NCBI RefSeq assembly: GCF_003293845.1
Contig: NZ_QLST01000005.1
Span: forward strand, 1 to 64,000
DNA from: Flavobacterium tibetense
GTDB lineage: Bacteria > Bacteroidota > Bacteroidia > Flavobacteriales > Flavobacteriaceae
DNA length: 64,000 nt
Reading direction: 5' to 3'
Shown here: piece after piece, positions 1 through 64,000 of the stretch
Position numbering within the stretch: the first letter of the stretch is position 1
Layout: each line of letters opens with the position of its first letter
Notes under the pieces: model-generated
Database searches by the model: none
Seen by the model: only the letters and a program-made list of their open reading frames with translations
What the model was told of the DNA's origin: nothing
Translations under genes and position numbers: made by a program

Positions 1-60
1 GCTGGCTAGAGCAGCTGATTTGTAATCAGCAGGTCGTGGGTTCGAGTCCCTCCATCGGCT
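1..60 (+). tRNA. tRNA-Thr (TGT), 5' end outside the window
   Basis: The anticodon arm GCTGA-TTTGTAA-TCAGC has anticodon TGT. The T arm GTGGG-TTCGAGT-CCCTC follows, then the 3' acceptor strand ATCGGC and discriminator T. The first part of the acceptor and D arm lies before base 1. It is first of three tRNAs ahead of tuf. Confidence 0.93.
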
Positions 61-93
61 CAAGTTCTTTAAGTAATTGAAAATAAAAGGTTT

Positions 94-175
94 GGGGAGA
101 TACTCAAGCGGCCAACGAGGGCGGACTGTAAATCCGCTGACTACGTCTTCGCAGGTTCGAATCCTGCTCTCCCCA
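94..175 (+). tRNA. tRNA-Tyr (GTA)
   Basis: The acceptor strands GGGGAGA and TCTCCCC pair. The anticodon loop carries GTA (GGACT-GTA-AATCC context). A long variable arm (CTACGTCTTCG) makes it a class II tRNA, as expected for bacterial tRNA-Tyr. The length is about 82 nt. Confidence 0.95.
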
Positions 176-244
176 CAATTAAGAATTTAAGATTTAGAAT
201 TTAGATTTTTCTATTTTTTAATTTTAACTTCTGAACTCACAAAA

Positions 245-316
245 GCCGGTGTAGCTCAGGGGTAGAGTGCTTCCTTGGTAAGGAAGAGGTCACGGGTTCA
301 ATTCCCGTCATTGGCT
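245..316 (+). tRNA. tRNA-Thr (GGT)
   Basis: The acceptor strands GCCGGTG and CATTGGC pair, with two G-T pairs. The anticodon stem CTTCC/GGAAG closes the loop TTGGTAA, giving anticodon GGT (Thr). The T arm is CGGG-TTCAATT-CCCG. It lies 57 nt upstream of tuf, the usual place for a threonine tRNA in this cluster. Confidence 0.94.
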
Positions 317-328
317 CTTAAATGTGTA

Positions 329-336
329 TAATTTTG
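329..336 (+). promoter_or_regulatory. possible tuf promoter -7 element (TAATTTTG)
   Basis: TAATTTTG matches the Bacteroidota -7 consensus TAnnTTTG, 37 nt before the tuf start. The nearest upstream TTG is only 15 nt away, inside the tRNA, so the -33 element is weak. It could be an internal promoter adding to read-through from the tRNA genes. Confidence 0.45.
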
Positions 337-373
337 AACACTAATATATAAACTAAGATTAAATTATTAAGTC

Positions 374-1561
374 ATGGCAAAGGAAACATTCGATCGTTCG
401 AAACCGCACTTAAATATCGGTACTATCGGACACGTAGATCACGGTAAAACAACTTTGACTGCAGCTATTACTAAAGTATTGGCTGACGCAGGTCTTTCAG
501 AAGCAAAATCTTTCGATCAGATTGATAACGCTCCAGAAGAAAAAGAAAGAGGTATTACAATTAATACATCACACGTTGAGTATTCAACAGCAAATCGTCA
601 CTATGCACACGTTGACTGTCCAGGTCACGCGGATTACGTGAAGAACATGGTTACAGGTGCTGCTCAAATGGACGGTGCTATCTTAGTAGTTGCTGCTACA
701 GATGGTCCTATGCCACAAACAAGAGAGCACATCCTTTTAGGTCGTCAAGTAGGTGTGCCTAGAATGGTTGTATTCATGAACAAAGTGGATATGGTTGATG
801 ATGCTGAGTTATTAGAGCTTGTTGAAATGGAAATCAGAGATTTATTATCTTTCTATCAATATGATGGTGATAATGGACCAGTTATCCAAGGATCTGCTTT
901 AGGAGCATTAAACGGTGAACCAAAATGGGTTGAAACTGTAATGAATTTAATGGAAGCTGTTGATAGCTGGATTGAATTACCAGTTCGTGACGTTGAAAAA
1001 CCATTCTTGATGCCAGTTGAAGACGTATTTACAATTACTGGTCGTGGAACTGTTGCTACAGGTCGTATCGAAACAGGTGTTGCTAATACAGGTGATCCAG
1101 TAGAAATTATTGGTATGGGAGCTGAAAAATTAACTTCTACTATTACAGGAGTTGAGATGTTCCGTAAAATCCTTGATAGAGGTGAAGCTGGAGATAATGT
1201 AGGTTTGTTATTAAGAGGTATTGCTAAAGAAGATATCAAAAGAGGAATGGTTATTATTAAGCCAGGATCTGTTAAGCCACACGCTCATTTCAAAGCTGAG
1301 GTGTATATCTTGAAAAAAGAAGAAGGTGGACGTCACACTCCATTCCACAATAACTACCGTCCTCAGTTCTATGTACGTACAACTGACGTAACGGGTACAA
1401 TTTCTTTACCAGCTGGTGTAGAAATGGTTATGCCTGGTGATAACTTAACAATTGATGTTCAATTATTAAGCCCAATCGCTTTATCAGTAGGTTTACGTTT
1501 TGCTATCCGTGAAGGTGGTAGAACAGTAGGTGCTGGTCAGGTAACTGAAATTTTAGACTAA
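374..1561 (+). CDS. tuf: elongation factor Tu
   Basis: This 395-aa GTPase delivers aminoacyl-tRNA to the ribosomal A site in the cytoplasm. The P-loop GHVDHGKT is at residues 19-26, DCPGH is near 81, NKVD near 136, and GSAL near 174. Two beta-barrel domains follow the G domain and end in the conserved [14 protein letters not shown] tail. The length is normal for bacterial EF-Tu. The ATG start gives the standard [13 protein letters not shown]-terminus. It lies between tRNA genes, as in most Bacteroidota, and is followed by a strong hairpin and tRNA-Trp. An own promoter (329-336) is possible. The assignment is secure. Confidence 0.99.
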
Positions 1562-1584
1562 TTATAAGTTTAAATAATATTTTA

Positions 1585-1616
1585 AAGCCAGTTGATGCTT
1601 TTGCGTCAACTGGCTT
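1585..1616 (+). terminator. hairpin between tuf and tRNA-Trp
   Basis: AGCCAGTTGA (1586-1595) pairs perfectly with TCAACTGGCT (1606-1615) around a 10-nt loop. It lacks a T tract, since TTAAACAAA follows. It may therefore be a leaky terminator or an RNA-processing site that separates the tuf mRNA from tRNA-Trp. Confidence 0.6.
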
Positions 1617-1622
1617 AAACAA

Positions 1623-1694
1623 ACGGGCGTAGTACAAGGGCTAGTATAGTGGTCTCCAAAACCATTGATGGGGGTTCGAATCCCTCCGCCCGTG
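1623..1694 (+). tRNA. tRNA-Trp (CCA)
   Basis: The acceptor strands ACGGGCG and CGCCCGT pair. The anticodon loop CTCCAAA carries CCA, and the T arm is GGGGG-TTCGAAT-CCCTC. Discriminator G fits tRNA-Trp. It lies 14 nt upstream of secE, the classical tRNA-Trp-secE-nusG arrangement. Confidence 0.95.
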
Positions 1695-1708
1695 CAAATT
1701 ATAAAGTA

Positions 1709-1903
1709 ATGACAAAATTCGTTAATTATATATCTGAAGCGTTTCAAGAACTGAAAAGCAATGTGACTTGGCCAGAATGGGCTGAAGTACAACGTTTAAC
1801 TATTATCGTTGCAGTGTTTTCGATTATATTCGCGCTTTTGACGTATGGTGTAGACCAATTGTTTGTAAAAGCTCTAGAAGGATTTTTTAACATTCTAAAA
1901 TAA
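1709..1903 (+). CDS. secE: preprotein translocase subunit SecE
   Basis: This 64-aa protein stabilises SecY in the inner-membrane Sec channel. The amphipathic N-terminal segment FQELKSNVTWPEWAE is the SecE signature. It is followed by one membrane helix at about residues 29-50. This is the short, single-helix form common outside gammaproteobacteria. The frame is open further upstream, but those codons lie inside tRNA-Trp, so the ATG at 1709 is chosen. It is followed 6 nt later by nusG, as expected. Confidence 0.96.
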   Translation: MTKFVNYISEAFQELKSNVTWPEWAEVQRLTIIVAVFSIIFALLTYGVDQLFVKALEGFFNILK

Positions 1904-1909
1904 TTTATT

Positions 1910-2461
1910 ATGGCAGAAAACAATGTTAAAAAATGGTACGTTGTAAGAGCGGTTAGTGGACAAGAAAATAAAGTTAAAACCTATATTGAAACTGAGGCTG
2001 CTCGTTTAGGGATGTCAGATTTTATCTCTCAAGTTTTAGTGCCAACTGAAAAGGTGGTTCAAGTACGAGATGGTAAAAAAATAGCTAAGGAAAGAGTTTA
2101 CTTTCCAGGTTATATCATGATTGAAGCTAATCTTGCAGGTGAAATACCTCACATTATTAAGTCGATACCTGGAGTAATCGGTTTTTTAGGTGAAACAAAA
2201 GGTGGCGAGCCTGTGCCGCTACGTCAGTCAGAAGTTAATAGGATGTTAGGAAAAGTAGATGAATTATCAGTTAAAGTTGATAATGTTGCAATTCCGTATA
2301 CTATTGGCGAAACAGTAAAAGTAATCGATGGTCCTTTCAATGGTTTCAATGGAACAATTGAAAAGGTTAACGAGGAAAAGCGTAAACTTGAAGTTATGGT
2401 GAAAATTTTTGGAAGAAAAACACCATTAGAGTTAAGTTTTATGCAAGTAGAAAAAGTATAA
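1910..2461 (+). CDS. nusG: transcription termination/antitermination factor NusG
   Basis: This 183-aa protein binds RNA polymerase, raises processivity and links it to Rho or to the ribosome. An N-terminal NGN domain (about 1-115; KKWYVVRAVSGQENKVKTYIE) is followed by a C-terminal KOW domain (about 128-183; GETVKVIDGPFNGFNGTIEKV). The length is typical. It is in the secE-nusG-rplK cluster and very likely cotranscribed with secE. Confidence 0.98.
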   Translation: MAENNVKKWYVVRAVSGQENKVKTYIETEAARLGMSDFISQVLVPTEKVVQVRDGKKIAKERVYFPGYIMIEANLAGEIPHIIKSIPGVIGFLGETKGGEPVPLRQSEVNRMLGKVDELSVKVDNVAIPYTIGETVKVIDGPFNGFNGTIEKVNEEKRKLEVMVKIFGRKTPLELSFMQVEKV

Positions 2462-2480
2462 TTTTTGTTACATATACACT

Positions 2481-2509
2481 CACATCTTCGCTTCCAATTG
2501 TTAGATGTG
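2481..2509 (+). other. small hairpin in the rplK leader
   Basis: CACATCT (2481-2487) pairs with AGATGTG (2503-2509) about 20 nt before rplK. In Escherichia coli ribosomal protein L1 represses its operon through a leader structure before rplK. Whether this hairpin serves that role is only a guess from its position. Confidence 0.3.
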
Positions 2510-2527
2510 CTAAATTTTTAAAAGAAA

Positions 2528-2965
2528 ATGGCAAAAGAAATTAGTAAAGTAGTTAAACTACAAGTTAAGGGAGGTGCTGCGAATCCATCGCCACCGGTTG
2601 GACCTGCTTTGGGGGCTGCTGGAGTTAACATCATGGAGTTCTGTAAGCAGTTTAATGCAAGAACACAAGATAAACCTGGCAAAGTGTTACCAGTACAAAT
2701 TACTGTGTACAAAGACAAGTCTTTTGACTTTGTTGTTAAAACGCCACCAGCTGCAATTCAGTTATTGGATGCGGCTAAAATTAAGTCTGGTTCTGGCCAA
2801 CCAAATCGTAAGAAAGTAGCTAGTGTTACTTGGGATCAAATCAAAGCTATTGCAGAAGACAAAATGGCAGACTTAAACGCTTTTACATTAGAAAAAGCTA
2901 TGAGTATGATTGCTGGAACTGCAAGATCTATGGGTATTACAGTAACAGGAGATGCTCCTTTTTAA
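2528..2965 (+). CDS. rplK: 50S ribosomal protein L11
   Basis: This 145-aa protein binds the 23S rRNA GTPase-associated centre. The N-terminal [25 protein letters not shown] motif region, rich in proline and glycine, is diagnostic. The C-terminal RNA-binding domain contains TARSMGITV. It is first gene of the L11 operon and is followed 18 nt later by rplA. The start gives the normal [13 protein letters not shown]-terminus. Confidence 0.98.
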
Positions 2966-2983
2966 TCGTTAAAAGAATTAGAC

Positions 2984-3673
2984 ATGGCAAAATTGACTAA
3001 AAAGCAAAAAGAGGCTGCATCTAAAATTGAAAAGAACAAATTATACAGTTTAAAAGACGCATCTGCGTTAATTAAATCTGTTGCTTCTGCTAAATTTGAT
3101 GAGTCTGTTGATATCGCTGTAAAACTTGGAGTTGATCCTCGTAAAGCGAATCAAATGGTAAGAGGGGTTGTAACATTACCTCATGGAACTGGAAAAGATG
3201 TAAGAGTTTTAGCTCTTGTTACTCCTGATAAAGAAGCTGAAGCTAAAGCTGCTGGTGCAGACCACGTAGGTTTAGATGATTACCTTCAAAAAATCAAAGA
3301 TGGTTGGACTGATATTGATGTTATCATCACTATGCCAGCTGTTATGGGTAAATTAGGTCCATTAGGACGTGTTTTAGGACCAAGAGGTTTAATGCCAAAT
3401 CCTAAAACAGGGACTGTAACTATGGATGTTGCTAAAGCTGTTCAAGAAGTAAAAGCTGGTAAAATTGACTTTAAAGTTGATAAAACTGGTATCGTTCATG
3501 CAGGAATCGGAAAAGTTTCTTTTGAAGCTGATAAAATTTACGATAATGCACACGAAATTATTCAAACATTAATCAAATTAAAACCAACTGCAGCTAAAGG
3601 TACTTATATTAAGTCTATTCACTTATCAAGTACAATGAGTCCTGCTATTGCTTTAGATCCTAAAGCGGTATAA
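2984..3673 (+). CDS. rplA: 50S ribosomal protein L1
   Basis: This 229-aa protein forms the mobile L1 stalk near the E site and helps release deacylated tRNA. In several bacteria it also represses its own operon by binding leader mRNA. The family signature [12 protein letters not shown] lies near residue 140, with conserved [14 protein letters not shown] just before it. The length is normal. It lies directly between rplK and rplJ. Confidence 0.98.
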
Positions 3674-3695
3674 TTGGTAGTTAAAAATTTTTAGT

Positions 3696-4193
3696 ATGAC
3701 TAGAGAAGAAAAATCAATCGCTATTGAAGATTTAACTGCACGCTTAGCGGATGTGAACGTTGTTTATTTAGCAGACACTTCAGGATTAGATGCAGATACT
3801 ACTTCAAATTTAAGAAGAGCTTGTTTTAAAGCAGGTATCAAATTAGAAGTTGTTAAGAACACATTGTTAGAAAAAGCAATGGAAGCTTCTGTTAATGATT
3901 ACGGTGATTTACCTTCAGTTTTAAAAGGTAATACTGCTCTAATGATTTCTGAGACTGCTAATGGTCCAGCTAAAATCATTAAAGAATTCCGTAAGAAAAG
4001 TGACAAACCACTTTTAAAAGGAGCTTATATTAACCAAGAAATTTACATTGGTGACAACCAATTAGACGGCTTAGTAGCTATCAAGTCTAAAGAAGAAGTT
4101 ATCGCTCAAATTATTGGATTATTACAATCTCCTGCACAAAGAGTTATTGCAGCTCTTCAGAATCAACCAGGTAAGGAAGATTCAGCAGAATAA
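3696..4193 (+). CDS. rplJ: 50S ribosomal protein L10
   Basis: This 165-aa protein anchors L7/L12 dimers to the ribosome stalk base. The N-terminal region (MTREEKSIAIEDLTARLADVNVVYLADTSGLD) and the conserved VVKNTLLEKA segment identify it. The C-terminal helix that recruits L7/L12 dimers is at about residues 130-160. It is 55 nt upstream of rplL, as usual. Confidence 0.97.
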   Translation: MTREEKSIAIEDLTARLADVNVVYLADTSGLDADTTSNLRRACFKAGIKLEVVKNTLLEKAMEASVNDYGDLPSVLKGNTALMISETANGPAKIIKEFRKKSDKPLLKGAYINQEIYIGDNQLDGLVAIKSKEEVIAQIIGLLQSPAQRVIAALQNQPGKEDSAE

Positions 4194-4248
4194 TAAGTAC
4201 GCACTTAATAAATTATATTTTTACAAAACATTTTAAAAGATAGAAAAA

Positions 4249-4620
4249 ATGGCAGATTTGAAACAATTCGCAGAACAATTAGTTAACTTAACAGTAAAAG
4301 AAGTTAACGAATTAGCAACAATATTAAAAGATGAGTATGGTATCGAGCCTGCTGCTGCAGCTGTAGTAGTTGCTGCTGGTGGTGGTGAAGGTGCTGGCGC
4401 TGCTGAGCAAACTGAGTTTACAGTAGTTTTAAAAGAGGCTGGTGCTTCTAAATTAGGAGTTGTTAAAGCGGTTAAAGAATTAACTGGTTTAGGTCTTAAA
4501 GAAGCTAAAGATTTAGTTGATGCTGCTCCAACAAATGTTAAAGAAGGAGTTTCTAAAGATGAGGCTGAAGGTCTTAAGAAAGCTTTAGAAGAAGCAGGAG
4601 CTGTAGTTGAGTTAAAATAA
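4249..4620 (+). CDS. rplL: 50S ribosomal protein L7/L12
   Basis: This 123-aa acidic stalk protein recruits and activates the translational GTPases. The N-terminal dimerisation helices occupy about residues 1-33. An alanine/glycine-rich hinge spans about 35-52. The C-terminal domain begins near [20 protein letters not shown] and contains [15 protein letters not shown]. It is the last ribosomal protein gene before rpoB and is followed by an attenuator-like hairpin. Confidence 0.98.
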
Positions 4621-4641
4621 TTTATACTCATAAATAAGCTA

Positions 4642-4678
4642 GGTTTAGGTCTTGAGAGTGCTCTCAAAGACCTAAACC
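4642..4678 (+). terminator. attenuator-like hairpin between rplL and rpoB
   Basis: GGTTTAGGTCTTGAGAG (4642-4658) pairs with CTCTCAAAGACCTAAACC (4661-4678), with one bulged A and a 2-nt loop. Only four T residues follow. Partial termination here would let ribosomal protein mRNA exceed rpoBC mRNA, as the rplL-rpoB attenuator does in E. coli. The remaining 185 nt before rpoB show no clear TAnnTTTG promoter. Confidence 0.7.
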
Positions 4679-4863
4679 ATTTTGCGTATATTAAATTATT
4701 GTGTTTTTTATGCGTTATAAAGCAATCAATAACGAAGAAAGAAAATAAGCTAACTTTCCTGGTTTATTTTTAAAGATGTATTGATCGCAAAAAAAGGAAG
4801 TATTACAATAGCAGTGTTTTATACACAAAAATTACTTTTTTTAAATCAAAATTTTGTCCATTG

Positions 4864-7800
4864 ATGATAACTAATCAGACTGAAAGATTAAATTTTGCTT
4901 CGACAAAAAACATTCCACAATATCCAGATTTTCTAGATATTCAAGTGAAATCGTTTAAAGATTTTTTCCAATTGGAAACCAAATCTGATGAAAGAGGCAA
5001 CGAAGGGCTGTACAATACCTTCATGGAAAATTTCCCTATCACGGACACGAGAAATCAGTTCGTATTAGAATTCCTAGATTATTTTATTGACCCACCTCGT
5101 TATACAATTGAAGAGTGTATTGATAGAGGGCTAACATATAGTGTGCCTTTAAAAGCACGTTTGAAACTATATTGTACTGACCCTGAACATGAAGATTTTG
5201 AAACAATTGTTCAAGATGTTTACTTAGGAACTATTCCTTACATGACGCCTAGTGGTACTTTTGTTATCAATGGTGCGGAACGTGTAGTAGTTTCTCAGTT
5301 GCACCGTTCACCAGGAGTTTTCTTTGGGCAGTCATTCCATGCAAATGGAACTAAACTTTATTCGGCGAGAGTTATTCCTTTTAAAGGATCTTGGATTGAA
5401 TTTGCTACCGATATCAATAGTGTTATGTACGCTTATATCGATAGAAAGAAAAAACTTCCTGTAACAACTTTATTTAGAGCTATTGGTTTCGAAAGAGATA
5501 AAGATATTCTTGAAATTTTCGACTTAGCTGAAGAAATTAAAGTTTCTAAAACAGGAATTAAAAAATATATTGGTCGTAGATTGGCTGCTCGTGTATTGAA
5601 TACATGGCACGAAGACTTCGTTGATGAAGACACTGGTGAAGTAGTTTCAATTGAACGTAATGAAATTATCTTAGATCGTGATACGATTCTAGACAAAGAT
5701 AATGTTGAAGAAATTATTGAAGCTGATGTAAAAGCGATTCTACTTCATAAAGAAGATAGTAATGCTGCAGATTACACAATTATTCACAACACATTACAAA
5801 AAGACCCTACCAATTCAGAAAAAGAAGCCGTAGAGCACATTTACCGTCAGTTGCGTAATGCAGAACCGCCTGATGAAGAAACTGCTCGTGGTATCATAGA
5901 TAAATTATTCTTTTCAGACCAACGTTATAACTTAGGTGAAGTTGGTCGCTATAGAATTAACAAAAAACTTGGTTTAGATACTTCTAAAGACAAACAAGTC
6001 TTAACTAAAGAAGATATCATAACAATTGTGAAATATTTGATCGAATTAGTTAACTCTAAAGCAGAGATTGATGATATTGATCACTTATCAAACCGTCGTG
6101 TTAGAACGGTTGGAGAGCAATTGTCAGCACAATTTGGAGTAGGTCTTTCTCGTATGGCTAGAACCATCCGTGAGCGAATGAATGTAAGAGATAACGAGGT
6201 GTTTACACCTATTGATTTGATTAATGCTAAAACATTATCATCAGTTATCAACTCATTCTTTGGAACTAACCAATTATCTCAGTTTATGGATCAAACCAAT
6301 CCATTAGCCGAGATTACACACAAGAGAAGATTGTCTGCTCTTGGACCAGGTGGTCTTTCTCGTGAAAGAGCCGGTTTCGAGGTGCGTGACGTTCACTATA
6401 CACATTACGGACGTTTATGTCCAATTGAAACTCCTGAGGGACCAAACATTGGTTTGATATCGTCACTTGGAGTTTATGCTAAAGTAAATAGCATGGGATT
6501 CATCGAAACTCCTTACCGTAAGGTTGAAAATGGAGTTGTTGATATTGTTTCAGAACCTATTTACTTAAGTGCTGAAGAAGAAGAAGGAAAAATGATTGCG
6601 CAAGCAAACATCGAGATGGATGCTAAAGGTAAAATTACTGCTGATAAAGTTATTGCTCGTGAAGAGGGTGATTTCCCAGTAGTTGATCCAACAGTTGTTC
6701 ATTATACTGATGTTGCGCCAAATCAAATTGCTTCTATTTCAGCTTCGTTAATTCCTTTCTTAGAGCACGATGATGCGAACCGTGCCTTGATGGGATCAAA
6801 CATGATGCGTCAAGCTGTACCTTTATTAAGACCTGAATCTCCAATTGTGGGAACTGGTTTAGAAAGACAAGTAGCTTCTGACTCAAGAGTGTTAATTAAT
6901 GCTGAAGGTTCTGGAGTTGTTACTTACGTAGATGCTGATAAAATCACTATCAAATATGATAGAACTGATGAAGAGCGTATGGTAAGTTTCGATACAGATG
7001 AGAAAACATATCAGTTAATCAAATTTAGAAAAACGAATCAAAGTACCTGTATTAACTTAAAACCTATCGTAAGAAATGGGGATAGAGTTACAAAAGGACA
7101 AGTACTTTGTGAAGGATACGCAACGCAAAATGGAGAGTTGGCAATTGGTAGAAACCTTAAAGTTGCCTTCATGCCTTGGAAAGGGTATAACTTCGAGGAT
7201 GCGATTGTAATTTCTGAAAAAGTAGTTCGTGATGATATTTTTACTTCAATTCACATCGATGATTATTCTTTAGAAGTTAGAGATACTAAGTTAGGTAACG
7301 AAGAGTTAACTAATGATATTCCAAACGTTTCTGAAGAAGCAACTAAGGATTTGGATGAAAATGGTATGATTAGAATTGGTGCAGAGGTTAAACCTGGCGA
7401 CATTTTAATTGGTAAGATTACTCCAAAAGGAGAATCAGATCCAACACCAGAAGAAAAATTATTACGCGCTATCTTTGGTGATAAAGCCGGTGATGTAAAA
7501 GACGCTTCTTTAAAAGCTTCTCCGTCATTACATGGTGTTGTTTTAGACAAAAAATTATTTGCTAAAGCAGTTAAAGACAAACGTAAACGTTCAAAAGACA
7601 AGGAAGATATCGACAAACTTGAATTAGAGTTTGAAGTAAAATACAATGAGTTGAAAGACATTCTTGTTGAAAAGTTGTTTACTATTTTAAATGGTAAAAC
7701 ATCTCAAGGTGTAATGAATGATTTGGGTGAAGAAGTATTGCCAAAAGGTAAAAAATACACGCAAAAAATGTTAAATGCAGTAGAAGACTTTGCTCACTTA

Positions 7801-8676
7801 ACAAAAGGGCAATGGGCTACTGATGACGCTACAAATAAATTAGTAAACGACTTAATTCACAACTACAAAATCAAATTAAATGATTTACAAGGTTGGTTAA
7901 GAAGAGAGAAATTTACTATTACTGTTGGTGATGAATTACCAGCTGGAATCTTAAAATTAGCTAAAGTTTACATCGCTAAGAAACGTAAATTGAAAGTGGG
8001 TGATAAGATGGCAGGTCGTCACGGTAACAAAGGTATTGTAGCAAGAATTGTGCGTCAAGAGGATATGCCATTCTTAGAAGATGGAACTCCTGTTGATATT
8101 GTATTGAATCCACTTGGTGTACCTTCTCGTATGAACATTGGTCAGATTTATGAAACCGTTTTAGGTTGGGCAGGTCAAAAATTAAGTAAGAAATTTGCCA
8201 CTCCAATTTTTGATGGTGCTACATTAGATCAAATCAATGGATTTACTGATGAAGCTGGAATTCCAAGATTCGGTCATACGTATTTATATGATGGAGGAAC
8301 AGGTGAACGTTTCCACCAAGCAGCAACTGTAGGTGTTATCTACATGTTGAAATTAGGACATATGATTGACGATAAAATGCACGCACGTTCAATTGGACCG
8401 TACTCATTGATTACGCAACAGCCATTAGGAGGTAAAGCTCAATTTGGAGGTCAGCGTTTCGGAGAGATGGAGGTTTGGGCTCTTGAGGCTTATGGAGCTT
8501 CAAGTACCTTAAGAGAAATCTTAACGGTTAAATCCGATGATGTAATTGGTAGAGCTAAAACTTACGAAGCTATCGTTAAGGGAGAAACTATGCCAGAACC
8601 AGGTTTACCAGAATCATTCAACGTATTAATGCACGAATTGAAAGGTCTTGGATTAGACATCAGATTAGAAGAATAA
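4864..8676 (+). CDS. rpoB: DNA-directed RNA polymerase subunit beta
   Basis: This is the 1270-aa catalytic beta subunit of RNA polymerase. The N-terminal lobe motif SPGVFFGQ, the rifampicin region ([51 protein letters not shown], near residues 470-520) and the C-terminal [23 protein letters not shown] motif are all intact. The rifampicin-pocket sequence looks wild type. A TTG three bases upstream is also in frame. The ATG at 4864 gives the standard [13 protein letters not shown] start. It pairs with rpoC downstream. Confidence 0.99.
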
Positions 8677-8687
8677 TAAGCAGCTAA

Positions 8688-8740
8688 CAGTCTCAGTCGC
8701 AGTAATCAGTTTTGCGACTGAAAACTGGGACTGAAAACTG
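8688..8740 (+). repeat. imperfect hairpin and ACTG-rich repeat between rpoB and rpoC
   Basis: CAGTCTCAGTCGCA (8688-8701) pairs imperfectly with TGCGACT and GGGACTG further on. The unit GACTGAAAACTG occurs twice (8716-8727 and 8729-8740). Both CAGT and ACTG words recur across about 50 nt. It may act on the rpoBC transcript or be a small intergenic repeat. No T tract follows. Confidence 0.6.
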
Positions 8741-8785
8741 TATACTGATTAAAACGTTTTTTATATAATTGATAGTAGTAATATC

Positions 8786-11700
8786 ATGACAAAATTAAAA
8801 GATAAAAGCACCGTTAAGAGATTTAACAGAATTACGATAGGATTAGCTTCTCCAGAGTCAATCTTGGCAGAATCTAGAGGTGAGGTTTTAAAACCGGAAA
8901 CCATTAACTATCGTACGCACAAACCAGAAAGAGACGGTCTTTTCTGTGAGCGTATTTTTGGTCCTGTAAAGGATTATGAGTGTGCTTGTGGAAAGTATAA
9001 AAGAATTCGCTACAAAGGAATCGTTTGTGACCGATGTGGTGTAGAAGTTACGGAGAAAAAAGTACGTAGAGATAGAGTTGGACACATCAATTTGGTTGTG
9101 CCTATTGCTCATATTTGGTACTTCCGTTCGTTACCAAATAAAATTGGTTACTTACTAGGATTGCCTTCTAAAAAATTAGATATGATTATCTATTACGAGC
9201 GTTATGTGGTTATTCAACCAGGTATTGCTCAAGGTGTAGATGGTGAGTCTTTAAACCGTTTGGACTTTTTAACAGAAGAAGAGTATTTAAATATTTTAGA
9301 TACACTTCCAATGGAAAACCAATATTTAGATGATCAAGATCCAAATAAATTCATCGCTAAAATGGGTGCTGAATGTATTATGGATTTATTACAACGTATC
9401 GACTTAGATGAATTATCATACCAATTGCGTCACGCAGCTAGTACAGAAACGTCTAAGCAACGTAAAATGGAAGCGCTTAAGCGTTTGCAAGTTGTAGAAT
9501 CATTCCGTGATGCTAACAAAAACAGAGAGAACAATCCTTCTTGGATGATCTTGAAAGCAATTCCGGTTATTCCACCAGAATTACGTCCGTTAGTACCACT
9601 AGATGGAGGTCGTTTCGCAACTTCAGATTTGAATGATTTATACCGTAGAGTAATTATCCGTAACAATCGTTTGAAACGATTAATGGAAATCAAAGCTCCA
9701 GAAGTAATCTTACGTAACGAAAAACGTATGTTACAAGAAGCGGTAGATTCATTATTTGATAACACGCGCAAAGCTTCTGCTGTTAAAACAGAATCTAACC
9801 GTCCGTTGAAATCATTATCAGATTCATTAAAAGGTAAACAAGGTCGTTTCCGTCAAAACTTACTAGGAAAACGTGTGGACTATTCTGCTCGTTCTGTAAT
9901 TGTTGTTGGACCAGAATTGAAAATGTTTGAGTGTGGTTTACCAAAAGATATGGCAGCTGAACTATACAAACCATTCGTTATTCGTAAGTTAATCGAAAGA
10001 GGAATTGTAAAAACAGTTAAGTCAGCTAAGAAAATTATCGACAAAAAAGAGCCAGTAGTATGGGATATCCTAGAGAATGTAATCAAAGGACATCCAGTAT
10101 TACTAAACCGTGCTCCTACTTTGCACCGTTTGGGTATCCAAGCGTTTCAGCCTAAATTAATTGAAGGAAAAGCAATTCAGTTACACCCATTAACATGTAC
10201 GGCGTTTAATGCCGATTTTGATGGTGACCAGATGGCGGTTCACTTACCATTAGGACCTGAAGCAATTTTAGAAGCACAATTATTAATGTTAGCTTCTCAC
10301 AATATTTTGAATCCTGCGAATGGTGCACCAATTACGGTTCCTTCTCAAGACATGGTATTAGGTCTATATTATATGACCAAAGAGCGTTTGTCTACTCCAG
10401 AAGTGAAAATCGCTGGCGAAGGTCAAACTTTTTACTCAGCTGAAGAAGTAAATATTGCTAGCAACGAAGGTAAATTGGATTTGAATGCTCGAATTAAAGT
10501 TAGAGCTAAAGATTTCAATGAAAATGGAGAATTGGTATACCAAATTATCCAAACTACAGCTGGTAGAGTATTGTTTAACGAGGTAGTTCCAGAACAAGCT
10601 GGTTTCATCAATGAAGTATTAACTAAGAAATCATTACGTGATATTATTGGTAGAATTCTTGGTGTAACAGATGTACCTACAACTGCAGCGTTCTTAGATA
10701 ATATGAAAGATATGGGATACAAATTCGCTTTCAAAGGTGGATTGTCATTCTCATTAGGAGATATTAGAATTCCAGAACAAAAAGGACAATTAATTGAAGA
10801 TGCACGTCAACAAGTAGATGCAATTACCATGAACTATAACATGGGATTAATCACGAACAACGAGCGTTACAATCAGGTAATTGATATTTGGACTTCTGCA
10901 AATGCTTTACTTACTGAATTAGCAATGAAAAACATTAGAGAAGACCAACAAGGTTTCAATTCGGTGTACATGATGCTTGATTCAGGAGCAAGGGGTTCGA
11001 AAGAACAGATTCGTCAGTTAACAGGTATGCGTGGTTTGATGGCTAAGCCTAAAAAATCAACATCTGCAGGTGGTGAAATTATTGAAAACCCAATTTTATC
11101 TAACTTTAAAGAAGGTCTTTCAATTTTAGAGTACTTTATTTCTACGCACGGTGCTCGTAAAGGTTTAGCGGATACCGCTCTTAAAACAGCCGATGCGGGT
11201 TACTTAACTAGAAGATTACATGATGTATCGCAAGATGTTATTGTAAGTTCTGTGGATTGTGGTACGTTACGTGGAATTGAAGTTTCTGCTTTAAAGAAAA
11301 ACGAGGAAATCGTTGAAACTTTAGGAGAAAGAATTTTAGGTCGAGTTGTATTACAAGATGTAATTAATCCTTTAACTTCTGAAGTTCTTATTCATGCAGG
11401 TGAACAAGTTAAAGAAGCAGATATCAAACGTCTTGAAGGTACTCCAATTGAAAGTGTAGAAGTTCGTTCTCCACTTACTTGTGAGGCTGAAAAAGGAATT
11501 TGTGCTAAATGTTACGGTAGAAACTTAGCTACTGGTAAAATGACTCAAAAAGGAGAAGCTGTTGGTGTAATTGCTGCACAGTCAATTGGAGAGCCAGGAA
11601 CACAGTTAACACTTCGTACGTTCCACGTTGGAGGGGTTGCTGGAGGTTTATCAGAAGAATCAAGTATCGTAACACGTTTCAAAGGTCGTTTAGAAATAGA

Positions 11701-13084
11701 AGATCTTAAAACAGTTAAAGGTGAAGATGGTGAAGGTAATCAAGTAGATATCGTTATTTCTCGTTCAACAGAATTGAAATTAGTAGACGTAAATACAGGA
11801 ATTGTATTAAACACACACAATATTCCTTACGGTTCTAGCATCTTTGTTAAAGATGGTGATTCAGTTGAAAAAGGAACAACTATCTGTAAATGGGATCCTT
11901 ATAATGGAGTTATTATTTCTGAATTTACTGGTAAAGTGGAGTACGAAGATATCAAACAAGGAGAATCATTCTTGGTTGAAATTGACGAACAAACTGGTTT
12001 CCAAGAAAAAGTAATTTCTGAATCACGTAATAAAAAATTAATCCCAACTTTACATATTTATGGTAAAGACGGTGAATTGATTCGTTCGTATAACTTACCA
12101 GTTGGAGCTCACTTAATGGTGAACGATGGCGAGAAAATTAAAGCAGGTAAAATTTTAGTAAAAATTCCACGTCGTTCTTCTAAAGCAGGAGATATTACTG
12201 GAGGTTTACCAAGAATTACTGAGTTATTAGAAGCTCGTAACCCATCAAACCCAGCTGTAGTTACTGAAATTGACGGTGTAGTAACATTCGGAAAAATCAA
12301 GAGAGGTAACCGCGAAATCGCAGTAGAATCTAAATTTGGTGAAGTAAAGAAATACTTAGTAAAACTTTCTAACCAAATCTTAGTTCAAGAAAACGACTTC
12401 GTAAGAGCGGGAACACCATTATCTGAAGGTGCAATTACACCAGAAGATATCTTAAGAATTAAAGGGCCATCAGCTGTTCAACAGTATTTGGTTAATGAAA
12501 TTCAAGAGGTTTACCGTTTACAAGGGGTAAAAATTAACGACAAACACTTTGAAGTAGTTATTCGTCAAATGATGCGTAAAGTTAGAGTAGTGGATCCAGG
12601 AGATACTTTATTCTTAGAGGATCAATTGATTCACACAAAAGACTTTATCATTGAAAACGATAAATTATACGGAATGAAGATGGTTGACGAAGCAGGAGAT
12701 TCTGAAAACCTGAAACCAGGTCAAATTATTTCGGCACGTCAATTAAGAGATGAAAATTCGTTGTTAAAACGTAACGATAAAAACTTAGTAGTAGCACGTG
12801 ATGTAGTTCCTGCAACAGGAACACCAATCTTACAAGGTATTACAAGAGCATCGTTACAAACGAAATCATTCATTTCTGCGGCATCGTTCCAGGAAACTAC
12901 TAAAGTATTAAATGAAGCTGCAGTAGCAGGTAAAATCGATACATTAGAAGGATTGAAAGAAAACGTTATTGTAGGTCACAGAATTCCAGCAGGTACTGGT
13001 ATGAGAGAATACGACAATACTATCGTAGGTTCTCAAGATGAGTATCAAGAATTAATGGCTGCAAAAGAAGAGTTCAACTACTAA
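8786..13084 (+). CDS. rpoC: DNA-directed RNA polymerase subunit beta'
   Basis: This is the 1432-aa beta' subunit. The N-terminal zinc-binding cysteines [19 protein letters not shown] lie near residues 66-84. The active-site metal-binding loop NADFDGD is at 475-481. The second zinc cluster, [14 protein letters not shown], is near residue 900, and the trigger-loop/bridge region [16 protein letters not shown] follows it. The length fits Bacteroidota RpoC. The gene ends just before a strong intrinsic terminator, which closes the tuf-rpoC transcription region. Confidence 0.99.
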
Positions 13085-13110
13085 TTAGTGAACAAAATAC
13101 CATACTAAAA

Positions 13111-13139
13111 CCTAACAGTTCGCTGTTAGGTTTTTTTTT
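13111..13139 (+). terminator. intrinsic terminator after rpoC
   Basis: CCTAACAG (13111-13118), the stable tetraloop TTCG and CTGTTAGG (13123-13130) form a perfect stem. Nine T residues follow at once. It is the clearest rho-independent terminator in the window. Confidence 0.95.
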
Positions 13140-13252
13140 GTTCAAAATATTGCTTATTCTTGTATAAGATTTATACACTACATAAATGAACGTAATCATA
13201 CATATAAACACAAATAAATCTGATGTGACTTATATGTTTAAAATAATAAATT

Positions 13253-13564
13253 ATGGAAAATAATAACAACCCACAAGGTCAAATTAATATTGAATTAGAC
13301 GAAAAAACAGCAGAAGGCATTTATTCGAATTTAGCTATCATCAACCATTCCAATTCTGAATTTGTTTTGGATTTTGTTGCTATCATGCCTGGTGTTCCAA
13401 AAGCTAAAGTGAAATCAAGAATTATCTTAACGCCACAACACGCCAAACGCTTACTAAAAGCAATGGCTGAAAATATCAGACGTTTTGAAGCACAACACGG
13501 CGAAATCACCGAAGGAGAAAGTCCAAATATTCCTTTGAATTTCGGTCCAACGGGTCAAGCGTAA
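13253..13564 (+). CDS. DUF3467 family protein
   Basis: This 103-aa acidic, soluble protein has no known function. The sequence INIELDEKTAEGIYSNLAIINHSNSEFVLDFVAIMPGVPKAKVKSRIILTPQHAKRLL region is typical of DUF3467. This is a small beta-rich family that in Flavobacteriaceae usually follows rpoC. There is no signal peptide or membrane segment. It is separated from rpoC by the terminator, so it is transcribed on its own. I see no consensus -7 box in its 110-nt leader. Confidence 0.88.
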   Translation: MENNNNPQGQINIELDEKTAEGIYSNLAIINHSNSEFVLDFVAIMPGVPKAKVKSRIILTPQHAKRLLKAMAENIRRFEAQHGEITEGESPNIPLNFGPTGQA

Positions 13565-13577
13565 ATAACATAATTTG

Positions 13578-13645
13578 TCATGCTGAATTTGTTTCAGCAT
13601 TTATCAATTGATAGTTTTTTTGAAACTGAAATCAATTCAGCATGA
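13578..13645. repeat. TGTCATGCTGAA-type palindromic repeat
   Basis: ATGCTGAA-TTTGT-TTCAGCAT (13580-13600) is a perfect small hairpin. The outer arms TCATGCTGAA (13578-13587) and TTCAGCATGA (13636-13645) pair over the whole element. A relative, AAGCTGAA-TTTAT-TTCAGCTT, is at 24775-24795. It may also end the DUF3467 transcript. Confidence 0.75.
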
Positions 13646-13652
13646 TAAATTT

Positions 13653-13660
13653 TACTTTTG
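13653..13660 (+). promoter_or_regulatory. promoter -7 element TACTTTTG for the acetyltransferase gene
   Basis: TACTTTTG is an exact TAnnTTTG match 8 nt before the ATG at 13669. If used, transcription would start at or just before that ATG and downstream of the earlier in-frame ATG at 13642. It therefore favours the later start and a nearly leaderless mRNA. Confidence 0.6.
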
Positions 13661-13668
13661 TCAAAACC

Positions 13669-14166
13669 ATGCAGGTAATACAAGTAACTTCCAATGAGCA
13701 ACTCCAAATCGTAGCGGATTTAGCCAAGAAAATTTGGCCAGTAGCTTATGCAACTATACTTTCCAAAGAGCAACTTCATTATATGCTCGATAGATTTTAT
13801 AATTTGGAAGCTTTACAAAAACAATTAGAAAACGGACAAGTTTTTTATCTAGCCCAAAACGAATATCAAGAATTTGTTGGTTTTGTTTCCTACGAAATTA
13901 ACTGCGAACCCAATAAAACGAAAATCCATAAAATTTACGTGTTACCCGAAACACAAGGAACAGGAATTGGCAAGCAACTTTTCGATGTAGTAAAAACCAA
14001 AGCACAAGAAAACCAACAAACCGCTATTTTCTTGAATGTAAACAAATACAACAACGCTCAAAAATTCTACCAAAAACTAGGTTTCACCATTACCAAAGAA
14101 GAAGTAATCGATATCGGAAATGGATATGTGATGGATGATTATGTGATGGAGGTTAACATAATGTAA
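13669..14166 (+). CDS. GNAT family N-acetyltransferase
   Basis: This protein of about 165 aa transfers an acyl group from acyl-CoA to an unknown amine. The acetyl-CoA-binding signature is KIHKIYVLPETQGTGIGKQLFDVV (Q/RxxGxG/A loop). It is followed by the beta-bulge strand AIFLNVNKYNNAQKFYQKLGF, which is typical of the family's motif B. An upstream in-frame ATG (13642) overlaps the repeat and precedes the promoter -7 box. The ATG at 13669 is therefore preferred. The gene stands alone and the substrate cannot be predicted. Confidence 0.88.
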   Translation: MQVIQVTSNEQLQIVADLAKKIWPVAYATILSKEQLHYMLDRFYNLEALQKQLENGQVFYLAQNEYQEFVGFVSYEINCEPNKTKIHKIYVLPETQGTGIGKQLFDVVKTKAQENQQTAIFLNVNKYNNAQKFYQKLGFTITKEEVIDIGNGYVMDDYVMEVNIM

Positions 14167-14219
14167 TAAGTGAATTGTTTTTGCGTTATATTTTTTAATA
14201 CTATCAAATAATAACCAAA

Positions 14220-16370
14220 TTGAGAAATATAGCAATAGTACTTTATAGTTTATTCTATCTAACATCATCTGCACAAGAATTCAATCCTAAAATAATAACT
14301 CTTTCACAAAATCCCGAAATCACTGATTTTAGTTTTTTAAAAGAAGAATTAAAAGGTGTTCAAGTAGTTATGCTTGGAGAAAATACGCATTTTGATGGAA
14401 ATGTATTTGAAATGAAAACCAAAATCGTTCAATATTTGCATCAAGAAATGGGTTTTACTACTATCGCTTTTGAATCTGGAATTTATGATGTGTGGAAAGC
14501 TCAAAAAAGTATTAGTGAAGGGCAAAATGTAAAGGAAGCACTGTCAAATTCTTTGTTTTCTATTTGGGCAAAAAGAAACGAATTTCAAAGTTTTATCGAG
14601 TTTTATAATCAGAATAAGAAAGATTTAAAAATATTCGGTTTTGATTATCAGATTACGGGTAATAATGGAAATGTATTATTAGCTAAAGATTTATTCGAAT
14701 ATGCTAAAAAAATCAATCATAAAATAAAATTTAAACAAGAAGATTTTGAGTTGCTTTTAGAATCTATGACTAATTCTGGTATGTTTGATGAAGAAGATAT
14801 TTCTTATGATCAATTTAAAACCGAATTAACATTATTTAAAACTAAAATTAGTCAACAAAAAGATTCTGACGAAAAATTTTATTGGAATCAAATTATAAAA
14901 AGTCTTTTAGAGTTAGGTTATGATGCTATTTTAAAAGAAGAGATTTTAAGTACTTTCAACACAACTTCATACGACAATATTCGTGACAAGCAAATGGCGG
15001 ATAATTTATTAGCTTACTTAAAACAAAATCCTGAAGCTAAAATAATTTGTTGGGGAGCCAATGCACATTTCGTAAATAATATGAGTTCAATTAATGAGCC
15101 TATATTAAAAGAATTTGTACCAATGGGTTCTTATATTAAAAAAGAACTAAAAAACAAAGTGTACAGTTTAGCCGCGGTAACAGCTGAAGATTCTATATTT
15201 CTTCAAAATAAATGGCATGAAACACCAATTAAAAAGCACTCATTTGAGTATTTCTTAAAAGAGAAAAATACTTCTCCACACATTTTTATTTCTTCAAACC
15301 AAAGCGGAATGCAAATTTTAGCATGGAACAGACTTTTTAGCCCAATTACCTTTGTGGAAAGTAAATTGAATGAGTTGCATGATGGTTATCTCTATTTTAG
15401 AAGCGTTACACCTTCTACTATAATAGATTCAGATGAAGAGAATAAAGTTTTTAAAGCTAAAGATATACAAACGGCTAATCTATCAGAGCCTAATGATGAT
15501 GAGCTTAAGAAAACAGAATTAAATGAAGTAGTTGTTTATGCAAAAAGAACAGCTTATCAGGTTATGCAAAATGTGATAGAATCTTTTGAAAGAAATTATC
15601 CTGATAATCCATTTAGTTCTGAGATGAAAACCAATATTCAAGCCAAAGTTTCAAATGTTACTTATCTCGATTTTGATTTTATTGCCGAACAATATGATTT
15701 AGGTTATTTAAATCATATCAATAGAAGTACAAAAAATATAAAAGAGTTAAGATGGAATAAGAAAGGTGATTTTCTGTCTGAAAGTTTAAGAGAATATCAT
15801 GGTTTAATGTATAATTGTCCTATAAAATATGCGCCTTTTTTGAAAAAAGGAAAGTTTAAGAAATTTATTTTTCAAATTGAAGAAACTAAGATGTACAACA
15901 ACGAAGAAGTTTTTGTTATTAGTTTTTCATCACCAAGAAATCATTCCACTTTTACAAGACGAGTTTTTTTAAGTAATTATTCTGGATATTTGTATGTGAA
16001 TAAAAAAGATTTCGCCATTGTAAAGATTTTCGAAAATTGGTCTGTAACTGATTTCCCAGAACAGTTTAAAGAAGGATTTAATCTTAAAAATTCGTTATTA
16101 CAATTCACCTCAAAAGAATATAAAAACGAATCCATGCATACAGATTTTACAAAGATTGGTGAGTACTATTTCATTACACAATCCACAAGTGTTTTATCTG
16201 GAAATGTTTATAACAATGCAGCTGAAAAACAAGAATTTGAAATTACAGTAAATTCAAATTGGAAGAATTTTAATATTCTAAATCCAAACCAAATAAAAAA
16301 CAAAGAGGAAGAACATTCATTTGAAAAAGTAAAATATAACACTCTTTTTTGGAGTAATTTAAAGTTTTGA
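14220..16370 (+). CDS. exported erythromycin esterase-like protein with an extra C-terminal domain
   Basis: This is a 716-aa protein with a signal peptide at about 1-19 (MRNIAIVLYSLFYLTSSAQ) directly after a TTG start. Residues about 25-400 match the erythromycin esterase/EreA-like fold. The GENTH motif is at 53-57, a conserved Glu is near 84 (TIAFESG), and WGANAH is near 278-284. These correspond to the catalytic His/Glu/His positions of the family. From about residue 432 (LNEVVVYAKR) a second domain begins. It resembles the C-terminal part of Bacteroidota carboxypeptidase-regulatory-like outer-surface proteins. Its natural substrate is unknown, and macrolide resistance should not be assumed. 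The gene runs convergent to rluF, with 4 nt between stops. Confidence 0.75.
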   Translation: MRNIAIVLYSLFYLTSSAQEFNPKIITLSQNPEITDFSFLKEELKGVQVVMLGENTHFDGNVFEMKTKIVQYLHQEMGFTTIAFESGIYDVWKAQKSISEGQNVKEALSNSLFSIWAKRNEFQSFIEFYNQNKKDLKIFGFDYQITGNNGNVLLAKDLFEYAKKINHKIKFKQEDFELLLESMTNSGMFDEEDISYDQFKTELTLFKTKISQQKDSDEKFYWNQIIKSLLELGYDAILKEEILSTFNTTSYDNIRDKQMADNLLAYLKQNPEAKIICWGANAHFVNNMSSINEPILKEFVPMGSYIKKELKNKVYSLAAVTAEDSIFLQNKWHETPIKKHSFEYFLKEKNTSPHIFISSNQSGMQILAWNRLFSPITFVESKLNELHDGYLYFRSVTPSTIIDSDEENKVFKAKDIQTANLSEPNDDELKKTELNEVVVYAKRTAYQVMQNVIESFERNYPDNPFSSEMKTNIQAKVSNVTYLDFDFIAEQYDLGYLNHINRSTKNIKELRWNKKGDFLSESLREYHGLMYNCPIKYAPFLKKGKFKKFIFQIEETKMYNNEEVFVISFSSPRNHSTFTRRVFLSNYSGYLYVNKKDFAIVKIFENWSVTDFPEQFKEGFNLKNSLLQFTSKEYKNESMHTDFTKIGEYYFITQSTSVLSGNVYNNAAEKQEFEITVNSNWKNFNILNPNQIKNKEEEHSFEKVKYNTLFWSNLKF

Positions 16371-16374
16371 TTTC

Positions 16375-17166
16375 CTACCTATTCCTCTCCCCATAATTCC
16401 TTTTCCCAGTAAACTTCCCTTTATTACTTGGTAAACTCGCTTCTTCGGTTTTGCTTGAGGGTTCAATTAAAGTGTTGAGTTCTTTTATTTCGGCTAGAGT
16501 TAAAGCGCGGTATTTCCCAACAGGAACATCTAAAGAAATATTGATAATTCGGGTACGTTTTAAAGCGGTTACTTCGTAATCCAAATATTCACACATTCTA
16601 CGAATTTGACGATTCAAACCTTGTGTTAACACAATTCGGAAAACGTATTTGCTCACTTGTTCTACTTTGCATTTTTTGGTAATCGTTTCCAAAATTGGAA
16701 TACCATTAGCCATACGCTGAATGAATCTATCGGTAATTGGTTTGTTTACGGTAACAATATATTCTTTCTCGTGGTTGTTTCTCGCTCTTAGAATTTTGTT
16801 TACAATATCACCATCATTGGTCATGAAAATCAAACCTTCACTGGCTTTGTCTAACCGTCCAATAGGAAATATTCGTTCTGGATAATTGATGTAATCCACA
16901 ATATTGTCTCTCACATCTAAATTTGTAGTACATTCAATACCTACAGGCTTGTTGAACGCTAAATAAATTTTTTCGTCTTTCTTCTCCTGAATCAATTTAC
17001 CATTCACACGGACTTCATCTTCTGGACCAATTTTCGTGCCCATTTCTGGAACGTTTCCGTTAATCGTAACTCTTCCTTGCTCAATCAAACGATCAGCCTC
17101 TCTACGCGAACAAAATCCCGACTCGGATAAAAATTTATTAATACGAACTAATTTATCTGCTTCCAT
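16375..17166 (-). CDS. rluF: 23S rRNA pseudouridine synthase, RluF type
   Basis: This 263-aa protein isomerises a uridine in 23S rRNA (position 2604 in E. coli numbering for RluF). An N-terminal S4 RNA-binding domain covers about 6-60 ([31 protein letters not shown]). The RsuA-type catalytic domain follows, with the motif [17 protein letters not shown], whose Asp is the catalytic residue. The motif [20 protein letters not shown] lies nearer the C-terminus. The [10 protein letters not shown] segment favours RluF over RluE or RsuA. The C-terminal tail is basic. A TATCTTTG box is 4 nt before the ATG. Confidence 0.9.
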
Positions 17167-17170
17167 ACTG

Positions 17171-17178
17171 CAAAGATA
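17171..17178 (-). promoter_or_regulatory. promoter -7 element TATCTTTG for rluF
   Basis: On the minus strand TATCTTTG matches TAnnTTTG and is separated from the rluF ATG by only 4 nt. This implies a very short or absent 5' leader. No good -33 TTG is visible. Confidence 0.6.
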
Positions 17179-17198
17179 ACTTTTTTAACGAAAAGGAA

Positions 17199-17660
17199 AT
17201 AATGAAAATGTTAGGGGAGAAGTTTCAAGTTTCAGGTTTCAAGTTGTAACACAAAGTCTCACAAAGTTTACGCAAAGTTTCACAGAGTTTTACATCTTTG
17301 TGACTTAGCGTCTTTGCGAGCAAAAACTTTCATGAGCTTTTCAATGCAATCCAAATTGAATAAACTTATCTGACTTATATGGTTAATTTTTTGTTTCAAG
17401 TTTTAAGTTTTTTGGAACACAGATTGAAGAAATTGAAATAACCTTTAAAATTTGATTTACAGAATTGTCACCCTGAGCGGAGTCGAAGGCTAATGGTATG
17501 ATATAGAAGTTTCACAGGTTTGAAGTTTGAAGTTGATTTTTGAACTTGTTCTTGTTCTTGTAAAGTTGTAGCACAAAGTTTTACGAAGTTTTACACAGAG
17601 TTTTTCATCTTTGTGACTTAGCGTCTTTGCGAGCAAAAAAATCTGTGATGTGAATCTCTG
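17199..17660. repeat. mosaic of intergenic repeat modules
   Basis: No gene is seen here. The stretch holds TTTCAAG units (17220-17245), a 34-nt module containing TGACTTAGCGTCTTTGCGAG twice and identically (17293-17326 and 17606-17639), a CTTATATGGTTAATTTT module (about 17372-17391), a GGAACACAGATTGAAG module (about 17414-17445), and a 27-nt module TTGTCACCCTGAGCGGAGTC... (17465-17491). A GATTTTTGAACTTGTTCTTG module lies at about 17533-17560. Several recur at 29, 36 and 44 kb. Confidence 0.85.
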
Positions 17661-17674
17661 TGTAATAAAAACAA

Positions 17675-17698
17675 AAAAGCCCTTTTTCAAGAGCTTTT
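17675..17698 (-). terminator. terminator of the zinc-ribbon-family gene
   Basis: On the minus strand AAAAGCTC and GGGCTTTT form an 8-bp stem with one G-T pair around an 8-nt A-rich loop. Further T residues follow. It lies about 20 nt past the stop of the gene at 17720. Confidence 0.65.
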
Positions 17699-17719
17699 AA
17701 TTGGTATTTAAATTGAGAA

Positions 17720-18499
17720 TTAAATAGTAGCAAAAATGTTGTCCATTTCTTCTTTAACTTCATCAGCTAAAACGCTATCTACTAAAATTCGTCCACTGTG
17801 TTCATCCGTTAAGATTTTTTTACGAGCGGCAATTTCCATTTGTGTTTGTGGTGGAATGGTAAAGAAAGAACCAGCCGAAGCACCACGCTCAATAGAAACA
17901 ACTGCTAAGCCGTTTCTTACGCTAGTACGAATTCTGTCGTAAGCTTCTAATAAACGCGCTTCAATTTTTCCACGGTATTCAGCAGATTTTTCAGTTAAGA
18001 AATTTTCTTCTTTTTCTGTTTCCGACATAATGTCGCTCAATTCTGCTTTTTTGTGTTTTAAATGCGTTTGTTTCGCTTCTAAACGCTCTTTAGTTTGCGC
18101 CACAACCTCTTTTTTGTGCTCAATAGAAGCTTTCATTTCTTTGATGTGCTTTTCAGCCAACTGAATTTCTAATTCTTGGAACTCAATTTCTTTGGTTAAA
18201 GAGTTAAATTCTCTATTGTTACGCACATTTTTTTGTTGCTCAGTATACTTTTTGATACTCGCTTTGTGATCGTCAATTGCGTTTTTCTTGTCTTTAATTT
18301 GAGTCTCGATTACTTCTAAATCAGTCTTCAATTTTTCTAAACGAGTGGAAAGTCCTGCAACTTCGTCTTCTAAATCTTCTACCTCTAAAGGTAATTCTCC
18401 TCTTACATTTCTGATTTCGTCAATTTTAGAATCGATTAATTGTAAAGCATATATTGCTTTTAACTTGTCTTCTACGCTTAGCTCTTTTGTATTTGCCAT
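17720..18499 (-). CDS. zinc-ribbon-family coiled-coil protein lacking its zinc cysteines
   Basis: This 259-aa protein has a long charged coiled coil at about residues 25-180. The C-terminal segment aligns with the C4-type zinc ribbon of this family (Rv2229c/CT398-like). Family members carry two CxxC pairs there, but here the equivalent positions read GASAGSFF and TDEHSGRILV. All four cysteines are replaced, so zinc cannot bind in the usual way. The ATG at 18499 gives MANTKELSVEDKL. An in-frame upstream extension lies inside the Nif3 gene and is rejected. The start is 1 nt past the Nif3 stop, so the two genes form a translational pair. The molecular role is unknown. Confidence 0.82.
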   Translation of the reverse strand: MANTKELSVEDKLKAIYALQLIDSKIDEIRNVRGELPLEVEDLEDEVAGLSTRLEKLKTDLEVIETQIKDKKNAIDDHKASIKKYTEQQKNVRNNREFNSLTKEIEFQELEIQLAEKHIKEMKASIEHKKEVVAQTKERLEAKQTHLKHKKAELSDIMSETEKEENFLTEKSAEYRGKIEARLLEAYDRIRTSVRNGLAVVSIERGASAGSFFTIPPQTQMEIAARKKILTDEHSGRILVDSVLADEVKEEMDNIFATI

Positions 18500-18500
18500 A

Positions 18501-19595
18501 TTAAAAGTATTGAACCGGGTTTGTATTTTCTTCTGATAAAATGATTGCAAAATTAGTGATTTTTTCTTTAAGATAATCAACAATATAATTTTTTGTAAAT
18601 CTTTCACTTTCAAAGTGTCCCACATCTGCCAAAAGCAATCGGTTTTCGGCTTCGTAAAATTGGTGATATTTTAAATCTGCGGTCAAAAAAGCGTCGGCAC
18701 CACTAGCAATTGCTGCATGTATAGCAAAACTTCCCGAACCACCCAAAACAGCCACTTTCTGAATCGGTTTGTTCAAAAAAGCCGAATGTCTGATGCCGCC
18801 TGTTTGTATTTTTTCTTTCACTAAAGTTAAAAATTCAGTTTCAGAAAGACTATTTGGTAATTCACCAACCATTCCTAAACCAATATTTTGATGTTTGTTG
18901 GTCAATTGGTAAATTTCATACGCTACTTCTTCGTACACATGATGAGTAAAAAGTGCTTTTAAAATTTTCGTTTCCAAATGCTTTTCAAAAGTAACTTCAA
19001 TCTTAATTTCAGTGTTTTCTACAAATTCGAAGCGTTCCCCAATTTCTGGATTGGAATTTTCATTGCCCATATACGTTCCAATACCTTGCGAATTGAAACT
19101 ACAATCTTCATAATTCCCAATTTTTCCTGCTCCAGCATCAAATAAGCCATTTCTTAATTTTTCTGCATTTTCGGGAATGGTATAGGTTACTAGTTTTTTT
19201 ATGAAATTTTCTTTTGGAATAAGAATTTTGGTATTGATTAATCCCAATGCCTGACAAAAAATCTTGTTGACTCCGTTTTGATGATTGTCCAAAGCTGTAT
19301 GAACCGCATAAATGGCAATCTCATTTTTAATTGCTTTGATGATAGCACGTTCCACATAATTTTTGCCCGTAATTTTCTTCAAACCACTGAATAAAATAGG
19401 ATGAAAGCAAACGACTAAATTGCATTTTTTGGCAATAGCTTCCTCAATTACTTGTTCCAAAGCATCATGACAAACGAGAATTCCTGAAATTTCTTGGTTT
19501 TTGTCTCCAACCAATAGTCCCACGTTATCAAAATCTTCGGCATAAGCCAATGGAGCCATCTCTTCAAGAATCGGAAGTAGTGCAGCAAGTTTCAT
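18501..19595 (-). CDS. Nif3-like dinuclear metal centre protein (YqfO type)
   Basis: This 364-aa protein belongs to the NIF3/DUF34 family of hexameric, dimetal-binding proteins with uncertain enzymatic role. The N-terminal half has LAYAEDFDNVGLLVGD and the metal-ligand motif NLVVCFHPILFSG. The C-terminal half has VAVLGGSGSFAIHAAIASGADAFLTADLKYHQFYEA and DVGHFESE, which carry the remaining ligands. The middle (about 125-230) is the extra PII-like insertion found in YqfO proteins. It is followed directly by the zinc-ribbon-family gene, a conserved pair in Bacteroidota. A TATCTTTG box lies 17 nt upstream. Confidence 0.92.
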   Translation of the reverse strand: MKLAALLPILEEMAPLAYAEDFDNVGLLVGDKNQEISGILVCHDALEQVIEEAIAKKCNLVVCFHPILFSGLKKITGKNYVERAIIKAIKNEIAIYAVHTALDNHQNGVNKIFCQALGLINTKILIPKENFIKKLVTYTIPENAEKLRNGLFDAGAGKIGNYEDCSFNSQGIGTYMGNENSNPEIGERFEFVENTEIKIEVTFEKHLETKILKALFTHHVYEEVAYEIYQLTNKHQNIGLGMVGELPNSLSETEFLTLVKEKIQTGGIRHSAFLNKPIQKVAVLGGSGSFAIHAAIASGADAFLTADLKYHQFYEAENRLLLADVGHFESERFTKNYIVDYLKEKITNFAIILSEENTNPVQYF

Positions 19596-19612
19596 AAACT
19601 TATTATTTCTTT

Positions 19613-19620
19613 CAAAGATA
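19613..19620 (-). promoter_or_regulatory. promoter -7 element TATCTTTG for the Nif3-like gene
   Basis: On the minus strand this is an exact TAnnTTTG match 17 nt before the ATG at 19595. It is back to back with the lpxK promoter in a 46-nt divergent intergenic region. Confidence 0.6.
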
Positions 19621-19629
19621 AAAAAACCT

Positions 19630-19637
19630 TACTTTCG
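19630..19637 (+). promoter_or_regulatory. possible lpxK promoter -7 element TACTTTCG
   Basis: This is a one-mismatch variant of TAnnTTTG, 4 nt before the lpxK ATG. It would again give an almost leaderless transcript. Weaker than the opposing Nif3 box. Confidence 0.4.
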
Positions 19638-19641
19638 TACT

Positions 19642-20667
19642 ATGATTTTTTTAAGAAAAATACTTTTTCCCATCAGCATTTTGTATTGGCTCATTACTTT
19701 TTTAAGGAATTGGTGCTATGACATTGGGCTATTTAAAAGTCAGTCGTATGAAATACCAATTATTGCTGTTGGAAATTTAAGTGTTGGTGGAACAGGAAAA
19801 ACGCCGCATATTGAGTATTTGATTAGATTACTCTTAAATTATAAAATTGCCACATTGAGTAGAGGTTACAAACGAACTTCAAAAGGTTTTGTTTTGGCTG
19901 ATGCTGCTACTAATGCAGCAATTCTTGGAGACGAACCTTTTCAGTTTTATTCTAAATTTCCAAATGTTGCCGTAGCTGTTGATGCTGATAGAAGAAACGG
20001 AATTGCTCAATTGCAAGAAAAAATAAATCCAGATGTGATTTTGTTAGACGACGCCTTCCAACACCGAAAAGTGAAAGCAGGATTTTATATTTTACTTACC
20101 ACGTTCAATGATTTATTCGTAGATGATTATATTTTGCCATTTGGAAACCTACGCGAACCCGCTTTTGGAAAAAAAAGAGCAAACCTGATAATTGTCACCA
20201 AATGTCCGCTTGATTTGTCCGAACTTGCACAAGAAAATATCAGAAAACGTTTAAAAACCAATTTAGCGGTTTATTTCAGTACAATTGTTTATGATGATTT
20301 TGTGTATAACGAAAATGGTAAATTAGAAGTAAATGCTTTAGAAAGTCCAAAAGTAATTCTCGCCGGCATTGCCAATCCGAGTTTGTTTTTCAATCATTTA
20401 AAGAAAGAACAAGATACGACTTTGGTTTTTCCAGATCATCACGATTTTTCGGAAGCTGATATTTTGAAAATAAAAAATAGTGCCAATAACCAATTAATCA
20501 TTACCACTGAGAAAGATTTCATGCGATTGAAAGGGAAAATTCCAAACAAGCAATTGTATTATTTACCCATAAAAACCGAACTACTTTCACAGCAAGATGA
20601 TTTTAATGCAACCCTTTTAAATTATGTGGGAAAAAGTTCAAGAAACCATAGCGTTCATTCAGAATAA
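19642..20667 (+). CDS. lpxK: tetraacyldisaccharide 4'-kinase
   Basis: This 341-aa inner-membrane-associated enzyme phosphorylates the 4' position of the lipid A disaccharide precursor (Raetz pathway). It has an N-terminal hydrophobic helix at about 5-25. The Walker A motif VGNLSVGGTGKTPHIEYL is near residues 44-60, and DDAFQHRK is the family motif near 135. The C-terminal FPDHHDFSEADI and TTEKDFMRLKG segments are also typical. Its last 44 nt overlap punA in another frame. This suggests translational coupling. Confidence 0.96.
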   Translation: MIFLRKILFPISILYWLITFLRNWCYDIGLFKSQSYEIPIIAVGNLSVGGTGKTPHIEYLIRLLLNYKIATLSRGYKRTSKGFVLADAATNAAILGDEPFQFYSKFPNVAVAVDADRRNGIAQLQEKINPDVILLDDAFQHRKVKAGFYILLTTFNDLFVDDYILPFGNLREPAFGKKRANLIIVTKCPLDLSELAQENIRKRLKTNLAVYFSTIVYDDFVYNENGKLEVNALESPKVILAGIANPSLFFNHLKKEQDTTLVFPDHHDFSEADILKIKNSANNQLIITTEKDFMRLKGKIPNKQLYYLPIKTELLSQQDDFNATLLNYVGKSSRNHSVHSE

Positions 20668-21436
20668 AACCAATTTTTCACCCGAATATGGTGTGATTTT
20701 AGGTTCAGGATTAGGGAGTTTTGTGGAAGAAATTACTGTGGCATTCACTTTACCTTATTCAGAAATTCCAAATTTCCCTGTTTCTACTGTTGTGGGACAT
20801 AAAGGCGCTTTGCTTTTTGGTACTATTGGCGACAAAAAAGTAGTTGCTATGCAAGGTCGCTTTCATTATTATGAAGGTTATGACATGAAGCAAGTTACAT
20901 TTCCTGTTCGTGTGATGAAATATTTAGGCGTTTCAAAATTAATTGTTTCCAATGCTTCTGGTGGAGTAAATCCATCGTTTCAAGTGGGCGATGTGATGTT
21001 AATCAAAGATCATATCAATATGTTTCCTGAACATCCATTACGTGGTGTTAATGATGAGCGTTTTGGGCCAAGATTCGTAAATATGAGTGAGCCGTATTCT
21101 GTAGCAATGATGGAAAAAGCGAAAGCTATTGCCAAAGAAATGAAGTTGGATTTGAAAGTTGGTGTTTATTTAGGTTTACAAGGACCCACATTTGAAACTT
21201 TAGCCGAGTATAAAATGGTAAAAGCCGTTGGTGGAGATTGCGTTGGTATGTCAACTGTTCCAGAAGTAATTGTTGCCAAACACATGAATATGGATTGCTT
21301 AGGGATTTCCGTAATTACCGACATGGGTGACGAAGAAAATATTGAAGAAGTCAATCACGAAGAAGTTTTGGAAGCAGCTAAAAAAGCGGAGCCTTTTGTT
21401 CGTAATTTAATTAAAAACGTTATTCTTCAGTTTTAG
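20624..21436 (+). CDS. punA: purine nucleoside phosphorylase
   Basis: This 270-aa trimeric-type PNP cleaves purine (deoxy)nucleosides with phosphate for salvage. Diagnostic segments are GVILGSGLGSF, the HYYEGYDMKQVTFPVRVM motif region, and GPTFETLAEYKM. VGMSTVPEVIVAKHMNM and the ITDMG base-binding region are also present. It starts inside the 3' end of lpxK. Its last 17 nt overlap the end of the histidine kinase gene on the other strand. Confidence 0.95.
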   Translation: MWEKVQETIAFIQNKTNFSPEYGVILGSGLGSFVEEITVAFTLPYSEIPNFPVSTVVGHKGALLFGTIGDKKVVAMQGRFHYYEGYDMKQVTFPVRVMKYLGVSKLIVSNASGGVNPSFQVGDVMLIKDHINMFPEHPLRGVNDERFGPRFVNMSEPYSVAMMEKAKAIAKEMKLDLKVGVYLGLQGPTFETLAEYKMVKAVGGDCVGMSTVPEVIVAKHMNMDCLGISVITDMGDEENIEEVNHEEVLEAAKKAEPFVRNLIKNVILQF

Positions 21437-23663
21437 TTAAATAAGAAGCCAAAACAGTATAGAAGTCTTCAGGAACAAAAGGTTTCGTGATAACTTCATT
21501 CATTCCGTAAGAAAGTAACATTTCTCTGTTTTCGTTTAAGGAAATTGCGGTTAAGGCAATGATTGGTGTTTTTGTATCAAAAGTTCGTATGATAGCAGTA
21601 GCTTCTGTTCCGTTGATGCCTGGTAAATGAACATCCATTAATACTAAATCATACGTATTCGTTTTTAAATGCTCTATAGCTTCTTCGCCGTTGTCAATAA
21701 TAGTACAATTGATAGCTTTTCTTTCGAGCATTTTACAAGTAATCATTTGGTTGATTTTATTGTCTTCAACTAATAAAACGTTTTTATTTTTGAATGTTTT
21801 ACCGTCAACTCTTGTGGTGACTTCTTCAGAAGAAGTGTTTTCTAACGAGTTTCCTTTGTCAAACGTAATTTCAAACGTAAAAGCAGTTCCTTTGTTAGGT
21901 TCACTCTGAAGTTTGATAGTAGAATCTAAAAGTTCAATTAATTTTTTCACAATAGAAAGTCCTAAACCTGTTCCGCCATACGTTCGATTGATTTCTACAG
22001 AACCTTGACTAAAACTCTCGAAAATGCTTTCTTGTTTCTCAAAAGGAATACCAATACCATTATCTTTAACTTCAAAAAACAATGTGATTTGATTTTCCGT
22101 TTGATGGGTGTTTTTAATATTTAACCAAACATCACCATTTTTACTGAATTTGATAGCATTGTTTATTAAATTAATCAACACTTGAGAGAGTTTTGTAATA
22201 TCTCCAACGATTAAGTTTTTGATAGATTTGTCTATTGATACATGAAAAGTTACATTGTTTTCATTGGTAAACTCATTGAATGAGGTACTAAGGTTTTCCA
22301 CCAATTCATTGATATTGAAACTAATTTTTTCAATTTGAACTTTATCGGATTCCAATCGGTTGATTTCTAGAATATCATTAATAAAGTTTAAAAGATAATT
22401 ACCAGAAAATTCTAGAGATTTCAGATAATTCATCTGACTTTCTTTTGGATTTTCTTGTAACAGCAAATAGGTTATTCCGTTAATTGCGTTTAAAGGTGTT
22501 CGTAGTTCGTGACTTACCGTCGCTAAAAATTCAGAACGTGTTTTAGAGGCAAGTTCGGCTTTTTCTTTTTCCTTTATTAATTCTTTGTTTTTCTCTTTAA
22601 GAAGCTTGTTGGTATTAATTCTGATTTTATTGTTTTTGAAAAGGGATAAACTTAGTAATGACAAAATAGAAATTAAAGCAATACTTAAAATACTAATAAG
22701 TTTAGAAAAACGTAGTGTTTTTTGCTGGCTTTTCTTTTCTTCATCAAGTTGTTGAATGGTTTGTAATTGTTTGTCAAACTGAATTTTATCATATGCATTT
22801 TCATACAAACTAGTGTTAAAAAAGTTTCCTATTGAATCGCTAATTTGAATATATTTTTCAGCATAAAATTGTGACTTACTAAATTGATCAATGTTTTTGT
22901 AAGCCTGCATCAAATCTTTTAAAATACGCTGTTGTAAATTGGTATTATTGTTACCAGAAGCATTTAGTTTTAATGCACTTTCTAGAAATTCTATTGCTTT
23001 ATATGGATTTCCTTTTTCGGTTTCTATTTCACCTAAAAGCAAGAACGCTTCTACTTCAACATCTAGCAAAGCTTCTGTCTCAATGTTGTCTATTACATTT
23101 TGAAATAGTTTGGAAGCGGCTTCATATTGTTTTTTATTTTTTTGGATAATCCCTTTTTGGAGATTAATTAGTTGAATAGCGTCTTTTAAGTTTAGCTTTT
23201 CATAAATATTGGTTGCTTTTTTGAAATAGATTTCAGAAAGTTCAATTTTATTACTTTCCAAATAACATTTTCCTAAGTTATAGTAGGCGAATGCTAGGTT
23301 GTAATTCGCTTCTTTTTTGGTATAGATATTAATACTTCTTATGAAATTTTCAATGGCATCGTCAAGTTTGTTAAGGTCATAATAAATTCTTCCCAAAACC
23401 AAATAACAATCGCCCAATTTATGCTCTAATTTTTCATTTTTTGCATAATCTATGGCTTTTTCGGTATAAATAATGGCTTTGTTGTATGACTTTTTATCTT
23501 CTTTATTAAAAATAGCGATTTCTAAATAGTAGTCTACACTATCATTTATTTGTGCGACTTCTTTGTAAAGCGGTTGGGCTTTACCAATGATAAATGCTGT
23601 TGTTAGTAGTATGAGACAAAAAAACTTTTTCAAATGAATAATTTTTACTAAATAATTTACCAC
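21420..23663 (-). CDS. TPR-containing hybrid sensor histidine kinase
   Basis: This is an exported or membrane-anchored hybrid kinase of up to 747 aa. Signal peptide at about 11-30 (LKKFFCLILLTTAFIIGKAQ). Tetratricopeptide repeats fill about 40-290 and should lie in the periplasm. One transmembrane helix is at about 321-341. The HisKA motif SHELRTPLN has His385. The HATPase boxes NNAIKFSKNG, DNGIGIPF and GGTGLGLSIVKKL follow. A C-terminal receiver domain starts near KNVLLVEDNKIN with the phospho-Asp in LVLMDVHLPG. The first possible codon is GTG. A TTG at 23633 would give a cleaner signal peptide and is a good alternative start. No partner regulator is adjacent. Signal unknown. Confidence 0.9.
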   Translation of the reverse strand: MVNYLVKIIHLKKFFCLILLTTAFIIGKAQPLYKEVAQINDSVDYYLEIAIFNKEDKKSYNKAIIYTEKAIDYAKNEKLEHKLGDCYLVLGRIYYDLNKLDDAIENFIRSINIYTKKEANYNLAFAYYNLGKCYLESNKIELSEIYFKKATNIYEKLNLKDAIQLINLQKGIIQKNKKQYEAASKLFQNVIDNIETEALLDVEVEAFLLLGEIETEKGNPYKAIEFLESALKLNASGNNNTNLQQRILKDLMQAYKNIDQFSKSQFYAEKYIQISDSIGNFFNTSLYENAYDKIQFDKQLQTIQQLDEEKKSQQKTLRFSKLISILSIALISILSLLSLSLFKNNKIRINTNKLLKEKNKELIKEKEKAELASKTRSEFLATVSHELRTPLNAINGITYLLLQENPKESQMNYLKSLEFSGNYLLNFINDILEINRLESDKVQIEKISFNINELVENLSTSFNEFTNENNVTFHVSIDKSIKNLIVGDITKLSQVLINLINNAIKFSKNGDVWLNIKNTHQTENQITLFFEVKDNGIGIPFEKQESIFESFSQGSVEINRTYGGTGLGLSIVKKLIELLDSTIKLQSEPNKGTAFTFEITFDKGNSLENTSSEEVTTRVDGKTFKNKNVLLVEDNKINQMITCKMLERKAINCTIIDNGEEAIEHLKTNTYDLVLMDVHLPGINGTEATAIIRTFDTKTPIIALTAISLNENREMLLSYGMNEVITKPFVPEDFYTVLASYLTKTEE

Positions 23664-23704
23664 TAGTGTTTTGTGGCAAAATTTGAATTTATAAATGTAA
23701 TAAA

Positions 23705-24715
23705 TTATTTATTTGAAAGCAACTGGATTAAATCAATAATGCGAGAAGAGTAACCAATTTCGTTGTCGTACCAACCCACAACTTTTACCATTCTATCGAT
23801 AACAGATGTTAATTGAGCATCAAAAACACAAGAATTAGTATTACCAATGATATCAACAGAAACTATTGGGTCTTCGGTATAATCTAAAATGCCATGAAGT
23901 GAAGTTTCTGAAGCTTTTTTAAATGCAGTATTAATTTCTTCAATCGTAACTTGGCGTTTTACATTAAAAGTGATATCTGTCAATGAGCCATCAGGAACAG
24001 GAACACGAATACCACAACCGCCAATTTTTCCATCTAATTCAGGAAAAATTTTAGTTAATGCTTTAGCGGCTCCAGTTGTTGTGGGAACTATAGATTGTGC
24101 TGCTCCACGAGCTCTTCTTAAGTCTTTGTGCGGTTGGTCGTGCAAACTTTGGTCGGTAGTGTAGGAGTGAATAGTTGTAATATAGGCTTGTTCCACTTCG
24201 CACAATTCTTGAATGACTTTAATCATTGGTGCTGCGTTATTTGTAGTGCAACTCGCATTAGAAACAATCAAGTCGTTCTTGTCTAAAATAGATTCGTTAA
24301 CGCCTAAAACTATTGTTTTAATTTGGTCGTCTTCTGGTGGCGCGGAAAGAATTACTTTTTTAGCACCAGATTCAATGTGCTGGTGAACAGAATCCCAAGT
24401 TTTGAATTTTCCAGTAGCTTCTATTACCAAATCAATTTGTAAGTCTTTCCAATTAAGATTTTTGATGTTTTTTTCTCTGAAATATAAAAATGATTTTCCA
24501 TCAATAGTAATATAATGTTCATCTGCTTGGACATTGGCTTTTAAAACTCCATGAATGCTATCGTATTTCAACAAATGCGCCATAGTTTTCGCGTCAGCAA
24601 TATCGTTGATGGCAACTACTTCAATAGTAGGATGATTCAAAAGCAATCGGAATAAATTTCTTCCAATTCTTCCAAAACCGTTAATAGCTACTTTTATTTT
24701 TGTTTCAGGTTTCAA
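23705..24715 (-). CDS. gap: glyceraldehyde-3-phosphate dehydrogenase
   Basis: This 336-aa glycolytic/gluconeogenic enzyme oxidises glyceraldehyde 3-phosphate with NAD(P) and phosphate. The Rossmann motif is INGFGRIGRNLFRLLL at the N-terminus. The catalytic Cys is in SNASCTTNNAAPM near residue 157, and the catalytic His is in TTIHSYTTDQ. The C-terminal VGWYDNEIGYSSR is conserved. No ATG exists near the start: the only codon in reach is a TTG, and it sits inside the intergenic TTTCAAG repeat. The first five residues (KPET after the start) are therefore encoded by repeat sequence. Confidence 0.94.
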   Translation of the reverse strand: MKPETKIKVAINGFGRIGRNLFRLLLNHPTIEVVAINDIADAKTMAHLLKYDSIHGVLKANVQADEHYITIDGKSFLYFREKNIKNLNWKDLQIDLVIEATGKFKTWDSVHQHIESGAKKVILSAPPEDDQIKTIVLGVNESILDKNDLIVSNASCTTNNAAPMIKVIQELCEVEQAYITTIHSYTTDQSLHDQPHKDLRRARGAAQSIVPTTTGAAKALTKIFPELDGKIGGCGIRVPVPDGSLTDITFNVKRQVTIEEINTAFKKASETSLHGILDYTEDPIVSVDIIGNTNSCVFDAQLTSVIDRMVKVVGWYDNEIGYSSRIIDLIQLLSNK

Positions 24716-24841
24716 GTTTTATTTTTGTTTCAAGTTTCAAGTTTCAAGTTCAAAGTTGAAAAGTTATCCTTGTCAAGCTGAATTTATTTCAGCTTCTCAT
24801 TGGAATTTGGGATTTATTTTTTGGAATTTATGATTTCCAGC
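24702..24841. repeat. TTTCAAG repeats plus an AAGCTGAA hairpin between lipA and gap
   Basis: The element GTTTCAGGTTTCAAGTTTT (24702-24720) overlaps the 5' end of gap. It is followed by a run of three TTTCAAG units (24728-24748). A hairpin AAGCTGAA-TTTAT-TTCAGCTT lies at 24775-24795, then AT-rich GGAATTTGGGATTT units. No consensus promoter for gap is seen within it. Confidence 0.75.
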
Positions 24842-25717
24842 CTAATGAATATGCTTCTCCGCATGGTAAGAAGAACGCACCAAAGCACCACTTTCCACAT
24901 GACGGAATCCTAGTTCTTTGCCAATTTTTTCATATTTAGCAAATTGTTCTGGCGTAATGAATTCTTTCACCGGAAGGTGTTTTTTACTCGGTTGTAAGTA
25001 TTGACCAATGGTAACAATGTCTACTTTGGCATCGCGTAAATCGTGTAAAGTTTCAATTACTTCTTCTTCAGTTTCGCCTAAACCAAGCATGATTCCTGAT
25101 TTGGTTCTTTTGATGCCGTTTTCTTTTAAATAGCGTAAAACTTCCAAGCTTTTTTCATATTTCGCTTGAATACGAACTTCACGCGTTAAACGTTTTACGG
25201 TTTCCATATTATGCGAAACTACTTCTGGAGCAACTGCAATAATACGATCGATATTGGTAGTATTTCCTTGAAAATCAGGAATTAAAGTTTCTAAAGTGGT
25301 GGTAGGATTCATTCGGCGAATGGCTTTCACCGTTTCAGCCCAAATAATCGAACCCATATCTTTTAAATCATCACGATCTACGCTTGTTATTACCGCATGT
25401 TTGATGTTCATAATTTTGATAGAACGCGCCACTTTTTCTGGTTCATCCCAATCTACAGATTCTGGTCGACCCGTTTTTACACCACAAAAGCCGCAAGAGC
25501 GTGTACAAATATTACCCAAAATCATGAACGTTGCGGTTCCTTCGCCCCAACATTCACCCATATTCGGGCAACTTCCCGAAGTACAAATCGTGTTTAATTT
25601 GTATTTATCGACTAAGCCTCTTAATTCTGTATATTTTTGTCCTGTTGGCAACTTTACGCGCAACCATTTGGGTTTTGGTTCCCTTGGTGGAAAAACATTT
25701 GCATCAACCGTATTCAT
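24842..25717 (-). CDS. lipA: lipoyl synthase
   Basis: This 291-aa radical SAM enzyme inserts two sulfurs into octanoyl groups on lipoyl domains. The auxiliary 4Fe-4S cluster motif is [12 protein letters not shown] at about 45-56. The radical SAM motif CTRSCGFC follows at about 71-78. The conserved [13 protein letters not shown] and [13 protein letters not shown] segments are present, and the C-terminal RSSYHA carries the conserved Ser. The length is normal for Bacteroidota. A TATCTTTG box lies about 19 nt before the ATG. Confidence 0.97.
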
Positions 25718-25736
25718 AATTCAATTTTTTGAAAAG

Positions 25737-25744
25737 CAAAGATA
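25737..25744 (-). promoter_or_regulatory. promoter -7 element TATCTTTG for lipA
   Basis: This is an exact minus-strand TAnnTTTG match, 19 nt upstream of the lipA ATG at 25717. No clear -33 TTG. Confidence 0.6.
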
Positions 25745-25830
25745 CGATTAGAATTTAGAATTTGGAATGTAGCGTTTAGAAAAAGTGATTGTGTTAATAC
25801 AATTTTAGGATTTGTTTTGTATTTCTATAA

Positions 25831-27075
25831 TTACTCAACAAAATCCAAGTCAATATTATGTGTTTCAGGAACAGTTAATGTAGCGTAAATTCCAATGGCA
25901 AATACAACGAAACCAACAATGGCAGCTGCAACAATTACACCGTTTCCGATTTTTAAATAATCAAAACTAATGAGCATAACGGGTAACAATCCTCTAACCA
26001 TATTTGGAATTGTGGTTGCTGCGGTACTTCTAATGTTGGTTCCAAATTGTTCTGCGCCAACCGTTACAAACATCGCCCAATAGCCAGTTCCCAATCCGAG
26101 CCAAGTACAATAAAAGTAATACATGTTTTCTGATTTTGTTCCACCAAATAACATTAGAACAACACCAATTATAGTAAATAACATCATGTAAAAAATTGCC
26201 TTTTTTCGTGATTTTAACGCGTGAGAAATAAAACCACTAGCGAAATCTCCAGCTGAAATTCCAATATAAGCCCACATAATAGCCTTTCCTGGATCGATGG
26301 AGTCAATGCCAAATGCAGGTGCAAATTGATTTCCCATAACAGCGAGAATTCCAATGCAAAACCATGTTGGTAAACCTATTGCGATACATTTGATGTATTT
26401 AACAAAACGATTCCAATTGTTGAAAAACAATAAAAAATTGCCTTTTTGTACATCTGATTTTTCCTGAATATCTTTATAAATTCCTGATTCTACAACACCA
26501 ATTCGCAAGAATAGCAGTAACAACCCAAGTCCGCCACCAACAAAGTAAGCAATAGTCCAATCGCCAGCTAATTCAACAGTTAATTGCGCAACAACAGCAC
26601 CCAATAAACCAAATCCAGCTACAATGGAAGTTCCAATAGCTCTTAATTCTTTGGGTAAAGATTCGGAAACTAATGTGATTCCTGCACCTAATTCACCAGC
26701 AAGTCCAATTCCGGCAATAAAACGCAAAGCAGCATAAATTTCTACAATATGTTCTTGAGGAAAATGAGGTAAAAAACCACAAGCAATATTAGCTAATGAA
26801 TACACTAAAATGGAGCCAAATAAAACAGAAAGTCTTCCTTTTTTATCTCCAAAAATTCCCCAAATAATTCCGCCTAAAAGCAATCCAATCATTTGATAGT
26901 TTAGAATAGTCGAACCCGCTACATTAACATCAACGCCTAAAGTTTCTAAACTGGGTACACGAACAATTCCGAAAAGTAATAAATCGTAAATATCTACAAA
27001 GTAGCCTAGTGCGGCAACAATTACAGGTAAAGAGAATAAATGTTTTAGTTTTTCTTGCGTAGTAAAAGTGTTCAT
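25831..27075 (-). CDS. MFS transporter, metabolite:proton symporter type
   Basis: This 414-aa inner-membrane protein has about 12 predicted helices. The MFS loop motif between helices 2 and 3 is seen as GIFGDKKGR. A second signature, RFIAGIGLAGELGAGITLVSESLPKELR, is typical of the sugar/metabolite:H+ symporter branch. The substrate is not predictable. It has its own promoter box (27096-27103) between it and the upstream sigma factor gene. Nothing links it functionally to its neighbours. Confidence 0.86.
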   Translation of the reverse strand: MNTFTTQEKLKHLFSLPVIVAALGYFVDIYDLLLFGIVRVPSLETLGVDVNVAGSTILNYQMIGLLLGGIIWGIFGDKKGRLSVLFGSILVYSLANIACGFLPHFPQEHIVEIYAALRFIAGIGLAGELGAGITLVSESLPKELRAIGTSIVAGFGLLGAVVAQLTVELAGDWTIAYFVGGGLGLLLLFLRIGVVESGIYKDIQEKSDVQKGNFLLFFNNWNRFVKYIKCIAIGLPTWFCIGILAVMGNQFAPAFGIDSIDPGKAIMWAYIGISAGDFASGFISHALKSRKKAIFYMMLFTIIGVVLMLFGGTKSENMYYFYCTWLGLGTGYWAMFVTVGAEQFGTNIRSTAATTIPNMVRGLLPVMLISFDYLKIGNGVIVAAAIVGFVVFAIGIYATLTVPETHNIDLDFVE

Positions 27076-27095
27076 GACCTCATTTGGATTTGGGT

Positions 27096-27103
27096 CAAAT
27101 ATA
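27096..27103 (-). promoter_or_regulatory. promoter -7 element TATATTTG for the MFS gene
   Basis: This is an exact minus-strand TAnnTTTG match, 20 nt before the ATG at 27075. It sits just after the stop codon of the sigma factor gene, so the transporter can be transcribed separately. Confidence 0.6.
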
Positions 27104-27110
27104 AAAATTC

Positions 27111-27692
27111 TTACTTAGATTTCTTTTTCTCGCTCGAAGTAATTATTTCTGAAAGAAGTTTTTTGGAACGTAACAGTTTTATTTTAATATTATTCAACGG
27201 CTCTTCCAGAGATTCTGCCATTTCTTGGTATGTCATTTCTTGAAAGTAACGCATTTGAATCACTTCCTGATATGCAGGTTTCAATTGTTTGATGTATTGC
27301 AGTAATTGGGCTAAATTTTGTTCGATAATCAATTCGTCTTCTGCAGAATTAGAGTCGTCAACTACGCTGTATGCTTGGTGTTCGTCTTCTTCGGTAATAT
27401 CAATAAAAAGAGAAGTTTTCTTTTTTCGAAGCATATCGATATGCACATTTTTTGCAATGGCAATTAACCAAGTGTTAAATCCAAATTCCGGATTATAAGT
27501 AGCAATTTTATCAAAAGCTTTTGCAAAGGTTTCTATGACAATATCTTCGGCATCGGTTTCGTTTTCGGTGCGTTTGAGCATGAAACCGTATACTTCGTTC
27601 CAAAAAAAATCCAATAAAAAAGTAAAGGCAACTTGGTCACCCAATTTTGCTTTAGCAATGTTTTTTTGAATAATTTCTGATGTTATTTCCAA
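27111..27692 (-). CDS. ECF-type RNA polymerase sigma factor
   Basis: This 193-aa sigma factor has region 2 at about 20-90 (TENETDAEDIVIETFAKAFDKI and NTWLIAIAKNVHIDMLRKKK). Region 4, a helix-turn-helix, is at about 130-185 (LKPAYQEVIQMRYFQEMTYQEMAESLEEPLNNIKIKLLRSKKLL). There is no region 1 or 3, so it is an extracytoplasmic-function type. No anti-sigma factor gene is adjacent, which is unusual for many ECF groups. It overlaps the end of the glycosyltransferase gene by 10 nt, so the two are probably translationally coupled. Confidence 0.9.
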   Translation of the reverse strand: MEITSEIIQKNIAKAKLGDQVAFTFLLDFFWNEVYGFMLKRTENETDAEDIVIETFAKAFDKIATYNPEFGFNTWLIAIAKNVHIDMLRKKKTSLFIDITEEDEHQAYSVVDDSNSAEDELIIEQNLAQLLQYIKQLKPAYQEVIQMRYFQEMTYQEMAESLEEPLNNIKIKLLRSKKLLSEIITSSEKKKSK

Positions 27693-28792
27693 TGTACAGG
27701 TTTTGCAAAAATATTGGTAATGAATACGTTCAATTGTGTGAAGATAAGAAAAATTTCAATAATTGGGTACCAATACATCACATCTTTTTCTTTTAATTTT
27801 CCAGCAGCATATCCTAATGAAATCCACGTGAACATATATCTAAGAACTACAATTCCAGTTACTATCATCCATTGGTATTGAAAAGCTAAAAGTACAGCAG
27901 CTAAAACAAAAAACAAGAATTGAATGATATAAAAAAATCCCAATTGAAAACGGTCAAATCCTTTATAATGTTTAGCTGTGGCAACGTGTCGCCTTTTTTG
28001 ATTGAACCAAGTTTTATAGGTTCTTTTTGGTTCTGAGTAAGTGAAACTTTCAGGTGAAAAACAGATAGTTGTGTTGCTACCATTAGCGGCTTGGTTCACA
28101 AATAAATCATCATCGCCTGAACGAATTTTCATATGATCCATAAAGCCTCTCACTCGGAAGAATTCTTCTTTTTTGTAAGCTAAATTACGACCAACGCCCA
28201 TATAAGGTTTGCCAATTTTAGCCCAAGCAAAATATTGAGTCGCTGTCAAAAGAGTTTCAAAACGAATGATTTTATTCAAAAACGAATTTTTAATTTTCTC
28301 ATAAGCACCATAGCCTAAAACGATGGTTTTTTTCATGGTGAAATTAGCACTCATGTTGCTTATCCAATGTTTTGATGTTGGGTAACAATCGGCATCGGTA
28401 AAAAGTAAGTATTCGTATTTGGCGGCTTTAATTCCTAAGGTTAAAGCATATTTTTTATTGCCCCAAAAAGCTTCGTTATTATCTACTTTTACCAATTTTA
28501 CATTGGCATATTGTTTTTCAAACTCTTCGAATAATTCGCGCGTTTCATCGCTTGACGCATCATCTATCAATACCAATTCGAAAGTTGGATAGTCTTGGTT
28601 CACCAAAAGAGGAATGAATTTTTTGATATTTTCCGCTTCGTTTTTGGCGCATACTATTACTGAAATAGGAATATTTTTTTTGGGAAGAGTCTCTGTTTTA
28701 GCGAAACTAAATTTGCCAAAAATAAAAATGTAATATATCAGTTGAAATAGTACAACAGCAACTAATCCAAGGAGTAGAATATCAAAAATCAT
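27683..28792 (-). CDS. family 2 glycosyltransferase, membrane-bound
   Basis: This 369-aa processive-type GT2 has an N-terminal helix (about 3-27), a cytoplasmic catalytic domain and two to three C-terminal helices (about 285-360). Catalytic features are ISVIVCAKNEAENI, the first Asp in DDASSDET, DADCYP (DxD) and SGDDDLF. The QKRRH stretch matches the QxxRW-type acceptor motif. The product is unknown. Many relatives are annotated as poly-GlcNAc or cell-surface polysaccharide synthases. It lies in an operon with a small membrane protein upstream and the ECF sigma factor downstream. Confidence 0.9.
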   Translation of the reverse strand: MIFDILLLGLVAVVLFQLIYYIFIFGKFSFAKTETLPKKNIPISVIVCAKNEAENIKKFIPLLVNQDYPTFELVLIDDASSDETRELFEEFEKQYANVKLVKVDNNEAFWGNKKYALTLGIKAAKYEYLLFTDADCYPTSKHWISNMSANFTMKKTIVLGYGAYEKIKNSFLNKIIRFETLLTATQYFAWAKIGKPYMGVGRNLAYKKEEFFRVRGFMDHMKIRSGDDDLFVNQAANGSNTTICFSPESFTYSEPKRTYKTWFNQKRRHVATAKHYKGFDRFQLGFFYIIQFLFFVLAAVLLAFQYQWMIVTGIVVLRYMFTWISLGYAAGKLKEKDVMYWYPIIEIFLIFTQLNVFITNIFAKPVHWK

Positions 28793-28808
28793 ACGGATTT
28801 ATTGGCGA

Positions 28809-29012
28809 TTAAGAGTGAGAAGGTTCGTTACAATCTTTAAATTGATCAGGTGTTTTTCCGCAAAAGCCACAAGCTTCACCATCTTTATTCAAAAACGGAC
28901 TTTGACTAGCGCAAGTTCCTGAAAATTTTCCGTCTTTTTTCAACCAAATTTTGATTGCAATTCCTGCTACAGCAAGCGCTAAAAGTCCCATGGTAAGTAT
29001 CGCTAGTTTCAT
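28809..29012 (-). CDS. small membrane protein with a cysteine-rich tail
   Basis: This 67-aa protein has one N-terminal helix (MKLAILTMGLLALAVAGIAIKIW). A short hydrophilic tail follows, with four cysteines at CASQ, ACGFCG and KDC. The tail may bind metal or form disulfides. Similar small proteins occur in Flavobacteriaceae without known function. An upstream in-frame TTG exists but lies inside the TAAATTTG promoter box, so the ATG at 29012 is taken. It is first gene of the operon with GT2 and the ECF sigma factor. Confidence 0.78.
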   Translation of the reverse strand: MKLAILTMGLLALAVAGIAIKIWLKKDGKFSGTCASQSPFLNKDGEACGFCGKTPDQFKDCNEPSHS

Positions 29013-29030
29013 CTCTTTAGAATTAAAGTG

Positions 29031-29038
29031 CAAATTTA
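29031..29038 (-). promoter_or_regulatory. promoter -7 element TAAATTTG for the membrane protein-GT2-sigma operon
   Basis: This is an exact minus-strand TAnnTTTG match, 18 nt before the ATG at 29012. It decides the start, because the longer reading frame would begin inside the box. Confidence 0.6.
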
Positions 29039-29040
29039 CA

Positions 29041-29520
29041 AAAGAAAATTCAAATCAAGTTCAAATTCAAGCTCAAATTCCAAATTCCAAAATTAGTCAC
29101 AGTAGCGGTTTTCGATTGCAAAAAAAATCCGTATCAATCTGCTTCCGCTTTAGCGGACAATTATTCAAAATTAAAATCAGTGAAAATCCGTCAAATCCGT
29201 TTTATCCGCGTTCCAAAACTTGAAACTTGAAACTTAAAACTTGAAACCAAAATTAACCATATAAGTCATATAAGTTTTTTAAAGTTTACTTTGATTACGT
29301 TGATAAGTTCATATAAGATTTTAAAGATTGTTTAAATTTCTTTAATCTGTGTTCCCAAAAAAATCAAGTACAAATTCAAAAATCAAGCTCAAGGACAAAT
29401 GTTTTCGCTTCGCTTAAATAAAAACCTATTTCATAGGAGATTCCTAGTAAACTCGGAATGACAAAACCAAGTCTATTCTCTAACTTCTAATTTCTATCTT
29501 CTAAAACCATCACCAACTTC
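29041..29520. repeat. mosaic of intergenic repeat modules downstream of murB
   Basis: No gene is seen. From left to right it holds AAATTCAAGCTCAAATTCC units, AATCCGTCAAATCCGTTTTA units (about 29180-29210), CTTGAAACTTGAAAC units (29219-29247), a module AATTAACCATATAAGTC (about 29250), and TTAATCTGTGTTCCC (about 29341). TCAAGCTCAAGGACAAATG and GAGATTCCTAGTAAACTCGG follow. The segment from about 29300 to 29515 is an inverted, diverged copy of about 36430-36660. Confidence 0.85.
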
Positions 29521-29525
29521 CGTCA

Positions 29526-30533
29526 TCAAATAATATTCACTTCCGCTTCAATAGCAACTCCAAATTTTTCTAAAACTGTTTTTTGAATATCTTTTGAAAC
29601 GGCTTCAATTTCAGCACCAGTTGCATTACCATAATTTACCAAAACTAAAGCTTGGTTTTTATGAATTCCTGCGTCGCCAAAGCGTTTTCCTTTAAATCCT
29701 GCTTGTTCAATTAACCAACCTGCTGGCACTTTTACCAATTCTTCCGAAACTTTGTAATGTGGCATTTCAGGAAAGTTTTGCAAGGCTTTTTCGTAAGTTG
29801 TTCTTGGAATAATCGGATTTTTGAAGAAACTTCCACTATTTCCTAATTCTTTTGGATCAGGTAATTTACTCTGACGAATGGCAATTACCGCTCGGCTAAC
29901 TTCTTGAATGGTTGGATTGCTGATGTTTTTCTGTTGCAGTTCCGCTTCAATTGCGCCGTAAGAAGTTTTTAGCTGATGCTTCTTTTTTGTTAGTTGGAAC
30001 GTTACAGCTGTTATAATGTATTGATTTTTCAATTCTTTTTTGAAAATACTTTCACGGTATTCAAAGGCACATTCAGCATTGGTAAAAACTCGTTTTTCTT
30101 GCGTTTTAATAGCAATTGCTTCGCAACTTACCATAGTGTCTTTAATTTCAACACCGTAAGCGCCAATATTTTGAATAGGAGTAGTGCCAACATTCCCCGG
30201 AATTAGTGATAAATTTTCTAATCCGCCAAAATTTCTTTCCAAACACCAAAGTACAAATTCATGCCAATTTTCACCAGCTTGAGCTGTAACCCAAACGTAA
30301 TCTTCAGTTTCTTTGGTAACAGCAATTCCTTTTAAATTTACATGAACAACCGTTTTTTCAATGTCTCTGGTTAACAACATGTTACTACCGCCGCCCAAAA
30401 TAAAAATGTCTTGCTGTTGTTGTAAAACGGTTTTTAATTCGTCTTCAGAAGTAACAGAAATAAAGGATTTAGCAGTTGCTGAAATACCAAAAGTATTGTA
30501 GTTTTTTAAAGAAAAATTGGTTTGAATTTCCAT
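29526..30533 (-). CDS. murB: UDP-N-acetylenolpyruvoylglucosamine reductase
   Basis: This 335-aa FAD enzyme reduces UDP-GlcNAc-enolpyruvate to UDP-MurNAc in peptidoglycan synthesis. The FAD motif is DIFILGGGSNMLLT near residue 45. GLENLSLIPGNVGTTPIQNIGAYGVEI is the family core. GNSGSFFKNP includes the catalytic Ser, and the C-terminal IEAEVNII carries the conserved Glu. It is the long type I MurB. A GTG one codon upstream is also open, but ATG at 30533 is preferred. A TACATTTG box lies 17 nt before it. Confidence 0.96.
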   Translation of the reverse strand: MEIQTNFSLKNYNTFGISATAKSFISVTSEDELKTVLQQQQDIFILGGGSNMLLTRDIEKTVVHVNLKGIAVTKETEDYVWVTAQAGENWHEFVLWCLERNFGGLENLSLIPGNVGTTPIQNIGAYGVEIKDTMVSCEAIAIKTQEKRVFTNAECAFEYRESIFKKELKNQYIITAVTFQLTKKKHQLKTSYGAIEAELQQKNISNPTIQEVSRAVIAIRQSKLPDPKELGNSGSFFKNPIIPRTTYEKALQNFPEMPHYKVSEELVKVPAGWLIEQAGFKGKRFGDAGIHKNQALVLVNYGNATGAEIEAVSKDIQKTVLEKFGVAIEAEVNII

Positions 30534-30550
30534 CACAGAATAATTTTTTT

Positions 30551-30558
30551 CAAATGTA
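30551..30558 (-). promoter_or_regulatory. promoter -7 element TACATTTG for murB
   Basis: This is an exact minus-strand TAnnTTTG match, 17 nt upstream of the murB ATG. Confidence 0.6.
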
Positions 30559-30591
30559 GTATTAAAGTGGGAATTATTAAAATGTTTAATT

Positions 30592-30705
30592 GAAAGTCAA
30601 AATCAAATACAAAAATCAAGTTCAAGAACAAATTCCAAATTCAAAATTCCAAAATCTGAAAATCCGAAAATCTAACTTCTAACTTCAATCTTCTATCTTC
30701 TCAAT
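30592..30705. repeat. CAAATTC/TCAAG-type repeat tract between recF and murB
   Basis: Short related words repeat: AAAATCAAGTTCAAGAAC, AAATTCCAAATTCAAAATTCC, AAAATCTGAAAATCCG and TAACTTCTAACTTC. They are the same modules as in the larger mosaic regions. No gene is seen. Confidence 0.65.
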
Positions 30706-30711
30706 TTATCT

Positions 30712-31791
30712 TCACAATGGAAATATCGAATAACTTTGATGTGTTGATTTTATTATATTTTCTGTTCTCTCAGCATGTGTATCTGAAATAAAAATTTGTC
30801 CAAAAACAGCATCATTCACCATAGCGACAATTTTTTGCACGCGACTTTCGTCTAATTTATCAAAAATGTCATCGAAAAGTAGAATCGGTAATTCGCCACT
30901 CTTTTCTTTTATGAATTCAAATTGTGCTAATTTCAGCGCAATTAAAAACGATTTTTGTTGGCCTTGCGAACCAAATTTTTTAATCGGATAACCTTCAATT
31001 TCAAAAATCAAATCGTCTTTGTGAATTCCAGCACTGGTATATTGTAAAATTTTATCTTTTTGGAGTTGGTCGTTCAAAAGGGTTGCAAAATCATGTTCCA
31101 ATAATTGTGATTGGTAGTGAAGCGAAACATTCTCAGCTGCATCTGAAATTAAGGTGTAGTACTTTTGGAAAATGGGTACAAAATTGGATAAAAATTGCTG
31201 TCTTTTTTCGAAAATAAGTGTTCCAAGAGGAATTAATTGTTCGTCGTAAATAGCTAAATTGTCTTTATCAAATGTTTGATTAGCAGCAAAATATTTCAAA
31301 AGCGCATTACGCTGACTTACTAATTTTTGGTACTGAATCAATTGGTTCAAATACATTTGATCCAACGAACAAATAACACTGTCAATAAAGCTTCTTCGGG
31401 TTTCACTACCTTCAATGATGAGGTCACTATCAGATGGCGAAATAATTACCAATGGAATTAATCCAATGTGTTCCGATAGTTTTTCGTAAACTTTGTTATT
31501 GCGTTTGATGACTTTTTTTTGCCCTCTTTTTAAACTACAAGCAATTTTTTCTTCTTTGTCATTTTTCTCAAATAGTGCATCAATCAAAAAAAACTCTTCC
31601 AAATGTTTGATGTTTTGCGAAGCTAGTGGATTGAAATAACTTTTTCCGTATGCTACATGATAAATGGCATCTAAAATATTGGTTTTTCCAGCTCCGTTTT
31701 TCCCAACAAAACAATTTATTTTGCTATCAAAATCAAACGATTGATTGCTAATATTTTTGTAGTTTAGTAATGTTAGGTGCTTTAAAGTCAC
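30712..31791 (-). CDS. recF: DNA replication/repair protein RecF
   Basis: This 359-aa SMC-like ATPase loads RecA at gaps through RecFOR. Walker A is GKNGAGKTN near residues 31-39. The ABC-type signature is [16 protein letters not shown] near 280, and Walker B is [15 protein letters not shown] near 305. The start codon is GTG, giving [15 protein letters not shown], which aligns with the family's first strand. No ATG fits better. It stands apart from dnaA and dnaN here. A TACTTTTG box lies 20 nt upstream. Confidence 0.95.
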
Positions 31792-31811
31792 TTTTTAGGA
31801 ATGTTTTTTTG

Positions 31812-31819
31812 CAAAAGTA
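31812..31819 (-). promoter_or_regulatory. promoter -7 element TACTTTTG for recF
   Basis: This is an exact minus-strand TAnnTTTG match, 20 nt before the GTG start of recF. It lies in a 114-nt divergent region shared with the TPR gene. Confidence 0.6.
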
Positions 31820-31873
31820 GTAGTAAAATAAAAAATAACCGTAAAAAGAACTTTTAATTTTGAATAAAAATTA

Positions 31874-31881
31874 TATTTTTG
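31874..31881 (+). promoter_or_regulatory. promoter -7 element TATTTTTG for the TPR-ribH operon
   Basis: This is an exact TAnnTTTG match, 24 nt before the ATG at 31906. The nearest TTG is 12 nt upstream, too close for a standard -33 element. Confidence 0.6.
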
Positions 31882-31905
31882 CACCTCTTAATAAATTTAA
31901 CATAA

Positions 31906-32688
31906 ATGGCAACATATAACAAAAGAGGTTACAAAAGCCCAAAACCAGAAGTTGAAGATTCAATTGATAACGAATTTGATGAAGTTGTAGCATCAGGCGA
32001 AAGCACCACAGAAGATGTTTTTAATACTTTAGATCAAACCGCTTCAAGAACTGAAGAATGGGTAGCTAAAAACCAAAAAGTTATTTTAGGAATTGTTGGA
32101 GCTATTGCATTTGCTACTGTAGGTTATTTAATGTACAATAAGTTTATTGTAGAGCCTAAAGAGGAAGAAGCAATGTCTATTATGTTCCAATCGCAAGAGT
32201 TTTTTAACGATGCTATTTCTAATCCAGTTACTGCTGATTCTTTATTTAAATTAGCATTGAATGGTGCTGAAGGGAAATTAGGTTTTGTTGGAATTGCTGA
32301 TGAGTTTTCTGGAACTAAAACAGGAAATTTAGCTAACTATTATGCAGGAATGTCATTTATGCATTTGAGTGATTTTAAAAATGCTGAAACTCATTTGTTG
32401 AAATTCAAATCTAGTGATGCGGTAATTGGAGCTACAGCTTTAGGAGCTTTAGGTGATGCTTATTCTGAGTTAAACAAAGTAGATGATGCTATTTCAAATT
32501 ACAAAAAAGCAGCAGCTAAAAATGATAATATTTATACTTCTCCAAGATTTTTATTCAAAGCGGCTCAATTGGCGTTATTGAACAATAAAAAAGAAGAAGC
32601 TAATAAATTATTTGTAGAAATCAAAGAAAAATACGAAACTTCAAGAGAAGCAGCAAATATTGATGCTTACATCTTGATGACCGAATAA
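31906..32688 (+). CDS. tetratricopeptide repeat membrane protein (YfgM/Tol-Pal-like)
   Basis: This 260-aa protein has an acidic cytoplasmic N-terminus (about 1-58) and one membrane helix at about 59-80 (VILGIVGAIAFATVGYLMYN). An extracytoplasmic helical repeat domain follows, with TPR-like units such as AETHLLKFKSSDAVIGATALGALGDAYSEL and DDAISNYKKAAAKN. It resembles YfgM-like TPR proteins, but its partner is unknown. It is 1 nt upstream of ribH, which implies cotranscription. That order is frequent in Flavobacteriaceae. Confidence 0.85.
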   Translation: MATYNKRGYKSPKPEVEDSIDNEFDEVVASGESTTEDVFNTLDQTASRTEEWVAKNQKVILGIVGAIAFATVGYLMYNKFIVEPKEEEAMSIMFQSQEFFNDAISNPVTADSLFKLALNGAEGKLGFVGIADEFSGTKTGNLANYYAGMSFMHLSDFKNAETHLLKFKSSDAVIGATALGALGDAYSELNKVDDAISNYKKAAAKNDNIYTSPRFLFKAAQLALLNNKKEEANKLFVEIKEKYETSREAANIDAYILMTE

Positions 32689-32689
32689 T

Positions 32690-33178
32690 ATGGCTACAGA
32701 AAATAAAAATTTATCACAATACGATAAAAACACAATCCCAAATGCGAAAGATTTTCGGTTTGGGATTGTTGTTTCAGAATGGAACGAACAAGTTACAGAA
32801 GGATTGTACAACGGCGCTGTTCAAGCGTTGACCGATTGTGGTGCTTTACAAGAAAACATCATTAGATGGAATGTGCCAGGAAGTTTTGAATTGATTTTTG
32901 GTGCCAAACAAATGCACGAAAAATTAGAATTAGATTGCATAATCGTTATTGGTTGTGTAATCAAAGGCGAAACGATGCATTTCGAGTTTGTTTGTGAAGG
33001 CGTTACGCAAGGCATGAAAGATTTGAATTTAATGTATGATATTCCAACGATTTTCTGTGTGTTAACAGATAACAATATGCAACAATCTATAGATAGAAGT
33101 GGTGGAAAACATGGAAATAAAGGTGTTGAAGCAGCTATTGCAGCTATCAAAATGGTTGATTTGAATAGAAAAGGATAA
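32690..33178 (+). CDS. ribH: 6,7-dimethyl-8-ribityllumazine synthase
   Basis: This 162-aa enzyme condenses ribityl-aminouracil with dihydroxybutanone phosphate in the penultimate step of riboflavin synthesis. It assembles as a capsid-like or pentameric complex. Family motifs are VVSEWNEQVTEGLYNGA, VPGSFELIFGAKQM, and GCVIKGETMHFEFV with the catalytic His. The C-terminal GGKHGNKGVEAAIAAIKM is also typical. No FMN riboswitch is visible upstream, since the gene sits directly behind the TPR gene. Confidence 0.96.
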   Translation: MATENKNLSQYDKNTIPNAKDFRFGIVVSEWNEQVTEGLYNGAVQALTDCGALQENIIRWNVPGSFELIFGAKQMHEKLELDCIIVIGCVIKGETMHFEFVCEGVTQGMKDLNLMYDIPTIFCVLTDNNMQQSIDRSGGKHGNKGVEAAIAAIKMVDLNRKG

Positions 33179-33202
33179 TTCAAACTGTTGAAAACTATAC
33201 CG

Positions 33203-33228
33203 AAATCCCGATGTTAGTCGGGATTTTT
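33203..33228 (+). terminator. intrinsic terminator after ribH
   Basis: AAATCCCGA (33203-33211) and TCGGGATTT (33218-33226) form a perfect 9-bp stem with a 6-nt loop, followed by a T run. It separates ribH from the YQPRF gene pair. Confidence 0.88.
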
Positions 33229-33241
33229 TGTTAACAAAAAA

Positions 33242-33275
33242 TTGTAGTATAAAAGTTTAAAAATCCTTAATTTTG
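33242..33275 (+). promoter_or_regulatory. promoter (TTG-N23-TAATTTTG) for the YQPRF-mutL operon
   Basis: TTG at 33242-33244 and TAATTTTG at 33268-33275 match the Bacteroidota -33/-7 pair with a 23-bp spacer. The box is 32 nt upstream of the TTG start codon at 33308. Confidence 0.6.
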
Positions 33276-33307
33276 AATATTCTTCAAAAGATTTAAATAG
33301 AATTAAT

Positions 33308-33532
33308 TTGCTTTCAAAAACTAAAAATAGAACCTTTACGTATCAACCTCGTTTTTCAACAAAAACTAAAACTGCTATTTCTTCAACTGATGATACGTTT
33401 GTATCTAGTTGGACAAAAGAGCAGAAAAAAAGCAGAAAATCGAGAACCACTATATCAATAAAAGTCTTATTGCTATTATTGGTATTATTGTTGATTGGAA
33501 TTTATTATTTAGAAACTTTTATTATTGAATAA
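33308..33532 (+). CDS. small YQPRF-motif membrane protein (first of a pair)
   Basis: This 74-aa protein starts at TTG. The N-terminus is basic and contains FTYQPRF at about 10-16. A KKSRKSR stretch and one C-terminal membrane helix (about 50-70, IKVLLLLLVLLLIGIYYLE) follow. The next gene encodes a protein with the same layout and FSYQPRF, so the two look like diverged paralogues. No function is known. No ATG is available, but the match to its partner supports this frame and start. Confidence 0.68.
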   Translation: MLSKTKNRTFTYQPRFSTKTKTAISSTDDTFVSSWTKEQKKSRKSRTTISIKVLLLLLVLLLIGIYYLETFIIE

Positions 33533-33543
33533 ATCACAGCGCA

Positions 33544-33825
33544 ATGGGACTTTTAGGAAAGAGAAAAAATAAAAAATTCAGTTACCAACCTCGTTTTTAC
33601 GAAGGTGAAGGGAGTCCTTATGAAATGAAACATAAGTTTGATGAATTTCGTGTAACTGTTGGTTCAGATAGTGGTTTGAAAACAAAATTTTTTAAAGCTT
33701 TAGGTGATTTTAGAACAAATCAAAATAAAGAAGCTAATAGAAGAGTATTGATAATTGTTGGTATTTTGTTGCTCATTTTTCTCTTTATCATCGATTTTGA
33801 TTTTTCAATTTTTAAAAGAAAATAA
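33544..33825 (+). CDS. small YQPRF-motif membrane protein (second of a pair)
   Basis: This 93-aa protein has a basic N-terminus with KKFSYQPRFYEGEG, a central DFRTNQNKEANRR segment, and one C-terminal helix (about 68-88). Similar proteins in Flavobacteriaceae are, to my recollection, sometimes labelled riboflavin synthase subunit beta. Nothing in the sequence supports that; the label probably comes from the nearby ribH. The stop TAA overlaps the mutL ATG by one base, so translation is probably coupled. Confidence 0.78.
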   Translation: MGLLGKRKNKKFSYQPRFYEGEGSPYEMKHKFDEFRVTVGSDSGLKTKFFKALGDFRTNQNKEANRRVLIIVGILLLIFLFIIDFDFSIFKRK

Positions 33826-35687
33826 TGGCAACTAGTATCATTCAACTGTTACCGGATCACGTGGCAAACCAAATTGCTGCAGGAGAAGTCGTGCAACGAC
33901 CTGCTTCTGTGGTAAAAGAGCTTATGGAAAATGCCATCGATGCCAAAGCTACCGATATCAAATTAATCGTTAAAGACGCTGGTAAGACCTTAATTCAGGT
34001 TATCGATAACGGACAAGGAATGAGTGTTACTGATGCACGTTTGTGTTTTGAGCGTCACGCTACTTCAAAAATTCGTCACGCAGAAGATTTATTCGATTTG
34101 CATACCAAAGGTTTTCGTGGAGAAGCATTAGCATCAATTGCTGCTATTGCTCACGTAGAACTAAAAACCAAACAAGATCAAGAAGAATTAGGTACACACA
34201 TCATCATCGAAGGAAGTAAATTTGTAACGCAAGATGTTGCAGTTTTGCCTAAAGGAACTTCTTTTTTGGTCAAAAATCTATTTTTTAATATTCCAGCGCG
34301 TCGCAATTTCCTGAAATCGGATACCGTTGAAATGCGTCATATTTTTGATGAATTCCAACGCATTGCTTTAGCGCATCCCAATATTTATTTTACGCTAATT
34401 CACAACGGAAGCGAAGTTTTTAATTTACCATCGAGCAATTATCGTCAAAGAATAGTTAATGTTTTTGGTGGTAAAACCAATGAAAAGTTAGTTCCAATCA
34501 GTGAAGAGACTGAAATTATCCAAATTAGCGGATTTATTGGTAAACCCGAATTTGCTAAGAAGAGTAGAAGCGAACAATTTTTCTTCGTAAACGACCGATT
34601 CATCAAAAACGGTTATTTGCATCATGCAATTATGAGTGCTTATGATGGTTTATTGCGAGAAGGCAACCAACCTAGTTATTTCTTGTATTTAACCGTTCCG
34701 CCACATACGATCGATATCAACATTCATCCCACAAAAACGGAAGTTAAATTTGACGATGAACAAGCGCTTTACGCCATTTTAAGAGCGGCAGTAAAACATA
34801 GTTTAGGACAGTTCAACGTAGCGCCAGTGCTAGATTTTGAACGCGATGCTACTTTGGACACACCTTACGATTACAAAGACAAAGAAATTGGTTCGCCCTT
34901 AATTCAAGTGGATGCTAATTTTAATCCTTTTGCAACGGAAACACCAGTTAAGAAAGCGTCTTTTAAAACGTATTCGGATGGTTTTAGTAAACGAGAAAAT
35001 TCGGCAAGTTGGGAAAGTTTGTATGTCGATTTACGTCAAGATACGGAAGAAGTGGCTTCTATTTCTTTCGAAAGTGAGCCAGTTACTAGTAAACTTTTTG
35101 ATGATTCAGCCAATGAAAATACGTTTTCAAGAACCTATCAAATTCACAAGAAATACATCGTAAGTTCTATAAAATCAGGAATGTTAGTAATTGACCAAAA
35201 CAAAGCGCACCAACGCATTTTGTACGAACAATTTCTTACGAATATTACGGTACAACAAGCGTCGAGTCAACAATTGTTATTTCCTTTGGAATTGTATTTT
35301 TCTCATGAAGAAATGGCATTCGTAAAAGAATTGCAACCTTCGTTAGAAAGCACTGGATTTGTTTTTGGTACCAATGGAAATGACAACATCCAAATCTCAG
35401 GAATTCCCATTCATATTCAAGAAAGTGAAGTTGGGATAGTTTTTGAAGAATTAATTGCCCAATTACAAAACGAGTTACCCGAGAATAATTTTTCCTTATT
35501 TGATGGTGTTGCCAAATCTATGGCCAAAAGTATAGCTGTAAAAACAGGAACGTATTTGACCGAATTGGAACAAGAAAATTTGGTAAACAGTTTGTTTGCT
35601 TGTAAAGAACCCAATGTTTCCCCTTTTAATAAACCTACTTTCATCACGATTAGTGTGGAAGACATAGATAAAAAATTCACGATATGA
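33825..35687 (+). CDS. mutL: DNA mismatch repair protein MutL
   Basis: This 620-aa mismatch repair protein has an intact N-terminal GHKL ATPase: the IAAGEVVQRPASVVKELMENAIDA region, DNGQGM, and ATSKIRHAEDL with the TKGFRGEALASI lid. The C-terminal dimerisation domain follows a variable linker (about 340-430). The endonuclease motif DQHA(x)2E(x)4E is degenerate: residues 457-468 read DQNKAHQRILYE, with His and Glu lost. The CPHGRP motif reads SPFNKP. It is thus predicted not to nick DNA itself. It overlaps the genes on both sides by 1 and 4 nt. Confidence 0.96.
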   Translation: MATSIIQLLPDHVANQIAAGEVVQRPASVVKELMENAIDAKATDIKLIVKDAGKTLIQVIDNGQGMSVTDARLCFERHATSKIRHAEDLFDLHTKGFRGEALASIAAIAHVELKTKQDQEELGTHIIIEGSKFVTQDVAVLPKGTSFLVKNLFFNIPARRNFLKSDTVEMRHIFDEFQRIALAHPNIYFTLIHNGSEVFNLPSSNYRQRIVNVFGGKTNEKLVPISEETEIIQISGFIGKPEFAKKSRSEQFFFVNDRFIKNGYLHHAIMSAYDGLLREGNQPSYFLYLTVPPHTIDINIHPTKTEVKFDDEQALYAILRAAVKHSLGQFNVAPVLDFERDATLDTPYDYKDKEIGSPLIQVDANFNPFATETPVKKASFKTYSDGFSKRENSASWESLYVDLRQDTEEVASISFESEPVTSKLFDDSANENTFSRTYQIHKKYIVSSIKSGMLVIDQNKAHQRILYEQFLTNITVQQASSQQLLFPLELYFSHEEMAFVKELQPSLESTGFVFGTNGNDNIQISGIPIHIQESEVGIVFEELIAQLQNELPENNFSLFDGVAKSMAKSIAVKTGTYLTELEQENLVNSLFACKEPNVSPFNKPTFITISVEDIDKKFTI

Positions 35688-36433
35688 TGCCAATGACAGA
35701 CATGGTTAAGCACTTGCTAATCATTAATATAATATTTTTTGTAGGAAGCTTTTTAGTGCCAGAAGCAACAGAAATTCTGGCGTTGCATTACTTTGAAAGT
35801 GATAAATTCCGTCTTTGGCAACCGATTACGCATATGTTTATGCATGGCGGATTGATGCATATTTTCTTTAATATGTTTGCATTAGTTTCCTTTGGAAGCG
35901 CTTTGGAACATTTTTGGGGCGGTAAAAAGTTTTTATTTTTCTACTTTTCTTGTGGAATTGGTGCTGCTTTGGTGCATTCAGCAGTTAATTATTACGGATA
36001 TCATCAAGGATTGGATTTTTTAGTTTCGGAAGGAATTAATAAATCAGAAATTGTTTCCTTATTGGCACAAGAAAAATTTGATACACGTTGGCAAGAAATG
36101 ATGAATCCAAGTGATTTTACTCAAATGATTCAATCCTACATCGGAAAAGCCGTTGGCGCATCAGGAGCCGTTTACGGATTATTAGTAGCGTTTGCATTTA
36201 TGTTCCCAAATGCAGAATTAGCATTAATGTTTATTCCAATTCCAATTAAGGCGAAATATTTTGTCCCAGGTTTATTGCTAATCGATTTGTATTTAGGATT
36301 AAACGGCGGTTCTCTTTTTGGCGGAGGAACAGGAATTGCACATTTTGCTCACTTAGGCGGTGCTTTATTTGGATTTATCATGATGTGGTATTGGAAGAAA
36401 AACCAGTTTGATAATAATAGGTGGGATAGGTAG
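35684..36433 (+). CDS. rhomboid family intramembrane serine protease (first)
   Basis: This 249-aa protein has about six membrane helices and cleaves membrane-bound substrates inside the bilayer. The catalytic Ser is in VGASGAVYG (about Ser160), and the catalytic His is in FAHLGGALFG (about His223). HMFMHGGLMHIFFNMFALVSFG carries the conserved oxyanion-side His and Asn. A loop of about 50 residues between helices (about 108-150) is longer than usual. It overlaps mutL by 4 nt (ATGA). An ATG three codons later is an alternative start. Confidence 0.92.
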   Translation: MMPMTDMVKHLLIINIIFFVGSFLVPEATEILALHYFESDKFRLWQPITHMFMHGGLMHIFFNMFALVSFGSALEHFWGGKKFLFFYFSCGIGAALVHSAVNYYGYHQGLDFLVSEGINKSEIVSLLAQEKFDTRWQEMMNPSDFTQMIQSYIGKAVGASGAVYGLLVAFAFMFPNAELALMFIPIPIKAKYFVPGLLLIDLYLGLNGGSLFGGGTGIAHFAHLGGALFGFIMMWYWKKNQFDNNRWDR

Positions 36434-36791
36434 TAGGTGATGGGTGATAGGTGATGGGTTTTAGTAGATAGAGATTAGAAGTTAGAGAATAGACTTGATT
36501 TGGATTTTTTCTTCTACTTTGTCTTTCCGAGTTTACGAGGAATCTCCTATGAAGTAGGCAAAACATTTGAGCGAAGCGAAAACAATTGTCCTTGAGTTTG
36601 ATTTTTGAATTTGATTTTGATTTTTTTTGGGAACACAGATAGAGAAATTGAAATAATCTTTGAATCTCTGATGACCACTTTGTCACCCTGAGCGGAGTCG
36701 AAGGCTTATGGAAGATTTATTACACAAAGTTTCACAGAGTTTTTGTTGAAGTTTGCACTTGATTTTTGAATTTGCACTTGATTTTTGAACT
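36434..36791. repeat. mosaic of intergenic repeat modules between the rhomboid genes
   Basis: No gene is seen. It holds GTGATGGGTGATAGGTGATGG units, TTAGAAGTTAGAGAATAG, and GAGTTTACGAGGAATCTCC. GAGCGAAGCGAAAACA, TTTGATTTTTGAATTTGATT and GGAACACAGATAGAG follow. The 27-nt TTGTCACCCTGAGCGGAGTC module (36680-36706) is identical to that at 17465. The end has CACAAAGTTTCACAGAG and two CACTTGATTTTTGAA units, the last ending 1 to 3 nt before the next start codon. Confidence 0.85.
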
Positions 36792-37649
36792 ATGAATTTT
36801 ATAAACGATTTAAAACTACAATACAAAACTGGAGGAATAGTACAAAAACTAATCTTCTGGAATGTGGGTATTTTTATTTTATCCTTGGTGTTTTTTTATC
36901 AGTTTACAAAAGGATATTTTGCATTACCGAATTGGTTAGCGTTACATTCTAATCTTTCTGTTTTTAGTCAAAACCCATGGACACTTTTTACGTATGTGTT
37001 TTTGCATAGTGGGTTTTTACATTTGTTATTCAATATGATTGTTTTGAACTTTTCCGGACGTTTGTTTACAACCTATTTCACAGGGCGACAATTATTTGGT
37101 CTCTTTATTTTAGGTGGAATTTTCTCTGGAATTGTGTACTTACTGTCGTATTTTTTGTTGGGAATGTCGTCACAGTTAGTTGGAGCTAGCGGAGCTATTA
37201 TGGCGGTTTTGATTGCAACAGCCACTTATGCACCAAATATGAGTTTGCGAATTCCACTGATTGGAATAGTAAAGTTGTGGCATGTTGCGGCAGTAATTTT
37301 AGCTATTGATTTGATTCAATTACCAATACAAAATACGGGCGGACATATTGCGCATTTGGGCGGAGCAATTTTTGGTTATCTTTACATTAAATTGTTGCAA
37401 CAAGGAACCGATTTATCAAAAGGAATTTCAAAATTGCAAGATGTTGTTGAAAACTGGTCCAAACCCAAACCAAAACACAGTTTCAAAAAAGTACATCGCA
37501 ATACGAATCCAACCAAAAGTTCATTTTCTAATACAGAAAAAGACATGCATCAAAAGAAAATTGATGCTATTTTAGATAAAATCAGTCAATCGGGTTACGA
37601 TAGTTTGACCAAAGAAGAAAAACAATATTTATTCAAAGCAGGAAAGTAA
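36792..37649 (+). CDS. rhomboid family intramembrane serine protease (second), with a C-terminal extension
   Basis: This 285-aa protein has six helices in about residues 20-205. The catalytic Ser is in VGASGAIMA (about Ser133), and the catalytic His is in HIAHLGGAIFGY (about His188). The conserved YVFLHSGFLHLLFNM is near residue 70. A soluble tail (about 210-285) contains a lysine-rich linker and ends in KIDAILDKISQSGYDSLTKEEKQYLFKAGK. This short helical module is common at the C-terminus of Bacteroidota rhomboids (DUF6576-like). It is directly followed by the EEP protein gene with no gap. Confidence 0.93.
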   Translation: MNFINDLKLQYKTGGIVQKLIFWNVGIFILSLVFFYQFTKGYFALPNWLALHSNLSVFSQNPWTLFTYVFLHSGFLHLLFNMIVLNFSGRLFTTYFTGRQLFGLFILGGIFSGIVYLLSYFLLGMSSQLVGASGAIMAVLIATATYAPNMSLRIPLIGIVKLWHVAAVILAIDLIQLPIQNTGGHIAHLGGAIFGYLYIKLLQQGTDLSKGISKLQDVVENWSKPKPKHSFKKVHRNTNPTKSSFSNTEKDMHQKKIDAILDKISQSGYDSLTKEEKQYLFKAGK

Positions 37650-38684
37650 ATGCAACAAGAATCATGGATTAGTAAAATTGCGTTCTTTTTTAATAAAGTC
37701 TTGGCTTTACTGACTATTCTTGCTTATATTTTGCCGTTTTTGGCACCCAAATTATTTCCATTTTTGAGTGTTTTAACGCTTTTGATGCCGCTTTTCATCA
37801 TTTTAAACTTCATCTTTTTTATGATTTGGGTTTTACAATTGAAGAAAAAAGCGTTTTTATCGGCGGTTGTCTTATTAATTGGCTTTACTTTTATTAGTAA
37901 GTTTTATAAATTTTCTGAAACTAACTTACCCGAATCTTCACACGAATTCAAACTAATGAGTTTCAATGTACGTTTGTTCAATTTGTACGAATGGCTTCCA
38001 GAAAAAAATATTCCCGAACAAATTACCGATGTTATTCAAGATTATAATCCGGATATTTTATGTTTGCAAGAATATTCGCCAAATGATGCCGTTCGTCTAC
38101 GGAATTTTCCATATAAACACATCGTTTTACACGGCAATCGCAACAAATACGGACAAGCGATTTATTCCAAATTTGAGATTGTAAATACGGGTGAAATCAC
38201 GTTTCCCAATTCGAGTAATAATGTAATTTTTGCGGATATTGTGAACCAAAAAGACACCGTTCGAGTGTATAGTATGCATTTGCAATCGATTAAAATTAGC
38301 ACGGATATTCACGAACGTTTAGATGAAAATAAGTCAAAATTCATTTTCAAAAGGATTAGCAATGCTTTTAAAGAACAACAATTGCAATCTGAACTAATGA
38401 AAGCACATTATGATTCATGTAGGTATGCAAAAATTGTTTGTGGCGATATGAATAACAGTGCGTTTTCTTACGTATATCGCAACATCAAAGACAACATGAA
38501 TGATACTTTTGAAGAAGCTGGAACAGGTTTTGGTAAATCCTATAACTTCAAATTTTATCCAGCGCGAATTGATTATATTTTCGTAAACGATAATATTAAA
38601 GTAAAAGATTTCCGAACCAATGATCAAGTTAAGTTAAGCGATCATTTCCCATTAATGACACGTTTGGAATTCAAAAGAGACTAA
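37650..38684 (+). CDS. membrane-anchored endonuclease/exonuclease/phosphatase-fold protein
   Basis: This 344-aa protein has three N-terminal membrane helices (about 10-95) and a soluble EEP domain (about 108-342). EEP motifs are KLMSFNVRLFN, PDILCLQEYSP (metal-binding Glu), CGDMNNSAFSYVY (GDxN) and RIDYIFVND. The C-terminal KLSDHFPLMTRLEF carries SDH. The substrate is unknown: phosphodiester or lipid phosphate are both possible. It starts one base after the rhomboid stop and overlaps the wbqC-like gene on the other strand by 4 nt. Confidence 0.9.
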   Translation: MQQESWISKIAFFFNKVLALLTILAYILPFLAPKLFPFLSVLTLLMPLFIILNFIFFMIWVLQLKKKAFLSAVVLLIGFTFISKFYKFSETNLPESSHEFKLMSFNVRLFNLYEWLPEKNIPEQITDVIQDYNPDILCLQEYSPNDAVRLRNFPYKHIVLHGNRNKYGQAIYSKFEIVNTGEITFPNSSNNVIFADIVNQKDTVRVYSMHLQSIKISTDIHERLDENKSKFIFKRISNAFKEQQLQSELMKAHYDSCRYAKIVCGDMNNSAFSYVYRNIKDNMNDTFEEAGTGFGKSYNFKFYPARIDYIFVNDNIKVKDFRTNDQVKLSDHFPLMTRLEFKRD

Positions 38685-39292
38685 AGCTGTTGCGCTTTTA
38701 AGTAGGAAACCGCGTGTCTTCCTTCGTTAAATAAAACGTCCAAAACACTTAAATTAGGTAAAAATCCGTGTTTTTCTTCAAAAACTTGGGTGTAAGGTTC
38801 GTTTACGAAAGTATCTTTTTTTCCGTTTACCAATGGTCTGAAATCGGTTTTATTGGGAACTTCATGAAAATATTCCGTTGTTTTTTCAAAAGGCAATTGC
38901 ACACCTAAAGCCGAATTAACAAGTTCGAAAATTTCAAAGTTTAAGTCCATTAAAAATTCGTGTTTCTTTTCAAATATTGGACGAAAATCATCTTCAAAAT
39001 ATTCAAAAAAAGGCGAAGTACGATAAGCAGCTTCTAACGATTTGAAGTGATTTTTTTGCCAACCAAAATCGTTTTCAATACGAACATCTTTATATTTTTG
39101 ATGTGCTTCGTTACTGTGTTTTATTGGAATGTTAAGTAACTGAACACCGTTTGGACTATAAATGTACATTCGGTTTCTATTGGTTTGTTTTTGGAAATTA
39201 TCTTCCACTTCAAAAGTAATAGATGAAGCTTGCAATAGAGCCACATAGTGACTAATTGAAGGAAAATAAGTAGGATATAAAAGAATTTCCAT
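38681..39292 (-). CDS. WbqC family protein
   Basis: This 203-aa soluble protein matches the WbqC-like family: LYPTYFPSISHYVALLQAS, the NRNRMYIYSPNG basic patch, NDFGWQKNHFKSLEAAYRTSPFFEYFEDDF, and the FLPNLSVLDVLFNEGRHAVSYL C-terminus. Some members sit in O-antigen clusters, but the activity is unknown. In Flavobacteriaceae it is routinely found just after lepB, as here (6 nt spacing). It is the last gene of the parA-parB-DUF5683-dapB-lepB-wbqC run. Confidence 0.9.
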   Translation of the reverse strand: MEILLYPTYFPSISHYVALLQASSITFEVEDNFQKQTNRNRMYIYSPNGVQLLNIPIKHSNEAHQKYKDVRIENDFGWQKNHFKSLEAAYRTSPFFEYFEDDFRPIFEKKHEFLMDLNFEIFELVNSALGVQLPFEKTTEYFHEVPNKTDFRPLVNGKKDTFVNEPYTQVFEEKHGFLPNLSVLDVLFNEGRHAVSYLKAQQL

Positions 39293-39298
39293 TTACAA

Positions 39299-40861
39299 TT
39301 ATAGGTCGTTAAGTTCTTTCTCTTTTTTCTTTTTCTTCCAAAAATAATCGCCTACAAAGTAAATTCCCAATAAAATAAGGAAATATTTGAAATAGGATTG
39401 CGGTTCGCCATCACCAGAAACAGTTGTAAACAAACGACTTCCTCTGATTTTCCAGTTTTTAATTCCATCGTTGATTCCATCAATACTCATCCAAATGAAA
39501 ATAGGTTTTCCTACAATGTGATCATCAGGAACAAATCCCCAATAACGCGAATCTTCCGAATTGTGACGGTTGTCACCCATCATCCAATAGTAATTTTGCT
39601 TGAACGTATAAGAATTGGTTTCTTGACCGTTAATTTTAATTACATCACCAGAAACTTCTAACTTATTTTTTTCATATTCCGTTATAACCATTTTATAAAA
39701 CGGTAAGGTTTCTTTGTTTAAAGTAACCGTTTTTCCAGCTTCTGGAATGTAAATTGGACCTAAATTATCAACGTTCCAAGCTTTTGTATGTGGAAAAATA
39801 GCTCTCTCGATTTCTTGCGAAACATTTCTTTGTACTAAAGTAATTCCAGGAACATTTTTCAAACGCTCAGCTCCAGCATTTGTTAATGCTCTGAATAAAA
39901 TGGTATCAGGCGCAATTTGATAAGCACCATCCGTAATATTCAAATCAGCAATTAAATATTCAAAATTGATTGGAGTTTTGCCGTCAATCGCAACTTTATA
40001 CGAATATTGCACTTTTTGGCGATCTTCCATTTTCAAAATGGCGTTATTGTTGTAAACAATTCCGTCAACAATTTTGATGGAATCACCAGCAATTCCCACG
40101 CAACGTTTTACATAGTTTGATTTTTTATCGATTGGTTTCCTTATTCCAACACTCGTTCTATCTCCAAAAAAACGAACCGTATCCGTTGGCCAGTTGAAAA
40201 CTACAATATCATTACGCTCGATTTTTTGGTAACCCGGCAAACGGAAATAAGGCAATTGCGGAAATTTGGTATATGATTTTGTTTTTACAAGTGGTAATGT
40301 ATCATGAACCATTGGTGCAGCAACCGTTGTCATTGGTGTTCTTGCTCCATAATTAAATTTACTAACGAATAAGAAATCGCCCACCAATAATGATTTCTCC
40401 AAAGAGGAAGTTGGAATCGTATACGGTTGAATAAAATACGTGTGAACAAAAGTCGCCACTACAATAGCAAATGCTAACGAACCTACAGTGTCCATAGTTT
40501 TGTTTGGTGCTTGCAAATCACGATTCGCATGATAAGTCACTTCTTGTGTGTAATTCACATAAGCGATGTACAAACCAAAAGTTAGCACGCCCAAAACCAT
40601 ATCAACAGTTGATTTTTTACCAAATGTTCGTAACGTTTCAATCCAGATTATTGGAAAAATGAACAAGTTGATAATGGGAATGAAAAGCAATAAAACCCAC
40701 CATTTTGGTCGGTTGATGATTTGCATTAAAACAATGCCGTTATAAATTGGAATAAAAGCTCCCCAAGGTTTTCTACCTGCAGCAATATATAATTTCCAAG
40801 TTCCGATTCCATGAATCAATTGAACTAGTAAGATGAAAAGTAACCAAGATGATAATTCCAT
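39299..40861 (-). CDS. lepB: signal peptidase I (large Bacteroidota type)
   Basis: This 520-aa membrane protease removes signal peptides from exported preproteins. Several N-terminal helices lie at about 1-110 and a final C-terminal helix near 490-510. The catalytic Ser is in TIPTSSLEKSLLVGDFLFVSK (near residue 150). The catalytic Lys is in SNYVKRCVGIAGDSI (near 255). The box E signature GDNRHNSEDSRYWGFVP is near 430. It is about twice the size of E. coli-type minimal enzymes because of a long insert between the Lys box and box E. This is usual for the phylum. Confidence 0.94.
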   Translation of the reverse strand: MELSSWLLFILLVQLIHGIGTWKLYIAAGRKPWGAFIPIYNGIVLMQIINRPKWWVLLLFIPIINLFIFPIIWIETLRTFGKKSTVDMVLGVLTFGLYIAYVNYTQEVTYHANRDLQAPNKTMDTVGSLAFAIVVATFVHTYFIQPYTIPTSSLEKSLLVGDFLFVSKFNYGARTPMTTVAAPMVHDTLPLVKTKSYTKFPQLPYFRLPGYQKIERNDIVVFNWPTDTVRFFGDRTSVGIRKPIDKKSNYVKRCVGIAGDSIKIVDGIVYNNNAILKMEDRQKVQYSYKVAIDGKTPINFEYLIADLNITDGAYQIAPDTILFRALTNAGAERLKNVPGITLVQRNVSQEIERAIFPHTKAWNVDNLGPIYIPEAGKTVTLNKETLPFYKMVITEYEKNKLEVSGDVIKINGQETNSYTFKQNYYWMMGDNRHNSEDSRYWGFVPDDHIVGKPIFIWMSIDGINDGIKNWKIRGSRLFTTVSGDGEPQSYFKYFLILLGIYFVGDYFWKKKKKEKELNDL

Positions 40862-40935
40862 TTTCTTTTATGTTTTTGGTTTGTTGTTTATTGTTGATAG
40901 TTGGCAACCACGAACAATAAACTATAAACAATTAA

Positions 40936-41634
40936 TTAAATTCCTAAGACGTCTTTCATTGAAAAAACACCTTTTTTCCCTACCAACCATTCTGCGGCTA
41001 CAACTGCTCCTAAAGCAAAACCTTCACGACTATGTGCCGTGTGTTTGATTTCGATTTGGTCTACAGTGCTGTCGTAAAAAATGCTGTGTGTTCCAGGTAC
41101 GTTTTCTATTCTTTTGGCTTCAATTTGTATTTCGTTTGCCTTTGGACTTTCTAATGTCCATTGGGTATAATTCGTATTTTTTATGATGCCTTCTGCTAAT
41201 GTGATTGCGGTTCCGCTTGGAGCATCTAACTTTTGTGTATGATGAATTTCTTCCATGGAAACTTGGTATTGTTTCAAGTTTGCCATCATTTTAGCTAAAT
41301 AGTCATTCAATTCAAAAAATACATTCACGCCCAAACTAAAATTGGAAGCATAAATGAAACTTCCGTTATTTTTTTGGCATAAATCCACCATGTTTTGGTA
41401 ATCAACTAACCAACCTGTTGTTCCAGAAATCACTGGAATTCCATTTTCTAAACAAGTGGAAATGTTAGTTACCGCACTATCGGGTATACTGAAATCAATA
41501 GCAACATCGGCATTTTCTAATCCGTCAAACGTATTGTTTTGATCTTTTTTTAGCACAATTTCATGTCCGCGGTCAAGAGCAATTTGCTCAATAACTTTTC
41601 CCATTTTTCCGTATCCTAAAAGTGCAATTTTCAT
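40936..41634 (-). CDS. dapB: 4-hydroxy-tetrahydrodipicolinate reductase
   Basis: This 232-aa enzyme reduces the dihydrodipicolinate precursor with NAD(P)H in lysine and diaminopimelate synthesis. The N-terminal Rossmann motif is ALLGYGKMGKVIEQIA. SGTTGW lies near residue 73. The catalytic EIHHTQKLDAPSGTAI contains the His-His-x-x-Lys core. It is the short Bacteroidota form, missing some internal loops of the 270-aa E. coli enzyme. It lies between lepB and the DUF5683 gene. Confidence 0.95.
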   Translation of the reverse strand: MKIALLGYGKMGKVIEQIALDRGHEIVLKKDQNNTFDGLENADVAIDFSIPDSAVTNISTCLENGIPVISGTTGWLVDYQNMVDLCQKNNGSFIYASNFSLGVNVFFELNDYLAKMMANLKQYQVSMEEIHHTQKLDAPSGTAITLAEGIIKNTNYTQWTLESPKANEIQIEAKRIENVPGTHSIFYDSTVDQIEIKHTAHSREGFALGAVVAAEWLVGKKGVFSMKDVLGI

Positions 41635-41679
41635 GTGTTATTAGTATGGCTAATGTTAGTATTGTTAGCTAAAGAGTTG

Positions 41680-42240
41680 TTAAAATTCGTATGAGAGTCG
41701 CAACCCAGTATTGAATTTATTTTCAATTGGATTGTGATGAATGTCTGGACTAATAGATAAATTTTCATTCACGTTGAACTGCAATAAATGCGCATCAACA
41801 TTAGCATCAATAATATTCAAAATATAAATTCCAGCGGTAATTAAGGCTGATAAATCTCTGTTTCTTTGGTGAAATTGTTGCGCTCGAATCAATCGGTCGT
41901 TATCAACATCACCGTAAATAGGATGATTTGGATCGGAGGTTCCGTCTAGGCGTCTTTTGTATTCGTCTCTAAATTCATGGTATTTTTTTTGATTCCATGT
42001 ATAGTAGTATACACCAGCTCCTAAACCAGCATATACTAAAGGTATTTTCCAATACTTTTTGTTGTACGCTTGTCCTAATCCTGGTAAAATAGCAGAATAA
42101 AAAGCGGCTTTTGCAGGCGCATTCGGGTTGATGAAAGCTCTAAGTGTATCTTTTGTAACAATTGAAAGTTCTTCTTGTGCATTACTAGAAAAACTTAGCA
42201 AAAAACAACAAACGATTAGTATGTAATGAAGTTTTTTCAC
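41680..42240 (-). CDS. DUF5683 family protein, exported
   Basis: This 186-aa protein has a signal peptide at about 1-21 (MKKLHYILIVCCFLLSFSSNA). The DUF5683 hallmark AAFYSAILPGLGQAYNKKYWKIPLVYAGLGAGVYYY follows. Two further hydrophobic segments suggest membrane association. The C-terminus (LSYEF) ends in an aromatic residue, as many outer-membrane proteins do. The function is unknown. Its position between parB and dapB is conserved in Flavobacteriaceae. Its ATG overlaps the parB stop by one base. Confidence 0.85.
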   Translation of the reverse strand: MKKLHYILIVCCFLLSFSSNAQEELSIVTKDTLRAFINPNAPAKAAFYSAILPGLGQAYNKKYWKIPLVYAGLGAGVYYYTWNQKKYHEFRDEYKRRLDGTSDPNHPIYGDVDNDRLIRAQQFHQRNRDLSALITAGIYILNIIDANVDAHLLQFNVNENLSISPDIHHNPIENKFNTGLRLSYEF

Positions 42241-43136
42241 TACGAATTTATTAGTTTTAAAATACGATTGAAATCTTCTTCCGAATGAAATGGAATGGTG
42301 ATTTTTCCTTTTCCATTTCCAGCAACTTTTACATCCACTTTTGTTCCGAAATAGTTAGCAAATGCTTTCTTTTCGTCGTCTTTGATTTCGAAGTTGTTTC
42401 CTTTTGGTTTGGCTGCTTTTGGTTTTAAACTGTCTTGGTAGTTTTTTACCAAAGCTTCTGTTTCTCTAACCGAAAGATTTTGGGTAACCACTTTATGATA
42501 AATATCACTTTGAACATCTTGGTTGTCAATATTAATCAAAGCTCTACCGTGACCCATTGAAATAAATCCGTCACGCATTCCTGTTTGAATGATTGGATCT
42601 AATTTCAACAAACGCAAATAGTTGGTAATCGTAGAACGTTTTTTTCCTACGCGCTCACTCAATTCTTCTTGCGTAAGTTTAATTTCGTCAATTAATCTTT
42701 GGTACGAAATAGCCACCTCAATAGGATCTAAATCATGACGTTGGATATTTTCTACCAACGCCATAACCAATGATTCATTATCATTAGCTAATCGGATATA
42801 AGCTGGAATAGTTTTCATTCCAATTAATTTTGAAGCGCGCAAACGACGTTCTCCAGAAATCAATTGGTATTTATTGAAATCTAATTTTCTAACAGTAATA
42901 GGTTGAATTACACCCAATTCCTTAATCGAAGTGGCTAATTCTTGTAAAGTTTCTTCGTTGAAATTGGTTCTAGGTTGAAACGGGTTAATTTCAATAGCCT
43001 CAATATCTAATTCGATAATACTTCCAACAACTTTATCTGCATTTTTATCCTCTACCGATTTGATATCGTTATCTGGATCTTTTAATAAAGCTGATAATCC
43101 TCGTCCTAAGGCTTGTTTTTTTACCGCTTTTGTCAT
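42240..43136 (-). CDS. parB: chromosome partitioning protein ParB
   Basis: This 298-aa CTP-dependent DNA clamp spreads from parS sites. The N-terminal ALGRGLSALLKD is the ParA-stimulating motif. The CTP-binding domain has INPFQPRTNF, TVRKLDFNKYQLISGERRLRASKLIG and VMALVENIQRHDLDPIEVA. The HTH is TQEELSERVGKKRSTITNYLRLLKL. A C-terminal dimerisation domain ends near KLINS. It is 9 nt after parA. No parS-like palindrome was recognised in the window. Confidence 0.97.
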   Translation of the reverse strand: MTKAVKKQALGRGLSALLKDPDNDIKSVEDKNADKVVGSIIELDIEAIEINPFQPRTNFNEETLQELATSIKELGVIQPITVRKLDFNKYQLISGERRLRASKLIGMKTIPAYIRLANDNESLVMALVENIQRHDLDPIEVAISYQRLIDEIKLTQEELSERVGKKRSTITNYLRLLKLDPIIQTGMRDGFISMGHGRALINIDNQDVQSDIYHKVVTQNLSVRETEALVKNYQDSLKPKAAKPKGNNFEIKDDEKKAFANYFGTKVDVKVAGNGKGKITIPFHSEEDFNRILKLINS

Positions 43137-43145
43137 CTTTTCCTA

Positions 43146-43910
43146 TTATTGGTTTTTCTTAATAATTTCTTCTGCCAAACTTAAGTAATTGGTAGCACCT
43201 TTACTTGTTGCGTCATAATTGATGATACTTTCACCAAAACTTGGCGCTTCACTCAATTTGATATTTCTTTGGATAATCGTTTCAAAAACCATGTTATTGA
43301 AGTGTTTTTGAACTTCTTCCACCACTTGGTTCGACAAACGCAAACGCGAATCGTACATGGTTAACAACAATCCTTCAATATCTAAATTTGGATTGTGGAT
43401 TTTTTGCACACTTTTTATAGTATTCAATAATTTTCCTAAACCTTCCAATGCAAAATACTCGCACTGAATAGGAATCACTACGCTATCAGCTGCTGTTAAG
43501 GCATTCAATGTTAATAATCCTAATGATGGCGCGCAATCAATTATGATATAATCGTATTTGTCTTTGATGCTTTCCAATGCTTGTTTGAGCATGTATTCGC
43601 GATTTTCTTTATCAACAAGCTCAATTTCAATCGCAACTAAATCAATATGCGATGGAATTACCCAAACATTAGGCGCTGAACACGGAATAGTGGCTTCTTC
43701 TGGAGTATTGCTGTGTTCAAGAATTTGGTAGGTTCCAATTTCCACACTTTCTACATCAATTCCTAAACCCGAACTAGCATTCGCCTGCGGATCTGCATCG
43801 ATAAGCAATACTTTTTTTTCTAAAACACCAAGAGAAGCAGCCAAGTTAACCGAAGTGGTTGTTTTTCCTACGCCACCTTTTTGATTGGCAATTGCAATGA
43901 TTTTACCCAT
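43146..43910 (-). CDS. parA: chromosome partitioning ATPase ParA
   Basis: This 254-aa Walker-type ATPase drives origin segregation with ParB. The deviant Walker A motif is NQKGGVGKTTTSVNLAA near residues 9-25. Walker A' follows as LLIDADPQANASSGLG, and Walker B as YDYIIIDCAPSLGLLTLNAL. The length is normal for chromosomal Soj/ParA. It is the first gene of the parA-parB-DUF5683-dapB-lepB-wbqC series. A near-match TATTTTTA lies in the leader on the minus strand. Confidence 0.97.
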   Translation of the reverse strand: MGKIIAIANQKGGVGKTTTSVNLAASLGVLEKKVLLIDADPQANASSGLGIDVESVEIGTYQILEHSNTPEEATIPCSAPNVWVIPSHIDLVAIEIELVDKENREYMLKQALESIKDKYDYIIIDCAPSLGLLTLNALTAADSVVIPIQCEYFALEGLGKLLNTIKSVQKIHNPNLDIEGLLLTMYDSRLRLSNQVVEEVQKHFNNMVFETIIQRNIKLSEAPSFGESIINYDATSKGATNYLSLAEEIIKKNQ

Positions 43911-44030
43911 TTGATAAATAAAAATTTTAAGTGGTAAAAATACAATTATTTATGGTTTTTTCAAGGTAAAATTGTTAACAATGCTTTAAAGTTGTATTTG
44001 GTTGATTTGAAAGGGTTTTTTGGTTTTGGA

Positions 44031-44327
44031 TTATTTGTTTCAAGTTTGAAGTTCGAAGTTGATTTTTGCTCTTGCACTTGTTCTTGAAAAGTTATAGCAC
44101 AAAGTCACACAAAGTTTTACACAGAGTTTCACGGAGTTTTTTTGATTTAGATTATGCTGAGAGAGTTTCGCAGAGCGTTTCACTTGATTGGCAAGTGGAC
44201 GAAGCGCGTTTTACCGCAGATTCGCAGATTTTTAATTAGAAGATAAAGATTAAATTTTGAGTTAAAAAAATAAAAATCTTCGTGAGACTTTGTGTAAAAC
44301 TTCGCGAAACTTTGTGTCACAATAACC
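44031..44327. repeat. mosaic of intergenic repeat modules between parA and the aminotransferase gene
   Basis: No gene is seen. It holds GTTTCAAGTTTGAAGTT, GATTTTTGCTCTTGCACTTG, CACAAAGTCACACAAAG, and TTTACACAGAGTTTCACGG units. At the right end inverted versions appear (GTGAGACTTTGTGTAAAAC, GCGAAACTTTGTGTCAC), so the region can fold back on itself. The remaining 110 nt towards parA hold only AT-rich sequence. Confidence 0.8.
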
Positions 44328-45455
44328 CTAAATTCGATTCAATTTTTCCGCGGCTAATTCCAAAGTTTCATCGGTTTTAGCGAAGCAGAATCGCAAGCGT
44401 TTGTAATCGGTTTTGTTTTCGTAGAAGACCGAAATTGGAATAGCAGCCACACCGTGTTTTGTGATTAATTCTTTGGCAAAATCCACATCGTTTTGTTTCG
44501 AAATGGTGCTGTAATCTACCACTTGAAAATACGTGCCTTCGCAAGGTAAAAGTTGGAGTTTACTGTTTTGCAACAAACTACTGAAATATTCTTTTTTTCT
44601 TTGGTACATCGCTTTTACTTCTTCCAAATTTACAATGTCCAAATAAGCTGCAATACTATTTTGCGCAACACTATTCACACTGAAAACCAAAAATTGATGC
44701 ACTTTTTTAATTTCGTTGAGTAGGTTTTCTGGAGCAATTAAATAACCCATTTTCCAACCCGTAATGTGTAACGATTTTCCAAATGAAGAAACTACAACCG
44801 TTTTGTGAACTAATTTTTCGCGACTGTTGCAAGAAATATGCGGTTGTGCAAACGAAATGTATTCATAAACTTCATCGCTAAGCAAGATAATTTGTGGATG
44901 CTTGTCCAAAATGGTTTCCAAAGCTTCAAAATCTTGTTCGTTCCAAATTTTTCCTGTTGGATTATGCGGATTATTGATAATTAACATTTTGGTTTTGGAA
45001 GAAATAGCAGCTTCAATTTGGTTGAAATTGGGCGTGTAATCAGGGTTTAATGCTACATGAACAGCTTTTCCTCCAGCCATTAGTATTGAAGGTTCGTAAC
45101 TGTCGTAACACGGATCAAGTACAATGACTTCATCACCCGTTTGAATCCATGCGTTAATTGCGGTATAAATACCTTGTGTGGCACCAGCAGTGATTAAAAT
45201 TTCTGTATTGGGATTTACTTTTCTGCCGTATTGCTTTTGGGTTTGTTGGGCAATTTTTTCCAAAAGTATTGGCAAACCAGCCATTGGCGTGTACTGATGC
45301 ACATTTTCATGAAGCAACTGCTTTACAGAATCCAACAAACGACAATCAACAGGAAAATTCGGAAATCCTTGCGATAAATTAATGGCTCCGTGCTCGTTCG
45401 CTAATTGCGACATTACGGAAAATATGCTAGTAGTTATGTTTGGTAGTTTTGACAT
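44328..45455 (-). CDS. methionine aminotransferase-like PLP enzyme
   Basis: This 375-aa fold-type I aminotransferase belongs to the KAT/YbdL group, which transaminates methionine and aromatic amino acids with 2-oxo acids. SQGFPNFPVD lies near residue 28. NNPHNPTGKIWN contains the conserved Asn, LLSDEVYEYI the Asp, and SSFGKSLHITGWKMGY the PLP-binding Lys. The C-terminal RLRFCFAKTDE has the carboxylate-binding Arg. The last step of methionine salvage is a plausible role. The start at 45455 gives the normal MSKLPNITTSIFS. Confidence 0.88.
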   Translation of the reverse strand: MSKLPNITTSIFSVMSQLANEHGAINLSQGFPNFPVDCRLLDSVKQLLHENVHQYTPMAGLPILLEKIAQQTQKQYGRKVNPNTEILITAGATQGIYTAINAWIQTGDEVIVLDPCYDSYEPSILMAGGKAVHVALNPDYTPNFNQIEAAISSKTKMLIINNPHNPTGKIWNEQDFEALETILDKHPQIILLSDEVYEYISFAQPHISCNSREKLVHKTVVVSSFGKSLHITGWKMGYLIAPENLLNEIKKVHQFLVFSVNSVAQNSIAAYLDIVNLEEVKAMYQRKKEYFSSLLQNSKLQLLPCEGTYFQVVDYSTISKQNDVDFAKELITKHGVAAIPISVFYENKTDYKRLRFCFAKTDETLELAAEKLNRI

Positions 45456-45491
45456 GATATAATTTAGTGAAAACGAAAAAGCTTATTAAAT

Positions 45492-45629
45492 TTATTCCCG
45501 ATTTATTCGATTTTTATTCAGTTTTGAAACAATAATTTTACGATTTTCATCTGTTAGAGTAACCATTTTTCTTAATGTTGCGCCAATTTTTTTGTCGGTA
45601 ATTATTGTAATGGATTCTTTGTTTTTCAT
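45492..45629 (-). CDS. small 45-aa ORF with its own promoter box
   Basis: On the minus strand the ATG at 45629 opens 45 codons ending in TAA. The protein begins MKNKESITIITDKKIGATLR and is basic overall, with the core VTLTDENRKIIVSKLNK and no membrane segment. A consensus TAAATTTG box sits 9 nt upstream. This is the same layout as other genes here, and it raises the odds that the ORF is real. I do not recognise the family. It could be a small regulator or a gene fragment. Confidence 0.5.
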   Translation of the reverse strand: MKNKESITIITDKKIGATLRKMVTLTDENRKIIVSKLNKNRINRE

Positions 45630-45638
45630 ACTTAAATA

Positions 45639-45646
45639 CAAATTTA
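45639..45646 (-). promoter_or_regulatory. promoter -7 element TAAATTTG for the 45-aa ORF
   Basis: This is an exact minus-strand TAnnTTTG match, 9 nt before the ATG at 45629. Confidence 0.5.
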
Positions 45647-45691
45647 GTCATTTTGAAATACCTTTACTTCATTTCCCTATTGATAAAATTT

Positions 45692-45814
45692 AACCACATA
45701 GAAACATAGGTAAAAAGGCAGTTATAGCCAATTAATTGTTACATATAGCTATGATTCCTATTGCAAAGTGAAACGACTTTTAAAGTCTACGAATGTCTAT
45801 ATTTCTATGTGGTT
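45692..45814. repeat. 123-bp element with AACCACATAGAAA inverted ends
   Basis: AACCACATAGAAA (45692-45704) and TTTCTATGTGGTT (45802-45814) are perfect 13-bp inverted termini, extending imperfectly inward to CATAG/TATAG. The interior is non-coding. The layout fits a small non-autonomous mobile element or an interspersed repeat. No flanking duplication is evident. Confidence 0.6.
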
Positions 45815-45927
45815 TAAAACTTAAAAAAGCAAATTCTATTTTAAAGTTTATTATTTTCAAAAATATAAAAAATATACACGCTCTAATTTCTTTAAATTAC
45901 TTTATTTTGTGATTTAATTCTAAGATT

Positions 45928-46488
45928 TTGAAAGTAATTATCTTAACCCCAATGGAAATTGAGCGAGAAAAAGTACTAAACGCTTTAGCTCGAATTCCGA
46001 ATTTGAATCATACGTACGAAGTAATCGTTTCTGGAATTGGTCGTGAAAGTACGGCTAAGGCGATGATGCAAATGCCACCACACGATATTTGTGTGTTAAT
46101 GGGTTTTGCTGCTGTGGTAGGAAAAGAAGCCCATTTACCCGATTATTTGCATTTAGGAAAACCTATCGAAATTACCAATGCTTCGCTATACGGTTACGAA
46201 GGCGGCTTGTTTGAAAACGGAAAACCCATCATTACCGAAAAGCCAAAATTAAATTTACCTTGTTTGTCTTCCTTAACTTCCGACAAGTTTGTAAGAACAA
46301 CCGATTTAGCCGAAAAAACGGTTGTAAATATGGAAGATTACACCTTTAAATTTTTGAAAAAACCACAAGATTTTATCGTGCGCATCATCTCCGATTTTTT
46401 ACCTCACGAAACCGAAATTGACTTTTTTGAAGAAGTGAAAAGTATTGATTTTTTGGAAGGTGTGATGGCGGTGGAAGGTGTGAAGTAA
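45928..46488 (+). CDS. short nucleoside phosphorylase/nucleosidase-like protein
   Basis: This 186-aa protein begins at TTG with a first strand MKVIILTPMEIEREKVLNAL, reminiscent of MTA/SAH or futalosine nucleosidases. It is followed by YEVIVSGIGRESTAKAMM and VLMGFAAVV, which match the family's core. The C-terminal half has VVNMEDYTFKFL, with the position of the substrate-binding Met-Glu pair. It is 40-50 residues shorter than usual nucleosidases, so activity is uncertain. Methionine or nucleoside salvage with the neighbouring aminotransferase is only a guess. Confidence 0.65.
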   Translation: MKVIILTPMEIEREKVLNALARIPNLNHTYEVIVSGIGRESTAKAMMQMPPHDICVLMGFAAVVGKEAHLPDYLHLGKPIEITNASLYGYEGGLFENGKPIITEKPKLNLPCLSSLTSDKFVRTTDLAEKTVVNMEDYTFKFLKKPQDFIVRIISDFLPHETEIDFFEEVKSIDFLEGVMAVEGVK

Positions 46489-46498
46489 ATTCTAATTT

Positions 46499-46506
46499 TA
46501 TTTTTG
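46499..46506 (+). promoter_or_regulatory. promoter -7 element TATTTTTG for the XRE-nuclease/helicase pair
   Basis: This is an exact TAnnTTTG match, 50 nt before the ATG at 46557. It immediately precedes the candidate operator at 46508-46534. Confidence 0.55.
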
Positions 46507-46507
46507 T

Positions 46508-46534
46508 AGACAATACTCCGTTGTTTAGTAGTCT
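46508..46534 (+). promoter_or_regulatory. possible operator AGAC-N19-GTCT
   Basis: AGAC (46508-46511) and GTCT (46531-46534) are inverted around 19 nt, at the expected transcription start. Controller proteins of restriction-modification systems often bind GACT/AGTC-type half-sites near their own promoter. The half-sites here are only 4 bp, so this is tentative. Confidence 0.3.
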
Positions 46535-46556
46535 TCATTTTTTAAACTTTGAGGCT

Positions 46557-46763
46557 ATGAATATTAAGCAGAAATTTGGTCTCAAAGTAAAAGAATTGCG
46601 AAAAGCAAAAAATTTGTCGCAAGAAAGATTAGCTAATTTAGCTGAAATTGACAGAACATATTTGCCTACAATAGAAAAAGGAGAAAGAAATGTTTCCATT
46701 GAAGTAGTTGAAAAATTAGCCAAAGCTCTTGATGTAAAAATTAAAGATTTATTCGATGAATAG
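46557..46763 (+). CDS. XRE-family small regulator, controller-protein-like
   Basis: This 68-aa protein is essentially one helix-turn-helix domain: KVKELRKAKNLSQERLANLAEIDRTYLPTIEKGERNVSIEVVEKLAKALDV. The RTYLPTIEKGERNVS stretch resembles C proteins that time restriction-modification gene expression. An in-frame ATG at 46521 exists, but ATG 46557 gives the standard domain start. The stop lies 8 nt inside the next gene, so the two are translationally linked. It probably represses or times the nuclease/helicase gene. Confidence 0.88.
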   Translation: MNIKQKFGLKVKELRKAKNLSQERLANLAEIDRTYLPTIEKGERNVSIEVVEKLAKALDVKIKDLFDE

Positions 46764-48735
46764 GTCGTACTACTCAAATTCTATTGAAGGATTTATCAAA
46801 GAGGATGTTAATTCAATTTACGGAAAAATTTCTGGAAATTACGATTTGAATAAGTTGACTATTCAGCAATCAAATGCGTGGAAAAAGCAAATTGAAATTT
46901 TAAAACAATCTATTTCTACATTTAGTGGAAAGATTTATTTTGAGTTTACAATCCCAAGAATGGGAAAAAGAGTTGATAATATACTAATTATTGATAATTG
47001 TATTTTTGTTTTAGAATTTAAAATTGGTTCTGATATTTATGATAAATCAGCTAAAGAACAAGCTTTTGATTATGGATTAGACTTGAATAATTTTCATGAA
47101 GGAAGTCATAATAAAAATTTAATTCCAATTTTAATTGCCGATAAAGCTCCTTCAGTTATAAATACATATTCAAAAAGTTTGGATTGCTTGTATCAGACTA
47201 TTTTTGCAAATTCTTCTAATCTTAAGGATATAATTAATAACACTTTACAAAATTTGAAATCTTTTGAGAAGATAGATATAAAGTTTTGGGAAGAATCTAT
47301 TTACAAGCCAACTCCAACAATTATTGAAGCTGCTACGGCTCTATATAAAAAACATAATGTTTCAGAAATTTCCAGAAGTGATTCTGGTGCTGAAAATTTA
47401 TCAGTAACTTCAAATTGTATTTCAGAAATAATTGATTTTTCAAAAAGGAATAATAAAAAATCGATTTGTTTCATTACAGGAGTTCCAGGAGCAGGAAAAA
47501 CATTAGCAGGTTTAAATATCGCGAATATTCGTTCAAATTATATAGAGGAAGAACATGCTGTTTTTCTATCAGGAAATGGACCATTGGTTGATGTTCTAAG
47601 AGAAGCTTTGGCAAGAGACAAAGTGAAAACTTCGAAGGAAAATGGAGAATATTTATCAAAAGATAATGCTAAATCTCAAGTTAAATCATTTATACAAAAT
47701 ATCCATCATTTTAGAGATGCATCTTTAAGAGACGACAAAGCGCCAATTGAAAAAGTAACAATATTCGATGAAGCTCAAAGAGCTTGGACAAAGGAACAAG
47801 CATCGAGTTTTATGAAAAGAAATAAAGGGAATTCAGAGTTTAATAAATCTGAACCTGAGTTTTTAATTGAAGTTATGGACAGGCATAAAGATTGGTGTAC
47901 AATTGTCTGTTTGATTGGAGGAGGACAAGAAATAAATACTGGTGAAGCTGGTTTAGAAGAATGGATAAGACCTTTTGAAGATAAATTCAAAGATTGGGAT
48001 ATTTATTATTCATCAAAAATAATAGAAGATGATAATTATATAAAGGACAATAATGCCTTGGAAATTTTAAAAAGTAAATGTGCGGTAAGAAAAGATGAAC
48101 TTCATTTATCTGTTTCCTTGCGTTCATTTAGAAGCGCTCAATTATCAAGTTTTATTCAAGAAATTATAAATAATGATATTATAAAGGCAAATAATATTTA
48201 TCAAGAGTTTATTAAAAAAGAGTATCCAATTAGAATAACTCGAGATTTAGAAAAAGCAAAAAACTGGCTCAAAAAACAAGCAAAAGGGACAGAAAGAACA
48301 GGAATTATTGCGTCGTCAGGAGCTATTCGATTAAGACCTTTTGGATTAAATGTAAAAGCTAAAATTGATGCGCCAATTTGGTTTTTAAATGAGAAGGAAG
48401 ATATTCGTTCATCATACTTCTTGGAAGAAGTTGCGACAGAATTTGATATTCAAGGATTAGAATTAGATTGGACTTGTGTTGCTTGGGATGGTGATTTGTT
48501 TTATAATAATAATCAATGGAATTATAAAAAATTTACAGGAACAACTTGGAAGAATTGTAGTAATACTGAAAGAATAAAATATTTGATTAATTCTTATAGG
48601 GTTTTATTAACAAGAGCAAGGCAAGGCATGATTATTTATATTCCGAACGGGAATAATGAAGATTCAACAAGGCCGGACTTTATGTATGATGGTACATTTG
48701 ATTTTTTTATTAAAATCGGAATTAAAGAAATTTAG
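46756..48735 (+). CDS. PD-(D/E)xK-like nuclease plus DUF2075 SF1 helicase protein
   Basis: This is a 659-aa protein. Residues 59-91 contain a PD-(D/E)xK-like pattern: Glu63, Arg72-x-Asp74, and Glu87-x-Lys89 in VLEFKIG. The DUF2075 helicase core follows. Walker A GVPGAGKT is near 241-248 and Walker B VTIFDEAQRAW near 334-344. Motif III-like CLIGGGQEI, SLRSFRSAQ near 455, motif V-like FDIQGLELDWTCVAWDGDL near 560 and motif VI-like YRVLLTRARQGM near 616 complete it. A nuclease joined to an SF1 helicase under an XRE regulator suggests phage defence. The layout resembles what I recall of the staphylococcal nuclease-helicase immunity protein Nhi. The AT-rich codon use differs from the ribosomal genes. 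Function is inferred only. Confidence 0.82.
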   Translation: MNRSYYSNSIEGFIKEDVNSIYGKISGNYDLNKLTIQQSNAWKKQIEILKQSISTFSGKIYFEFTIPRMGKRVDNILIIDNCIFVLEFKIGSDIYDKSAKEQAFDYGLDLNNFHEGSHNKNLIPILIADKAPSVINTYSKSLDCLYQTIFANSSNLKDIINNTLQNLKSFEKIDIKFWEESIYKPTPTIIEAATALYKKHNVSEISRSDSGAENLSVTSNCISEIIDFSKRNNKKSICFITGVPGAGKTLAGLNIANIRSNYIEEEHAVFLSGNGPLVDVLREALARDKVKTSKENGEYLSKDNAKSQVKSFIQNIHHFRDASLRDDKAPIEKVTIFDEAQRAWTKEQASSFMKRNKGNSEFNKSEPEFLIEVMDRHKDWCTIVCLIGGGQEINTGEAGLEEWIRPFEDKFKDWDIYYSSKIIEDDNYIKDNNALEILKSKCAVRKDELHLSVSLRSFRSAQLSSFIQEIINNDIIKANNIYQEFIKKEYPIRITRDLEKAKNWLKKQAKGTERTGIIASSGAIRLRPFGLNVKAKIDAPIWFLNEKEDIRSSYFLEEVATEFDIQGLELDWTCVAWDGDLFYNNNQWNYKKFTGTTWKNCSNTERIKYLINSYRVLLTRARQGMIIYIPNGNNEDSTRPDFMYDGTFDFFIKIGIKEI

Positions 48736-48738
48736 ATA

Positions 48739-48768
48739 AAAAACACCAACATTTCTGCTGGTGTTTTA
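48739..48768 (+). terminator. terminator of the nuclease/helicase gene
   Basis: AAAACACCA (48740-48748) pairs with TGGTGTTTT (48759-48767) around a 10-nt loop, directly after the stop codon at 48735. The T run is part of the 3' arm. Confidence 0.75.
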
Positions 48769-48777
48769 TACGGTATT

Positions 48778-48810
48778 AAACCTGACAGGTTTCAAAAACC
48801 TGTCAGGTTT
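48778..48810. repeat. nested palindrome, left copy (REP-like, beside the RAYT gene)
   Basis: AAACCTGACAGGTTT, the spacer CAA and AAACCTGTCAGGTTT form a perfect 15-bp inverted repeat. Each arm is itself a palindrome centred on one base (AAACCTG-A-CAGGTTT). An identical copy with the same orientation is at 49461-49493. Confidence 0.92.
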
Positions 48811-48826
48811 AAATCGTTAACATAAA

Positions 48827-49402
48827 TTAAATTCCCAATAAATTTTCAATTGCGAAATAGTTTCCTTTTTCTTGATGTACATATTTGAAATTTTCTAAAT
48901 CTCCAAAACATGCAATAACTTCTGTTCTCTTAATTTTCGTTGGTTTATCAGATAAACAAGAAATGTAAGAACTCCAAGGATATTCTATTGGGTGTGAACA
49001 AATTTTGTGATGAACAGGATTATTGTGTATGTAAGCAATTACGTTTTGTAAATAGTTGTCAAAGTTAACTTGTTTCCTCCTAAATGGCCTTTCAAACAAG
49101 GCACCATGTCGGTTATATTTCTTATTGAAAGCTTTTGTATAGGCATTGAAAAGATTTGAAAAAGATTGTGAAGGAGTAATTTTCTTTTCTAAATTAGTTT
49201 CAGAAGTTTCTTTTATTCGTACTATAAAATGGAAATGATTTTTCATTAAACACCATGCAAAAGTTTCTGCAATTGGTTCAATGTGTAATTCGAAAAGTTT
49301 AAGGAAATGTTCGTAGTTGTCTTTTTCTTTAAATAACGTTGTACTATTTATTCCACGATTGTAAATGTGGTAATAGTTACCATGTTGTAAGGCTTGTATC
49401 AT
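48827..49402 (-). CDS. REP-associated tyrosine transposase (Y1/HUH family)
   Basis: This 191-aa single-strand DNA transposase of the RAYT branch of IS200/IS605 has GNYYHIYNRGINSTTLFKEKDNYEHFL near the N-terminus. The HUH motif is in LMKNHFHFIVRI near residue 55. RHGALFERPFRRKQV follows, and the catalytic Tyr is in NYLQNVIAYIHNNPVHHKI near 115-125. It appears full length and undamaged. It sits between two identical palindromes, the expected substrate of such enzymes. RAYTs are usually domesticated single-copy genes. A TACATTTG box lies 24 nt upstream. Confidence 0.93.
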   Translation of the reverse strand: MIQALQHGNYYHIYNRGINSTTLFKEKDNYEHFLKLFELHIEPIAETFAWCLMKNHFHFIVRIKETSETNLEKKITPSQSFSNLFNAYTKAFNKKYNRHGALFERPFRRKQVNFDNYLQNVIAYIHNNPVHHKICSHPIEYPWSSYISCLSDKPTKIKRTEVIACFGDLENFKYVHQEKGNYFAIENLLGI

Positions 49403-49426
49403 GATTGTTTGGCGTTTATATAATTA

Positions 49427-49434
49427 CAAATGTA
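49427..49434 (-). promoter_or_regulatory. promoter -7 element TACATTTG for the RAYT gene
   Basis: This is an exact minus-strand TAnnTTTG match, 24 nt before the ATG at 49402 and 26 nt from the right palindrome. Confidence 0.55.
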
Positions 49435-49460
49435 TGTAAAAATATTATTTTGCCAAAAGA

Positions 49461-49493
49461 AAACCTGACAGGTTTCAAAAACCTGTCAGGTTT
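49461..49493. repeat. nested palindrome, right copy (REP-like, beside the RAYT gene)
   Basis: This is identical to the copy at 48778-48810, including the following TAAA bases and orientation. It lies 22 nt past the 3' end of mutB and 58 nt upstream of the transposase start. Confidence 0.92.
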
Positions 49494-49515
49494 AAATTAT
49501 ACTAGATGAACAACT

Positions 49516-51645
49516 TTACTCCTCCAATAAAACCTCTAAAATCGTAATCGCTGCATCACTAATTTTAGTTCCAGGACCAAAAACCGCTACAGCTCCAGCG
49601 TCGAATAAGAATTGGTAGTCTTGTGCAGGAATTACACCGCCAACAATTACCATAATGTCTTCTCTTCCGTATTTTTTTAGTTCTTCAATGACTTGTGGTA
49701 CTAAGGTTTTGTGTCCCGCCGCTAAAGAAGAAACGCCTAAAATGTGTACGTCGTTTTCAACCGCTTGTTTGGCTGCTTCTTGTGGCGTTTGGAATAACGG
49801 ACCAATGTCTACGTCAAAACCTACATCGGCATAACCTGTAGCTACTACTTTTGCTCCACGATCGTGACCGTCTTGTCCCATTTTCGCAATCATAATACGA
49901 GGACGACGACCTTCTTTCTTCGCGAAAGCGTCGGCTAATTGTTTTGCTTTTTCAAAACTTTCGTCGTTTTTAATTTCTTTACTATACACGCCGCTAAAAC
50001 TTCTAATTTGTGCTTTATATCTTCCAAAAACTACTTCTAAAGCATCACTAATTTCGCCTAATGTAGCTCTGTTTCGTGCTGCTTCTACTGCTAAAGATAG
50101 TAAATTTTCACCACCATTTTTAGCGCTTTCTGTTAATTTTGCTAAACATTCGGCAACTTTAGTGTTGTCACGAGTCGCTTTAATTTGTTCTAAACGTTCA
50201 ATTTGTTGTTTGCGCACCATTTGGTTGTCTACATCCAAAATATGTAACGGATCTTCTTTTTCCAAACGGTATTTATTCACCCCAACAATAATATCTTGAC
50301 TGCTATCGATACGCGCTTGTTTACGCGCAGCAGCTTCTTCAATTCTTAGTTTTGGAATTCCAGCTTCAATGGCTTTGGTCATGCCACCTAATTCTTCTAC
50401 TTCTTCAATTAATGCCCAAGCTTTTTCAGCAATTTCAGCCGTTAAACTTTCTACATAATAACTTCCTGCCCAAGGATCCACCGTTTTACAAATTTTGGTT
50501 TCTTCTTGTAAAAAGATTTGGGTATTACGAGCAATTCGTGCTGAGAAATCAGTTGGTAAAGCAATGGCTTCATCTAATGCATTCGTGTGTAACGATTGCG
50601 TTCCTCCAAAGGCTGCTGCGGCTGCTTCAATAGCAGTTCGAGCCACGTTATTAAAAGGATCTTGCTCGGTTAAACTCCAACCCGAAGTTTGGCAATGCGT
50701 TCTTAAAGCCAATGATTTTTCGTCTTTTGGGTTGAATTGTTTCAATAATTTTGCCCAAAGCATACGACCGGCACGCATTTTGGCAATTTCCATAAAATGA
50801 TTCATTCCAATCGCCCAGAAAAACGAAAGGCGAGGAGCAAAGGTATCAATATCCATTCCAGCCGCTAAACCAGTGCGAATGTATTCCAAACCATCTGCTA
50901 AAGTGTATGCTAATTCAATATCAGCAGTAGCTCCCGCTTCTTGCATGTGGTAACCCGAAATCGAAATCGAGTTGAATTTTGGCATGTTTTTACTCGTATA
51001 TTCGAAAATATCCGCAATAATTTTCATCGAAGGTGTTGGTGGATAAATGTAGGTATTTCGCACCATGAATTCCTTCAAAATGTCATTCTGAATCGTTCCT
51101 GATAATAGGTTAGGAGCAACGCCTTGTTCTTCCGCAGCTACGATGTAAAATGCCATAATAGGTAAAACCGCACCATTCATAGTCATTGAAACCGACATTT
51201 CACCTAACGGAATTTGGTCGAAAAGTACTTTCATATCTTCCACGGAGTCAATCGCAACTCCGGCTTTTCCAACATCACCCACCACTCGTTCGTGGTCAGA
51301 ATCGTAGCCTCTGTGTGTTGCTAAATCGAAAGCAACTGATAATCCTTTTTGTCCAGCCGCTAAGTTTCTTCTGTAAAAAGCGTTACTTTCTTCCGCAGTT
51401 GAAAATCCCGCATACTGACGGATAGTCCAAGGTCGACGAACGTACATGGTAGCGTAAGGTCCGCGTAAATTTGGTGCAAAACCAGCTCCAAAACCAAGAT
51501 GTTCTAAATTGGAAATGTCTTCTTTAGTGTAAGTTGGTTTTACTTCAATTCCTTCTGCAGTTGTAAACTTTTGTTCCAAGTTTAACGTTTCAGGTTTCAA
51601 GTTTTTGGATTTCTCCAAAGTTAAATGTTGTATATCTTTTCTCAT
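49516..51645 (-). CDS. mutB: methylmalonyl-CoA mutase large (alpha) subunit
   Basis: This 709-aa adenosylcobalamin enzyme interconverts succinyl-CoA and methylmalonyl-CoA. The TIM-barrel substrate domain covers about 30-560 ([78 protein letters not shown]). The B12-binding domain is at the C-terminus with [11 protein letters not shown] and [14 protein letters not shown]. Near the N-terminus, [10 protein letters not shown] is encoded by a copy of the intergenic GTTTCAGGTTTCAAG repeat. It is last gene of the udk-divIC-mutA-lipoprotein-mutB run. No cobalamin riboswitch was recognised. Confidence 0.97.
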
Positions 51646-51660
51646 AGTTCTAAAACTATT

Positions 51661-52284
51661 TTACAATTTCATTTTGAATATATATTCATCAAAATTAGTC
51701 AATATCGGAGTTTCTAGATTTAATAATGCACTTTTCCTATTATGACTAATAAAATATACATATTTGTAATAATCTATTTCATGACCAGGAATCCTGAATT
51801 TATAAATAGCTTTAAAAATTTGTTTATTATTACTTTTTTTAAATTCTGCTGCGATATTTTCTAGATTTGTTCCTTCTGGTGAATTTTGTTTTGTGATACT
51901 GTTAACAATTGAAAGCATGTAAGTTGCATCCTGTTTGTTGAATAAAACATATTTCGTCGGTAAAATATTTAAAATGCTTCCAGATTCAATATGCTCAAAA
52001 AAATAAATATTTTGATTGCTTTTCTCTAAAATATCTAATCTTTCAATTTCTCTTTTTTTAAATAAGGTGTCATTTGAATTATTTACTAAATTTTTATAAT
52101 CTTTCAATGTAATAAATTCAAATTCTTCGGGTAAATACACTTTAATGTTTTCTTGCTTTATTGTATGATATCTGCCAAAAGTTTTGCTTTCATCATTCTT
52201 AGTTATAAGATCAGAAGCAGATTTTGTTAATTTTTCACAAGAAAATAATGCGCTTATAATAATTAAAAAAAGTATTTTCTTCAT
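51661..52284 (-). CDS. predicted lipoprotein inside the mutase operon
   Basis: This 207-aa protein has a lipoprotein signal peptide (MKKILFLIIISALFSCEK, lipobox Cys at about 16). The rest is a soluble, lysine-rich extracytoplasmic domain without a motif I know. It sits 15 nt upstream of mutB and 4 nt after the mutA stop, splitting the usual adjacent mutA-mutB pair. It is more AT-rich than the mutase genes. A role in the mutase reaction is unlikely given its location outside the cytoplasm. Confidence 0.75.
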   Translation of the reverse strand: MKKILFLIIISALFSCEKLTKSASDLITKNDESKTFGRYHTIKQENIKVYLPEEFEFITLKDYKNLVNNSNDTLFKKREIERLDILEKSNQNIYFFEHIESGSILNILPTKYVLFNKQDATYMLSIVNSITKQNSPEGTNLENIAAEFKKSNNKQIFKAIYKFRIPGHEIDYYKYVYFISHNRKSALLNLETPILTNFDEYIFKMKL

Positions 52285-52288
52285 GCTA

Positions 52289-53653
52289 TTATTGTTCTGA
52301 TGCTAATCGTTCTTGTTCTAATTTTTCAGCCAAACGTTTTTCGATAATCGGTGTGATTAGCGTTTTCCTGGCGTTTTGTTTTACGAAAGGATACAATTCC
52401 AAATCGTTTTTCATTTGGTCGTTTTTGTTTGGGTACTTGTTAGTTCCCAATAAAACTTCTTTCCCTGAATCGAAAAGTTCTTGTTCTTTTTGAGCACTTT
52501 CGTTGATTTTTCTTTGAATTGTTCCATCGATTAATTGCGAAATCAAACCGCCATTTTTCTCGATATCTTTGAATAATTCTAAGGCTTTTTCAGCTAATTC
52601 TTCCGTTAAAGCTTCAATGTAATACGCACCATCAGCAGGATTGTTCACTTTGTCGAAATAACTTTCGTGTTTTAAAACTAACAATTGGTTTCTCGAAATT
52701 CTGTCGCCAAACTCGTTGTCTTTGTGGTAAATGGCATCGTAAGCTAAATTCGCAACTGCATCGGCTCCACCTAAAATGGCCGACATACATTCAGTAGTCG
52801 TACGCAACATGTTTACGTTGTAATCGTATAAAGTTTTGTTGCGTTTGGTTGGAGTTGCGATGATATGGCAATCGAAATTATGATTGTATTCTGTTGCTAA
52901 TGTGTTGAATAAAAGGCGTAACGCTCTTAGTTTTGCGATTTCAAAAAAGTAATTCGTTCCAACAGCAATTTCAATCGTTATCGGTTGGTTGATGGCTGGA
53001 ATTCTATTGAAATATTCATTTGCTTGCGCTAAAGTGTATGCCAATTGTTGCACGATATTCGCGCCAGCATTTTGATAAATTCCGCTTGAAATAGTTAAAA
53101 ATGGAACAGTTGTTTTTGAAGCAATTGTATTTAGCTTTTCAAAATCTTTTTCAAGGTTTTCAAACCAATTACCATCTTTTACTAATTGTCCGATTGGATC
53201 ATTTTGAATAAAGATATTGGCATTGTTTTTTGAAGCAAAATCATTGATTTTATTCGAAAATTCAACAGATAGAAATGGTAAATGGAAATAATAATTCACA
53301 TTTTCTGTTGGAAGGTTTTGCATTAATTCATTAATGGAAACTGAATCACTTTCTAATGTAAAACGAATACTTTCAGCTCCTCTTTGTAAAGTTTCTAGTG
53401 CACGAATATTCGATTTCTTTACATCGTGAACAAAAATATTTTGAACGATTGCAAAAGGTTTTGTTGGAATAATTGCATTCAAATTCGCCTCAGTTTCATC
53501 ATTATGATAAAAAGGTTTCACTTTAATGCCTTCTGGACTTTCCCAAACTAAAGTTTCGTTATAATCAGCCCCTTTTAGTTCGTATTGAATTTGTTGCTTC
53601 CATTGTTTAGAAGAAACGGCTTCAAAATCAGAAAATAAATTGTTGTTAGCCAC
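52289..53653 (-). CDS. mutA: methylmalonyl-CoA mutase small (beta) subunit
   Basis: This 454-aa protein resembles the substrate barrel of the large subunit but lacks its full active site and has no B12-binding domain. Recognisable segments are SSKQWKQQIQYELKGADYNETLVWESPEGIKVKPFYH at the N-terminus and NEYFNRIPAINQPITIEIAVGTNYFFEIAKLRALRLLFNTLA in the middle. EKALELFKDIEKNGGLISQLIDGTIQRKI lies towards the C-terminus. It is shorter than actinobacterial MutA (about 620 aa). It pairs with mutB, separated by a lipoprotein gene. Confidence 0.94.
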   Translation of the reverse strand: MANNNLFSDFEAVSSKQWKQQIQYELKGADYNETLVWESPEGIKVKPFYHNDETEANLNAIIPTKPFAIVQNIFVHDVKKSNIRALETLQRGAESIRFTLESDSVSINELMQNLPTENVNYYFHLPFLSVEFSNKINDFASKNNANIFIQNDPIGQLVKDGNWFENLEKDFEKLNTIASKTTVPFLTISSGIYQNAGANIVQQLAYTLAQANEYFNRIPAINQPITIEIAVGTNYFFEIAKLRALRLLFNTLATEYNHNFDCHIIATPTKRNKTLYDYNVNMLRTTTECMSAILGGADAVANLAYDAIYHKDNEFGDRISRNQLLVLKHESYFDKVNNPADGAYYIEALTEELAEKALELFKDIEKNGGLISQLIDGTIQRKINESAQKEQELFDSGKEVLLGTNKYPNKNDQMKNDLELYPFVKQNARKTLITPIIEKRLAEKLEQERLASEQ

Positions 53654-53664
53654 GAATTATCTAT

Positions 53665-54018
53665 TTAATTGTTACTAGTTTTTTTCTCAGTTTCAGCTTT
53701 CTTTTGGTCTTCAAACTCAATAATGTAGATGTCTTCGTTTTCGCGTTTCATATAGTACTTTTCGCGAGCGTATTTCTCTACGTGATCTTCGTTTTTGAGT
53801 TTTTTTATTCGAATGCTGTCTTCTTTGATTTCTTTTTTATAATAGTTGATGTTTTCTTCCAATAGATCAATTTCTTTATCTAAAACGCGATGTTCAAGAT
53901 AGGAATAATTGTCTAGGAATGCCATCCAAATAACGAAAAACAAAAGCACCAAAACGTATCGATTCACTAATGCTTTTAGGAACCAAAACTGATTGAGAAA
54001 TGCTTTAATTTTTTTCAT
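53665..54018 (-). CDS. septum formation initiator (FtsB/DivIC-like) protein
   Basis: This 117-aa bitopic protein has one helix at about 18-37 (VNRYVLVLLFFVIWMAFLD). A periplasmic coiled coil spans about 45-78, followed by HVEKYAREKYYMKRENEDIYIIEF, which is the DivIC/FtsB signature. It should join the FtsL/FtsQ-like divisome complex. The lysine/glutamate-rich tail looks disordered. It lies 9 nt after udk and 11 nt before mutA, an order frequent in Flavobacteriaceae. Confidence 0.9.
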   Translation of the reverse strand: MKKIKAFLNQFWFLKALVNRYVLVLLFFVIWMAFLDNYSYLEHRVLDKEIDLLEENINYYKKEIKEDSIRIKKLKNEDHVEKYAREKYYMKRENEDIYIIEFEDQKKAETEKKTSNN

Positions 54019-54027
54019 TTGGTAAAT

Positions 54028-54636
54028 TTAACTAATTCTTTGGTTAATTACCGCACGAACGACATCAATTGCAACTGTATTGTATTTGTCATTTGGAATA
54101 ATGATGTCGGCAAAAGCTTTTGTTGGTTCGATAAATTGCTCGTGCATTGGTTTTAAGGTGTTTTGGTAACGGTTTAAAACTTCTTCCATATCACGACCAC
54201 GTTCTGCAATATCTCGTTTTAGTCTTCGGATTAATCGCTCGTCAGAGTCAGCATGTACGTAGACTTTAATATCAAACATTTCACGAAGTTCTGGATTGGT
54301 AAGGATTAAAATTCCTTCTACAATCATTACTTTTCTTGGATGCGTTAAAATTTTATCGTCGGTTCTATCGTGTGTTACGAATGAATACACAGGTTGTTCA
54401 ATGGTTTTTCCAGCTTTTAAATCTTTCAAATGTGCTACAAGTAATTCAAAATCAATTGCTCTTGGGTGATCAAAGTTAATTTTTGTGCGTTCTTCGTAAG
54501 ACAAATGATGGGTTTCCTTGTAGTACGAATCTTGAGAAATTATCCCAACTTCTGTTGCCGGTAATTCATTCATAATTTGATGTACTACAGTAGTTTTACC
54601 ACTTCCTGTTCCTCCAGCTATTCCGATAATAAGCAT
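54028..54636 (-). CDS. udk: uridine kinase
   Basis: This 202-aa enzyme phosphorylates uridine and cytidine with ATP for pyrimidine salvage. The P-loop is IAGGTGSGKTTVV near residues 6-18. ISQDSYYK and NFDHPRAIDFELL are conserved substrate motifs, and VIVEGILIL and RLIRRLKRDIAERGRD form the kinase core and lid. The length is normal. It is first gene of the operon ending in mutB and has a TATTTTTG box about 26 nt upstream. Confidence 0.96.
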   Translation of the reverse strand: MLIIGIAGGTGSGKTTVVHQIMNELPATEVGIISQDSYYKETHHLSYEERTKINFDHPRAIDFELLVAHLKDLKAGKTIEQPVYSFVTHDRTDDKILTHPRKVMIVEGILILTNPELREMFDIKVYVHADSDERLIRRLKRDIAERGRDMEEVLNRYQNTLKPMHEQFIEPTKAFADIIIPNDKYNTVAIDVVRAVINQRIS

Positions 54637-54662
54637 AATTTGTGTTGTCTAATTTGATGGAG

Positions 54663-54670
54663 CAAAAATA
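54663..54670 (-). promoter_or_regulatory. promoter -7 element TATTTTTG for the udk-mutB operon
   Basis: This is an exact minus-strand TAnnTTTG match, 26 nt before the udk ATG. The rest of the 267-nt gap towards tRNA-Pro is AT-rich with no further feature seen. Confidence 0.6.
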
Positions 54671-54862
54671 GGAATAATATTTTTTGTTGTTTTTGTTTTT
54701 GGATAGAAAGTTTTGAGAATGTGTGCTAAAAAAATATAGATGGTTGACACGAGTAAGAAAAGGATGCTAGTGTCACAGATTGAAAACTAAATTTTGAAAT
54801 CTTTAGTTGATTGATTTAAGAAAAATAGAAAAAATATTTTATCAAATAAAAATCATTACAAT

Positions 54863-54892
54863 TTGTGTAGAATGAAATTAATTGTATATTTG
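54863..54892 (+). promoter_or_regulatory. tRNA-Pro promoter (TTG-N19-TATATTTG)
   Basis: TTG (54863-54865), a 19-bp spacer and TATATTTG (54885-54892) match both parts of the Bacteroidota housekeeping promoter. The box ends 11 nt before the mature tRNA. It is the best complete promoter in the window. Confidence 0.8.
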
Positions 54893-54903
54893 CACACGCT
54901 TTT

Positions 54904-54978
54904 CGGGGTGTAGCGTAGCCCGGTTATCGCGCCTGCTTTGGGAGCAGGAGGTCGCAGGTTCGAATCCTGCCACCCCGA
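54904..54978 (+). tRNA. tRNA-Pro (TGG)
   Basis: The acceptor strands CGGGGTG and CACCCCG pair perfectly. The anticodon stem CCTGC/GCAGG closes loop TTTGGGA with anticodon TGG. The T arm is GCAGG-TTCGAAT-CCTGC, and discriminator A is present. Confidence 0.96.
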
Positions 54979-54979
54979 C

Positions 54980-55013
54980 AAAAAACCTTCTTGAGAAATT
55001 GAGAAGGTTTTTT
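54980..55013 (+). terminator. terminator after tRNA-Pro
   Basis: AAAAAACCTTCT (54980-54991) pairs with AGAAGGTTTTTT (55002-55013) around a 10-nt loop, with the T run as the 3' arm. Confidence 0.9.
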
Positions 55014-55082
55014 CATTTTAATTAATTATGATTAAATAGTTAAAACTAATCCTTTTTACGTGTATATTTTTATATAAAAACT

Positions 55083-55090
55083 TACATTTG
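55083..55090 (+). promoter_or_regulatory. promoter -7 element TACATTTG for trxB
   Basis: This is an exact TAnnTTTG match, 23 nt before the ATG at 55114. No good TTG at the usual distance. Confidence 0.6.
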
Positions 55091-55113
55091 CTCTTCGTTA
55101 AAAAAATATGATT

Positions 55114-56061
55114 ATGTCTGATACAATAGAAAAAGTAAAATGTTTGATTATAGGTTCAGGTCCAGCAGGTTATACTGCAGCAATTTATGCGGCTAGAGCA
55201 AATATGAATCCCGTATTATACCAAGGAACACAGCCTGGTGGTCAATTAACCACAACAAATGAAGTTGAAAATTTCCCAGGTTATGCAGATGGTGTTACTG
55301 GTCCTGAAATGATGGTGCAATTACAAGCACAAGCACAACGTTTTGGAACTGATGTTCGTGACGGTTGGGCAACTAAAGTAGATTTTTCTGCCGAGCCTCA
55401 CAAAGTTTGGATAAATGATACCAAAGAAATTCATGCAGATACCGTAATTATTTCAACGGGAGCTTCTGCTAAATATTTAGGATTAGAATCGGAACAACAT
55501 TATTTGAAATTAGGTGGTGGTGTTTCGGCTTGTGCAGTTTGCGACGGATTTTTCTACAGAAATCAAGAAGTTGTAATCGTTGGAGCAGGAGATAGTGCTT
55601 GTGAAGAGGCGCATTACCTTTCTAAATTATGTAAAAAAGTTACGATGTTAGTGCGTAGCGACAAATTTAGAGCTTCCAGAATTATGGAAGAGCGTGTGAG
55701 AAAAACAGAAAACATTGAAATTTTATTACACACAGAAACGGATGAGGTTTTAGGAGACGGACAAGTAGTAACGGGTGTTCGTGCAAAAAACAGAACTACT
55801 GGCGAAACTATTGAAATTCCTGCAACTGGATTCTTCGTAGCTATTGGTCATAAACCGAATACGGATATTTTCGCAGATTATTTAGATTTGGACGAAACGG
55901 GTTATATTATAAATGTTCCTGGTACAGCTAAAACCAATGTTCCAGGTGTTTTTGTTGGTGGTGATGCCGCTGATCATGTATATCGTCAAGCAATTACTGC
56001 TGCTGGAACAGGTTGTATGGCTGCGTTAGATGCCGAGCGTTATTTAGCTTCGAAAGAATAA
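55114..56061 (+). CDS. trxB: thioredoxin-disulfide reductase
   Basis: This 315-aa FAD enzyme passes electrons from NADPH to thioredoxin. The FAD motif IIGSGPAGYTAAIYAARA is at the N-terminus. The redox pair is in SACAVCDGFFYR near residue 135. The NADPH motif is VIVGAGDSACEEA, and the C-terminal FVGGDAADHVYRQAITAAGTGCMAALDAE binds FAD. ATG 55108 lies two codons upstream; the second ATG (MSDTIEKVK) is the usual start. It is a single gene between two terminators. Confidence 0.97.
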   Translation: MSDTIEKVKCLIIGSGPAGYTAAIYAARANMNPVLYQGTQPGGQLTTTNEVENFPGYADGVTGPEMMVQLQAQAQRFGTDVRDGWATKVDFSAEPHKVWINDTKEIHADTVIISTGASAKYLGLESEQHYLKLGGGVSACAVCDGFFYRNQEVVIVGAGDSACEEAHYLSKLCKKVTMLVRSDKFRASRIMEERVRKTENIEILLHTETDEVLGDGQVVTGVRAKNRTTGETIEIPATGFFVAIGHKPNTDIFADYLDLDETGYIINVPGTAKTNVPGVFVGGDAADHVYRQAITAAGTGCMAALDAERYLASKE

Positions 56062-56082
56062 GTTTTGAAATTTATATGATAC

Positions 56083-56112
56083 AAAAAATCCAGCAAAAGC
56101 TGGATTTTTTTA
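56083..56112. terminator. bidirectional terminator between trxB and the GIN gene
   Basis: AAAAAATCCAGC-AAAA-GCTGGATTTTTT is a perfect 12-bp hairpin with A and T runs on both sides. It can therefore end trxB on the plus strand and the convergent GIN-domain gene on the minus strand. Confidence 0.92.
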
Positions 56113-56937
56113 TTTTTTGTACAAAATAGCGTTGTTGCTAAATTTTTTCATAATAATTGCAGGTTCTCCATACAATTCGATTTCTGATTTTCCAGATGCG
56201 GAAATTGTAATTTCATTAACTACATTTACATTGCTTTTTGCGTAATGTTCACAGGTAATATCTAACGTTTTACAAGTTAATTTTTTTCCTGTCAAATTAG
56301 CGTTGTTGTCTAAACGGAATTTTCCATTTGCTACATCACCTTCAATTTGCGCTTCACTTTTTTCATACATATCCAGTTTCAATTCGGTAGTTACCAAAAG
56401 TGATTTCAATTTTGCGCTTTTACTTATTTCTAATACTGTATTTTGTGCTTTTATGTTTAGTTCGGCTTTACTTTTGTCGTTTAAAATTAAAGTAAAATCG
56501 GTCGCTTTTACATTTAAGAATGAACTAGATTTGTCATAGTTTTTAATAGTAATGTTTTCCAATTGCAAATCATTTAGTGCAAAAATTTTGGTTTCATGTT
56601 TTCCTACTACTAATTTTAAATTGTCGGCATAATTAATTCGTACGGAAAATTTCTTAGCGCTAACTACATCTTTTTGAGAAGTAATTCTTAATGTATTTCC
56701 CATTACATTATAGCTAATAGCATCGTGTAAATTGTCATCAGCTTCAATTTCGATTGATGGTTTATCGCCTTTTACCAAATAGACTTCTAAATTATCTTCA
56801 ATTTCGATATTTTCAAAACTTTCCAATTCATGAATCGCATGTGTGATAATTTTTGAACCTTTTATTTTTTCTTTTCCTTGAGCCAAAATAACTGAAGATG
56901 TAAATAATAAGGCAACAAGTAGTAATGCTTTTTTCAT
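56110..56937 (-). CDS. exported GIN/DUF2807 domain protein (second)
   Basis: This 275-aa protein has a signal peptide at about 1-19 (MKKALLLVALLFTSSVILAQ). A beta-helical GIN (DUF2807) domain starts near ESFENIEIEDNLEVYLVKGDKPSIEIEADDNLHDAI. The rest is repeating short strands of about 20 residues, each with Lys/Ser pairs. The domain has been called a putative auto-transporter adhesin head, but its function is unproven. It is the last gene of the padR-pspC-GIN-GIN set and about 100 nt after the first GIN gene, with a hairpin between. Confidence 0.85.
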   Translation of the reverse strand: MKKALLLVALLFTSSVILAQGKEKIKGSKIITHAIHELESFENIEIEDNLEVYLVKGDKPSIEIEADDNLHDAISYNVMGNTLRITSQKDVVSAKKFSVRINYADNLKLVVGKHETKIFALNDLQLENITIKNYDKSSSFLNVKATDFTLILNDKSKAELNIKAQNTVLEISKSAKLKSLLVTTELKLDMYEKSEAQIEGDVANGKFRLDNNANLTGKKLTCKTLDITCEHYAKSNVNVVNEITISASGKSEIELYGEPAIIMKKFSNNAILYKK

Positions 56938-57002
56938 TTGTGTTTTGTTTTTATAGGCTAGTGCAATTTTTATTCCAAAATTTCTTAAAACACAAATATA
57001 AA

Positions 57003-57031
57003 AAAAAACATCAGTTTGAGCTGATGTTTTT
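57003..57031 (-). terminator. hairpin between the two GIN genes
   Basis: On the minus strand AAAACATCAG and CTGATGTTTT pair perfectly around a 6-nt loop, followed by a T run. It should end most transcripts after the first GIN gene. I see no consensus -7 box for the second gene. Confidence 0.8.
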
Positions 57032-57039
57032 GCTAGTTC

Positions 57040-57780
57040 TTATCTCAATCGTACTTCGCCACCCGAATTCTTTTTTATTTCGATGGTTTTTGGTTGGCTG
57101 GAGTAGGAAATAGTAGCGCCACTTGAAGCTTTGGCTACTAGTTTTTCTATTGGATTAATTTTTATTTCACTTCCGCTTGAAGCTTCTGCTTCCGCTTCAT
57201 TAGTGGTGAGTTTTGCTGCTGCAATTGTACTTCCACTAGAGCTTTCCGCTTTTAATTTATTGGTTTCGCCTATTAAAATAATTTCACTTCCGCTTGAGCT
57301 TTCGCATGCTAATTCGTTAGTCATTACTTCAATTTTTATTTGGCTTCCGCTACTTGATTCTACATCGAGTGAAGTTGCTTTAATGGTATTTTTATTAGTA
57401 ATTGAAGCGCCACTAGAAGTTTGTAATCTTTCAATTATTGGCATTTGAACAAAAACTTTTTTAGCGGCTACATTTTTTAAGTTGGCATCACAATAGATTT
57501 TTAATTTACCATCTTTTACTTCTGTAATAATGTGTTCGTGTAAATTAGAATCTGCTTCAACTTTAATTCCGTGTGAATTTTCTTGAGTCACTATTACTTC
57601 GATTCCTGTTTTGGCTTCAATTGAAGTGAAATCTTCCGAAAGGTTTCGCGTTTCGGAAGTTACATCTCCATTGCCATTAACAATTTCGAAATTTCCATCA
57701 AAATTGACACACGATTGAAAGAGTAGACTTGCTATCGCGGCAATAATAATTCTCGTAATTTGAATAATTAGCTTAATCAT
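57040..57780 (-). CDS. GIN/DUF2807 domain lipoprotein (first)
   Basis: This 246-aa protein has a hydrophobic signal and lipobox (IASLLFQSCVNF, Cys about 24). The GIN domain begins at DFTSIEAKTGIEVIVTQENSHGIKVEADSNLHEHI. The C-terminal part is a regular beta-helix with SSGS/SSGA repeated about seven times every 20 or so residues (TSSGAS, ESSSGSQ, ESSSGSE, ESSSGST, EASSGSE, KASSGAT). It follows pspC by 26 nt. The role is unknown; an envelope location is likely. Confidence 0.87.
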   Translation of the reverse strand: MIKLIIQITRIIIAAIASLLFQSCVNFDGNFEIVNGNGDVTSETRNLSEDFTSIEAKTGIEVIVTQENSHGIKVEADSNLHEHIITEVKDGKLKIYCDANLKNVAAKKVFVQMPIIERLQTSSGASITNKNTIKATSLDVESSSGSQIKIEVMTNELACESSSGSEIILIGETNKLKAESSSGSTIAAAKLTTNEAEAEASSGSEIKINPIEKLVAKASSGATISYSSQPKTIEIKKNSGGEVRLR

Positions 57781-57806
57781 GATAGTTTTTTATAGTTGTT
57801 GTGTTT

Positions 57807-59474
57807 TTATTTTGTTTGAATGTTTACTCCATCTTCTTTAACGTTAATTTGAATTTCTTTATTGTTAAGTCTGATGGATAGATTTTCGTCTAATGGCTCG
57901 TCATTGACATTGTCAGGACAATTTAAGCATTCCATTTCTTTGTTGTTTACTTTGTAATAATAATTCTCTTTTCCATAATAAATATCAATATCGGAGTTGT
58001 GTGAACTCAAAAATTTGCTGATACTTTCATCTGGATAAAGAACCGTTCCTTCTGGTAAATACAAATAAACATGCACTTCTTGGTTTCTAAATTTATTTTC
58101 GAAGGCTGTGGTAAAATAGTTGTCTAAATTAATTCTATTTCCTTGAATATCAAAATTATAGTTTATTTTTTCGGCTCTGCTTTTAGCATCTTTATACGAT
58201 TTACCATCAGCATCTTTTTCGATTTGAACAAAAGGAACGGTTTCGTCAGTATGCATTAAATGAATTCGTACGCTATTGGAATAAATAACTTCATTATTGT
58301 TTTCATCTTGCACTAACTTGTTTCTTTCTCTTTGGTTCACGTTTTTGGCAAAAAAATCATTAAAACGCATTTTTACATATAAGGTGTCTGTTGGTTGTAC
58401 ACTAACTTGTTCTTTTTGCGTGGTTTTTCCATTGTAACCAATTTCATTGAACTGTTTGATTCCTAAATAAATACAGCTTGCTAAAGATATAATCCAAATG
58501 GCCAAAAGTGTATATTTTACATAATTTCCAATGGATTTCATGTTGCTAATTAATAATTTTAAACCCAATATCAAGAAAAAGAAAAGTGGAATTCCAATAC
58601 TCAATAACAATAAAATACCTTGCAGCCATAGCGGAACATCAGTGTTAAACGGACTACTAATATGATTGAAAATAAAAGTATCTGGCATGGTTGCTGAAAA
58701 AATCATAAAAAGCGATCCAACAAGAATTCCAATTAAACTCATTGCTGCAAAAAAGAAGACAAAAGCTCCAATTATCTTTCCAATAGCTTTAAATATAGCA
58801 GTTAGAATTTCACCTATTGCAGAAGCTACTTTATCTGCACCTGTTTTTGCGCCAGCTGCAATTTTTTGATGGTCTAAATTGTTGATTTTCCCTGAAATTT
58901 CATCAAATCCTTCCTTTACTTTTTTTTCGATACTTGAAATGGTTATAGGTTCACCACGCATTTCTAATTTTTGCGCAGTTGTTTCGGCAGCTGGAATTAA
59001 TATCCATAAAATAAGATATACTAAAATTCCTGTTCCAAAACCAAATATTAAAACCACCATCAATAAACGTAACCATAATGGATCTACACCTACATAATGT
59101 CCAATACCTGATAAAACTCCACCTAAAATAGCATTGTCTTTATCTCTATATAATTTCTTGCTTTGTGGTATGTTATAATAGTTTTTAGAACTTTCTTTAT
59201 AATTTGGTTCTTCATCAATTTTATAGTCTTCCGGTTGTCCCATGATACTAATTACTTCTTCAACTTCAGAAAGACCAATCACCGTTTTTTCGTTTTTCAA
59301 TTTATCTTGAAAAATTTCAGCCACTCTACTTTCAATGTCTTTCATGATTTCATCTCTTCCTTCAGAAGAAAGTGAACGCTTAACCGCTTCAAAATAGCGA
59401 CTTAACTTTTGGTACGCATCTTCATCAATGTGAAAGAAAAATCCACCTAAATTTATACTAACTGTTTTGTTCAT
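57807..59474 (-). CDS. PspC domain membrane protein
   Basis: This is a 555-aa protein. A soluble N-terminal domain (about 1-95) contains DEIMKDIESRVAEIFQDKL. The PspC domain follows at about 108-168 (LYRDKDNAILGGVLSGIGHYVGVDPLWLRLLMVVLIF), with its two-helix hairpin. Further helices lie at about 225-345, and a large extracytoplasmic C-terminal domain covers about 350-555. PspC proteins sense envelope stress in other bacteria. It starts 5 nt after padR, so it is probably autoregulated by PadR together with the GIN genes. Confidence 0.88.
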   Translation of the reverse strand: MNKTVSINLGGFFFHIDEDAYQKLSRYFEAVKRSLSSEGRDEIMKDIESRVAEIFQDKLKNEKTVIGLSEVEEVISIMGQPEDYKIDEEPNYKESSKNYYNIPQSKKLYRDKDNAILGGVLSGIGHYVGVDPLWLRLLMVVLIFGFGTGILVYLILWILIPAAETTAQKLEMRGEPITISSIEKKVKEGFDEISGKINNLDHQKIAAGAKTGADKVASAIGEILTAIFKAIGKIIGAFVFFFAAMSLIGILVGSLFMIFSATMPDTFIFNHISSPFNTDVPLWLQGILLLLSIGIPLFFFLILGLKLLISNMKSIGNYVKYTLLAIWIISLASCIYLGIKQFNEIGYNGKTTQKEQVSVQPTDTLYVKMRFNDFFAKNVNQRERNKLVQDENNNEVIYSNSVRIHLMHTDETVPFVQIEKDADGKSYKDAKSRAEKINYNFDIQGNRINLDNYFTTAFENKFRNQEVHVYLYLPEGTVLYPDESISKFLSSHNSDIDIYYGKENYYYKVNNKEMECLNCPDNVNDEPLDENLSIRLNNKEIQINVKEDGVNIQTK

Positions 59475-59479
59475 GATTT

Positions 59480-59809
59480 CTAGTTTTGTTGGGTTATAAT
59501 GTTTACAGCGTCAGACAATTCAGTCCAAGTGTTGTTTAGTTCTAATAAAAATTCTTTGCCTTCATCTGTTAAGCCATAGTATTTTCTTGGCGGTCCAGAA
59601 GTGGATTCTTCCCATCGGTAATGAAGTAATCCGTCGTTTTTCAATCGCGTTAGTAGTGGGTATACTGTTCCTTCTACCACTAGTAATTTTGCATCTTTGA
59701 GTGTTTCTAGAATTTCTGAAGTGTATGCATCACTGTTTCTTAAGACTGATAAGATGCAAAACTCCAAAACTCCTTTTCTCATTTGTGCTTTAGTGTTTTC
59801 TATGTTCAT
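59480..59809 (-). CDS. PadR family transcriptional regulator
   Basis: This 109-aa winged-helix repressor has the PadR signature RKGVLEFCILSVLRNSDAYTSEILETL. LLVVEGTVYPLLTRLKNDGLLHYRWEESTSGPPRKYYGLTDEGKEFL follows, including the wing. It lacks the long C-terminal coiled coil, so it is the short PadR-s2 type. It is first gene of the padR-pspC-GIN-GIN operon and most likely controls its own promoter, which has a TATCTTTG box 41 nt upstream. Confidence 0.93.
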   Translation of the reverse strand: MNIENTKAQMRKGVLEFCILSVLRNSDAYTSEILETLKDAKLLVVEGTVYPLLTRLKNDGLLHYRWEESTSGPPRKYYGLTDEGKEFLLELNNTWTELSDAVNIITQQN

Positions 59810-59850
59810 GGTTTTTTCATTAAAGATTTATAACCTATTAATTTCTTATA

Positions 59851-59858
59851 CAAAGATA
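59851..59858 (-). promoter_or_regulatory. promoter -7 element TATCTTTG for the padR operon
   Basis: This is an exact minus-strand TAnnTTTG match, 41 nt before the padR ATG. It is followed by an AT-rich leader where a PadR operator could lie. Confidence 0.6.
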
Positions 59859-59974
59859 AGTCTAAAAGCAAGTATTATGTTACGCATAGTACTAATATTT
59901 AACATAAATTTAACATTTTTAATTTTATATGAGTGCATACTATTTTTTGTATTTTTACCGAAAATAAAGGCCTT

Positions 59975-60430
59975 ATGAAATTTACACCTTTTAAATTGAA
60001 TCTTTATATGTTTTTCAAATTGCCATCGGCATTTTGGGCTGGAGTGCGAGTAAAAAGTATTACGGCGGACGAGTGTAGTACTAAAGTTACGCACCGTTGG
60101 TTCAATCAGAATCCTTTTAATTCTATGTATTTTGCAGTACAAGCAATGGCAGCTGAATTTACAACAGGAGCTTTGGTTATGTATCAAATTAAACAAACAG
60201 ATAAAAATATTTCTATGTTGGTAGCAAAAAACAAAGCTACTTTTACTAAAAAAGCCACTGGAAAAATAATTTTCACCTGTAAAGAAGGCTTACTTGTAAA
60301 GGAAACCATTGCAAAAGCTATTGCAACTCAAGAAGGGCAAACAATTTGGTTAACATCATTAGGTTTCAATTCAAAAGGAGAGCAAGTTTCCGAGTTTAAG
60401 TTTGAATGGACAATCAAAGTAAGACAATAA
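59975..60430 (+). CDS. DUF4442 (hotdog-fold, thioesterase-like) protein
   Basis: This 151-aa protein matches DUF4442: FKLPSAFWAGVRVKSITADECSTKVTHRWFNQNPFNSMYFAVQAMAAEFTTGAL. The family has the hotdog fold of acyl-CoA thioesterases, but a substrate is not known. The ATG at 59975 gives MKFTPFKLNLYMFFK. An in-frame ATG at 59933 would add 14 unrelated residues from the promoter region. It is divergent from padR. Confidence 0.87.
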   Translation: MKFTPFKLNLYMFFKLPSAFWAGVRVKSITADECSTKVTHRWFNQNPFNSMYFAVQAMAAEFTTGALVMYQIKQTDKNISMLVAKNKATFTKKATGKIIFTCKEGLLVKETIAKAIATQEGQTIWLTSLGFNSKGEQVSEFKFEWTIKVRQ

Positions 60431-60488
60431 GGTTCCCTAACTTTTGTTAATATAAGTTAATTGTCATCCTTTTCCAGAATTTCGTTCG

Positions 60489-60496
60489 TAAATTTG
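60489..60496 (+). promoter_or_regulatory. promoter -7 element TAAATTTG for the TIGR01777 gene
   Basis: This is an exact TAnnTTTG match, 16 nt before the ATG at 60513. A TTG lies 25 nt upstream (60461-60463), slightly too far. Confidence 0.6.
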
Positions 60497-60512
60497 AATA
60501 AAATATCTGAAA

Positions 60513-61418
60513 ATGAAAGTTTTAATTACAGGAGCAACTGGGTTAGTTGGAAGTGAAATTGTGAAATTGTTTCTTCAAAATGGAGTTCAAATTCATTATT
60601 TGTCATCTTCTAAACGTAAGTTAGAACAAAAAGAAAATTACAAAGGTTTTTATTGGAATCCTGCAACTTCAGAAATGGATACCAATGCATTTGAAGGCGT
60701 CACTACTATTATTCATTTAGCAGGAGCTTCGGTTGCTAAACGTTGGACTAAATCACACAAACAAGAAATTATTGAAAGTAGGGTTTTGAGTACCAAATTA
60801 TTATTTCAATATCTTGCTAAAAATTCACATCAAGTAACTCACGTTATAAGTGCATCAGCAATTGGGATTTATCCGCATAGCTTTGATGCCATTTACAACG
60901 AATCTAATTTAGAGGTTGATGATTCCTTTCTAGGAAGTGTAGTAGCTAAATGGGAAGATGAAATAAACGCTTTTGAACGTTTGGGAATAAAAGTTTCCAA
61001 AGTACGAATAGGAATTGTACTCGCTAAAAAAGGTGGTGCACTGCAAGAAATGGTAAAACCCATAAGTATGGGAGTTGGTGCTGCTTTTGGCTCTGGCGAA
61101 CAATACCAATCATGGATTCATGTACAGGATTTAGCTCAGATTTTCTATTTTATTATGCAATACCAATACGAAGGTGTTTTTAATGGTGTTTCTCCTTACC
61201 CAGTTACCAATAATGAAATGACTAAAGCAATTGGGAAAGTGTTAGGAAAGCCTCTTTTTCTTCCTAATATTCCTAAATTTGTTATGAAAATACTGTTAGG
61301 TGAAATGCATGAAATATTGTTTTCAAGCCAGCATGTTAGTGCTAGAAAATTATTAGACAAAGGTTTTCAATTTCAATTTGCTGCTTTAGATAAAGCATTG
61401 CTAAATTTGTTAAAATAA
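60513..61418 (+). CDS. TIGR01777 family NAD(P)-dependent epimerase
   Basis: This 301-aa SDR-fold protein has an N-terminal Rossmann motif ITGATGLVGSEIVKLF. TIIHLAGASVAKRWTKSHKQEIIESRV is diagnostic of TIGR01777. HVISASAIGIYP takes the place of the usual catalytic Ser/Tyr region. The C-terminal DUF1731 module contains LGEMHEILFSSQHVSARKLLDKGFQFQF. E. coli YfcH is a relative with unknown substrate. It ends at a bidirectional terminator shared with yceI. Confidence 0.93.
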   Translation: MKVLITGATGLVGSEIVKLFLQNGVQIHYLSSSKRKLEQKENYKGFYWNPATSEMDTNAFEGVTTIIHLAGASVAKRWTKSHKQEIIESRVLSTKLLFQYLAKNSHQVTHVISASAIGIYPHSFDAIYNESNLEVDDSFLGSVVAKWEDEINAFERLGIKVSKVRIGIVLAKKGGALQEMVKPISMGVGAAFGSGEQYQSWIHVQDLAQIFYFIMQYQYEGVFNGVSPYPVTNNEMTKAIGKVLGKPLFLPNIPKFVMKILLGEMHEILFSSQHVSARKLLDKGFQFQFAALDKALLNLLK

Positions 61419-61420
61419 AA

Positions 61421-61442
61421 AAAGCACCAATTAAGGTGCTTT
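61421..61442. terminator. bidirectional terminator
   Basis: AAAGCACC (61421-61428) and GGTGCTTT (61435-61442) pair perfectly around AATTAA, with an A run before and a T run after. It serves both convergent genes. Confidence 0.9.
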
Positions 61443-61461
61443 AATTTTTTTGTCTGGAATA

Positions 61462-62118
61462 TTATTTCTTTGCTATAACTTTTACAACTAATTCAATATC
61501 GTCATCAATAAATTTATCTTTAAGATTATCAAAAAGTGATTTTGAAGCATAGTTTACATTCCAAGTTGTTCTATTGATTTTGAACGGATCAGAAGTAAGT
61601 TTAATTTCTGTGTCTGTCATGATGATTTCAGCTGAAAAATTTACTTCTTTTGAAATTCCTTTTAATGTTAAAATTCCTTTTACAAAATAAGCTCCGCTTT
61701 CTGGTTCTGCACTTAGCATTTTAAAGTTTCCAGTAGGATATTTAGTAACATTGAAAAAGTGATCTTCAGACTCTTTGTCTCCAGTTCCTTTTAAATGTGT
61801 TTCCAAATTCATTTTGTCTTCACCTTCTAAATCTGTCACAGTGATACTATTCATGGCGATAGTAAAATTACCACCTGTTACATTTCCATCAGTAACATCA
61901 AAACTTCCATCAGCTAGTGAAATAGTTCCGGTATGTTTTCCGGCTGGTTTAGAGCCTACCCAATTAATCACAGAACTAGCAGCATCTACAGTATAAGATC
62001 CTGAGGCACTTGATTCAGATGCTTCATCTGTTTTTGTAGCATCTTCAGTTGATTCTTTTTTGCAACTTGTAAAACTAATCAACGCAATAATAGCAAAACT
62101 TAATAAAGATTTTTTCAT
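61462..62118 (-). CDS. YceI family lipoprotein
   Basis: This 218-aa protein has a lipoprotein signal (MKKSLLSFAIIALISFTSCKKE, Cys about 19), a Ser/Glu-rich linker and a YceI lipid-binding lipocalin-like domain. The domain begins at YTVDAASSVINWVGSKPAGKHTGTISLADG and includes EDHFFNVTKYPTGNFKM and LTLKGISKEVNF. YceI proteins bind isoprenoids or fatty amides in the envelope. A TATATTTG box lies 53 nt upstream. Confidence 0.93.
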   Translation of the reverse strand: MKKSLLSFAIIALISFTSCKKESTEDATKTDEASESSASGSYTVDAASSVINWVGSKPAGKHTGTISLADGSFDVTDGNVTGGNFTIAMNSITVTDLEGEDKMNLETHLKGTGDKESEDHFFNVTKYPTGNFKMLSAEPESGAYFVKGILTLKGISKEVNFSAEIIMTDTEIKLTSDPFKINRTTWNVNYASKSLFDNLKDKFIDDDIELVVKVIAKK

Positions 62119-62171
62119 AGTAAAATAAATTTTATTGGTTTAATTTTTTTATGACTCTCAAAAGTCACCTT

Positions 62172-62179
62172 CAAATATA
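62172..62179 (-). promoter_or_regulatory. promoter -7 element TATATTTG for the yceI-like gene
   Basis: This is an exact minus-strand TAnnTTTG match, 53 nt before the ATG at 62118. Confidence 0.6.
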
Positions 62180-62272
62180 ATTAAATTTAATGATACAATA
62201 AACATAAAAAAGTGTAAAATTATTCCTAAAAACTATAAAATTTAAATAATTTCACAAAATGAGTATGACAAT

Positions 62273-62304
62273 TTGACATTTATTCAGGTTTGGCAATACA
62301 TTTG
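62273..62304 (+). promoter_or_regulatory. promoter (TTG-N21-TACATTTG) for grpE-dnaJ
   Basis: TTG (62273-62275) within TTGACA and TACATTTG (62297-62304) match the -33/-7 pair with a 21-bp spacer. The box ends 22 nt before the first grpE ATG. No CIRCE-type inverted repeat was recognised. Confidence 0.65.
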
Positions 62305-62326
62305 CAATTCAAATTAAAATAAAAAA

Positions 62327-62890
62327 ATGTTCAAAAAAATATTTAAAAATATGAGTCAAGATACTACTGAAAACATCGAAAAAGATAACATTCAAGAGGA
62401 AAATGTTTCAGAAAATCAAGAAATACAACAACCAGAATTAACTATTGAAGAACAATTGCAAGAAGATTTAGCAAAGGAAAAAGATCGTTTTTTGCGACTT
62501 TTTGCTGAGTTTGAAAATTTCAAAAAACGTACTTCAAAAGAGCGTATAGATTTGTTTAAGACAGCTAATCAAGAGGTTTTACAAGCCATATTACCAGTTT
62601 TAGATGATTTTGATAGAGCTTGGGTTCAAATTGAAAAATCGGAAGACGAAGCATTAGTACAAGGTGTGGCATTGATTCATGAAAAACTAAAATCAACTTT
62701 GGTAGGTAAAGGTTTGGAACAAATTGATGTAAAGCCAGGAGATGCTTTTGATGCTGACTTTGCAGAAGCTATTACACAAATTCCAGCGCCAACTGCAGAA
62801 TTGAAAGGAAAAATTGTGGATGTAATTGAAAAAGGATACAAGTTAGGCGATAGAATTATTCGTTTTCCAAAGGTTGTAATTGGAAATTAA
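62327..62890 (+). CDS. grpE: nucleotide exchange factor GrpE
   Basis: This 187-aa homodimer releases ADP from DnaK. A disordered acidic N-terminus (about 1-45) is followed by a coiled coil (DLAKEKDRFLRLFAEFENFKKRTSKERIDLFKTANQEVLQAILPVLDDFDRAW). The C-terminal beta domain contains GDAFDADFAEAITQIPAP and KGYKLGDRIIRFPKVVIG. The ATG at 62327 gives MFKKIFKNMSQ. A second ATG at 62351 (MSQDTTEN) is an equally possible start. It is 67 nt upstream of dnaJ. Confidence 0.95.
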   Translation: MFKKIFKNMSQDTTENIEKDNIQEENVSENQEIQQPELTIEEQLQEDLAKEKDRFLRLFAEFENFKKRTSKERIDLFKTANQEVLQAILPVLDDFDRAWVQIEKSEDEALVQGVALIHEKLKSTLVGKGLEQIDVKPGDAFDADFAEAITQIPAPTAELKGKIVDVIEKGYKLGDRIIRFPKVVIGN

Positions 62891-62957
62891 TTTCAATTAC
62901 AACCATTTGTAGAAATGCGATTCATCGCGTTTATAATCATTATTATAGTATTTAAAA

Positions 62958-64000
62958 ATGAAAAAAGATTTTTACGAAATATTAGGTATTGGCAAAAGCG
63001 CAACGGCTGAAGAAATTAAAAAAGCCTACCGAAAAAAAGCGATTCAATACCATCCTGATAAAAATCCAGGCGATAAAGAAGCGGAAGAAAATTTTAAATT
63101 GGCAGCTGAAGCTTACGAAGTATTAAGCGATCCTAACAAGAAAGCGAAGTACGATCAATACGGTCATCAAGCTTTTGAAAATGGCGGATTTGGTGGTGGT
63201 CATCACATGAATATGGATGATATTTTTAGTCAATTTGGTGATATTTTTGGAAGTGCTTTTGGTGGTGGATTCGGCGGATTCGGCGGCGGTGGCGGTCAAA
63301 GACGTGTAAAAGGAAGCAACTTAAGAATCAAAGTGAAACTTACTTTGGAAGACATCGTTAACGGTGTAGAAAAGAAAGTAAAAGTAAAACGTAAAGTACA
63401 AGCTAAAGGTGTAACTTACAGAACGTGTCCAACGTGTAACGGTTCTGGACAAATAATGAAAGTGGCCAATACGATTCTAGGAAGAATGCAAACTGCGACG
63501 ACTTGTCATGTTTGTAGTGGTTCCGGACAAATCTTAGATCAAAAACCTGCAGGTGCCGATGCACAAGGTATGATTATGGATGAAGATACGGTTTCAATCA
63601 AAATTCCAGCTGGAGTAGTGGATGGAATGCAATTAAAAGTGGCTGGCAAAGGAAATGAAGCGCCTGGAACCAATAGTATTCCCGGAGATTTAATTGTAGC
63701 TATAGAAGAAGTTGAGCATGAGTTTTTAAAACGTGAAGGAGAAAATCTTCATTACGATTTATATATCAGTTTTCCAGAAGCAGCACTAGGAGTTTCTAAA
63801 GAAATTGAAGCTGTTGGTGGAAAAGTCCGAATCAAATTAGATGAAGGCATTCAATCGGGTAAAATTTTAAGACTAAAAGGAAAAGGAATTCCAAATATAA
63901 ACGGCTACGGAAATGGCGATTTATTAGTTCATGTAAATGTTTGGACTCCAAAAACATTAAACAAAGAACAAAAGCAATTTTTCGAAAAAATGCTAAATGA
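62958..64000 (+). CDS. dnaJ: chaperone DnaJ, 3' end outside the window
   Basis: At least 347 residues are seen and the frame is still open at the window edge. The J domain covers about 1-68 ([28 protein letters not shown] in [10 protein letters not shown]). A Gly/Phe/Met-rich linker spans about 74-115. The zinc-binding region has only two of the four usual CxxCxGxG motifs (CPTCNGSG and CHVCSGSG, about 155 and 178). The two substrate-binding domains follow ([20 protein letters not shown]). It acts with DnaK and GrpE, whose gene precedes it. Confidence 0.96.

Follow-up and report, generated by a model that had tools for sequence, protein, structure and literature searches.

Controller (C) proteins are explained as holding back a restriction enzyme so that the methylase can protect the genome first, and a gene pair of Flavobacterium tibetense raises the question of what purpose such a switch would serve when there is no methylation to wait for. 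The pair lies in a stretch of 64,000 nucleotides, hereafter the window, and couples a 68-aa XRE regulator to a 659-aa nuclease-helicase. An earlier, sequence-only reading had described a probable defence unit with a nuclease-like N-terminus, an SF1 helicase, a controller-like XRE protein and no adjacent methylase, all of which stands, the defence role still as a probable one; kinship with the Nhi immunity protein, a 'dedicated' terminator and a TATTTTTG promoter box were not borne out. The explanation favoured here, and held to be fairly probable, is that a C-type regulator with a predicted C-box-like operator precedes a member of the candidate family PDC-S41, likely a phage-defence nuclease-helicase timed by a restriction-style activator-repressor switch. 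The direct observations behind it are gene order and overlap, family matches, operator conservation, patchy distribution and the alternative contents of one chromosomal site (empty, pair or restriction-modification, R-M, system).

Both open reading frames are present as claimed, the regulator gene at 46557..46763 and the nuclease-helicase gene at 46756..48735, on the forward strand and overlapping by 8 nt; all 17 Flavobacterium-type loci (L001-L016 and L080) show the same overlap. The upstream chromosomal gene at the insertion site (45928..46488, forward strand) matches 0 Pfam families, has orthologues in 8 of 80 other genomes of the genus, and encodes a product which we take to be futalosine-hydrolase-like. 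The downstream boundary of the site is a methylmalonyl-CoA mutase gene (49516..51645, reverse strand), 97% identical to that of locus L001; the Pfam name MM_CoA_mutase occurs in 4 of 81 scanned neighbours. Directly behind the pair lies a hairpin (48737..48770, forward strand), a 15-nt inverted repeat with 87% complementarity and a probable terminator, while a strict terminator scan returned 0 terminators. It cannot be called dedicated to the pair, because the same hairpin follows the upstream gene immediately where the site is empty (genome G478) and stands in the same place in an R-M-bearing relative (G023). Further downstream, paired 17-nt palindromic repeats of the AACCTGACAGGTTT type (48776-48813) adjoin a Y1_Tnp-like gene (48827-49402) which scores 22.5 bits, just below the Pfam cut-off of 23; together they look like a REP element with its own transposase-like gene, and the stretch has no match at the G478 empty site.

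Residues 1-659 of the enzyme align to positions 1-653 of the 657 in the PADLOC candidate-family profile PDC-S41 (PDLC05014; E 4.2e-289), so that by profile it is a full-length member. Residues 1-200 (46756..47355, forward strand), on whose fold the sequence-only reading had said its proposal could fall, are predicted to be a PD-(D/E)XK nuclease: the AF2 model (pLDDT 91.2) has a helix-strand-strand-strand-helix-strand core, and the fold matches of this segment are Can2, McrC, EndoMS and Hjc, with AddAB among the rows as well. When residues 1-200 were submitted to Foldseek by themselves, the best hit (1.3e-3) missed the threshold of E<=0.001; a family's absence from the fold lists does not count against it, and the nuclease assignment is based on VIA-align, on secondary structure and on invariant residues. 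The latter are E63 (46942-46944), D74 (46975-46977), E87 (47014-47016), K89 (47020-47022), Q102 (47059-47061) and Y106 (47071-47073), all read on the forward strand and all invariant in an alignment of 80 rows (the window and 79 relatives, 28-85% identity). The first four, already named from the letters, lie where they had been placed and are invariant in 78/78 rows (the window and 77 homologues) as well as in the 80/80 wider rows. The predicted protein therefore has both the core fold and the D-x(n)-E-x-K residues of PD-(D/E)XK enzymes. Residues 235-630 (47458..48645, forward strand) form the SF1 helicase domain, with Walker A at 241-249, DEAQ at 338-341 and RVLLTRARQG at 615-624; they match PF09848 at E 1e-82, formerly DUF2075 and now 'SLFN-g3_helicase', in agreement with the family first proposed. 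Predicted fold and profile together point to nuclease and helicase in one chain.

A chain of this kind might also act in DNA repair or recombination, as a Dna2/AddAB-like nuclease-helicase and not a defence enzyme. The helicase part matches UvrD, Dna2, Pif1 and RecD2, EndoMS and AddAB are among the nuclease rows, and the neighbours of the gene are housekeeping ones. Distribution and location argue the other way, and a repair role is judged decidedly unlikely. A core gene at a constant locus had been named as a finding that would speak against defence; instead, the gene is confined to its own genome among 60 near genomes and occurs in 23 of 395 phylum-wide, its own included. A plasmid relative with 28% identity adjoins McrC-type, AAA-ATPase, HNH-endonuclease and DNA-methyltransferase genes. 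Moreover, the site is common with an R-M system in a sister genome, and relatives of the regulator stand beside restriction or defence genes in 28 of the 29 loci described below.

The site itself is known in several states. G478 lacks the pair, and its upstream gene is followed by the hairpin and then the mutase gene; in the window the pair sits between that upstream gene and the hairpin. At the same interval G023 encodes, on the opposite strand, a C-type regulator 54% identical to the window XRE protein, a PF00145 cytosine methyltransferase (1.6e-88) and a product whose restriction domain is of NgoFVII type (1.8e-7). One site thus holds the pair or an R-M system in sister genomes; in G012 and G032 other genes are found there.

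On a broader scale, the PDC-S41 gene is accessory and probably mobile. A search of contigs returned 322 relatives, the best 80 of which were kept; they are mainly from Bacteroidota, with others from Campylobacterota, Pseudomonadota, Planctomycetota and further groups. The family is widespread, at least 8000 proteins matching at E<=1e-5. One full-length member, 48% identical, is encoded at 692-2644 of L124 (MT836127.1), an unannotated 12.7-kb 'Bacteriophage sp.' contig from human faeces.

Around the Flavobacterium-type copies, the idea of a defence-island setting fails: among 81 neighbours a single PADLOC match was recorded at E<=1e-10, a TPR protein, and the Pfam tally is chiefly of housekeeping families, with ParE_toxin in 2. 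These housekeeping neighbours, at 17 related loci, count against the defence explanation. The association with defence genes in 34 other loci is modest. Their 136 neighbours matched 23 PADLOC families, with PDC-S07 matched 8 times, RTasPolA 5, mad3 2, HNH 2 and others once each, including REase_I, PDC-S13 and Vsr; the five RTasPolA matches are, in our judgement, ordinary DNA polymerase I. In marine Flavobacteriaceae (L040, L047, L049, L051, L066, L074, L077, L079) a convergent gene of about 126-143 aa lies downstream of PDC-S41; the eight PDC-S07 and five RTasPolA matches are probably this gene and DNA polymerase I, marking a second fixed chromosomal site. In the Lutibacter loci L044 and L067, PDC-S41 proteins of 808 and 807 aa are encoded right behind a 988-aa gene which ends two bases upstream, possibly a two-gene variant.

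The regulator, for its part, matches HTH_3 at 1e-14, its best three PADLOC models are all Control_protein families (best 1.6e-22), and its best PDB matches are C.AhdI (1.6e-14) and C.BclI (1.4e-13). As a short HTH protein closest to known C proteins, it is, judged by its sequence, a controller (C) protein of the R-M type, which bears out its first description as controller-like. At E<=1e-9, 56 relatives were found in 48 of 150 genomes of the genus, and 30 of the best of these 56 loci, the window's own among them, were read. Among the 29 nearest homologues so read, 28 are followed immediately on their own strand by a clear restriction or defence gene: 17 DNA methyltransferases, 4 PDC-S41 genes, 3 restriction endonucleases (of Alw26I, BglII and SwaI type), 2 McrB-like genes, 1 PbeA and 1 DndF. 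The 29th is arguable: its next gene is of NOV_C type, and behind that lies a 50-aa remnant of a restriction enzyme. Methyltransferases were called from tblastn matches to the G023 enzyme (E<=1e-8); a direct check confirmed PF00145 for that of L141, and for that of L142 the DISARM DrmMII model is the best match. The two AAA_5 ATPases were named McrB-like by judgement, and the PDC-S41 gene behind the regulator homologue of G462 appears frameshifted. The regulator of the Alw26I-type unit is 71% identical to that of the window; a regulator tree over 68 columns did not resolve the branching.

In a tree of 75 PDC-S41 homologues, those with the 68-aa regulator form one clade of 18. Among the 71 rows labelled by hand for an HTH partner, such partners arise in separate places (8 changes), and therefore HTH regulators have probably been recruited to PDC-S41 more than once, as far as the tree indicates. 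No HTH partner is present in 41 of the 71, and the enzyme can therefore function without a regulator. Seven loci of marine Flavobacteriaceae (L040, L047, L049, L051, L074, L077, L079) have XRE partners of 89-92 aa before PDC-S41 and, upstream of these, an unrelated operator, a long inverted repeat TACTTATTGTATGTTGA ... GCATACAATAAGTA with small variations.

Upstream of the regulator gene, a C-box-like operator, GACAATACTCCGTTGTTTAGTAGTC, is predicted at 46509..46533 (forward strand). The AGAC-N19-GTCT repeat noted in the sequence-only reading does exist and forms the outer ends of this conserved 25-bp block, whose clade consensus is GACTATACTCCGTTGTTTTATAGTC. Across 17 loci (the window, L002-L016 and L080, with L001 omitted as a near-copy), mean pairwise identity per ten bases is 0.81-0.95 from -50 to -21 of the XRE start, 0.77-0.78 over the last 20 bases, 0.47-0.59 from -51 to -70 and 0.31-0.38 from -71 to -130. 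Even with as many as 3 mismatches allowed, the operator occurs once in the genome of 2.74 Mb, and viral contigs gave 0 exact matches. Its TCCGTTG core also precedes the C genes of the Alw26I-, BglII- and SwaI-type enzymes and two McrB-like genes, and the operators of the window and of the Alw26I-type locus share an identical 17-base run, TCCGTTGTTTAGTAGTC. Judged by eye, the operators of the Dnd and Pbe units differ from that of the window, as do those of 16 methyltransferase units out of 17; L155 is of the CCGTTG type.

Published C operators are described, in the portion of PMC4824078 consulted, as a pair of nearly palindromic sites, GACT-tat-AGTC, separated by a spacer with GT at its centre, and the available text of PMC4321490 gives the consensus GACTTATAGTC with a spacing of about 4 bp. 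Of the 18 Flavobacterium-type loci, 14 have their best pair of C sites at about -49/-34, at a distance of 15 bp; the window, L001, L012 and L013 do not follow this pattern. Two-site matches were compared with 300 dinucleotide shuffles per locus, a locus standing out when 15 or fewer shuffles matched it. Nine of the 18 do so (L007 with 0; L002, L006 and L011 with 1; L080 with 5; L003 and L013 with 7; L015 with 14; L016 with 15), as do the independent loci L037 (0) and L026 (2). By this measure the window (235), L001 (234), L005 (112) and L014 (103) are unremarkable. The window's copy of the operator is thus degenerate, which also counts against the favoured explanation; the right-site oligo of Esp1396I shows weak similarity to the operator.

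Two rivals bear on this circuit. The XRE protein could be a simple repressor or antitoxin-like partner, with PDC-S41 as a toxin-like or abortive nuclease held off until infection. The overlapping two-gene layout would suit such a role, HipB-type and PezA HTH models match the regulator below their cut-offs, and marine PDC-S41 genes are preceded by a different XRE class with a different operator. Nevertheless, R-M C proteins are the best matches of the regulator, the 15-bp site pair of 14/18 loci is arranged as in C operators, and 41/71 labelled homologues have no HTH at all; this rival is considered unlikely. Alternatively, the pair could be the remnant of a type II R-M system which lost its methylase and had its endonuclease replaced by PDC-S41 by chance, its regulation now dead. 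The degenerate operator and the R-M system of G023 at the same site fit this account, but XRE gene, 8-nt overlap and operator block are kept in 17/17 Flavobacterium-type loci, and we give it very little credence.

The promoter has to be read anew. The TATTTTTG box proposed earlier is common, among 18 aligned loci, only to the window and its near-copy L001, and the promoter-like element actually conserved is an AAnnTTTG block right before the ATG. The likely promoter (46521..46551, forward strand), of the Bacteroidota type, would consist of TTG at 46521-46523, a gap of 20 nt and AAACTTTG at 46544-46551. The regulator transcript likely starts at or beside the ATG and would be leaderless, as C transcripts are in the part of PMC4824078 at hand. 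Between these likely -33 (TTG) and -7 (AAACTTTG) boxes falls the right half-site of the operator.

No methylase is found among the genes beside the pair, as first claimed, and the cognate DNA methyltransferase of a type II R-M system is thus missing there. In the whole genome, searched with PF00145, PF01555 and N6_Mtase, the first two gave 0 matches at E<=0.001, and N6_Mtase matches lie elsewhere, one at 5e-110; nothing found therefore marks self for the PDC-S41 enzyme. With no adjacent methylase, a circuit that usually times restriction enzymes appears to serve a different, methylase-free defence here.

In known systems, low C levels activate the C promoter and the co-transcribed nuclease and high levels repress it, so that the nuclease is delayed on cell entry, according to the sections of PMC12707154 and PMC3874152 available; the switch can be bistable and dependent on copy number, as the accessible part of PMC3695507 states. 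By analogy, once the pair has entered a cell, its C protein would first occupy the left operator half and raise transcription of its own gene and of the nuclease-helicase; at higher levels it would also fill the right half, which falls between the likely -33 and -7 boxes, and transcription would stop. In this way a potentially self-damaging enzyme would be scarce to begin with and held at a constant level later. The helicase may move along, or be loaded onto, DNA that phage replication has made abnormal, and the RecB-like PD-(D/E)XK domain would cut this DNA. Since no methylase adjoins the pair, the sparing of self would have to depend on what the enzyme recognises in its substrate (DNA structure, ends or phage proteins) and not on marking; PDC-S41 would have to sense something abnormal in phage DNA, like Nhi or Hachiman. 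This offers a candidate mechanism for a widespread family.

Within one genus, the same regulator family stands before R-M, McrB-like, Dnd/Pbe-type and PDC-S41 systems, which raises the question of cross-talk between different defence systems in one cell via shared C operators. Apoptotic mutual exclusion is known between R-M systems. PDC-S41, McrB-like and some restriction-enzyme units have one type of operator in common, so that an R-M unit of this operator group, on entering a cell with a PDC-S41 unit, would be activated too early. It is thus conceivable, though we put it forward tentatively and at less than even chances, that the C-protein/C-box circuit is a portable switch for DNA-cutting defences in general, rather than an accessory of R-M systems, and that premature activation leads to apoptotic mutual exclusion. 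If so, methylase-free defences would join the mutual exclusion among R-M systems.

Among known systems, PDC-S41 itself (the 'S' label of PADLOC denotes a single-gene candidate) is matched over its full length, and the window unit differs in including a C-type regulator and an operator. A limited literature search returned no paper naming PDC-S41 and none that describes PDC-S41, McrB-like, Dnd or Pbe units as being under C control. The proposed kinship with Nhi gives way to the whole-length PDC-S41 match: the window protein does not match the PADLOC Nhi model (PDLC02372) at E<=1, nor does anything in its whole genome (G000) at E<=0.001. Six of 8 scanned PDC-S41 relatives touch that model weakly, via the ATPase region only. 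Matches occur in 122 of 148 genomes; those listed cover part of the model, mostly the ATPase region, and therefore do not show true Nhi. An Nhi identity was accordingly rejected. By profile and description, rather than by sequence, Nhi is alike in joining nuclease and helicase in one protein. The available portions of PMC11811056 and PMC12904381 describe that of Staphylococcus epidermidis (SERP2475) as a single protein acting in defence without guide or methylase and mention no comparable regulator, whereas the window enzyme has one.

Foldseek with the whole model found its best matches in human Schlafen group III (SLFN11, SLFN14), after which the Pfam helicase is named; unlike Schlafen, the N-terminus is predicted to be PD-(D/E)XK and not the Schlafen RNase core, for which the 659-aa protein has no Pfam match at E<=1. 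With C-controlled type II R-M systems (PvuII, AhdI, Esp1396I; a C-type gene at L114) the pair has in common the C family, a predicted C-box-like layout and likely leaderless co-transcription of the nuclease, but it lacks an adjacent methyltransferase, and the driven gene encodes a nuclease-helicase where those systems have a sequence-specific endonuclease. In Mycoplasma, a C gene accompanies a Type I system, according to the part of PMC12707154 consulted. The closest parallel in regulation is offered by the McrB-like units L135 and L139, whose regulators are 91% and 84% identical to that of the window and whose operator is nearly identical; no methylase was recognised beside them by eye among the ORFs listed. 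They drive an AAA_5 ATPase gene, followed by a 454/452-aa protein without Pfam match, where the window drives PDC-S41. At L163 (2929-5735) and L164 (2578-5381) an McrB-like ATPase with a 454/452-aa protein that has no Pfam match stands under the same C operator type, the second protein having, by eye, a nuclease-like PD...D-A-K stretch. The enzyme family was thus already listed as a candidate; what is new, on the genomic comparisons made here, is that a predicted controller circuit of the R-M type, similar to that of the McrB-like units, stands before a nuclease-helicase gene with no methylase beside it.
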